Assembly (NCBI GenBank): GCA_017394445.1
Contig: JAFPYT010000056.1
Location: 1 to 33,993, forward strand
Direction: 5' to 3'
Origin: Bacteroidales bacterium
Lineage (GTDB): Bacteria > Bacteroidota > Bacteroidia > Bacteroidales > UBA3824
Length of the DNA stretch: 33,993 nt
Under the pieces are notes generated by a model. That model ran no database searches. It saw only the letters and a program-made list of their open reading frames with translations, and was not told where the DNA came from. This document shows, piece after piece, positions 1 to 33,993 of this stretch (positions are counted from its first letter, which is position 1; each line of letters opens with the position of its first letter). The position numbers were made by a program, and so were the translations under genes.

Positions 1-18
1 ATTTAAAAATTGAGCAAA

Positions 19-465
19 ATGAAGAAGATTAATGTAAAGAAGATTATGGCAACGGCCGTTATGCTCAGCGTTGCATTTGTAAATCCGACTAACACTTACA
101 GCAATGTAAATGCCGACACACTTAAAGGTTACACCATCGACGGTGAAATTATGCCGGAAGTAGAAACGGTGGAAGAAGGCCTCGCAGTTGAGGATTGGAT
201 GATGGACGCTTACACTTACGATGAAACAGCGCTCCGCATCGAAAACTGGATGTTAGCAGCCGAAACAGTTGCAACAGAAGGCAATTTTGAACTTGAAGGT
301 TGGATGTTAGAAACTGTTAACGAAGCCGAACCCGCTCTTGCAGTGGAAAATTGGATGGCTGAAACCTACGAGGCAAACGAAACTGCTCTCAACGTAGAAG
401 ATTGGATGTTTAAATCCAACGAAGTAACCGAAGAGCCGCTCGAATTAGAGGCTTGGATGTTTTAA
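19..465 (+). CDS. Small secreted protein with six Glu-x-Trp-Met repeats
   Basis: A 148-residue protein starting at the ATG at 19; a TTG nine bases earlier would also be in frame but adds only three residues. The N-terminus (lysine-rich, then a hydrophobic stretch ending near NVNA) looks like a signal peptide, so the product is probably exported. The rest is acidic and is built of units of about 17 residues, each opening with [V/I/L]-E-[D/N/G/A]-W-M: VEDWM, IENWM, LEGWM, VENWM, VEDWM, LEAWM. The protein ends one residue after the sixth WM. Small secreted proteins with such E-x-W-M motifs are, as far as I recall, found in Bacteroidota, but I know no function for them. It is a single gene at the window edge and its promoter is not in view. 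A structural, metal- or membrane-interacting role, or a multi-unit peptide precursor, is possible but unproven. Confidence 0.8.
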   Translation: MKKINVKKIMATAVMLSVAFVNPTNTYSNVNADTLKGYTIDGEIMPEVETVEEGLAVEDWMMDAYTYDETALRIENWMLAAETVATEGNFELEGWMLETVNEAEPALAVENWMAETYEANETALNVEDWMFKSNEVTEEPLELEAWMF

Positions 466-489
466 ACAACACAAAATCAGATGAAAAGT

Positions 490-567
490 TTCCGACACAG
501 GGTCGGAAGACATTCGGTTCCAAAGGGGAACCGAGTGGGACGAGAGGCGGGCAAAACCGCTTTTTTT
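490..567 (+). ncRNA. Three consecutive hairpins ending in a terminator
   Basis: Downstream of the repeat protein there are three inverted repeats in a row. Hairpin 1 (490-508) pairs TTCCGAC with GTCGGAA around the loop ACAGG. Hairpin 2 (514-534) pairs TCGGTTCC with GGAACCGA around the loop AAAGG. Hairpin 3 (547-560) pairs GCGG with CCGC and is followed by seven T at 561-567, as in an intrinsic terminator. The two first stems are 7 and 8 perfect base pairs and their five-base loops both end in AGG. Only the third hairpin is needed for termination, so the first two may be a 3'-UTR element or a small RNA. I do not recognise a known RNA family. Confidence 0.6.
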
Positions 568-616
568 GTGTCCATACTCAACCACAACAGCAAAAGGTTT
601 ATGCTCTATAAACCAA

Positions 617-1987
617 TTATTTACCTATACAGAAATTTTTGAAAATATTACCGAGCACCTCGTCGGTGGTAATCTCGTCGCCGGTGATGTCGGCAAAGGC
701 ACGCAATGCGTCGCGAATATCTTGCGAAACAAATTCGCCCGAAAGTCCCGACATTAAGGCATTTTCGGCACGTTCGATAGCGGCAAGTGCTTCTGAAAAT
801 ATTGTATAATGCCTTTCATTGGTCAAAATCACCTCGTCGTCGTTGAAATCTGCCACGCCAAGGTTTGAAATTTTAGTAAACAACTCATCGAGATTAGTCT
901 TATGCTTGGCAGAGATTTTTACTACACCCACGCCATCGGGTAGAGATGTAACGTCGGCATCGGGATAAACATCTGATTTATTTACTACTGCAATAATTTT
1001 TCCGCTTGGGAAACCATCGGGGATAATGTCGGCAAACTGACGGTGGATATCATCGGCAGGATTAAGCACAATAAGCACAATCTCAGCCTTAGAGATAGCG
1101 GCTTTGGCACGGTCGATACCAAGTTTTTCGATAGTGTCGTTGGTTTGACGAATACCGGCAGTATCTATCAATCTGTATGTTACACCGTTTATATTCAAGT
1201 AATCCTCCAACACGTCGCGGGTAGTTCCGGGAATGTCAGAAACTATTGCACGCTCGTCGTTTAAAAGTGCATTCAAAAGGGTTGATTTTCCTGCGTTGGG
1301 TTCGCCACATATCGCCACGGGTATGCCGTTTTTGATAGCGTTGCCCAATTTAAACGAACCTACAAGACGGTTGAGATACGATTTTGTTTCGGTTAATATA
1401 TCCTTTAACTGCGTACGGTCGGCAAACTCCACATCCTCTTCTGAGAAATCGAGTTCCAATTCCATAAGCGATGTAAACTTCAAAAGTAAATCGCGCAAAC
1501 GTTTAATTTCCAAAGTAATACCGCCACGCATCTGATTTACTGCAATATCGTGCTCAGCCTTCGACTTAGCGGCAATCAAGTCGGCAACCGCCTCAGCCTG
1601 CGAAAGATCCATCTTGTGGTTTTGAAATGCACGGCGTGTAAACTCTCCGGGCTTGGCAAGTTCTGCACCGTTTTTTACGAGCAGACGTAGTATTTCGCTT
1701 TGGATATAAGTGCTTGCGTGACAAGATATTTCGGCAACATCTTCGCCAGTGTAGGAATGTGGCGCACGATACACCGAAACCACCACGCGGTCTACCTCGT
1801 TGCCATTATCGCCTATTATAAAGCCATTGTAGATACGGTTTGGCTCGGCATCCTCAATAGAAAACCCCTTGCGCAAGGGACGGAAAATTTTATCTAATAT
1901 ATATAAGGTGTCGTTTCCCGAAACCCTTAGCACTGCAATTGCGCCTCCGCGCCCGGTGCATATCGCTGATATGGTGGTATTAATCAT
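617..1987 (-). CDS. mnmE: tRNA uridine-5-carboxymethylaminomethyl modification GTPase MnmE
   Basis: MnmE with MnmG installs the (carboxymethyl)aminomethyl group on U34, the wobble base of certain tRNAs, in the cytoplasm. The 456-residue product has the usual length. The N-terminal folate-binding region begins INTTISAICT and reads GRGGAIAVLRVSG. The inserted G domain has GEPNAGKS (about 228-235), GTTRD (about 254-258), DTAG (about 275-278) and NKSD (about 336), and the protein ends in the diagnostic CIGK with the catalytic cysteine. The ATG at 1987 is preferred to an in-frame TTG at 1996 because MINTT matches the usual N-terminus. The gene lies 28 bp downstream of a PIN toxin-like pair on the same strand with no good -7 box in the gap, so it is probably co-transcribed with it. 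The family assignment is secure. Confidence 0.97.
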   Translation of the reverse strand: MINTTISAICTGRGGAIAVLRVSGNDTLYILDKIFRPLRKGFSIEDAEPNRIYNGFIIGDNGNEVDRVVVSVYRAPHSYTGEDVAEISCHASTYIQSEILRLLVKNGAELAKPGEFTRRAFQNHKMDLSQAEAVADLIAAKSKAEHDIAVNQMRGGITLEIKRLRDLLLKFTSLMELELDFSEEDVEFADRTQLKDILTETKSYLNRLVGSFKLGNAIKNGIPVAICGEPNAGKSTLLNALLNDERAIVSDIPGTTRDVLEDYLNINGVTYRLIDTAGIRQTNDTIEKLGIDRAKAAISKAEIVLIVLNPADDIHRQFADIIPDGFPSGKIIAVVNKSDVYPDADVTSLPDGVGVVKISAKHKTNLDELFTKISNLGVADFNDDEVILTNERHYTIFSEALAAIERAENALMSGLSGEFVSQDIRDALRAFADITGDEITTDEVLGNIFKNFCIGK

Positions 1988-2015
1988 AAAAATCAAAAAT
2001 TATAGGCACAAATGT

Positions 2016-2240
2016 TTATTTGCCGATACTTTTGGCATAATCTGCCGCATTAGAAACAAATGATTCTAAATCAACATTATCGAAATAATCTCTCTGCCAT
2101 TTGGTATAATCAAAACGTTCGCGGCGAACAGCAGAAATAAAATACTCTGCTTCGATAACACCTAATGTCTTCACAAGACAATTCATTCCTCGCGAAAGCA
2201 AATCAATAGTAGCGGGGGGTATTATGGTTTCATTATTCAT
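2016..2240 (-). CDS. Small protein paired with PIN toxin (putative antitoxin)
   Basis: A 74-residue protein whose ATG lies inside the end of the upstream PIN gene (8-bp overlap), which indicates translational coupling. It contains the stretch FDYTKWQRDYFDN, a pattern I associate with small proteins encoded beside PIN genes in Bacteroidota and Cyanobacteria. It is likely the partner of the PIN protein and might act as antitoxin, but it lacks an obvious DNA-binding domain and comes second in the operon, whereas antitoxins usually come first. It ends 28 bp before mnmE. Confidence 0.75.
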   Translation of the reverse strand: MNNETIIPPATIDLLSRGMNCLVKTLGVIEAEYFISAVRRERFDYTKWQRDYFDNVDLESFVSNAADYAKSIGK

Positions 2241-2682
2241 TGTCGTTGGAGTTTAGAAGGTTAACAAAATCTAATGGGTTTATAAGTTTTACAGAAACAC
2301 TTTTGTATTTCAACATTCGTTTGTCGGTGGTTAATAAATAATCACAATTCATCATTTCGGCACAAGCAATATGACACGAATCCTTCATTTTCACGCCTGT
2401 TGCCATTATTCGTTTAGCATTATTTAAAATTATTTCTGCGCAATCACTGCCAACATAATCTGACACATTATCTCTCAAAAACTCACTTACCGTAATTTTT
2501 CTATCGAAATAGGGATTACAGGAGTTTTCATAATCCAAGACAAATGACGAAGCAAGAACCAATCTTTTATGTTTTATAAGTGATTGTATATACAATTTAG
2601 CCTGAGTTTCCAACGAAACAGGCAAATTATCTTGGTCGTCATAAGGTCTGTTATAGCAACAATTGTCAAGATATATTTTCAT
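2233..2682 (-). CDS. PIN-domain ribonuclease, VapC-like toxin
   Basis: The 149-residue product has PIN-domain signatures: an N-terminal YLDNCCYN with the first acidic residue, an acidic DYEN in the middle, KDSCHIACAE, and DYLLTTDKRML near the C-terminus. PIN proteins are Mg/Mn-dependent ribonucleases; those in toxin-antitoxin pairs commonly cut tRNA or rRNA. The ATG at 2682 is chosen over a TTG two codons upstream. A promoter-like element lies immediately upstream (2704-2738). The gene heads an apparent operon: PIN gene, small partner, mnmE. The substrate cannot be read from sequence. It could also be a housekeeping PIN nuclease rather than a toxin. Confidence 0.85.
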   Translation of the reverse strand: MKIYLDNCCYNRPYDDQDNLPVSLETQAKLYIQSLIKHKRLVLASSFVLDYENSCNPYFDRKITVSEFLRDNVSDYVGSDCAEIILNNAKRIMATGVKMKDSCHIACAEMMNCDYLLTTDKRMLKYKSVSVKLINPLDFVNLLNSNDNE

Positions 2683-2703
2683 ACACAATTAATTAGTATT
2701 TGG

Positions 2704-2738
2704 CAAATGTAGCACTTTTTTTTATTTTATTCAAAAAA
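2704..2738 (-). promoter_or_regulatory. Promoter of the PIN/mnmE operon
   Basis: On the minus strand TACATTTG (plus coordinates 2704-2711) fits the Bacteroidota -7 box TAnnTTTG, and TTTTTTG (2732-2738) is a good -33 element 20 bp upstream. The PIN gene starts 22 bp downstream of the -7 box. Confidence 0.6.
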
Positions 2739-2757
2739 CTTTTTTAAATAAAATCAC

Positions 2758-3474
2758 CTACCTTTTTAATATCAAATAAATCGCTGGGCGTTTGTCGATG
2801 TCAATCTTGGTATTTTTCCACTGTTGTATAGTCTGTGTAAGTATATACTCGGTGGGCAATGTTATATCGCACGCAACGGTTAGCAACGTATTGGGCGATA
2901 ATGTATTACAAAGTGTTTCGATAAAAGCGTTGTTGCGGTAGGGAGTTTCGATAAATATCTGCGTTTGGTTAAGCTGTGCCGAACGCTCCTCCAACTTTTT
3001 AATCATCTTGCCGCGCTCGGGATTTTTTACGGGCAAATAGCCGTTGAAAGCAAAACTCTGACCGTTTAACCCGCTCGCCATCAGCGAAAGAAGTATGCTC
3101 GATGGTCCTACCAACGGCACAACCTTTATACCGCATCGATGAGCGGCACGAGCCACATCTGCACCCGGGTCGGCAACTCCGGGACAACCCGCCTCGGATA
3201 TTACGCCAAGATTGTTACCCTGATTTACCACATCAAAATATACCGAATAATCAAACCCTTTGTTGTGCTTATCCATCTCGTAGACAGTAATCTGCGGCAG
3301 AAGTTCTCTCATTCCCAAAGAAATGAAATAATGCCGCGCAGTTTTGGCGTTTTCGGCGATGAAATAACGCAGGCTGCGGATAGTTTCAAGCACAAAAGGA
3401 GGCAAGAAAACAGAGTTTTCCACATCGCCAAGGTTCATCGGAACCATATATATTATGCCCTTATTCTGTGCCAT
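2758..3474 (-). CDS. Tetrapyrrole-methylase-family SAM methyltransferase, RsmI-like
   Basis: A 238-residue protein of the tetrapyrrole methylase fold that includes RsmI (16S rRNA C1402 2'-O-methyltransferase). Visible family motifs are GVISEAGCPGVADPGA (about 94-109), which is the RsmI-type SAM-binding segment, VVPLVGPSSILLSLMASG, and FNGYLP. Bacteroidota carry both a full RsmI and a shorter homolog; this one is shorter than typical RsmI (about 285) and its N-terminus diverges, so I give no gene symbol. Its ATG overlaps the end of the upstream barrel gene by 14 bp, implying coupled translation. Target RNA or metabolite is not shown. Confidence 0.88.
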   Translation of the reverse strand: MAQNKGIIYMVPMNLGDVENSVFLPPFVLETIRSLRYFIAENAKTARHYFISLGMRELLPQITVYEMDKHNKGFDYSVYFDVVNQGNNLGVISEAGCPGVADPGADVARAAHRCGIKVVPLVGPSSILLSLMASGLNGQSFAFNGYLPVKNPERGKMIKKLEERSAQLNQTQIFIETPYRNNAFIETLCNTLSPNTLLTVACDITLPTEYILTQTIQQWKNTKIDIDKRPAIYLILKR

Positions 3475-4423
3475 TGTCGGTGTTATCAGTGTTATCAGTG
3501 TTATTATCAGATGGTTTTGATTCTGTTTCGTCGGTTACAGGCTGCTCTTGCTCGTCAGAAACCGACTGCTCAGGCTCGTCTGCCACAGGCTGCTCTGATT
3601 TTGATTTTTTATCCTTTTTAACCTTCTCTTTTTTAGATTTTTTCGACGATTTGTCGGGTTTATCAACCGAAAGCGTATCAGAAGCGGCATTGAGCGAATC
3701 AGAAAGTACTTCAAGGTCAGAAACAATGGTATCTTTTGGCTGACGTTCTTGCTTATATTTTTCCTCGCCAAAGGGCACGTAATAATTCAAACCTATTCCA
3801 AAGGTCTTGGGGAGAGTATAATTAAACAGAGCAATACCATCAAAACGCAAAAGTTTCGACATACCGATATTAGCTCGGGCAGTAATTTGAAAAACGCCCA
3901 TATTGGTGGCAATAGCAACGCCCGCCTCGCCCATGAGTCCGTAGGTAAAACGGTTAAAATCAGCGGTTACCATTTTAGAAAAACCGTTTTGCATAACAGT
4001 TTGCATATTGGTTTCGGGTTCGGGAGCAGAGAGGAGAATATTAAGATACGGACCCAATGCGCCAACAAAATGCACTGTATGTTTGCCAATATCCAACTGC
4101 ATAAGCATCGGGATAGAAACATACGAAAGGTCCTGACGGTAATCGAGTTCCACAGGATTTTCGTGATTAGAGGTATCGTTGTGAAATCCAAAGCCGCTTT
4201 TTTCGTAATTGAGTTCAAACTGCAATCCAAGCGGACCAAGTTCAAAATGCTTAAACGACACTCCTCCGCCGTAGCCGCTCTCTAAAGTTTGCATACGGTT
4301 AAGTTTTGTGGTGTCGGTAGAGAGTTTTGCCTTGGTGTAATAACCCTGAAAACCCACAAGTGTTTGTGCGTCAACAGATATTGCAGCCAAAAATAGTATA
4401 ATTAATATAAGTGTCTTATTCAT
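3461..4423 (-). CDS. PorT-like outer membrane beta-barrel protein with charged tail
   Basis: A 320-residue protein with an N-terminal signal peptide (MNKTLILIILFLAAISVDAQ). Residues about 21-220 alternate aromatic/hydrophobic and polar residues and contain segments such as YVSIPMLMQL and YGLMGEAGVA, as in the PorT-type outer membrane barrel family of Bacteroidota. The last hundred residues are unusual: a very basic stretch (about 258-276, mostly K and S) is followed by an acidic stretch (about 281-320) that ends in a short N-T-D repeat. Such tails are probably disordered and may contact peptidoglycan or partner proteins; this is inference. The 3' end overlaps the RsmI-like gene by 14 bp. A -7 box lies at 4444-4451. 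Confidence 0.85.
   Translation of the reverse strand: MNKTLILIILFLAAISVDAQTLVGFQGYYTKAKLSTDTTKLNRMQTLESGYGGGVSFKHFELGPLGLQFELNYEKSGFGFHNDTSNHENPVELDYRQDLSYVSIPMLMQLDIGKHTVHFVGALGPYLNILLSAPEPETNMQTVMQNGFSKMVTADFNRFTYGLMGEAGVAIATNMGVFQITARANIGMSKLLRFDGIALFNYTLPKTFGIGLNYYVPFGEEKYKQERQPKDTIVSDLEVLSDSLNAASDTLSVDKPDKSSKKSKKEKVKKDKKSKSEQPVADEPEQSVSDEQEQPVTDETESKPSDNNTDNTDNTDNGTE
3475..3506. repeat. Nine-base tandem repeat encoding NTD units
   Basis: About three copies of a nine-base unit (GTGTTATCA on the plus strand) encode the Asn-Thr-Asp repeats in the barrel protein's tail. Gain or loss of a unit keeps the reading frame. The repeat lies directly upstream of the start codon of the overlapping RsmI-like gene. 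Confidence 0.7.
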
Positions 4424-4443
4424 ACCAAATAAATTTTCGGCTG

Positions 4444-4451
4444 CAAAGATA
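4444..4451 (-). promoter_or_regulatory. -7 box of the PorT-like gene
   Basis: On the minus strand TATCTTTG fits TAnnTTTG and sits 20 bp upstream of the PorT-like start codon, directly abutting the stop codon of the nitroreductase gene. It suggests that barrel plus methyltransferase form their own transcription unit. Confidence 0.55.
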
Positions 4452-5081
4452 CTAAATAATTAAATCTTCCACGCCAATTTTGGGAACATAATGCACGCCG
4501 TTGTTGCGGTAATACTTATGGCTTTCGTCGGGTTTGATAGGCACAAGTTGAAACTTTTCGGCAGATTTGCCAATGGCAAGCACCGCCAAAGCACGGCTGG
4601 GCAGATTCAGTTCTTCGTGTATAACTTTCTCATTAAAAGCGAATATAATCAGTCCATTTAAACCAATTTCAACGGCTTTGAGCAGCATACTTTGCAACGA
4701 AATACCAAGGTCGGTATAAAGGCAAGGGTCGGGCTCTTTGTCGGCACAGACAATTATATAGGCAGGCGGCTCAGTACCTTCAAACGGCAAATGAAGTTCG
4801 GGCAAAGCACCGCCCATCTTGATGTTTTTCAGCACTTTTACAGTATCATCGCCAGTTACAATGCGAAAACGCAAAGCCTGTTGGTTTCGGGCAGATGGTA
4901 TTTTTGTATTAACTGCCACAATACGGCGGAGAACCTCATCAGACACCATTACATCGCGGTTGTAGCCACGCACGCTTCGGTTTTTCTCCAAAAGTCGGTC
5001 GAGCGAAAAGGTGGATTTATGCGTTTTTTTGGCGTTACCAAAAACCTCTTCGTAACGTTTTTCTAAATAATTGTCCGCCAT
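4452..5081 (-). CDS. Nitroreductase-family flavoprotein
   Basis: A 209-residue protein of the FMN-dependent nitroreductase superfamily. It has the N-terminal NRSVRGYNRD (compare the usual R-R-S-x-R-x-F/Y that binds the FMN phosphate), the helix SARNQQALRFRIVTG, where the family has P-S-x-x-N-x-Q, then YTDLGISLQSMLLKAVEIGLNG, and a C-terminal VLAIGKSAE strand matching the family's I-x-x-G. These enzymes reduce nitro compounds, quinones or related substrates with NAD(P)H; the substrate is not predictable. It starts 4 bp after the end of the upstream membrane protein gene and is likely co-transcribed with it. Confidence 0.9.
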   Translation of the reverse strand: MADNYLEKRYEEVFGNAKKTHKSTFSLDRLLEKNRSVRGYNRDVMVSDEVLRRIVAVNTKIPSARNQQALRFRIVTGDDTVKVLKNIKMGGALPELHLPFEGTEPPAYIIVCADKEPDPCLYTDLGISLQSMLLKAVEIGLNGLIIFAFNEKVIHEELNLPSRALAVLAIGKSAEKFQLVPIKPDESHKYYRNNGVHYVPKIGVEDLII

Positions 5082-5085
5082 AGTG

Positions 5086-5778
5086 TTATAGTTGGTATGA
5101 AGGAGGAATTACTGGCTGAGCGTTGTTGGCTGATTCGTCGTTAAACTTGGTGTAAAGCAACGAAGTAAGCAGTATACCAAAGGGATAGCAAGGAATAATA
5201 CCAACAATAGTGCTGCTAAGTACCGACTGAATGGCGTAGTTGATAACAAACAAAATCAAAATAGGTTTCCAATATTTCTTAACAAGACGCCAAGAGTGTT
5301 TAAAACAGTCGATTATGCCAAGTTCGGGATGGTCGATAATGGCGTAACTTACAAACGCAAAGAAAAACGCCAATATCATACCGGGTATCACACACAAAAG
5401 TATGGCAATGGATATAATTATACCTTCGAGAAACGATGCCACAATAATTCTCAAATAAGTTTTACCCGATAGAAAAAAATCTTTGGTTTCGGGATTTTGT
5501 CCACGGCAGATTTTCATACAGTAGTTTTCGGTGCCCACAGCAAACAAGAATAAAATAACACAAAAAATAGGACAGCCTATAAAGATAGGCATCAACGTCG
5601 ACAACTCTGGCTGTTCTTGGTAGCGCATTACGCCAAAGAGGATGACAAAATACATAGTAAAAAAAGCCACAAAGGGAATAAAATATCCCAAGAGAGATGC
5701 CAAACAGAGGGGTTTCCAACGCTCTTTGAATTTGTTCCAAGCGTCGATTAGTAGGTCTTGAAAATCAATTTCTTGCAT
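5086..5778 (-). CDS. Multi-pass inner membrane protein of unknown function
   Basis: A 230-residue protein with about five to six hydrophobic segments: roughly residues 27-52, 62-82, 110-128, 125-148, 170-190 and 192-212. It opens with a short amphipathic region (DAWNKFKERWKPL), and its centre has GIIDCFKHSWRLVKKYWK, resembling membrane proteins related to the DUF975 and glycerophosphodiester-phosphodiesterase membrane-domain families. No catalytic motif is visible. It heads a two-gene unit with the nitroreductase (4-bp gap). The minus strand -7 box TATCTTTG at 5815-5822 lies upstream, divergent from the promoter of the plus-strand carboxyltransferase operon. Confidence 0.8.
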   Translation of the reverse strand: MQEIDFQDLLIDAWNKFKERWKPLCLASLLGYFIPFVAFFTMYFVILFGVMRYQEQPELSTLMPIFIGCPIFCVILFLFAVGTENYCMKICRGQNPETKDFFLSGKTYLRIIVASFLEGIIISIAILLCVIPGMILAFFFAFVSYAIIDHPELGIIDCFKHSWRLVKKYWKPILILFVINYAIQSVLSSTIVGIIPCYPFGILLTSLLYTKFNDESANNAQPVIPPSYQL

Positions 5779-5814
5779 AATTATTATAGAGTTATTAAAT
5801 TAGTAAATATGTTG

Positions 5815-5822
5815 CAAAGATA
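5815..5822 (-). promoter_or_regulatory. -7 box of the membrane protein/nitroreductase unit
   Basis: TATCTTTG on the minus strand, 36 bp before the start codon. No clear -33 element is seen, so the call rests on one box. Confidence 0.45.
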
Positions 5823-5863
5823 AAATTTTTAGTAATTATCACGCTCATTCAAAAAAAATATTT

Positions 5864-5871
5864 TAACTTTG
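5864..5871 (+). promoter_or_regulatory. -7 box of the carboxyltransferase operon
   Basis: TAACTTTG fits TAnnTTTG and lies 29 bp before the first ATG of the operon. The region upstream is AT-rich without a clear TTTG, so the -33 element is uncertain. Confidence 0.5.
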
Positions 5872-5900
5872 TGGAAGTATTAACTTAAAAATATTCAAAG

Positions 5901-6326
5901 ATGAAAAAAGTAATATTAATAGCTTCGGTAGTGATAGTATTGGCATTAACACTTTTTGTATATTTCAGATACTATTGGACATTTGCCGACGGCTACAAAG
6001 AAGGCCAGCTCAACAACATAATGTGCAAAGGCTACATATTCAAGACCTACGAGGGCAAACTGATACAGTCGGGCTACAAAGGCGGCGGATCGGGCGTACA
6101 GAGCAACGAGTTTGAATTTTCTGCCACCGAAGAAGTAGGCAAATTTCTTGAACAGTTGGAAGACGTAAGCAGCAAAAACATTAAACTGCACTACAAAGAA
6201 TACAACAACTCGCTGCCTTGGCGTGGATTTAGCAACTTTGTGGTAGACAGCGTGATAATACTCAACACAACACCTGGCGGCGGCGCACAAAAAGCCGACA
6301 AAACAGAAGTGCCTCCCGTACTCTAA
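5901..6326 (+). CDS. Small membrane-anchored protein of unknown function
   Basis: A 141-residue protein with one N-terminal membrane segment (about 4-23) and a soluble remainder. It contains CKGYIFKTYEGKL and HYKEYNNSLPWRGFSNFVVDSV. I recognise this as a widespread Bacteroidota family (F-K-T-x-E-G near the N-terminus, P-W-R-G near the C-terminus) that databases often mislabel as 6-phosphogluconate dehydrogenase; nothing in it supports that enzymatic activity, since no nucleotide-binding fold is present. It ends 6 bp before the carboxyltransferase gene and is probably in the same operon. A structural or accessory role to the membrane complex is possible but not shown. Confidence 0.8.
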   Translation: MKKVILIASVVIVLALTLFVYFRYYWTFADGYKEGQLNNIMCKGYIFKTYEGKLIQSGYKGGGSGVQSNEFEFSATEEVGKFLEQLEDVSSKNIKLHYKEYNNSLPWRGFSNFVVDSVIILNTTPGGGAQKADKTEVPPVL

Positions 6327-6332
6327 AACATT

Positions 6333-7871
6333 ATGAGCAGCAGCAAAAACAAGGAGTTGCAAAAACTCCGCGAAAAGGTTAAGCACGGCGGCGGAGAACA
6401 AGCCCTTGAAAAACAGATGGCGCTCGGCAAACTGTCGGCACGTGAGCGCATTATCGACCTTTTGGACAATGATTCGTTTCAAGAGTACGATATGTTTGTG
6501 CAAAACTCCACAGCCGTGTTTGAGGACGACCGCAAAGAGATTCTCGGCGACGGCGTTATCACAGGCACTGGCACTATCAACGGTATGCCCGTATGCATTT
6601 ACGCTCAGGACTTTACCGTGGCAGGTGGTTCGCTCGGAATGATGCACGCCAAAAAGATTATCAAAATTATGGACCGCGCACTAAAAATGCGTGTGCCATT
6701 AATCGGTATCAACGACAGCGGTGGCGCACGTATCCAAGAGGGTATCAACTCGTTGGCAGGTTACGGCGAAATTTTTTACCGCAACACTATGGCGTCGGGT
6801 ATAATTCCGCAAATATCTGTGGTGCTTGGACCTTGCGCAGGCGGAGCGGTCTACTCCCCTGCCCTAACGGATTTTGTGTTTGTGGTAGACAAGATTTCAA
6901 AAATGTTTATCACCGGTCCGGAGGTAATACGCACTGTATTAGGCGAAAAAATCTCTGCCGAAGACCTCGGTGGCGCAAAGGTGCAAAGCCAGATTTCGGG
7001 TAACGCGCATTTTTTTGCTCAATCTGAGTTGGAGTGTTTCGACCAAATAAAACGTCTGCTGCAATATATTCCTCAAAACAACAGAGTTAAGGCATTCACA
7101 GCCGACCCTCTCCCACCCCGCCGCAACGACATCGAAAACATTATTCCACAAGACCCTCGCGAGGCTTACGACGTAAGAAACATCATAGAATGTATCACCG
7201 ACAATAGCGAATTTATGGAAATCCGTTCGGGTTTTGCGCCTAACGCTGTGGTGGGTTTCGGACGTATCAATGGCGAAAGCACGGCTTTTGTGGCAAACCA
7301 ACCTGCCGTAATGGCTGGCGTTTTAGACGTTGACAGCAGCGACAAAATTTCGGCATTCGTGCGTTTTTGCGATGCGTTTAATATTCCCATTGTTACGCTT
7401 GTAGACCTTCCGGGATACCTTCCGGGCGTAGACCAAGAGCACGCCGGCATTATCCGCCACGGTGCAAAAATTCTCTACGCATATTCGGAGGCTACTGTGC
7501 CAACGGTTACAGTAATATTGCGCAAGGCATACGGCGGAGGCTATATTGCAATGAACAGCATCCACCTTGGAGCCGACTCGGTATTTGCTTGGCCTGATGC
7601 CGAAATATCAGTAATGGGTCCCGAAAGCGCAGTTAACGTAATTTTCCGCAAAGAACTAATGGCTGCCGAAAACCCCGAAGATGTACGCCAACACAAGATT
7701 CAAGAATACAAAAAGAAGTTTGCAAGTCCCTACGTGGCAGCAGGAATGGGTTACATTGATGCAGTGATAGAACCCTCCGAAACCCGCACAATGATAGCCC
7801 ACGCCCTCAAAGTGTCGCAAGGCAAAATCAAATCCGCCCCAGACAAAAAACACGGACTAATACCGATGTAA
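6333..7871 (+). CDS. mmdA: Acyl-CoA carboxyltransferase subunit (methylmalonyl-CoA decarboxylase alpha / propionyl-CoA carboxylase beta)
   Basis: A 512-residue protein of the biotin-dependent carboxyltransferase family. It moves CO2 between carboxybiotin and an acyl-CoA such as propionyl-CoA. Two crotonase-like halves are visible, with the family segments LSARERIIDLLD, INDSGGARIQEG, GPCAGGAVYSPALTDF, FITGPEVI, NIPIVTLVDLPGYLPG, RKAYGGGYIAMNS and WPDAEISVMGPE. In Bacteroidota such genes usually belong to sodium-pumping methylmalonyl-CoA decarboxylase of the succinate-propionate pathway, with the membrane subunit encoded elsewhere. A biotin carrier follows 16 bp downstream; no biotin carboxylase or membrane subunit is present here, so whether it acts in decarboxylation or carboxylation is inferred, not seen. 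Confidence 0.93.
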   Translation: MSSSKNKELQKLREKVKHGGGEQALEKQMALGKLSARERIIDLLDNDSFQEYDMFVQNSTAVFEDDRKEILGDGVITGTGTINGMPVCIYAQDFTVAGGSLGMMHAKKIIKIMDRALKMRVPLIGINDSGGARIQEGINSLAGYGEIFYRNTMASGIIPQISVVLGPCAGGAVYSPALTDFVFVVDKISKMFITGPEVIRTVLGEKISAEDLGGAKVQSQISGNAHFFAQSELECFDQIKRLLQYIPQNNRVKAFTADPLPPRRNDIENIIPQDPREAYDVRNIIECITDNSEFMEIRSGFAPNAVVGFGRINGESTAFVANQPAVMAGVLDVDSSDKISAFVRFCDAFNIPIVTLVDLPGYLPGVDQEHAGIIRHGAKILYAYSEATVPTVTVILRKAYGGGYIAMNSIHLGADSVFAWPDAEISVMGPESAVNVIFRKELMAAENPEDVRQHKIQEYKKKFASPYVAAGMGYIDAVIEPSETRTMIAHALKVSQGKIKSAPDKKHGLIPM

Positions 7872-7880
7872 TTGACAATT

Positions 7881-7901
7881 ATGAATTATGAATTATGAAT
7901 T
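7881..7901 (+). repeat. Three tandem ATGAATT units over a start codon
   Basis: The heptamer ATGAATT occurs three times in tandem at 7881, 7888 and 7895. Each carries an ATG, but only the middle one opens the biotin carrier frame; the other two reach stops within a few codons. Confidence 0.8.
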
Positions 7902-8193
7902 ACTAAATATTAGCGGCACAGACTACAAGACCACGCTGACGGAGAAGTTTAAAAACCGTCGGCCGTGGCAAAAGCCTGTCTACAACCGTGTTGTATTGCA
8001 GATGCCGGGCAAAATCACCAAGATATTCATCACCCCCGGACAGCAGATAAAGCCGGGCGACCGTCTGTTTGTATACGAAGCAATGAAAATGCGCAACGTT
8101 ATCTACGCCCAAACCTCCGGCACTATCAAAACCATCAACGTATCCGAAGGCGAAGATGTAGGCAAAAACTTTGTGCTGGCTGAGATGGAATAA
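7888..8193 (+). CDS. Biotin carboxyl carrier protein
   Basis: A 101-residue protein whose C-terminal two thirds form a biotinyl/lipoyl attachment domain. The biotinylation motif EAMKM is at 64-68, so Lys67 is the expected biotin site. VVLQMPGKITKIFITPGQQIKPGDRLFVYEAMKM and the following SGTIKTINVSEGEDV match the symmetric halves of the domain. It would carry CO2 to or from the carboxyltransferase encoded 16 bp upstream. The Ala/Pro-rich linker usual in decarboxylase carrier subunits is absent; the first 30 residues are short and basic. The start at 7888 is the only ATG of a triple repeat that is in frame. It converges with queE, with 3 bp between stop codons. Confidence 0.92.
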   Translation: MNYELLNISGTDYKTTLTEKFKNRRPWQKPVYNRVVLQMPGKITKIFITPGQQIKPGDRLFVYEAMKMRNVIYAQTSGTIKTINVSEGEDVGKNFVLAEME

Positions 8194-8196
8194 ACC

Positions 8197-8811
8197 CTAC
8201 CTCACCCCTATATACTTATGCATCTGTGCGCTAACCTTCCACACAGGATGTTTGAGCACATAATCGAATATCAATTGTGTAGATTGCTGACGGCTGTCCC
8301 ATTCGGGTTGAAGCACAAGCACACATTCGGCGGCGGCTTTGGCGGCGCACTGTTCGGCAAAAGCAAAATCGTCGGCAGAGGAGATTACCACTTTAAGTTC
8401 GTTTGCCTGCTCCAAAACCTCGTCTAATGGAGGATGATGTTTTTTTGGCGAAAGACAAATCCAATCAAAACTACCAGTAATATGGTGAGTGCCTGATGTT
8501 TCGAGCCATACCGATAGGCATTTTTGTTCTAAACGTTCGCACAAAGGGGCAAGATTGTGCATAAGTGGTTCTCCGCCTGTGATAACCACATTTGGCGACG
8601 GATTAGCGGCGGCACGTGCTGCAATATCGTCCACGGAACAGAGTTTAGCATTATTCTCATTCCACGACTGCTTGGTATCGCACCACGGACATTTTACATC
8701 GCATCCCGCAAGCCGTACAAAATACGCCGCGCTTCCGGAATTAATGCCTTCACCTTGAATGGAGTAAAATTCTTCGATAATGGGGAGGAGAATTTGATTG
8801 TCTGTTGCCAT
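8197..8811 (-). CDS. queE: 7-carboxy-7-deazaguanine synthase QueE
   Basis: A 204-residue radical-SAM enzyme that converts 6-carboxytetrahydropterin to 7-carboxy-7-deazaguanine in queuosine biosynthesis, leading to modification of G34 in tRNAs. It begins with the QueE hallmark EEFYSIQGEG, has the iron-sulfur binding cysteines in CDVKCPWC (C37, C41, C44), then NVVITGGEPLMH and WLETSGT, and ends with HKYIGVR. The C-x3-C-x2-C spacing is standard. The start codon lies 2 bp after the end of a PIN-domain toxin gene, with no room for a separate promoter, so the gene is probably expressed from the toxin-antitoxin promoter at 9478-9505. Family call is firm. Confidence 0.96.
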   Translation of the reverse strand: MATDNQILLPIIEEFYSIQGEGINSGSAAYFVRLAGCDVKCPWCDTKQSWNENNAKLCSVDDIAARAAANPSPNVVITGGEPLMHNLAPLCERLEQKCLSVWLETSGTHHITGSFDWICLSPKKHHPPLDEVLEQANELKVVISSADDFAFAEQCAAKAAAECVLVLQPEWDSRQQSTQLIFDYVLKHPVWKVSAQMHKYIGVR

Positions 8812-8813
8812 AA

Positions 8814-9236
8814 TTAATTGTTGCTTTGAAGGATATTCAAAAATTGTTTTAATTTTATAACAAATAACATAGGGAAATCGATAGTATTCAATATTTCGTA
8901 ATGAGTGTCATCTGAAACAATATATGTAGCATTGGCTGCAAATGCACAATCTACAAATTTATTATCATCGGGGTCGGCAGTTATAATACCCAACCTAAAA
9001 TGAGGATGAATTAGCTCCACATTTTCACTTTTCAGAAGCAAATCGGCTACATTTTCGGCAATAGAAGGAGTCATTAACCGCCCAATGATTTCAATATACT
9101 CATCTAATATCTCATTAGATATACAAAGAGTGTATTTACCCTCTTGCAATCCATTCCAAACTGCATAATATTGACCTCTACGCGACAAAGAAGCCACCAA
9201 AGCATTAGTATCAAGAACTATTCTTTTATTCCGCAT
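8814..9236 (-). CDS. PIN-domain toxin-like nuclease
   Basis: A 140-residue PIN-domain protein. It opens with RIVLDTNALVASL (first catalytic Asp), has CISNEILDEYIEII with the central Glu/Asp, and the C-terminal ADPDDNKFVDCAFAANATYIVSDD, typical of the COG1569 type of PIN proteins in toxin-antitoxin pairs. It overlaps its upstream partner by 11 bp and is followed after 2 bp by queE. The four acidic residues expected for metal binding appear to be present, so it is likely active. Its RNA target is not known. Confidence 0.87.
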   Translation of the reverse strand: MRNKRIVLDTNALVASLSRRGQYYAVWNGLQEGKYTLCISNEILDEYIEIIGRLMTPSIAENVADLLLKSENVELIHPHFRLGIITADPDDNKFVDCAFAANATYIVSDDTHYEILNTIDFPMLFVIKLKQFLNILQSNN

Positions 9237-9456
9237 ATTTATATGGTGTGCGTAAATGCTCTTTTAGGATAGCCTCGTTTTTTTGATTATCCCATTTACC
9301 TTCGTCCCATAATTGGTCAATTGCGTCATCTATTTTGCGGGCGTAGTAGTCGCAGACCACTTTGCGTAACTCTGCTACTTGATCCTCGGTTTTAAAATGA
9401 CCCAAAAGACGCAAAAAATCCATCTGCGCTGCGTTAAGACCTACTGATACTTCCAT
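9226..9456 (-). CDS. Putative antitoxin of the PIN module
   Basis: A 76-residue protein placed first in the operon, as is usual for antitoxins, and overlapping the PIN gene by 11 bp. It has ALNAA-like amphipathic N-terminal helices (GLNAAQMDFLRLLGHFKTEDQ) and the segment IDQLWDEGKWDNQ. In Bacteroidota small proteins of this pattern precede PIN genes. No clear ribbon-helix-helix motif can be read, so the DNA-binding role is inferred from position. Confidence 0.78.
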   Translation of the reverse strand: MEVSVGLNAAQMDFLRLLGHFKTEDQVAELRKVVCDYYARKIDDAIDQLWDEGKWDNQKNEAILKEHLRTPYKYAE

Positions 9457-9477
9457 AAAATCAAATTAAACTTTTTG

Positions 9478-9508
9478 CAAAAATAACGAATTGTAATAAA
9501 AAAACAAA
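9478..9508 (-). promoter_or_regulatory. Promoter of the PIN module and queE
   Basis: On the minus strand TATTTTTG (9478-9485) is an exact TAnnTTTG -7 box and TTTG (rev. at about 9505-9508) lies 19 bp upstream. The antitoxin ATG is 21 bp downstream. It is the only good promoter seen upstream of queE. Confidence 0.6.
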
Positions 9509-9540
9509 ACTAATATATTATTAAAGGTTATTATCTTTAA

Positions 9541-9720
9541 TCAGTTTTTGGATTTCTTTGTTGAATCAAGCGTTTTCTGTTTTTGTTTGGCTTGTGCATT
9601 CTGACGTTTTTTTTCTACAAAACCATTAACAAAGTCAAGCACTTGTTTAACAATATCTTTATCATCTGCAATCTCGCCCAATGCGCGGAGTAATTGTGCG
9701 TTTAGTTGTAATGTTGTCAT
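9541..9720 (-). CDS. Orphan antitoxin-like small protein
   Basis: A 59-residue protein, MTTLQLNAQLLRALGEIADD onwards, with a strongly basic K/Q-rich C-terminus. Its N-terminus resembles those of the antitoxin-like proteins of the two RelE-type modules in this window (MTTFALNN... and MSTMKLRAEL...): a short beta-like start followed by an acidic helix such as DDKDIVKQVLDFV. A -7 box TACCTTTG is present on the minus strand at 9746-9753. No toxin gene follows: the next gene downstream begins at 9456 and is the unrelated PIN module. It may be a solitary regulator or the remnant of a lost module. Confidence 0.7.
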   Translation of the reverse strand: MTTLQLNAQLLRALGEIADDKDIVKQVLDFVNGFVEKKRQNAQAKQKQKTLDSTKKSKN

Positions 9721-9745
9721 AACAGAATCATTTTAATCGTTTTGG

Positions 9746-9753
9746 CAAAGGTA
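9746..9753 (-). promoter_or_regulatory. -7 box of the orphan antitoxin-like gene
   Basis: TACCTTTG on the minus strand, 25 bp upstream of the 59-aa gene's ATG. It faces away from the plus-strand promoter near 9818. Confidence 0.5.
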
Positions 9754-9794
9754 TAAAAGAATTGGGATTTTTTAAAACATTTTAGTTCAAATTA

Positions 9795-9825
9795 TTGGTT
9801 GTATAAGTAATTATTATTATCTTTG
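9795..9825 (+). promoter_or_regulatory. Promoter of the 132-aa antitoxin-like gene
   Basis: TTGG (9795-9798) and TATCTTTG (9818-9825) are separated by 19 bp, fitting the Bacteroidota -33/-7 arrangement. The ATG follows 21 bp later. Confidence 0.55.
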
Positions 9826-9846
9826 TATAATAAAAAGCATTTCATT

Positions 9847-10245
9847 ATGACAGCGACAGCATTAAGAATAAAGTCCACGCCAATGGCTCCGTACATCAAC
9901 CTAATGCAGGGAATGACTCGCGAGCAAAAGATGATTGTGGTAATGTATCTTACCGAATCTATGAACGAAAACGAGCCGTTAAAACAAAATAACGGGTCAA
10001 GCATTTCACCATCAACAAAATGGAACAATATGACACTGTCAGACTCTCATAAATGGAACCGTCAAGAGGCGTGGAATCAACTCACCGACAAGCAGCGCGA
10101 AGAAGCACATCAACTGAATCTTACTCCCGAAGATATAGATGAAAAATCTTTTGCAATTATTCAAAAAAAAGACTTTGAACCCATATCCGCACTTCCTCTA
10201 ATGACCTCACAAGAATTCATATCTTCAATTAATAAGGTAGTATAA
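9847..10245 (+). CDS. Antitoxin-like hypothetical protein
   Basis: A 132-residue protein from the ATG at 9847; a longer in-frame start at 9823 is rejected because it lies inside the -7 box. The N-terminus (TATALRIKSTPMAPYINLMQGM, then TREQKMIVVMYLTESM) follows the plan of the small antitoxin-like proteins elsewhere in the window: a short strand followed by a helix with a basic/acidic face. The C-terminal half is polar and rich in Asn, Glu and Lys, with no recognised domain. No toxin gene follows; 24 bp later the feoAB promoter begins. It is divergent from the 59-aa gene at 9541-9720. Confidence 0.72.
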   Translation: MTATALRIKSTPMAPYINLMQGMTREQKMIVVMYLTESMNENEPLKQNNGSSISPSTKWNNMTLSDSHKWNRQEAWNQLTDKQREEAHQLNLTPEDIDEKSFAIIQKKDFEPISALPLMTSQEFISSINKVV

Positions 10246-10269
10246 CAAAAAAATCCCCTTTTTTAGGTA

Positions 10270-10299
10270 TTGACTTACGCTCAATTATCGCTATTTTTG
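10270..10299 (+). promoter_or_regulatory. feoAB promoter
   Basis: TTGAC (10270-10274) and TATTTTTG (10292-10299) are 17-18 bp apart. This is one of the best promoters in the window, and its position rules out translation from the TTG at 10270. No obvious Fur-like inverted repeat was found. Confidence 0.65.
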
Positions 10300-10323
10300 C
10301 ACCTTGAAAATAATGCTGTAAAA

Positions 10324-12813
10324 ATGAACCTAAGCGAAGTAGAAATCGACCAAAAGGCCGTAATAACCAAAATCAAAGGACGCGGAACATTCCGCAAAAG
10401 AGTAATGGAAATGGGTTTTGTTAAGGGCAAAACCGTCCACGTTATCAAACAGGCTCCCCTCAACGACCCCATAGAATACGAAATTATGGGATACCACCTT
10501 TCGCTCCGCCGTCGCGAGGCTGAAATGATTGAGGTTGTATCGATGGAACACATTGTGGAGGCTGCCGCCAACCAAACCGAAAACCTTACTATCGAGGAGG
10601 TTATCAAAAACGAGGTGGAAGACCACGGACGCATTGTCAATGTGGCTCTTGTGGGAAATCCCAACTGCGGCAAAACCACTTTCTACAACTACGCTTCGGG
10701 CAGCAAAGAACGCGTGGGCAACTACTCTGGCGTTACCGTGGATGCCAAAACAGCCAAATTTGAATACGAGGGTTACACCATCAACATCACCGACTTGCCC
10801 GGAACATACTCGCTTACAGCATATTCTGCCGAAGAAATCTACGTGCGCAAATTTATCACCGAGCAAAATCCCGATGTGATTATAAATATGGTAGATGCGT
10901 CGAACATAGAACGTAACCTCTACCTCACCACGCAACTTATCGACCTTGACGTAAAGGTGGTTGTGGCGCTCAATATGTACGACGAAGTGGAGACCCGCGG
11001 CGACAAACTCGACTACATCTCGCTCGGGCGTATGCTCGGCATTCCATTTGTGCCAGTGGTAAGCAACAAGGGGCGCGGTTTTGGCGTGCTGTTCGACACC
11101 GTGATACGCGCTTTTGAAGATAAGTCGCCCACAATCCGCCACATACACATCAACTACGGTCACGACATCGAAAACTCCATCAAAGAGATTCAAGAAAAGA
11201 TATTTCTCCACAACGACAACGCCATTCTCTCGCGTATTCCGTCGCGCTTTATGGCTCTGAAACTCTTGGAGAAGGATGCCGACATCAAAAAAATAGTGCT
11301 TACCAACACCATCGAGGGCGAGCACAGCCACAATACCTACAAAGGGGGATTTGAAACCAACGAGCACCGCACCACCCACACCGATGCGCCAAGTTGCATT
11401 ATCGAAGAAACCGACCGTCAGATTGCATCGCTCGAAGATGCTTACAAAAACGACACCGAAAGCCTCATCACCGACACCCGTTACGGTTTTATAGCCGGCG
11501 CGCTCAAAGAGACTTACACCGTGGGGCACACCGACACCCGCAAGTTTACCGACCGTATCGACCGTGTGCTTACCCACCGCATCTGGGGAATGCCTGTTTT
11601 CTTATTAATCATTTTCTTAATGTTTGAGGTAACGTTTATCCTCGGCGACTACCCTATGCAATGGATCGAATCGGGCGTGGAATTTCTCGGCGACCTTATG
11701 CGCGGTGTTCTGCCCGACGGTGCGCTCAAAGACCTCATCTGCGACGGCATAATCGGCGGCGTGGGCGGCGTAATTGTCTTTTTGCCAAACATTGTGCTCT
11801 TGTTTATGTTTATCTCAATAATGGAAGACAGCGGATATATGGCTCGTGTGGCATTCCTCACCGACCGTATAATGCACAACATTGGTCTGCACGGCAAATC
11901 GTTTATCCCCTTGATAATGGGCTTTGGCTGCAACGTACCCGCAGTAATGGCAACCCGCACGCTCGAAAACCGTTCAGACCGGCTTCTCACCACGCTTATA
12001 AATCCTTATATGAGCTGCTCGGCGCGTCTGCCTTTGTATGCAGTAATGGCAGGAGCGTTTTTTGCCAACCATCAGGGCTTGGTAACGTTCAGCGTATATG
12101 GCGTGGGTGTGCTTATAGCCGGACTAACAGCCATACTTTTGCGCAAAACCGCATTCAAAAGTCAGGACGCACCTTTTGTAATGGAACTCCCCCCCTACCG
12201 CTTTCCAACCGTCCGCAGCGTATTAAAACACATGTGGGAAAAGGCTCAGCAGTATCTTAAAAAAATGGGCGGCGTAATATTGATAGCATCTATAATAATT
12301 TGGGTGCTTGGATATTTTCCGCAGCACACCGAAGAAACCGACCGCATAGAGGCTCAGATAGCACAGGCACAGGGCAACGATTCGCTTGTGGCTGAACTCG
12401 AAATAGAACTTGCCTACGCACATCAAGAAGGCAGCATAATAGGTCGCCTCGGCAAATTTATCGAACCTGTAATCGCTCCCCTCGGCTTCAATTGGAAAAT
12501 GGGCGTAAGCATCATCACCGGCGTAGCCGCCAAAGAGATAGTGGTGTCTACAATGGGCGTGCTCTACCACGGCGACGGCGAAGACACCGCCTCGCTATCC
12601 GAAAAACTTGTGAGCGACACCTCCACCGACCCTCTCACCCCTGCGCAAGCCTACGGCTTTATGCTCTTTGTGCTCATCTATATGCCCTGCATAGCCACCG
12701 CCGTCGCCATCCGCAAAGAAACCGGCTCTCGCAAATGGATGTGGCTCTCAATAGGTTACAGCGTAGCATTAGCGTGGATTGTGGCTTGGGTGGTGAATAT
12801 GATATTTGGGTAA
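10324..12813 (+). CDS. feoB: FeoA-FeoB fusion ferrous iron transporter
   Basis: An 829-residue inner membrane protein that imports Fe(II). Residues about 1-75 form a FeoA SH3-like domain (MNLSEVEIDQKAVITKI ... RGTFRKRVMEMGFVKG). The FeoB G domain follows, with G1 GNPNCGKT (111-118), GVTVD, DLPG (157-160) and NMYD (217-220). After a helical region come the Gate/core membrane segments, including MPVFLLIIFLMFEVTF, LVFMEDSGYMAR-like SIMEDSGYMARVAF, IPLIMGFGCNVPAVMATRT with the conserved Cys, and INPYMSCSARLPLYAVMAG. Such fused proteins are typical of Bacteroides and relatives. The ATG at 10324 is chosen because the longer start lies in the promoter. The region of about 315-365 is a His/Thr-rich insert. 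Convergent with the BspA-like gene. Confidence 0.95.
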   Translation: MNLSEVEIDQKAVITKIKGRGTFRKRVMEMGFVKGKTVHVIKQAPLNDPIEYEIMGYHLSLRRREAEMIEVVSMEHIVEAAANQTENLTIEEVIKNEVEDHGRIVNVALVGNPNCGKTTFYNYASGSKERVGNYSGVTVDAKTAKFEYEGYTINITDLPGTYSLTAYSAEEIYVRKFITEQNPDVIINMVDASNIERNLYLTTQLIDLDVKVVVALNMYDEVETRGDKLDYISLGRMLGIPFVPVVSNKGRGFGVLFDTVIRAFEDKSPTIRHIHINYGHDIENSIKEIQEKIFLHNDNAILSRIPSRFMALKLLEKDADIKKIVLTNTIEGEHSHNTYKGGFETNEHRTTHTDAPSCIIEETDRQIASLEDAYKNDTESLITDTRYGFIAGALKETYTVGHTDTRKFTDRIDRVLTHRIWGMPVFLLIIFLMFEVTFILGDYPMQWIESGVEFLGDLMRGVLPDGALKDLICDGIIGGVGGVIVFLPNIVLLFMFISIMEDSGYMARVAFLTDRIMHNIGLHGKSFIPLIMGFGCNVPAVMATRTLENRSDRLLTTLINPYMSCSARLPLYAVMAGAFFANHQGLVTFSVYGVGVLIAGLTAILLRKTAFKSQDAPFVMELPPYRFPTVRSVLKHMWEKAQQYLKKMGGVILIASIIIWVLGYFPQHTEETDRIEAQIAQAQGNDSLVAELEIELAYAHQEGSIIGRLGKFIEPVIAPLGFNWKMGVSIITGVAAKEIVVSTMGVLYHGDGEDTASLSEKLVSDTSTDPLTPAQAYGFMLFVLIYMPCIATAVAIRKETGSRKWMWLSIGYSVALAWIVAWVVNMIFG

Positions 12814-12841
12814 TGGAGTGCAGACGGCTCGTCCGCCTACC

Positions 12842-15805
12842 CTATTCCACCAACACCTTAAATCCACTTTTTTCACCATTACAAATCAATGCGCCAATGT
12901 AATGCCCTAAGGGTAGCTCAATTGTATTGGTTTGCTTGGCGTTGGTTATTGACTTAACAATATTGCCGGTGCTGTTGGTAATATAGATTTCGTATTTATT
13001 GTCGGGATTGTAATTTATGATTTGTAAAGTAAATCTTTGATTTGCCACCACAGGATTGGGATATACAACCACATCGGCTTTGAGAGCTTTGGCTGAAACA
13101 TTCTGTTCAAACGGACATGCTAAAACGTCGATACCAACGCGTGTTTTCATTTTGCATTTATAACTACCAGCAAACTCCGGCTCGGTGTAATATTGTTTGC
13201 GGGCATTGGGTATGTCAATATCGTTTTTAACCCACTGATATTCCGAAAACAATGTATCGTGATTGTCTACAAACATAACATTGCGATACAATAGTTTTAT
13301 TACACCTTTTACCATATTGATTTTTAAAGTAAAATTATATTGCTCTGATTCCTCATTACCATCAGTAAAAACTATTTGACCTTGATAATAATTTGGTTTT
13401 AAATTAGATGGTATTCTTACATTGATACGCGAATCACCGGCATCTATTGTACCGCTTTGTGGTTCTACAACGTTGTTTTCTACTGTTAGACGGTATCCTG
13501 TAATATTTCCCGATATGGTTTTAAATTTGAGCTTTACTGTGCCATCGCCATCAACACAAAATAATTCAGGGTCGATGTCTTCTTGAACAACGCTTCCTTT
13601 TTCGATTTCTATTTCAAACTCTGATTTAACAGTTAAAACGCCTTTTACAAATGTAATATCATAATTATTAGATGAAAGCCCTCTGGGGATAATATCATAC
13701 TTACCCGCACCGGCAGATGGATTGTATTCGCAATCGAATAAAAGTGTGCCGGATAAAACACTTTCGTTTTCGTCACCTACAAAGCCGGAGTATGTAGCGG
13801 TAAAATCAGGTATAGAAGCGGCATAGTCGATGGTTTGGCTGTTGGCAGTAATGGTAAGAGGTTTAGGAGAAATTGTTACCGAAAGAGAGGTTTCTGTTAC
13901 AGCTGCATATTTTTCGGTTTCGTCAACTTTGTACCAAACTACATAATCTTTGGCATCGGTGGCAATAGGCAACGTGGTAGCATATGCACCGTCATCAACT
14001 TTATACTGAATAGTAATATCTGATGGCACAGTACTTTCTAAGGTAATAAGGTTTTGCTTAGTACCATTATAAACTAAATCTTCTGCCGGATGTATTACAG
14101 AAATAGGTGCTTTAAGTTTCCAATATGCTTTGTAGATACGGTTGCCAACATCTCCGGCGGCAATGGTAACAGACGAAGATGACGCACCGATAACATCTCC
14201 TTTCGGCGATACACGTTCCCAATATTGCAACTCATAACCTTCTCTCTCGGGTTTATCTAAGGTAACAGCCGAATTACCATCAAATGATGAAGGGGTATGA
14301 GTATGATAAGTAGGAGTTTCATCATCAGCCCATTGATAGAATATTTTGTAGTTGTCGGTGGTGAGTAAGCCGCCTTTGTTAGCGTGGGCGTAGGCTTTGT
14401 CGCATGGCGCATTTGTCCACTCCAATGTACCGTCGTTACCGATAAGTTGATTACAACGATAAAACATTTGATCACTCTCTGTAACATTATCGGGCTTCCA
14501 ATTATTATTTACAAATATTGTTGTAAGATTTTCGCAATCAGCGAACATTCCATTCATATTAGTAACTTTGTTGATATCGAATCCTGTTAAATCAAGGGTT
14601 GTAAGATTATTGCACATTAAGAACATTTCCTTCATATTCGTAACCTCAGAGGTATTGAGATTTTCTTTTATGCCGATAATTTCGGATAAGTTTTTCATAC
14701 CCGAAAACCAACTATAACACGTTGTCGGGCGGGCATCTTGGAATGATTTATCAAATTTCACTGTAGTAAAATCCATACTATATGGTATCCATTCGGGGGC
14801 ATCGTCGTTCTTATTTAAATAAAATGCATCAGTGGATTTTTTATCATCACATTTAAATGTAAGCGTTTTGCCATCATCGGACATTTCGGCGTATGGACCT
14901 TTGTATGTAAAGTAGCCGGGTGCAGACGTGCCACCATCGATGCGAGCATAAGTTATGTCGATATTGCTTTCATCATATCCTAAACCTGCGCCACCGACAA
15001 GAGAATTGCAACCATAAAACATATTGTCACCATTTGTACCTTCTCTAATATTCCATTTATCTCTTACATATATGGAGGTAAGACTGATGCAACCAGAGAA
15101 CATGCTCGTCATATCCGTAACTTTTTCCGTATTAAAATTGCTTAGGTCAAGACTTGAAACGTTGATACTGCTGAACATACCATTCATATTAGTAACATTT
15201 TCAGTATTAAAACCGCTTACATCAAGTTCGGTAATATAAAGCACATGGAACATAAAACCCATATCAGTAACTTTATCAGTTTTAAAACCGCTTACATCAA
15301 GTTTTTCAATAGTCAAACATTCGTAGAACATACCACGCATATCCGTAACATTTTCTGTATTAAAACCGCTCACATCAATACTTTCAAGATCATTACATTC
15401 ATCGAACATAAAACTCATATTCGTAACCTCCGAAGTATTGAGATATTCTTTCATTCCCGTAATAGTGACCAGAGATCTCATTCCACTAAACCAATAATAA
15501 CACGAGGTCGGTCTGCACTCTGCAAACGACGGCTCAAAAACAACGGCTGTAATAACATTTGAAGAATACCAACCGGGGTAATTATAACCCTCGTTCATTA
15601 AAAACACATTATCCCCATCTGGTTTTGTGCCATACTTAAATGTGAGGAGTTGTCCGTAACCATCAGGATTATCGGTAAGTACCGCATAGCCTACCTTCTG
15701 CGCCTTTGCCATTGATGCAAATGCAATCATCATTATAAAAAAGATAACAATGGATTTGGCGACATTGCCACCAATAAAGAATTCTGTAAATTTATAGGTT
15801 CGCAT
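12842..15805 (-). CDS. BspA-like leucine-rich surface protein with MBG-like and T9SS sorting domains
   Basis: A 987-residue secreted protein. Residues 1-36 form a long signal peptide ending AKAQ. Two blocks of BspA-type (DUF285) repeats follow, about 88-270 and 357-455, with units such as LDVSGFNTENVTDMRGMF spaced about 24 residues. Then come a Listeria-Bacteroides-like repeat region (about 480-565), an MBG-like immunoglobulin domain (about 645-728, KPLTITANSQTIDYAASIPDF), beta-rich modules, and a C-terminal domain of about 80 residues starting VVVYPNPVVANQRFTL, which matches the T9SS type A sorting domain. It is probably anchored to or released from the cell surface and may bind host or other cell proteins. 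A minus-strand promoter lies at 15832-15863. Confidence 0.9.
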   Translation of the reverse strand: MRTYKFTEFFIGGNVAKSIVIFFIMMIAFASMAKAQKVGYAVLTDNPDGYGQLLTFKYGTKPDGDNVFLMNEGYNYPGWYSSNVITAVVFEPSFAECRPTSCYYWFSGMRSLVTITGMKEYLNTSEVTNMSFMFDECNDLESIDVSGFNTENVTDMRGMFYECLTIEKLDVSGFKTDKVTDMGFMFHVLYITELDVSGFNTENVTNMNGMFSSINVSSLDLSNFNTEKVTDMTSMFSGCISLTSIYVRDKWNIREGTNGDNMFYGCNSLVGGAGLGYDESNIDITYARIDGGTSAPGYFTYKGPYAEMSDDGKTLTFKCDDKKSTDAFYLNKNDDAPEWIPYSMDFTTVKFDKSFQDARPTTCYSWFSGMKNLSEIIGIKENLNTSEVTNMKEMFLMCNNLTTLDLTGFDINKVTNMNGMFADCENLTTIFVNNNWKPDNVTESDQMFYRCNQLIGNDGTLEWTNAPCDKAYAHANKGGLLTTDNYKIFYQWADDETPTYHTHTPSSFDGNSAVTLDKPEREGYELQYWERVSPKGDVIGASSSSVTIAAGDVGNRIYKAYWKLKAPISVIHPAEDLVYNGTKQNLITLESTVPSDITIQYKVDDGAYATTLPIATDAKDYVVWYKVDETEKYAAVTETSLSVTISPKPLTITANSQTIDYAASIPDFTATYSGFVGDENESVLSGTLLFDCEYNPSAGAGKYDIIPRGLSSNNYDITFVKGVLTVKSEFEIEIEKGSVVQEDIDPELFCVDGDGTVKLKFKTISGNITGYRLTVENNVVEPQSGTIDAGDSRINVRIPSNLKPNYYQGQIVFTDGNEESEQYNFTLKINMVKGVIKLLYRNVMFVDNHDTLFSEYQWVKNDIDIPNARKQYYTEPEFAGSYKCKMKTRVGIDVLACPFEQNVSAKALKADVVVYPNPVVANQRFTLQIINYNPDNKYEIYITNSTGNIVKSITNAKQTNTIELPLGHYIGALICNGEKSGFKVLVE

Positions 15806-15828
15806 AGTAATTTGATTTTAGTAACACC

Positions 15829-15859
15829 TTGCAAAGTTATCAAAAAAATCTTACATTTG
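15829..15859 (+). promoter_or_regulatory. Plus-strand promoter upstream of the umuC remnant
   Basis: TTGC (15829-15832) and TACATTTG (15852-15859) are 19 bp apart. The box is interleaved with the divergent BspA promoter. The ATG of the decayed umuC gene lies 21 bp downstream, which is the usual distance. Confidence 0.5.
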
Positions 15860-15863
15860 CAAA
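15832..15863 (-). promoter_or_regulatory. Promoter of the BspA-like gene
   Basis: On the minus strand TAACTTTG (15832-15839) and TTTG (15860-15863), 20 bp apart. It overlaps the plus-strand promoter at 15829-15859. Confidence 0.55.
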
Positions 15864-15880
15864 AAACTAAAAGGCAAATT

Positions 15881-16002
15881 ATGCCACCCATCAAAATTAT
15901 ACCATCCGCATTTGAAAAGTCTCTCGCACTGGAGTTGTGGGCAAGCCTGTGGTGGTGCTATCTAACAACGACGGCTGTGTGGTGGCTCGCAGCAACGATG
16001 TT
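15881..16002 (+). pseudogene. umuC: Decayed 5' end of umuC (Y-family DNA polymerase)
   Basis: From 15937 a frame reads GKPVVVLSNNDGCVVARSND, the highly conserved N-terminal signature of UmuC, the catalytic subunit of error-prone polymerase V. Upstream, from the ATG at 15881, a different frame reads PSAFEKSLALEL, which aligns with the usual Y-A-S-C-E-x-x-F-x-P-x-L just before G-K-P, so a frameshift lies around 15932-15940. After about 16002 all similarity ends and the rest of the gene, normally about 420 residues, is missing; the 43-bp repeat array follows. A plus-strand promoter is still present at 15829-15859. It is a non-functional remnant; whether its loss was caused by insertion of the array is inference. 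Confidence 0.75.
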
Positions 16003-16070
16003 CATAGTTATTACACCGCCCCACCTCCTCCACCGCACCGTCATCAACTCCATCTCTATTTTTTATCGCT
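16003..16070. other. Short stretch with no recognised feature
   Basis: Between the last recognisable umuC codon and the first array unit lies a C-rich stretch (CCGCCCCACCTCCTCC-like) with no gene. It may be eroded umuC sequence. Nothing else supported. Confidence 0.4.
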
Positions 16071-16520
16071 TTTGCGGCGGGGTGATATACAATTGGTAGA
16101 TGGAATATACGTCATTATAACGATGTGATAAACAATTGCTATAAATTTATGCCAGCATTGCCACAACGAGGTCAACAATTGGTAGTTTGTTATTACAACA
16201 TCGCTGCAATGTGGTATATTACGTATTGAGGATAATGGCATTGTGGCTGCAATGTGGTTAATAATCAGTAATCAGAGTTAACGCCATTGCTGCAAGGGTG
16301 CATAAAATGTTGACACATTGTTAACCTCATCGCTACAACAATATATAAAAAAAAAGCAATTGACAACCACGTTGCTACAAAGGCGTTATAAAATGATAAC
16401 CGATATTATATCCATTTGTACAATTACGGCATCAAACACGAGCAATTATTATATCAAATGCTACAAGGGTAAACATAGAGGAGAACGATCGTTGGCACTG
16501 TTTCAATAATGGCATAAAAA
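16071..16520. repeat. Degenerate tandem array with 43-bp period
   Basis: Units begin at 16071, 16114, 16157, 16200, 16243, 16286, 16329, 16371, 16414 and 16457, with a weak one at 16500. All are exactly 43 bp except one of 42 bp. The best-conserved part is the unit start, consensus ATTGCTACAA (for example ATTGCCACAA at 16157, ATCGCTGCAA at 16200, GTGGCTGCAA at 16243, ATTGCTGCAA at 16286, GTTGCTACAA at 16371), preceded by a TTAACNCC-like end of the previous unit. The first three units also share ACAATTGGTAG-like centres at 16089, 16132 and 16175. The centres of later units vary. The array is AT-rich and has no convincing coding frame, and the period is not a multiple of three. It lies between the umuC remnant and a 44-aa ORF. 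Confidence 0.75.
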
Positions 16521-16651
16521 AAGTAAAGTATTTATTAATATCTTTTCAGAAAATAATTGTTTGTAGAAAAAAGAGTATTATAATTGTCGCGGAAAAAACA
16601 AAAGATTAATAATATAATAAACATAGTTTTTTATTCAAAAACGAACGCACC

Positions 16652-16786
16652 ATGGCAAAAGAAATGCTTTCACAAAGCAAGATATCGCTTCATAGCCTTA
16701 GAAATGATATGCTTAGCGTGTTGGTGAGCAAGTTGGAAGGCTCGTCGAAACTTGGACCATTTTTTGTTAACATGATTTTTGAGTAA
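16652..16786 (+). CDS. Possible 44-residue small protein
   Basis: An ORF starting at the ATG in ACCATGGC encodes MAKEMLSQSKISLHSLRNDM and a further 24 residues ending FFVNMIFE. It is too short for statistics, but a strong intrinsic terminator begins 2 bp after its stop codon, which supports a real transcript ending there. No known motif is recognised. The mix of a polar N-terminal half and a C-terminal hydrophobic stretch (KLGPFFVNMIF) could suit a small membrane-associated or peptide-precursor protein. A weak promoter (TTTG at 16560, TAATTGTC at 16581) is possible. The ORF lies 130 bp after the 43-bp repeat array. Confidence 0.45.
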   Translation: MAKEMLSQSKISLHSLRNDMLSVLVSKLEGSSKLGPFFVNMIFE

Positions 16787-16787
16787 G

Positions 16788-16811
16788 GGCGGGTTGCAAA
16801 ATCCGCCTTTT
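16788..16811 (+). terminator. Intrinsic terminator with GCAA tetraloop
   Basis: GGCGGGTT (16788-16795) pairs with AATCCGCC (16800-16807), with one G-U pair, around the GNRA loop GCAA, followed by TTTT. It ends the transcript of the 44-aa ORF. Confidence 0.8.
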
Positions 16812-16896
16812 ATGTCCGGGGTTTTTGTGTGGCAACGATGTCCGCGTTTTAAAAAAATATTTTTTTGGGTAAAGGCAGTAATATTATTTTTATTAT

Positions 16897-16904
16897 TACA
16901 TTTG
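16897..16904 (+). promoter_or_regulatory. -7 box of the lipoprotein gene
   Basis: TACATTTG fits TAnnTTTG, 39 bp before the ATG at 16944. No good -33 element at the right distance. Confidence 0.45.
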
Positions 16905-16943
16905 CAATGTAAAACAATTAAACCAATTTAAAACCAAAACATT

Positions 16944-17351
16944 ATGCAAAAGCTAAAACAAATTATCATTAAACGTTGGGTAAAAATCCTTTCGGTATTG
17001 CTGGGTATTATGGGAATTGCTGCCTGCTCATCAGAAATGCTTTACGGCTGTCCTAATGCCGACTACAAGTTTAACGGCAATGTTAAAAACCAAGACGGTG
17101 AGAACCTCGAAAAAATGAATATTTCGGTTAAATACTACTACCAAACAACCCAAACCGACGCTGAGGGCAACTACAATATGGAGTTTAACCACCTTTTGAA
17201 CAACCCCATTACCATATATTGCTCCGACCCCAACGAAGAATACAAGCCAGACTCATTGGTATTTTATGTGGAATACAAAGGCGGCGACGGCGACTGGTAT
17301 CAGGGCAAGGCCGAAAAAACCGTCAACTTTGTACTCAAAAAGAAAGAGTAA
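16944..17351 (+). CDS. Putative lipoprotein of the rSAM-associated type
   Basis: A 135-residue lipoprotein: basic N-terminus, hydrophobic segment (about 13-27) and a lipobox ending GIAAC, with the lipidated Cys at 28. The mature part reads LYGCPNADYKFNGNVKNQDGE, then strands ending in VNFVLKKKE, like a small carboxypeptidase-regulatory beta-sandwich. The N-terminal pattern (LLG...C, then YGCP-A-Y) resembles the Bacteroidota family of putative lipoproteins encoded next to a radical SAM gene (the rSAM/lipoprotein system). No radical SAM gene is nearby in this window, so the function and the modification, if any, are unknown. The next gene starts 49 bp later on the same strand. Confidence 0.78.
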   Translation: MQKLKQIIIKRWVKILSVLLGIMGIAACSSEMLYGCPNADYKFNGNVKNQDGENLEKMNISVKYYYQTTQTDAEGNYNMEFNHLLNNPITIYCSDPNEEYKPDSLVFYVEYKGGDGDWYQGKAEKTVNFVLKKKE

Positions 17352-17400
17352 TGGCATAACGTTAAAGCATAATCATTAAAATCAAACACATTATAAAGAT

Positions 17401-18933
17401 ATGAAAAAACACTTTTTATTAATAGCGCTTGCTGCTGCTATTGCTGCCTCATCGTGCAGCAAAGAAAAAAACGACGACCCAACTCCCGAACCCACCATCG
17501 ACCCGACACCTACCGGCGAGTTTACCCAAAAACTCAACTACACCGACGCCAACCAAATTATCTACAATCCCGATATGGGATTCTTCTCGTCGAAACTCGT
17601 TACCGTTACCCCCGACGGAGTTACCAACAAGGAATCGGTGATTAAAAAGATTACCAAACCGGCAGGACGTTTCAGCGGCACTTACAACAAAGACGACAAT
17701 TTTGACATTCTGCTGCTCAAAATCGACATCAGTGCGTTTTCGTCGCGCAACGGCGGCAAGGAAGAAAAACTCACCGACAAGGCTTTGAGCGACATTGCCG
17801 AAATACTCGCTTCGTTTAAAGGCACTGGCAAAACGGCTTTTGTGCAATTTGCCTACGACCCCGACTACGACGGCAAAAAGACCACCAACAGCAAGGGCGA
17901 GGAGGTTTATGCCGATGTAGAGCCCAAAGATTTCAACCTTTTGTTAGACCACGTTTCGCAAATAGTAAGCGTTGTAAAGCCTTACCAACAATACATCACC
18001 GCCATAAGATGCGGAATGGTAGGTCCTTACGGCGAAATGCATTCCACCATATTTGCAGGCGACAAAGACGGCCGCGAGTGCGGATACATTGCCGAAATAA
18101 TAGAACGCTTTGCCGACGCTATGCAGCAAGAAGGCGTTGACCTTCCGCTACTTGTACGTCAGCCGAGGTTTATGTACTCTTACCTTAATCTCACAGGAAA
18201 AACCGACTACAAAACCGCCACGCCCGACCTCACAGGCAAAAACCACATCTTTGGATTTTTTAACGACGGCTATCTCGGTTCGGATAGCGACCTTGGCACA
18301 TTCCGCAAAAAAGACCGCGAAGGCGAAATCCGTTTTATGTCGTACTTTACAGCAAACACACCATACGGCGGCGAAATAACCCGAAGCAGCGACAAAAGCG
18401 AAATTCCGCTGTGGCTATCCGACCTTGAAGGTTCTGTTAAAGAAATGTTCACAATTCACCTATCGTTCTTAAACATAGGCTATAAGGCAGAGGTATTTGA
18501 AGCATTAAGCGAAACCGGTTTCAAAGACGAAACTGCATTTCTCTATCTTTTTAAACATTTGGGTTATCGCTACGTGCTCACCAATTCGGAGATAGAGCCC
18601 AAGGGTAACACTGCCGAAATACGCCTGCAATACCGCAACGACGGATTTGCCAATATGCCATTCCACCGCAAGAAAGTTTTGTCGGTAATAGTCCAAACCG
18701 AAAGCGGCGATGCAATTGAGATACCTACCAAACAAGCATTTACCAATGCACCCAGCGGCACAAGCGACCCCACCTCAATAGCATTAACGGTATCTACCGA
18801 AAACCTCGCCGCAGGCAGATACACTATATATTTAAAAGTGTCGGACACCGACGGCTCTTACCCCGTACAATTTGCCAACGACCTTTGGAACAACGGATTG
18901 AAAGCAAACAAAATTGGAGAAATTGAGTTATAG
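17401..18933 (+). CDS. Lipoprotein with DUF4874 and DUF4832 domains
   Basis: A 510-residue lipoprotein with a lipobox at ASSC (Cys19) and a Pro/Thr-rich linker (about 29-38). Residues about 43-250 contain IIYNPDMGFFSS and LLKIDISAFSS, fitting DUF4874, a TIM-barrel-like domain with a conserved N-P-x-x-G-F. Residues about 250-510 contain FFNDGYLGSDSDLGTF and PYGGEITRS, fitting DUF4832, and finish in a beta-rich domain. Proteins with this pair are thought to act on carbohydrates by similarity to glycoside hydrolases, but no reaction is established to my knowledge. It is probably on the outer membrane surface. It may be co-transcribed with the preceding lipoprotein. Confidence 0.82.
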   Translation: MKKHFLLIALAAAIAASSCSKEKNDDPTPEPTIDPTPTGEFTQKLNYTDANQIIYNPDMGFFSSKLVTVTPDGVTNKESVIKKITKPAGRFSGTYNKDDNFDILLLKIDISAFSSRNGGKEEKLTDKALSDIAEILASFKGTGKTAFVQFAYDPDYDGKKTTNSKGEEVYADVEPKDFNLLLDHVSQIVSVVKPYQQYITAIRCGMVGPYGEMHSTIFAGDKDGRECGYIAEIIERFADAMQQEGVDLPLLVRQPRFMYSYLNLTGKTDYKTATPDLTGKNHIFGFFNDGYLGSDSDLGTFRKKDREGEIRFMSYFTANTPYGGEITRSSDKSEIPLWLSDLEGSVKEMFTIHLSFLNIGYKAEVFEALSETGFKDETAFLYLFKHLGYRYVLTNSEIEPKGNTAEIRLQYRNDGFANMPFHRKKVLSVIVQTESGDAIEIPTKQAFTNAPSGTSDPTSIALTVSTENLAAGRYTIYLKVSDTDGSYPVQFANDLWNNGLKANKIGEIEL

Positions 18934-19026
18934 AGTTTGCAGTTGGAATTATTTTTGTGTAAAAAAAACATACGGCAATAAAAAATTTTCCGTAACTTTA
19001 CGCAAAACATTTTAAAACCTTTATAC

Positions 19027-20073
19027 ATGGATACAACCGTACTAAAATGTCCAACCTGCGGATCCAACCTGCAATTTACGGCAGAGACACAAAACTTTAA
19101 ATGCGAGTTTTGCGGGTCGGCATTTACCCAAGAAGAAATTTTTAAAATAACGCAAGATTCAGCCGAGGATACCAAAACCCAAGGTCAGGACATCGAACAG
19201 CAGCCCGAGCTCAACCTCTTCCACTGCCAAAACTGCGGTGCGGAGATGGTTACCGACGAAAACACAGCAGCCACTTTCTGCGTATACTGCGGCAGCGCGG
19301 GCATAATGAAGAGCCGTTTGGAAGGCAAGTTCCGTCCCGAGCTCATAATCCCATTCAAAACCACCAAGCAAGACGCCATCAACGCCTACAACAACTACCG
19401 CAAAGGCAAGCACCTTGCTCCCGACGAGTTTGGCAAAAAAGAGAATATCGACAAAATCACAGGCGTTTACATTCCGTTTTGGCTTTACGACGGCAATTCA
19501 AGAGGAATGCTTTCGGGCGAACGTCACGATATAACCACTTGGCGCAGCGGCGACTACCGTTACACCAAAACCGACATCTACCACGTGGAACGCGCCGGCG
19601 ACATCAGTTTTGAAAAAGTGCCCGCCGACGGCAGCAAAAAGTTCGACGACGACACGATGGATTCTATCGAACCATTTGATTTTAATGAGTTTCAGCCGTT
19701 TAACTACTCGTTTCTATCAGGCTTTTTGGCAGAAAAATACGACGTTGGTCCTGAGGAAGACAAGGAACGCGCACAGCTACGTATGGGCAACTCGCTGATT
19801 TCGAGCTTTTATTCCACCATCAACGGCACGCTCATCGGCGCACAAGAAAACAAGCAGACCGTGTTTACATCAATCCGCTACGCAATGCTGCCCGTGTGGA
19901 TGCTCAACACCCGCATCAAAGACAAGATGTACACATTTGCTATGAACGGTCAAACCGGCAAAATCGTGGGCGACATACCTATCGACAAGGGCAAGGCGTG
20001 GAGATTTTTCTTTGTAAGAACGTTAATTGCAATGGCAATCCTCTGCGGACTGTCGTGGTTATTATTTATGTAA
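19027..20073 (+). CDS. Double zinc-ribbon protein with C-terminal membrane segment
   Basis: A 348-residue protein. Two zinc ribbons are visible: CPTCG...CEFCG at about 8-29 and CQNCG...CVYCG at about 73-98. A central domain with FRPELIIPFKTTKQDAINAY and GVYIPFWLYDGNSRG follows, and one membrane segment lies at the C-terminus (about 328-347). The layout matches the TFIIB-type zinc-ribbon proteins of unknown function that occur beside TPM-domain genes in many bacteria. The role is unknown; assembly or quality control at the inner membrane is a guess. The next gene starts 21 bp later. The start ATG follows an AT-rich, weak promoter region. Confidence 0.82.
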   Translation: MDTTVLKCPTCGSNLQFTAETQNFKCEFCGSAFTQEEIFKITQDSAEDTKTQGQDIEQQPELNLFHCQNCGAEMVTDENTAATFCVYCGSAGIMKSRLEGKFRPELIIPFKTTKQDAINAYNNYRKGKHLAPDEFGKKENIDKITGVYIPFWLYDGNSRGMLSGERHDITTWRSGDYRYTKTDIYHVERAGDISFEKVPADGSKKFDDDTMDSIEPFDFNEFQPFNYSFLSGFLAEKYDVGPEEDKERAQLRMGNSLISSFYSTINGTLIGAQENKQTVFTSIRYAMLPVWMLNTRIKDKMYTFAMNGQTGKIVGDIPIDKGKAWRFFFVRTLIAMAILCGLSWLLFM

Positions 20074-20094
20074 AACCTATAAACCAATAGAATA

Positions 20095-21447
20095 ATGAAA
20101 AAACTTAGCATATTAATAACGGCGTTGCTGATAACCATCGCGGCAAGTGCGCAGATAACCGACAAGACGCAACTGCCCACCGTTACCAAAGATCAACGAT
20201 GCATAATGATAGACTCAGATGGTAAATTTGATGTATACGAAAAAATCAACAACGAATTGGCAACAGCATCGGAAGCCATTCAAGGCGATGTACTAATAAT
20301 TACCACACAATGTGAGGTTTACAACAAGTTTTTGGCAGACTTTTACAGCCAAAGTCCATATAGCGACAACTGCGTAATACTCTTTCTGGATTATGTAAAA
20401 AACACATACCTCATCACCACTGCCGGCTACCTCAAAGATTACGAAGAATACATCAACTCAAGTTTTGAAGCCGCATTAGAAACTCTCACAGATGATAGCA
20501 CCGACGATGAGTTTTTTGAGGCGTACATAGAATCGGTAGTAGAGAATTGTGCATTAGGAGGAGCCACATCCACTTCAGATAATCACAAATCGGCAGCCGT
20601 TGACCTTCCCGACGACAACTGGGCTAAATACCAGATAGCACAGCGCACCGAGCAGAATCCTTACGTGTTTAAATCCTTCCTTCAAGGCAAACTTACTCAG
20701 ACACAGCTGCAGCTGGCGCTCGAGACTCCCTACGTAGACACCGCCGTAAAGGTATACGACGCGGCAGGTCTTCTCGCCGAAAACGAAATTGCCAAGCTAC
20801 AAAAAAGCATCCACGGGTTTATCAACCGAAACAATATCGACATGGTGGTAGTTACCATCAACCACAACAACAAAACAGATATGAACGGCGAGCTGCCTTC
20901 CGACAATTTCGCTATGGACTTTTACGAGTATAACGATTTTGGCAAAGGCGAGCACTCTATTAACGGCTACGATGGCGTTATCTTGCTTATAGATATGCAG
21001 TACCGCAAATTCAGAATCTTAGACCGTGGCGTTCCTAACGAAAAATGGGGTGTTGCAAGAAGTAATGTGGATAAATATGTACAGAATATGGCGTCAGACC
21101 TCACAGCCAAAAACTATTACGCCGCTATCAACTACTTTATCTATGAGTACGAATCAGACTATCAATACGAAATATCTTTTCCGTGGATAAAATGCTCGAT
21201 ATTTGCGCTCATACTTGGTTTTATACTCTTGATGATAGAAAAGGGCAAATACAAGAATATCCGCAAGGCTACATCAGCAGCCAACTATGTTAAAGAAGGT
21301 TCGTTCCGCCTGACAGTAAAGCGCGACACCTTTGTAAGCACCCACACCACCAAAACCTACGACCCGCCACAGAAATCATCTTCGGGCGGCGGCAGCCACA
21401 GCAGTTCGAGCGGTGGATCGTTCGGCGGCGGCGGCGGCAGTTTCTAA
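20095..21447 (+). CDS. TPM-domain membrane protein, YgcG-like
   Basis: A 450-residue protein with a signal peptide ending ASAQ. The segment about 216-355 (VKVYDAAGLLAENEIAKLQ... GYDGVILLIDMQYRKFRIL) is a TPM (Psb32/YgcG) domain. The first 150 residues carry a similar alternation (DVLIITTQCEVYN... NCVILFLDYVKNTYLITTAGY) and may be a diverged second TPM copy. A membrane segment sits at about 365-382, and the C-terminus is a Gly/Ser-rich tail ending GGGGGSF, as is usual for YgcG-type proteins. TPM domains in other organisms include phosphatase-like and photosystem assembly functions, but this family's role is not known. Probably in an operon with the zinc-ribbon gene. Confidence 0.87.
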   Translation: MKKLSILITALLITIAASAQITDKTQLPTVTKDQRCIMIDSDGKFDVYEKINNELATASEAIQGDVLIITTQCEVYNKFLADFYSQSPYSDNCVILFLDYVKNTYLITTAGYLKDYEEYINSSFEAALETLTDDSTDDEFFEAYIESVVENCALGGATSTSDNHKSAAVDLPDDNWAKYQIAQRTEQNPYVFKSFLQGKLTQTQLQLALETPYVDTAVKVYDAAGLLAENEIAKLQKSIHGFINRNNIDMVVVTINHNNKTDMNGELPSDNFAMDFYEYNDFGKGEHSINGYDGVILLIDMQYRKFRILDRGVPNEKWGVARSNVDKYVQNMASDLTAKNYYAAINYFIYEYESDYQYEISFPWIKCSIFALILGFILLMIEKGKYKNIRKATSAANYVKEGSFRLTVKRDTFVSTHTTKTYDPPQKSSSGGGSHSSSSGGSFGGGGGSF

Positions 21448-21474
21448 GCATATCCGCACAACGGCATAACAAAA

Positions 21475-21506
21475 CAAAGCCCGGTGTCAACGACATCGGG
21501 CTTTTT
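21475..21506. terminator. Bidirectional intrinsic terminator
   Basis: AAAGCCCGGTGTC and GACATCGGGCTTT (one G-U pair) form a 13-bp stem around a 2-3 base loop, followed by T on the plus strand and preceded by A-rich sequence, so it can end both the TPM transcript and the convergent ferredoxin transcript. Confidence 0.85.
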
Positions 21507-21530
21507 AATTTAAATGAAAAAAATACTTTT

Positions 21531-21701
21531 TTATTCTGGTTTGATAGCACCGCAGGGGCAAACATCTGCACAAGCGCCACATTCAACACATTTTTCGGGG
21601 TCGATAGAGTAAACATCGCCTTCCATGATAGCCTCTTGAGGGCACTCGTCCTTGCAAGTACCGCAAGCTTGACATTCGTCTTTTACAATAATATAAGCCA
21701 T
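21531..21701 (-). CDS. 2[4Fe-4S] ferredoxin
   Basis: A 56-residue protein. Two cluster-binding motifs are intact: CQACGTCKDECP (about 10-21) and CVECGACADVCP (about 38-49), i.e. C-x2-C-x2-C-x3-C-P twice. It is the typical small bacterial ferredoxin that carries electrons at low potential for enzymes such as pyruvate:ferredoxin oxidoreductase in anaerobes. The gene is monocistronic: it ends at a bidirectional terminator, and a -7 box TATATTTG lies upstream on the minus strand at 21745-21752. The identity is firm. Confidence 0.95.
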   Translation of the reverse strand: MAYIIVKDECQACGTCKDECPQEAIMEGDVYSIDPEKCVECGACADVCPCGAIKPE

Positions 21702-21744
21702 AATTGTATAAATTTGATTGTTTGTTTTGTTTGTTTTATCAGTG

Positions 21745-21752
21745 CAAATATA
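21745..21752 (-). promoter_or_regulatory. -7 box of the ferredoxin gene
   Basis: TATATTTG on the minus strand, 43 bp before the ATG. The leader between is unusually rich in AAAC repeats. Confidence 0.5.
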
Positions 21753-21811
21753 CGGATAAAAATGAAAAACGGATGAAAAAAAAGGATTTTTTTTTTTGAG
21801 GAAATGTAGAA

Positions 21812-22150
21812 TCAGTTTGGTTGGGCTTCGTTAACAAGCCAAGAGATGTATTCGTCGCTCACGTTACTTATTTCGCTTTTGTCGTAGATTGTCAGGAGTG
21901 TAACTTCGGCATCGTCGGATACATGTACGGCAAGAGTCAGCACTCGTGCGCCACCGCTTTTCCCCCCGCCTTTGGAACTAATGGCAAGACGTATCTTACG
22001 GACGCCCTTGCCTAACTCCGTGCCTTGAAAGGGATTGTCTCTTAAACTATCACAGAGTTCAAGATAATCGTAAGGTAATGATTTGTATTTTTTTGCTAAG
22101 CGTTTGAATATACGTTTAAACTCTTTGCCGAGAATAAGTTTTACCGTCAT
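21812..22150 (-). CDS. RelE/ParE-family toxin
   Basis: A 112-residue basic protein. The N-terminal FKRIFKRLAKKYKSL and the core LGKGVRKIRLAISSKGGGKSGGARV match the RelE/HigB-type ribonuclease toxins of Bacteroidota, and it ends with LLTIYDKSEISNVSDEYI. Such toxins cut mRNA at the ribosome. The start codon overlaps the antitoxin stop by 4 bp (ATGA). It is closely similar in plan to the toxin at 33410-33754, sharing the glycine-rich K-I-R-L-A-I segment. Confidence 0.9.
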   Translation of the reverse strand: MTVKLILGKEFKRIFKRLAKKYKSLPYDYLELCDSLRDNPFQGTELGKGVRKIRLAISSKGGGKSGGARVLTLAVHVSDDAEVTLLTIYDKSEISNVSDEYISWLVNEAQPN

Positions 22151-22401
22151 AACAAACCCTCCGATTTGAGTTCTTCTAAGAATTCTTCTGCGGTAGTCAA
22201 TTTCACCTCACCGCGTTTGGCGCGTTCCACTTCGTCGAGCGCACTAAGAAGAGTCTCCTTAACGTACTTCTTTTGTTTAGCGGTTTTTGGATCATCGGCG
22301 GCAGGCTCTATAAGCTTGTCAGCAAGCCAGCGGCGGTCTTTCATCGGTAACGACAGACCCTGAATATATGTCCAAAGATTGTTGAGTGCAAATGTTGTCA
22401 T
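22147..22401 (-). CDS. Putative antitoxin of the RelE-type module
   Basis: An 84-residue protein from the ATG at 22401; a longer in-frame version from 22440 is rejected because it runs into the -7 box. It begins MTTFALNNLWTYIQGL, has a Lys/Glu-rich middle helix (KQKKYVKETLLSALDEVERAKRGE) and the C-terminal TTAEEFLEELKSEGLL, a type often seen in antitoxins that wrap the toxin. It precedes and overlaps the toxin by 4 bp. Confidence 0.83.
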   Translation of the reverse strand: MTTFALNNLWTYIQGLSLPMKDRRWLADKLIEPAADDPKTAKQKKYVKETLLSALDEVERAKRGEVKLTTAEEFLEELKSEGLL

Positions 22402-22429
22402 AATGCTATTGTTTTTTGGGTTTATGATG

Positions 22430-22461
22430 CAAAGATACACATTATTTGTTATTTCGCCAAC
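22430..22461 (-). promoter_or_regulatory. Promoter of the RelE-type module
   Basis: On the minus strand TATCTTTG (22430-22437) lies 20 bp downstream of GTTG (22458-22461). The -33 part is inside the 3' end of the CvfB-like gene. Confidence 0.55.
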
Positions 22462-23285
22462 TTTATTCCACCTTCTTCAATAACAATAAGATGCTGCTTA
22501 TACAATCCCCCGATTGCCTTTTTAAACACCTTTTTGCTAATGCCGAACACACGCTGAATGTCGTCGGGTGAGGATTTGTCGGAATATGGCAGGTAGCCGC
22601 GGTTGTCTTGGAGCTTCTTATAAATAATCTCTTCGGTAGAATCCACAAGTTTTGCACTTGATTTTTCGAGCATTACGTCGATACGCATATCATCCTCGCG
22701 GATTTTGTTGACATAGCCGTAGGTGTATTCGCCCGAATGTACGGGGCGGAACATCTCCGAATTGTAAATCATTCCCCAGTGGGCATTATCTACAATAACT
22801 TTAAAGCCAAGTTCAGTGCGCTGATGGATAAAGATTTCGACCTTTTCACCATGGTAGTATTCGGGGTCGCGGGGAGAGAGAAACTTATTGAGTTTCTGCG
22901 AACATACAATACGGTTGGTATTTTGGTCTAAGTAAATATAAACAAAGTATCTACGACCAACGCTCGGCTTATCTTTCTGCTCGCTAAACGGCAAGAGAAG
23001 GTCTTTTTCTAAACCCCAGTCGAGAAATGCGCCCACCTTCGAAGTCTGCACACATTCGAGCCAAGCGAACTGCCCCACATGAGCCACCGGCACATCGGTA
23101 ATAGCCACAAGGCGGTCTTCTGAGTCGGTGTAGACAAAAGCGTCCACCTCGCTGCCCACCTTCATATCTGGTGTAACGTAGCGTTTGGGCATAAGTATTT
23201 CGCCGAGGTCTTCGCCGTTGAGATAGATGCCATTGTCGCTCTGACGCAAAACCTGCATCTTGTTGGTATATCCTATTTCAATCAT
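22449..23285 (-). CDS. CvfB-like S1-type RNA-binding protein
   Basis: A 278-residue protein with two or three S1-like beta-barrel regions (about 1-60, 65-135 and 140-210; for example VGQFAWLECVQTSKVGAFLDWGLEKDLLLPFSEQ) and a C-terminal winged-helix region (about 225-278, SSPDDIQRVFGISKKVFKKAIGGLYKQHLI). This order is that of the conserved virulence factor B (CvfB/YitL) family, RNA-binding proteins that affect gene expression in Gram-positive bacteria. It starts 2 bp after the cvpA-like gene and is probably co-transcribed with it. The target in Bacteroidota is unknown. Confidence 0.9.
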   Translation of the reverse strand: MIEIGYTNKMQVLRQSDNGIYLNGEDLGEILMPKRYVTPDMKVGSEVDAFVYTDSEDRLVAITDVPVAHVGQFAWLECVQTSKVGAFLDWGLEKDLLLPFSEQKDKPSVGRRYFVYIYLDQNTNRIVCSQKLNKFLSPRDPEYYHGEKVEIFIHQRTELGFKVIVDNAHWGMIYNSEMFRPVHSGEYTYGYVNKIREDDMRIDVMLEKSSAKLVDSTEEIIYKKLQDNRGYLPYSDKSSPDDIQRVFGISKKVFKKAIGGLYKQHLIVIEEGGIKLAK

Positions 23286-23287
23286 AT

Positions 23288-23857
23288 TTATCTATTGTTT
23301 TTAGTGTCGTTGGGGTAATCCATGTATTGATATGTGCTCTCGTCCACATTTTTCTTAAAATCGAGATACGGGAAAATAGAAGTGATAAGCCATATACTTG
23401 CTGCCGAAAAACGACTTTTTTTAGCATTGTCGGGAAGGAAAGGAGAATGTTCTTCGATGGTAAACAAAGTTACCAAATAAACTGCGGTGATAAAGAAATA
23501 TTTCATTCCGCCAAAAATAGCACCTAACACACGGTTGGTTAATCCTTTCGACAATTCCATAATATGCCTATAAACTATAGCACTGATTTTCATTGTAAGA
23601 TAGATAGCACCCACAAACAATACCGCCACTATCATCATTGCCACCAAATCGTGCGAAGGTTTGTTGGCATCAAGAGCATTGTGTATAAATTTGGCAATGT
23701 TGACGCAGATAGTAAGGCCAACAAGCAGTGTAAACAGAGATATACTTTGAACAATAGCACCTTGACAATATCCTCTATAAGCACCAAATGCTATCAAGAA
23801 TATCATGATGATATCAAATAAATTGATTAGAAGTTTAATTTCAACCGACTCTGGCAT
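23288..23857 (-). CDS. CvpA-family inner membrane protein
   Basis: A 189-residue protein with four predicted membrane segments (about 12-30, 36-56, 72-92, 108-128), including the CvpA-family FDIIMIFLIAFGAYRGYCQGAI at the N-terminus and TNRVLGAIFGGMKYFF in the middle. CvpA is needed for colicin V production in E. coli and for envelope functions elsewhere; the precise role is uncertain. It is upstream of and nearly contiguous with the CvfB-like gene. Confidence 0.88.
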   Translation of the reverse strand: MPESVEIKLLINLFDIIMIFLIAFGAYRGYCQGAIVQSISLFTLLVGLTICVNIAKFIHNALDANKPSHDLVAMMIVAVLFVGAIYLTMKISAIVYRHIMELSKGLTNRVLGAIFGGMKYFFITAVYLVTLFTIEEHSPFLPDNAKKSRFSAASIWLITSIFPYLDFKKNVDESTYQYMDYPNDTKNNR

Positions 23858-23926
23858 AATAAATTAATTTTATTCACCGTAAAATTACATATTTTTATTT
23901 ATAGTGTACACAAATTACGTTAATTT

Positions 23927-24577
23927 TTAGGGATTTTTCCAAAAATTGTTTACACCATCGGGGATTGGTGCAAATTCATAACCGAGAGTGCCAAAATACT
24001 CTAATGTCTGCCTAAGGGCAAAACGCTGCCGAGGTTCCGCCTTAATATTATCGTGAAAGACAATAATCGACCCCGAAGTGGTGTTGCGTTCAACGTTTTT
24101 CCAGCATTGTTCGGGGGATAGACGGCGGTTGTAATCTTCGGAAAGCACATCCCAAAGCACCACTTTTTTCTCTTTATTAATAATGCGAGCCTGAGGTTTG
24201 CGCAGTATGCCGTGCGGTGGACGGAAAAGTTTAGTTTTGATATACTCGTCGGCAAGGTGCACATTCTGCACATACTCCTTAATTTTGGTTCGGCTGCCTT
24301 TGAGATGGTTGAACGTATGGTTTCCCACACTGTGTCCGCCCTTAATAATCTGCTGATATATATCAGGATAGCGTTGTACATTTTCGCCCACGCAAAAAAA
24401 AGTGGCTTTTGCGCCAAACTCGGCAAGCATTTCAAGCGTTCCGGGAGTTAGCTCAGGAATAGGGCCGTCGTCGATAGTGATATAAATCACCTTGCGACCC
24501 TCTTCGGGATTAATCTTCCAGAGAAAATTCTTAAAAAACTGCCTTAAAAAATTTGGCGGATGTACTATAATATCCAT
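23927..24577 (-). CDS. Polysaccharide deacetylase (NodB-type)
   Basis: A 216-residue carbohydrate esterase family 4 enzyme that removes N- or O-acetyl groups from glycans. All core motifs are visible: TIDDGP (34-39) with the catalytic base and a metal ligand, HTFNH (87-91) with the two metal His, FRPPHG (118-123), VLWDVLSEDY, and FHDN (about 174-177) with the catalytic His. No signal peptide is evident, so it may act in the cytoplasm or stay membrane-associated through the aromatic N-terminus. The start ATG is 1 bp after the DUF2723 stop, so the two genes form an operon. Confidence 0.94.
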   Translation of the reverse strand: MDIIVHPPNFLRQFFKNFLWKINPEEGRKVIYITIDDGPIPELTPGTLEMLAEFGAKATFFCVGENVQRYPDIYQQIIKGGHSVGNHTFNHLKGSRTKIKEYVQNVHLADEYIKTKLFRPPHGILRKPQARIINKEKKVVLWDVLSEDYNRRLSPEQCWKNVERNTTSGSIIVFHDNIKAEPRQRFALRQTLEYFGTLGYEFAPIPDGVNNFWKNP

Positions 24578-24578
24578 C

Positions 24579-27500
24579 TTACAACTGATTAGGATCGATC
24601 AAATAGAGATAGATGGCAATCACCTGCTGACGGTTTTGTGGAAGGGTTTGATACCACTGACCAAACGCCGGCGAGTTCATATCCATACTCTCAAACTTAA
24701 CAATCTCGGGGAATGTGGCAATAATGTCGGCAAACTTCTTGGCGTAAGCACGTGCATTTTCAGTGTCGTGATTTTCGCTCATAATGCGCACAATCTCGTG
24801 CGAAAAAGCGGCAGCACGGTAACGGTCTTCCTGCACTGTTGCCACCTGATCTTCATTGAGCGAGTTGAAATATACAAGTTCTTGACACGTTTGATTAACC
24901 ACAACGTCAATTATTTCGCGAGCCTTATCATTGTCGCCCATACGGTAATAAAGGTCGGCAAGGAAAATATCATAAAACGATGGCGCAACACACTCAAACG
25001 GCATCACCTCGTAGCATTTTGCCAATACTTGACGAGCCTTGTCGGTTTTGCGTTGGTCGATAAGTTTTGAAGCAAGGCGTAGGAAATTGTTCTTGACATT
25101 CATCAGCATACGCAAGTTGTTTTCGTCGAGATAAACCCGCGGGTCGTTGATGCCGCCCCACTGAAATTTCTCCATCACATTCTTGTAAAGGATATCAGAA
25201 TTGATAGAGCCCTTGTCGCCGTTGTCGCTTGTGGTTTTAATCGGAACCACACGGTAGGTGAAACCATCAAGACGGAAATATGCATCAAGGTTCTGATACG
25301 ATTCGCTGCCCACTGTAATTGCAAAATATACAGGACGTTCCCAATTGTTTTGAGCCAGAATATCCAGCACCATCAACTGTCCTTTGCGGATATAGTTGCC
25401 AGGGTGAGTCCATTTTACAGCATCTACTATTAATGCAGAATCCTCGGCAGGAACTGTTCCGTTTTCTATAACTTTCTTTTTATCAACAGGTAGCAAAAAC
25501 TTAAATGTAGGAGCAAAATCAGATTTTTCGCCACCCTGCGATGTTAGTTTTGAATAATCGCTATCGTCGGCAATAAACGAAATAACACTCTTCAAAGGTG
25601 CATGAGCATCGCAAACCTGACGCAAAAGAGCATCAGTTGAGGTCTTCAACTGCTTTATAGCATCGCTATTAATTCCATATTGCTGAGGATTGGTATTCAA
25701 TGTGTTGACCAACGCTGCAAACTTAGAAAACTGTCCCACTTGACGGTTAACAATTGCCTCGTAGTCGGCTTGATGTTTGGTTTTAAAGTCAGAATTAGAA
25801 AGAATGTTAACCAAATTACTATACAACTGCTCGTACACAGGTTTAAACTCGGCATTAACCTCAAATTTTTCGTTAACCAAAAGAGCGTCTTGCTTGCTGT
25901 AATACACAAGGTCGCGCGTTCCAGCCACATATTGGTCATGCGTTAGGCTAATGGGCAGCGGAGCAGACTCGTAAGCGCGGCGTTTCATTTGGTCGGCATA
26001 CCAGTCGGTGTTGATATATGCAAGGTTTACCACACGCACATCGGTACGGTAGCCCTCCACCTCCTGCACATACCAGAGCGGGAAAGTATCGTTGTCGCCA
26101 TTGGTAAAGAGAATGGCGTTAGGCTCGCACGAATCCAAATAGTTTTTAGCAAAATCGCGTGCGGTGTAACGGTGCGAACGGTCGTGGTCGTCCCAGTTTT
26201 GACATGCCAAAAGCACCGGCGAAACAAGGCAGATAGCAGAAACTGAATATGCAACTAACTTATTATCTTTCACCTTGTTTTCAAGCATCTTATAAAGGAA
26301 CGCTACACCTAAGCCTATATAAATTGCAAATGCATAAAACGACCCGGCAAAAGAGTAATCCCTTTCGCGCGGCTGATAGGGAGTTTGATTAAGGTAAACG
26401 ATAATTGCCACACCAGTGAAAATAAAGAAGAGCATCACCACCCAGAAATAGTTTTTGCCTTCTTGATTTTCGCGAAGCATAAAAATCATACCTAAAATAG
26501 CCAGCAAAAGCGGAATAAAGAAATACTTGTTGTTACCCTTGTTTTCTTTGATATTGTCGGGCAAGAGGTCTTGATTGCCAAGGCGGGCATTATCAATAAA
26601 ACTTACACCCGAAATCCAGTTGCCGTTCATCACATTACGGTCGTTGCCCTGAATATCGTTTTGCCGTCCCACAAAATTCCACATAAAATAACGCAGATAC
26701 ATATAGCCAATCTGATAATTAAAGAAGAATTTGAGGTTTTGGGCAAAAGTTGGCTTTATGTCGGTGTTTTCGATATCCGCCCAATATTTATAACCTCTAA
26801 TGTGCGTTGGGTCTGGACTATACATACGCGGAAAAACAGTTGTGCTTTCGGGGTCATAATGTCTAATGGATTTGTAGTCTACCACCTCGTAACGGCCGTT
26901 GCGTTGAATATAAGTGGGACTTCCGTTTTCGTAACTTACCAAAGGCGAATTGAAATATTCACCCGAAACGAGCGGACGGTCGCCATACTGCTCTCGATTG
27001 AGGTACGACTGAAGCGAGAAAACATTATTAGGGTTATTCTCGTCCATAGGCGGGTCGGCTGCGCTTCGTATGCATATCATCGCAAACGACGAATATCCAA
27101 TAATAATAACTGTTACACAGAGAATTATGGTATTGAGCACAGGTTTAGCCTTTTTGTAGGTGTAATAAAGACCAAACACAAGCGCACCCAAGCCAAGAAT
27201 AGCGTAAATAATTGTGCCAGTGTTGTATGGAGCACCAAAGCCGTTGGTAAACATCAATTCAAACATCGACGCTACCCAAACCACACCGGGTATTATTATA
27301 TAAAGTATGCCGCCAAGTATGAGGGTAGAAATCACAAAGGCTTTAATAACACCTTTAACGTCGGTTTTGTATTTTTTGAAATAATATACAAACACGATTG
27401 CCGGAACTGCCAACAAGTTAAGCAAATGCACACCAATCGAGAGACCCATCAGGTAAGCAATAAGCACAAGCCAGCGGTTGGCATAAGGTTCGTCGGCGCA

Positions 27501-28001
27501 ATCTTCCCATTTAAGTATGCACCAGAAAACCACAGCGGTAAACAGGCTCGACATAGCATAAACCTCACCTTCAACTGCCGAAAACCAGAATGTGTCGGTA
27601 AATGCAAAACTCAAAGCTCCCACAATGCCGCAGCCCATTATAACAACAGCCTTAGCCATAGGCACTTGATTGCTGTATCCGCAGATAATTCGTTTAGCGA
27701 TATGTGTAATGCTCCAATAGAGGAACAAAACGGTGAATCCCGATGCCAACGCGCTCATACAGTTGATCATAACGGGCACTTTGGTAACGTCTCCAAAAGC
27801 AAAAAGCGAGAAGAAACGTCCGAGAATCATAAAGAGAGGTGCTCCCGGCGGGTGTCCCACTTCTTGGCGGAATGCGGTAACGATAAATTCGCCGCAATCC
27901 CAAAAACTTGCAGTTGGCTCAATAGTAAGTATATAGCAAAGCGTAGCCACGGCAAACACCGCCCACCCTGCTATTTTATCAATAAATTGAAAATTTTTCA
28001 T
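24579..28001 (-). CDS. DUF2723 multi-pass membrane glycosyltransferase-like protein
   Basis: An 1140-residue protein. The first about 600 residues contain some 12 membrane segments with the DUF2723 start: LTIEPTASFWDCGEFIVTAFRQEVGHPPGAPLF, in which the acidic pair near the first loop resembles that of protein O-mannosyltransferase/GT-C enzymes. A large soluble C-terminus (about 640-1140) contains NGDNDTFPLWYVQEVEGYRTDVRVVNLAYINTDWY and TPR-like helices. DUF2723 proteins are common in Bacteroidota and are thought to be GT-C type glycosyltransferases of protein or surface glycans; the substrate is unknown. The next gene downstream is a polysaccharide deacetylase (1-bp gap), which fits a role in envelope glycans. 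A -7 box lies at 28026-28033. Confidence 0.9.
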   Translation of the reverse strand: MKNFQFIDKIAGWAVFAVATLCYILTIEPTASFWDCGEFIVTAFRQEVGHPPGAPLFMILGRFFSLFAFGDVTKVPVMINCMSALASGFTVLFLYWSITHIAKRIICGYSNQVPMAKAVVIMGCGIVGALSFAFTDTFWFSAVEGEVYAMSSLFTAVVFWCILKWEDCADEPYANRWLVLIAYLMGLSIGVHLLNLLAVPAIVFVYYFKKYKTDVKGVIKAFVISTLILGGILYIIIPGVVWVASMFELMFTNGFGAPYNTGTIIYAILGLGALVFGLYYTYKKAKPVLNTIILCVTVIIIGYSSFAMICIRSAADPPMDENNPNNVFSLQSYLNREQYGDRPLVSGEYFNSPLVSYENGSPTYIQRNGRYEVVDYKSIRHYDPESTTVFPRMYSPDPTHIRGYKYWADIENTDIKPTFAQNLKFFFNYQIGYMYLRYFMWNFVGRQNDIQGNDRNVMNGNWISGVSFIDNARLGNQDLLPDNIKENKGNNKYFFIPLLLAILGMIFMLRENQEGKNYFWVVMLFFIFTGVAIIVYLNQTPYQPRERDYSFAGSFYAFAIYIGLGVAFLYKMLENKVKDNKLVAYSVSAICLVSPVLLACQNWDDHDRSHRYTARDFAKNYLDSCEPNAILFTNGDNDTFPLWYVQEVEGYRTDVRVVNLAYINTDWYADQMKRRAYESAPLPISLTHDQYVAGTRDLVYYSKQDALLVNEKFEVNAEFKPVYEQLYSNLVNILSNSDFKTKHQADYEAIVNRQVGQFSKFAALVNTLNTNPQQYGINSDAIKQLKTSTDALLRQVCDAHAPLKSVISFIADDSDYSKLTSQGGEKSDFAPTFKFLLPVDKKKVIENGTVPAEDSALIVDAVKWTHPGNYIRKGQLMVLDILAQNNWERPVYFAITVGSESYQNLDAYFRLDGFTYRVVPIKTTSDNGDKGSINSDILYKNVMEKFQWGGINDPRVYLDENNLRMLMNVKNNFLRLASKLIDQRKTDKARQVLAKCYEVMPFECVAPSFYDIFLADLYYRMGDNDKAREIIDVVVNQTCQELVYFNSLNEDQVATVQEDRYRAAAFSHEIVRIMSENHDTENARAYAKKFADIIATFPEIVKFESMDMNSPAFGQWYQTLPQNRQQVIAIYLYLIDPNQL

Positions 28002-28025
28002 ACTTTATGTTTTTGAATCAAGGTG

Positions 28026-28033
28026 CAAAGGTA
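28026..28033 (-). promoter_or_regulatory. -7 box of the DUF2723/deacetylase operon
   Basis: TACCTTTG on the minus strand, 24 bp upstream of the ATG at 28001, in the 60-bp gap after the esterase gene. It suggests these two genes are transcribed separately from the ABC/esterase pair. Confidence 0.5.
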
Positions 28034-28061
28034 TAGTATATTTTTATTAATACCTATTATT

Positions 28062-29147
28062 TTACTTCTTTTTTCCAAGCACACTTGTTTGAATAAAATA
28101 TGAAAGATACCTTGCATTATCGCTTTGACGTTTGGCAGAAGGGTGATAATCAGCACCATATCCAAGCGAGTCGTCTTGTTCTTGAAAATCAAAACGATAA
28201 AGACGCGAATCGTTTTGGCGGAAAAGAGTGGATATAGTGTTGGTGATAGCGTCACTAAGCAACTGACCATCTTCGTAATGCAGCATAGGACTATTGCACA
28301 TTACTATTTTAGCTGTTGGATAATGTTTGCGAATAGATTTAATAAAGGCAACGTATGCCACTGTAAATTTTTCCTTATCGTATCCCGGAGTGCTTAAATC
28401 ATTAGTACCCAGGCAAACAACCACTACATCAGGTTTAGAATCAGTGAAAGCCCATTTAGTAACGGTGTCGTTAATCAAAGCATATTCGTAAACACGGGGC
28501 ATAGGCCATTCCGAGCCAGCGGGATTATCATTGTAGTTGCGGTAAACTCCTATGCCTGAGCGTGCTACCACCATTGTTTCAGCGTCGAGAGTTTTGGCGG
28601 TAATACCGGCAAACGATTTGGCAAAATTGCTTGTGCTGTCGGCAAAATGTTCTTCTGGATTGTTGCTTTCTACGCCGTAGCCGCAGGTGATAGAATTGCC
28701 AATAAACTCAATTTTAAGTTTCTTGCGCACAGGTTTCAACACCTTGGCATTATTGTCAACAACAAAACCCTTGATTTCGGGACTGCAAAAAATGCCTTCG
28801 GAAATGAGCATTATCCTTACTGAATGGTTGCCTGAGGAAAGGTTTTCAGCAAGGGTTATTTCGGTAAACGGCTCTGACGAACCATTGTAAGTGTCGAATT
28901 TTTGATATGCGCCGCCGTCAACGCTCTTTACGAAATATCCAGCCGAGGGTTTCAACTGTACACGGCACGAACTACCTGTAAACCAAATAGAAAATGCTGT
29001 TCCGGGATAACTGAAACTGGCACTGCCGTTGTTGGCAACATAGCGGCCTTCGATAAGCACGTTAGGGTCGGTAACGCTAACAAATTTTTGTGCAAAACCT
29101 GTGGCGCAGATTACAGCAAAAGCCAAGGAGAGTAGAATTTTTTTCAT
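28062..29147 (-). CDS. SGNH/GDSL esterase, CE2-like
   Basis: A 361-residue secreted esterase. A signal peptide ends near FAQ (about 19). Residues about 25-135 form a beta-sandwich as in carbohydrate esterase family 2; the SGNH domain follows with GNSIT (150-154, nucleophile Ser152), GTND (247-250) and DYHPS (333-337, catalytic Asp/His). CE2 enzymes deacetylate xylan or mannan oligosaccharides, so the probable substrate is an acetylated plant or microbial glycan. The start overlaps the ABC transporter stop by 4 bp (ATGA). Confidence 0.9.
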   Translation of the reverse strand: MKKILLSLAFAVICATGFAQKFVSVTDPNVLIEGRYVANNGSASFSYPGTAFSIWFTGSSCRVQLKPSAGYFVKSVDGGAYQKFDTYNGSSEPFTEITLAENLSSGNHSVRIMLISEGIFCSPEIKGFVVDNNAKVLKPVRKKLKIEFIGNSITCGYGVESNNPEEHFADSTSNFAKSFAGITAKTLDAETMVVARSGIGVYRNYNDNPAGSEWPMPRVYEYALINDTVTKWAFTDSKPDVVVVCLGTNDLSTPGYDKEKFTVAYVAFIKSIRKHYPTAKIVMCNSPMLHYEDGQLLSDAITNTISTLFRQNDSRLYRFDFQEQDDSLGYGADYHPSAKRQSDNARYLSYFIQTSVLGKKK

Positions 29148-32100
29148 TTCGACAATCGTTTTTGATAAAAACCGAGAATGGTCTTTTTGGGGTTAGTATT
29201 AAAAATAGACATCATTTTGCGCGGCAAGTCGAACAGCAGCAGCACAAACAGCACCGCCGACACTATCCACATCAGCGCAATATTAAACCAATATGTAGGA
29301 AACTTATGGTTGAGAATTATCTTTACGGGAGCAAAAAAATGAGCCCTTCCAATATCCGAAACAGGATACATAAAAATGGGATCTTTTTTCTGAATAAGCC
29401 TATGCTTGGGCGAAAAATATATTTTTTTCAATGCCATCTTGTTGAGGACCACCTCGGCAAGGCGGTCGTTGTAATAATCTTGCTTAAATTTCAAAAATCC
29501 CTGCGTGCCGAGACTGTCTTCGATATGCGAAATTTTTTGTTCGCGGAGAATATTGAGCGAATCGGCGGCGGTGTTGAGATATACACGTCTTTCGCCAAGA
29601 TATTTGAGCAAGTTGAGACCGTCCATAGTGGTAAATGCGTAAGGCTCTAACTTGTCGATATGCGGATAGGCGAAATTTTTGTCGCGATAGTTGAGATAAC
29701 TAATCTCGTTTTTAAGAATCAAAAGAAGGTTTTCAAAATCGTAACGCTTGTTTGGGTCGCCACAAGTGCTAACACATTGGTTAGTAATATTTTCTAATTC
29801 AGGAATAAGAAACGCCGAAAGGTATATGCAGTGGCTTTTGCCCATATCAAGATTAAAAAACTCACGTTCGTAGCGGTTGTTGGCAAACTGCTCAACGGCA
29901 AGAGCTTCGTATCCCCACCGCGAAATCATCAAGTCGCCAATAACAGGCACGTTGATTTTGTCGCTCACGCTTTCGTGAATATCGTCGAAATCAATCATTG
30001 CACCGCCCAAAAGTATCTGAGGCACAAGCACAAACGGTATTAGCACATAAATTGCAATCACAGAATCTAACGCCGACGAAATTATCAATCCGAGCACATT
30101 GGCGGCACAAGCCACGCTAAACATTACTATCCAATAAGATATAGTCATCCCTTGAATTTCGAGAATCATATTTGCCACCACCACAAACGATATTGTCTGC
30201 GCTGCCGAAATTGCAAACACTATCACAACCTTGCTTGCAATATAACTAAACCTACTGAGATTGAGAAACTTTTCGCGTTCGAGTATACGCCGGTCTTTGA
30301 TAATCTCCTCTGCCGACGAGGTTAGTCCCGTAAACAACGCCACCACTATCACCATAAACAGAAAAACAGGCAGGTTTTTGTTGTCGGCAAACACGTAAAG
30401 ACCGTCATCATTGATATATTTGGTAAAAAAGCCAAGTATAAACGCCAAAATCGGAGCCTCAAAAAACGTGATTAAAAGATATTGAGTATTAGTGAGTTTT
30501 GCCAAAACATCACGTTTTATAAACACAGCAAACTGACGCAGCCGCGATGGTATTTTGAATTTTTCTTCGGGAAGATCCAAAACGGGCATAGGCAGCACAG
30601 GTTCGGCGTCGAAAGCAAGATAACGATCGTAATAATTGTGCCATTCTTCGGGCGAAACCTTGCGTTTTTGTGTATACTTGCCAAACTGGTTTACCACCTT
30701 GCTCTCTATAATACTGAGAATCTGCTCACTATCCACGTTACCACACTCAGGGCACTCGCTTTCGCCAGCATCAGCCATTCCGCTCATACGCCTAAAATAG
30801 GATATGGCTTCAATGGGGTTTCCGTTATATATAACGTATCCTCCCCTATCCATAACCCAAAGAGTGTCAAAGAGTTTGAATATATCCGACGATGGTTGGT
30901 GAATATTCACTATTACTATTTTACCTTTAACGGTCTGCTGTTTAAGCAATTGCATCACCATTTCAGAGTCGGTGCTGCTCAACCCCGAAGTAGGCTCGTC
31001 GACAAAAAGCACCGAAGGTTCGCGCACAAGTTCGAGGGCGATATTCAATCGCTTACGCTGACCGCCGCTGATAACAGTATTAAGCGATGTTCCCACGCGG
31101 AGGTCTTTGATTTCGTAAAGGTCGAGGTCGTTGAGCAAACGGTCAACGTGTTTTTTTATCTCATCGTCGCCAAGATTGCCCAGACAGAGGCATGTATTAT
31201 AATAAAGGTTTTGATATACAGTGAGTTCCTCGATAAGCATATCGTCTTGCGGCACAAGACCAATCACACCAGCATGGCTCTCTTCGGCAGGGTCGAGCGG
31301 CACACCATTGATATAAATAGTGCCGGTTTCGGGTTGATATTTACCAGTAAGGACGTTAAACAGAGTGCTTTTGCCAGTTCCGCTTCCGCCCATAATGCCC
31401 ACCATTGCGCCAGATTCGAGCGAAAAACTAAACGGCTGCAAACCGTTGTCGCTGTCTTGATAATGAAACGAAAGGTCGGTGGCTGCAAACGACACCCGTG
31501 TATTGGTTTTCGACTGCTGAAAAATAGCCGCCACATCGCTGTGGTATATTACGCCGATGTTTGAACCTGAAATAATACCACCGTTGCCAAACACTGTGGC
31601 GCGGTTAGGCTCGATAGCGCGACCGTTGAGGGTGAGAGTCTTCTGCCCCGAATAGATAAATACAAATAAATCAACCGAATGGATATAAAGCAGGCGAATG
31701 CGTCCGTCCATCTCTTGCGAGCAGATATGATGGATTCCACCGCCGGTTTCGCTTCCGCCGTCGATAAAGAGCAGATTGTGAAGGTCGCCCGCCTCCAAAA
31801 TGTTGTTTTTAACAAGAGCGAGAATATTCTGAAAATCAGTGCGCGAGATATTAAACGAATCGCTCACTGTACGCACAAAATCTACCTCAATATCGTTGAT
31901 AATGCCATCGGTATAAACGTATTCTACCAACTCAACAAGCACTATAAACTTCTCTCTTTGATGCAGTTCCTCATTGATTTGACGGCAAATTTTCAAAACC
32001 CTTACACTATTGAGCGACACCTGTTTGCGTTCGCTTTCCTTGCGGGTGTCTTTAAGACCTTGCTCGTCGAGATACTTGTCGAATTTTACGAGAAACTTTT

Positions 32101-32236
32101 CTACCAAATCAGACGAAAGATGGCGTTGCAAGTAGGCGCACACAATTTTGCGTGCGTCCTGCGTATGCCGTCCGTCGTCACGGTCGGTGATAAGTGCGAA
32201 CAGCCTCATCAGGGCGTCAAGTATCTTCTCGTTCAT
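29144..32236 (-). CDS. Large ABC-2 type exporter with TerB-like N-terminus
   Basis: A 1030-residue fused ABC transporter. Residues about 1-150 are all-helical with YTDGIINDIEVDFVRTV, resembling TerB domains. A beta-rich region (about 155-245) precedes the ATPase: Walker A GGSGTGKS (283-290), signature SGGQR (390-394), Walker B VLFVDEP (409-415), H-loop His446. A short CPEC motif sits at 495-498. Six or so membrane helices cover about 588-740, then a large soluble loop (about 770-970) and a last membrane helix (about 975-1000). The arrangement resembles ABCG-like half transporters of Bacteroidota with unknown cargo; glycan or lipid export is a guess from the neighbours. It is co-transcribed with the esterase (4-bp overlap). 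Confidence 0.88.
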   Translation of the reverse strand: MNEKILDALMRLFALITDRDDGRHTQDARKIVCAYLQRHLSSDLVEKFLVKFDKYLDEQGLKDTRKESERKQVSLNSVRVLKICRQINEELHQREKFIVLVELVEYVYTDGIINDIEVDFVRTVSDSFNISRTDFQNILALVKNNILEAGDLHNLLFIDGGSETGGGIHHICSQEMDGRIRLLYIHSVDLFVFIYSGQKTLTLNGRAIEPNRATVFGNGGIISGSNIGVIYHSDVAAIFQQSKTNTRVSFAATDLSFHYQDSDNGLQPFSFSLESGAMVGIMGGSGTGKSTLFNVLTGKYQPETGTIYINGVPLDPAEESHAGVIGLVPQDDMLIEELTVYQNLYYNTCLCLGNLGDDEIKKHVDRLLNDLDLYEIKDLRVGTSLNTVISGGQRKRLNIALELVREPSVLFVDEPTSGLSSTDSEMVMQLLKQQTVKGKIVIVNIHQPSSDIFKLFDTLWVMDRGGYVIYNGNPIEAISYFRRMSGMADAGESECPECGNVDSEQILSIIESKVVNQFGKYTQKRKVSPEEWHNYYDRYLAFDAEPVLPMPVLDLPEEKFKIPSRLRQFAVFIKRDVLAKLTNTQYLLITFFEAPILAFILGFFTKYINDDGLYVFADNKNLPVFLFMVIVVALFTGLTSSAEEIIKDRRILEREKFLNLSRFSYIASKVVIVFAISAAQTISFVVVANMILEIQGMTISYWIVMFSVACAANVLGLIISSALDSVIAIYVLIPFVLVPQILLGGAMIDFDDIHESVSDKINVPVIGDLMISRWGYEALAVEQFANNRYEREFFNLDMGKSHCIYLSAFLIPELENITNQCVSTCGDPNKRYDFENLLLILKNEISYLNYRDKNFAYPHIDKLEPYAFTTMDGLNLLKYLGERRVYLNTAADSLNILREQKISHIEDSLGTQGFLKFKQDYYNDRLAEVVLNKMALKKIYFSPKHRLIQKKDPIFMYPVSDIGRAHFFAPVKIILNHKFPTYWFNIALMWIVSAVLFVLLLFDLPRKMMSIFNTNPKKTILGFYQKRLSK

Positions 32237-32278
32237 TTTCTGCTATTAGGTCAGAAATTTGTAGTTACAAATAACGTG

Positions 32279-32286
32279 CAAATATA
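32279..32286 (-). promoter_or_regulatory. -7 box of the ABC transporter/esterase unit
   Basis: TATATTTG on the minus strand, 42 bp upstream of the ATG at 32236, divergent from the plus-strand membrane protein gene. Confidence 0.5.
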
Positions 32287-32327
32287 ACAATTTTTTTTAG
32301 CACCATTTTTGCAACAATGCAAATGTT

Positions 32328-33080
32328 ATGGCAAAATTAAAAAAAACATTATTGTGGACTATTCAGCGGTACAACAACTTAAAAGAGCAGATGTTCCGCC
32401 TAAAACCTGTGCGAATAGAGAAACAGAAATTTTTGCGGACTCAACGACGGACGGCAATTGTAGAAACCGCTACCATAGACAAATCATTGATAACCAAACA
32501 ATGCCGTATGGTTATATTATCCTCGGCTTTAATAACGGCATTTATTACATTTCTTACCACGATACCTTCGGCAATATGGGCATCGTTGTTTTTGATAATA
32601 ATAGATGTGGCACAGTTTCAGTTGCTTGCATTTGCCGCCGAACAAAAAATATTATATGTGTACGGTTGCGACGATTTTTGGAACAATCACCAAAGCACCG
32701 GACGAAACATCAAGTTTTTGATGTGGTTTCTGGGCAAATACGGACTTCCCGCAAAGACATCCATTGCCGAATCTGCCGCTGGATTTGCCATTCGCAAGTT
32801 GATTTCTATGCTAATGATGCGTTCAGGTGCAAGAATCTTGATTGTAAACGCTATACGTCAGGGCATCAAATGGACAGGCATTATTGTAGCCCACGAAGTG
32901 CTTTTAGAATCGTTTGATATGATAGTGTGCATTGTGTGCGCCTCTATTGCCGGAATGGTATCTTTCATCCAATTTGGACAAATGATCCGCAACCTCGAAA
33001 AAGAACTCAGCAAATCAGGCGTGGAGAAGGTTTTCAGAGAGTTTGATGAAGAAGATGACAAAGGTGAGGAAAAGGAATAG
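32328..33080 (+). CDS. EcsC-like membrane-associated protein (tentative)
   Basis: A 250-residue protein. A basic N-terminus (about 1-60) is followed by hydrophobic segments at about 61-82 and 84-105, and one or two more near 200-235; the C-terminus is acidic (EEDDKGEEKE). The order IDKSLITKQ..., then TTIPSAIWASLFLIIIDVAQFQLLAFAAEQKILYVYG, resembles the EcsC protein family of unknown function, in which a helical hydrophobic pair is followed by G-Y-D. I am unsure, and the match needs a profile search. It stands alone, divergent from the ABC transporter. Confidence 0.72.
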   Translation: MAKLKKTLLWTIQRYNNLKEQMFRLKPVRIEKQKFLRTQRRTAIVETATIDKSLITKQCRMVILSSALITAFITFLTTIPSAIWASLFLIIIDVAQFQLLAFAAEQKILYVYGCDDFWNNHQSTGRNIKFLMWFLGKYGLPAKTSIAESAAGFAIRKLISMLMMRSGARILIVNAIRQGIKWTGIIVAHEVLLESFDMIVCIVCASIAGMVSFIQFGQMIRNLEKELSKSGVEKVFREFDEEDDKGEEKE

Positions 33081-33122
33081 AATATTTTGCACCGAAAAAA
33101 AAGATTTTTAATAAAAATATTT

Positions 33123-33130
33123 TATTTTTG
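33123..33130 (+). promoter_or_regulatory. -7 box of the second RelE-type module
   Basis: TATTTTTG, 22 bp before the ATG at 33153. A -33 element is not evident. Confidence 0.5.
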
Positions 33131-33152
33131 CATTGTAATAATATTTTAAAAG

Positions 33153-33413
33153 ATGAGTACAATGAAATTACGTGCGGAATTGTTTCAAAACATCAATCCG
33201 CTATTAGACGATGAGAGCCTTCTCCGCGAGGCATTAGACTTTATCAAAAGTCTTGTTTCAAGAAAAAAAGAGGCAGCACCCACTGTCAGCGTTCAGCACG
33301 ACTCCGACGAAGAAATCGAAGCCGGGTTGAGACAGGCATTTAAGGAGCTGAAGTCTGTTAAAGAAGGAAAATTGCAAACACGTGATTTTTTTGAAGTTGT
33401 AAACGAATTATGA
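33153..33413 (+). CDS. Putative antitoxin of the second RelE-type module
   Basis: An 86-residue protein beginning MSTMKLRAELFQNINPLLDD, followed by a helix (ESLLREALDFIKSLVSRKKE) and an acidic C-terminus ending in RDFFEVVNEL. It resembles in plan the small antitoxin-like proteins at 9541-9720 and 22147-22401. Its stop overlaps the toxin start by 4 bp (ATGA), which fits co-translation. Confidence 0.84.
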   Translation: MSTMKLRAELFQNINPLLDDESLLREALDFIKSLVSRKKEAAPTVSVQHDSDEEIEAGLRQAFKELKSVKEGKLQTRDFFEVVNEL

Positions 33414-33754
33414 GCTACCAATTAAGAACCATCCCCACATTCGACAAAGAGCTCAAACGTCTGTCGAAACATTACCGCTCATTAAAATCAGACATTTTGC
33501 AACTTGGTAAAGAATTGCAAGATAATCCATTGATAGGCGCAGACCTGGGACAGGGTGTACGCAAAATTCGTCTTGCCATTAAATCAAAAGGTGGAGGAAA
33601 GAGCGGTGGTGCAAGGGTAATAACACATACAGAAATAATAACAGAAATGACAGATGGCATTGTACGTTTTCTATCAATCTACGACAAATCAGAACAATCA
33701 ACCATATCTGACAAAAGAATACAGCAATTATTAAAAGAGGCGGGATTGAAGTAA
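33410..33754 (+). CDS. RelE/ParE-family toxin
   Basis: A 114-residue basic protein with TFDKELKRLSKHYRSLKSDI at the N-terminus and LGQGVRKIRLAIKSKGGGKSGGARV in the core, then RFLSIYDKSEQSTISDKRI. It is a member of the same toxin family as the protein at 21812-22150 and shares nearly all of the G-x-G-V-R-K-I-R-L-A-I segment. Expected to be a ribosome-dependent mRNA interferase. Confidence 0.91.
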   Translation: MSYQLRTIPTFDKELKRLSKHYRSLKSDILQLGKELQDNPLIGADLGQGVRKIRLAIKSKGGGKSGGARVITHTEIITEMTDGIVRFLSIYDKSEQSTISDKRIQQLLKEAGLK

Positions 33755-33810
33755 TGTTTTTACTTTATTTGCAATTATAAACCAACAAAATAAGGCTAGC
33801 ACAAAATTAA

Positions 33811-33843
33811 TTTTGCATAATAATAATAAAGTGCATACTTTTG
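33811..33843 (+). promoter_or_regulatory. Promoter of the terminal secreted protein gene
   Basis: TTTTG (33811-33815) and TACTTTTG (33836-33843) are 20 bp apart, a good -33/-7 pair. The GTG start follows 25 bp after. Confidence 0.6.
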
Positions 33844-33868
33844 CAGTTGATACTAACCTCAAAACACA

Positions 33869-33993
33869 GTGAAACACCTTATTATTATAATATCGATTTT
33901 GGCAGCGATTGCCGCAAAGGGACAGACTTTTACCGCTGAACTTGTTATAGGCGAAGGTCTTACCGATACTGAAATTTGCAAAAACAAGGCTGC
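33869..33993 (+). CDS. Start of a secreted protein (cut by window edge)
   Basis: From a GTG start, the reading frame gives MKHLIIIISILAAIAAKGQ followed by TFTAELVIGEGLTDTEICKN, open to the end of the window. The first 18 residues look like a signal peptide with a cut after Gly-Gln-like KGQ. No ATG is available in frame, and the promoter position supports GTG. The function cannot be judged from about 41 residues. Confidence 0.65.
   Translation, partial: MKHLIIIISILAAIAAKGQTFTAELVIGEGLTDTEICKNKA

Follow-up and report, generated by a model that had tools for sequence, protein, structure and literature searches.

Degenerate tandem arrays in Bacteroidota are linked to genes of the DUF6261 family (PF19775), upstream of which they keep a near-fixed period of 41 to 43 bp, carry an excess of dyad symmetry with no strand bias, and diverge together with a gene that is under purifying selection. 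We infer that a protein binds the array and regulates the gene through it; that the array is an upstream cis-element of the DUF6261-family gene, bound by protein as double-stranded DNA and setting the gene's expression, is a reading whose chances we put at about even. One such array lies in the 33,993-nucleotide stretch of Bacteroidales DNA analyzed here (the window), where it precedes a truncated member of the family (Table 1).

Autocorrelation of this region peaks at shifts of 43, 86, 129, and 171 bp (the last being 4 × 43 − 1), and a 43-bp shift gives a base matching of 0.48 to 0.49, compared to a mean of 0.28 over shifts of 1 to 199 and a maximum of 0.366 among 2,000 shuffles scored at periods of 38 to 47. 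The initial annotation had described a strict tandem 43-bp period with a single shorter unit and proposed self-alignment and autocorrelation as the check, with a missing 43-bp peak as the result that would count against it; the peak is present, and the description stands. The units are approximately 50% identical to one another, the mean column identity of the ten-unit alignment is 62%, and TRF reported no array here because the repeat is too degenerate. A profile of the unit matched nine of the ten units in register (E values of 4e-5 to 0.016) and the tenth with an E value of 0.038, with nothing comparable elsewhere in the window, although these matches speak to register only and are not independent support, the profile having been built from the same ten units. 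Weaker profile matches on the minus strand fall within the array at spacings that are mostly 41 to 44 bp or twice that, so the array is partly self-complementary, in register; single-strand folding of the array was not significant. The initial annotation also noted conserved heads and variable centers, a pattern that holds between units of the array but not between orthologs, where identity to the copy in genome G012 is 0.69 in the heads, 0.66 in the centers, and 0.65 in the tails. Heads that are no better kept than centers leave the idea of conserved binding words unsupported at the level of orthologs.

Table 1. Positions of the array and other features in the window
Feature	Position	Strand	Basis
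51-bp coding repeat	186..557		
987-aa surface protein	12842..15805	-	
Two joined umuDC-type pieces (57 bp + 64 bp), outside the array element	15878..15998	+	Sequence identity
Degenerate tandem array of 43-bp repeats: ten units, one being 42 bp, plus a partial unit	16071..16513	+	Autocorrelation, unit alignment, profile matches
Single 42-bp unit	16372..16413	+	Repeat-family spacing of 43 and 42; autocorrelation peak at 171
Drifted Bacteroidota-type promoter, ATTG-N19-TATAATTG	16556..16586	+	Read from sequence
44-aa ORF, truncated N terminus of a DUF6261-like gene	16652..16786	+	Comparison with the G012 gene
Radical-SAM-associated lipoprotein, then a 510-aa lipoprotein-like gene	16944..18933		

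The locus is present in two genomes of the same genus, G017, whose copy is 96% identical to that of the window, and G012. The array core measures 432 bp in both the window and G012, with no net length change at 67% ungapped identity, whereas the adjacent 139-bp leader between array and start codon contains 8 gap openings at 81% identity. The length of the array is therefore held more tightly than the neighboring DNA, in agreement with the earlier proposal that spacing may be under selection. In G012 an intact 240-aa DUF6261-like gene stands behind the orthologous array and a promoter (TTTG-N19-TATATTTG), which is located in the leader between the two. The Bacteroidota promoter consensus consists of TTTG at -33 and TAnnTTTG at -7, and the G012 version is textbook-like. 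The first 34 codons of the 44-aa ORF in the window match the G012 gene, with a deletion thereafter, and we reject this ORF as a small protein in its own right, since it represents only the beginning of a longer gene that is truncated both in the window genome (G000) and in G017. Differences between the ORF and its G012 counterpart number 2, 2, and 15 at the three codon positions (dN 0.05, dS 2.0), and their almost exclusive restriction to third positions indicates that the window gene was under selection until recently. The G012 protein matches PF19775 weakly (E value of 0.0013; 19.1 bits, below the gathering cut-off of 27), so we refer to the window gene as DUF6261-like; our own profile of 54 proteins, the G012 protein included, covers this protein together with the rest of DUF6261. 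The array in the window, which has a period of 43 bp and ends approximately 140 bp upstream of position 16652, agrees with the criteria for DUF6261-linked arrays, a period of 41 to 43 bp and a place 0 to 500 bp ahead of the start codon, and in our reading it is a relic, its gene having been truncated recently and its phase being still intact. "Old decayed minisatellite," the alternative offered by the initial annotation, is partly apt for the window copy, with its truncated gene and drifted promoter, but it leaves the family-wide rule unexplained.

To the left of the array, the two umuDC-type pieces match two different stretches of G012 at 100% and 97% identity (G012:C114:10759-10815 and 11269-11332) and abut the array over a short shared word, CGCAGCAACGA. 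The array locus of G012 that is orthologous to the window's lacks this 121-bp remnant, and the G017 copy has only its last ∼11 bp (from about position 15988). The earlier suggestion that the array replaces most of a umuC gene is contradicted by these orthologs, and the absence of the pieces at the G012 locus likewise rules out the array as part of umuC; the fragment is a separate junction whose nearness to the array is accidental. Other features of the window include a surface protein with PARCEL/BspA-like repeats (coding period of 75 to 78 bp) and a weak T9SS C-terminal signal, which holds the strongest other repeat near the array; a coding repeat within a small protein that looks secreted and has many ENWM-like motifs; and, downstream of the truncated gene, the two lipoprotein-type genes, the first of which matches TIGR04134.

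We fetched approximately 120 DUF6261 loci in all, 85 of which were distinct with flanks in one set, and scanned ∼970 kb of these loci and their flanks for periodic sequence. An array with a period of 41 to 43 bp lies upstream of the gene in 66 of the 85 distinct loci, with a median of six units and a median distance of 161 bp between array end and start codon, and the same is seen at 11 of 16 loci from outside the Bacteroidales; roughly one DUF6261 locus in five had no detectable array. In a matched control that required a 40- to 44-bp array with z ≥ 6 within 900 bp upstream, such arrays preceded 58 of 83 DUF6261 genes (70%) versus only 1 of 109 other genes (0.9%) taken from the same contigs and having at least 200 bp of intergenic DNA. 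Arrays of 41- to 43-bp period elsewhere in the scanned stretches were few, and two of these were of REP type, around a transposase-like gene at locus L152. An exact match to the promoter consensus was found in 10 of 85 DUF6261 leaders compared to 0.2 expected, and at several loci the promoter is located after the array. A coding origin of the arrays was rejected, since neither 41 nor 43 is divisible by three and in the complete genome G198 no ORF of more than 150 aa spans most DUF6261-linked arrays.

DUF6261 scored above the cut-off in 24 of the 197 genomes searched, which belong largely to the same order, with up to 18 copies there, while G198 (4.3 Mb) encodes 38 copies. The 800 kb scanned in G198 include 13 DUF6261 genes, of which 12 are immediately preceded by an array; for the remaining gene the array lies 1.4 kb upstream, beyond a transposase-like ORF, and an insertion may have split this gene from its array. 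Two loci in G197 and G198 (L183 and L189) encode DUF6261 proteins that are 94% identical, one behind a strong 42-bp array and the other with a leader that lacks one, apparently due to an insertion. In a 400-kb stretch of G080, both DUF6261 genes have arrays. No DUF6261 match was recovered in phage records and only one on plasmids, in Prevotella nigrescens. At the P. nigrescens locus (NZ_CP082843; L093/L286), the DUF6261 gene has a 41-bp array and lies near mobB, mobC, and traG, and a 120-bp-period repeat occurs just upstream.

Across the 66 loci with arrays the period is 42 bp in 39, 41 bp in 21, and 43 bp in 6, one clade has 40 bp, and 41 to 43 bp is close to four turns of DNA. From one locus to the next, even inside a single genome, the units mostly show no sequence relationship, and the median identity between units of one array is 50%. 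Most arrays can be aligned between loci whose proteins are 75 to 100% identical, and most cannot once protein identity is under about 60%; the period is nearly unchanged between ortholog pairs, and the dN/dS of DUF6261 ranges from 0.04 to 0.20 in eight close pairs. Because alignability tracks protein identity, the genes are under purifying selection, and the period is kept, the array evidently ages with its gene and retains its spacing. The idea that a protein could bind along one face of the DNA, raised from the window array alone, fits with a near-fixed period of ∼42 bp in unrelated sequences across the phylum.

A significant dyad axis is present in 25 of 63 arrays when assessed against column-permuted arrays, and in 10 of these 25 a second axis follows at a distance of exactly half a period. 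Clear dyads include CTACATCGGGCCGATGTAG (L062) and CTTGCCCAAGCTGGGCAAG (L067), and at L083 and L148 one 41-bp unit holds both GTTGATCGGATCAAC and TTTTGCACGCGTGCAAAA, 20.5 bp apart. Compared to column-permuted arrays, folding energy has a mean z of -3.3 and -3.25 on the two strands, with no difference between strands (-0.08 ± 0.23), and among mismatches at dyad pairs G-U on the gene strand (64) is not above A-C (88). This lack of strand bias in folding and mismatches makes a DNA element more likely than an RNA one, the symmetry being DNA-like.

Under an RNA explanation, transcription of the array would yield consecutive small hairpins, which would bind the DUF6261 protein much as the RNA repeats of type III antitoxins bind their toxins. 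Repeat units of type III toxin-antitoxin loci are near 40 nt in length, which the unit length here resembles. A repeat array just ahead of one protein gene and fast divergence between loci also resemble type III systems (criteria of PMC8860590), and the units do fold better than permuted ones; however, the absence of strand preference and of a G-U excess, a promoter that follows the array at several loci, a predicted protein fold that has no solved relative, units that share a median identity of only 50% within one array, and the lack of any Rfam match within the window together render this explanation quite unlikely.

The DUF6261 protein is mostly acidic (median pI of 6.1), and its AlphaFold model is an all-alpha helical bundle (pLDDT of 94.7) for which a search of the PDB, transposases included, yielded no match with an E value below 0.001. 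Viral fold, PADLOC, and PHROG searches returned only low-confidence or helical-bundle matches, and in the literature found, which covers few subscription journals, DUF6261 is named once, in a single paper, with no description of an array. Since the protein is acidic and all-helical with no solved relative, the ligand of the array may be another protein, and direct DNA binding by DUF6261 is not supported. In the mechanism that we propose, some six units per locus, placed every 41 to 43 bp (∼four helical turns) upstream of the gene's promoter and in many cases carrying a dyad, often with a second dyad half-way, would allow a protein to assemble cooperatively along one face of the array and so set the expression level of that gene. 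Each gene-array pair would have a recognition of its own, and the ligand could be the DUF6261 protein, acting back on itself, or some other protein that binds DNA.

Periodic arrays also occur away from DUF6261. The 800 kb scanned in G198 contain about 35 other noncoding arrays, whose periods are 21 bp, 42 bp, and multiples thereof, at tandem, divergent, and convergent gene borders; four other noncoding arrays, with multiples of 20 to 21 bp, occur in the 400-kb stretch of G080, and P. nigrescens has 22-bp arrays. Of 23 such orphan arrays examined in G198 and G080, 5 lie between convergent genes. Four small Cro/C1-type HTH genes in G198 (94 to 116 aa; L225-L264) have an array of 21- or 42-bp period at or near their start and are a second gene class with such arrays. 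In G080 (G080:C1:280591-281050; L265-L284), a 63-bp (3 × 21) array lies upstream of a 240-aa helical-looking protein with no Pfam match above the cut-off and a DUF6261-like size and layout. An exclusive link to DUF6261 is thus rejected, and the family is the strongest association found for such arrays, not their sole home.

Orphan arrays bear on two further explanations. In the first, the arrays are neutral or selfish minisatellites, intergenic and functionless, which grow by slippage or gene conversion and travel with a mobile cassette. Direct repeats of 22, 23, and 41 nt described for Porphyromonas gingivalis (PMC4596501), the many orphans of G198, the 22-bp arrays of P. nigrescens, and the conjugation genes adjoining the DUF6261 gene of that species are all compatible with it, but it does not account for arrays at 70% of DUF6261 genes versus 0.9% of controls, for a period of 41 to 43 bp kept in unrelated sequences, for the excess of dyad symmetry, or for 432 bp with no net indel even though units have diverged to ∼50% identity, and we regard it as rather unlikely. 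In the second, the arrays are a REP/RAYT- or MITE-like family of dyads mobilized in trans, with DUF6261 as the partner protein. Linked and orphan arrays of the same genome can be related, with 88% identity over 285 bp (L104/L110) and, in G198, 83% over 258 bp (3202/78750), and at L152 43-bp REP-type arrays (CCCCAGCCTTCAGGCTGGGG) flank a Y1-transposase-like gene (+631 to +1748 from the DUF6261 match); against this, most arrays of one genome are unrelated in sequence, the DUF6261 model matches no solved transposase significantly, and a sequence search of the window's own genome found no second copy of its array, making mobilization of this kind very unlikely. Orphan relatives of linked arrays could be targets in trans or simple copies.

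Returning to the protein-bound cis-element that we favor, a broader and unlikely form of it is that DUF6261 and the arrays are an undescribed two-part Bacteroidota system, with a private code for each paralog, fixed helical spacing, and related orphans as targets in trans; the family might then assemble sequence-specific nucleoprotein structures along the chromosome. More generally, our findings connect a so far unexplained group of minisatellites in Bacteroidota with a single uncharacterized gene family under a rule of near-fixed period, free sequence, and preserved symmetry, which points to an undescribed DNA element in which spacing and mirror symmetry outweigh the letters themselves. Since neither sequence nor exact repeats are conserved in such a noncoding element, routine searches for tandem repeats or homology overlook it. 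The order is known to contain minisatellites of this size, but we found neither the gene linkage nor the period-without-sequence rule described in the literature searched, which includes few subscription journals.

Several known systems resemble these arrays in part. CRISPR loci have near-identical repeats and unique spacers, whereas unit identity in the window array is ∼50% and other arrays conserve the whole unit. Iteron and parS-type arrays share helically spaced dyads or direct repeats that are expected to bind protein on one face, but the analogy to iterons and partition sites drawn by the initial annotation is not supported, as the arrays are chromosomal, numerous, and linked to DUF6261 genes (which reach 38 copies on one chromosome, in G198); no gene for replication initiation or partition was seen to accompany the arrays, and no initiator or ParB-type gene was recognized among the ORFs of the 34-kb draft-genome contig. 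REP/RAYT systems likewise have dyad arrays with some copies elsewhere in the genome; most DUF6261 arrays, in contrast, have no transposase gene, a Y1 transposase ORF being recognized only at L152 and not around the window array, and the array sequences of paralogs differ. The type III toxin-antitoxin systems ToxIN and CptIN also place an array of similar unit length and fast-diverging units upstream of a single gene, but DUF6261 loci differ from them in having no strand asymmetry, a promoter that, wherever recognizable, follows the array and precedes the gene, units that diverge within an array, and a different predicted fold, all-alpha and with no PDB match at an E value below 0.001, in place of a ToxN fold. 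The closest parallels in size come from P. gingivalis, for which the covered part of PMC4596501 describes 23-nt BrickBuilt minisatellites, with one shared unit sequence in 19 places and leader and tail ends, and 41-nt tandem repeats in 464/PgRS elements, with no link to DUF6261 in that part. Both, like the DUF6261 arrays, belong to the Bacteroidales and have units of about two or four helical turns, and BrickBuilt repeats are similarly intergenic and imperfect within an array. BrickBuilt and PgRS elements, however, are defined by a shared unit and by inverted repeats at leader and tail, while the window array is single-copy and units are unrelated between most DUF6261 loci; what BrickBuilt shares among places is its unit, and what DUF6261 arrays share, each with units private to its locus, is the period and the gene family downstream.
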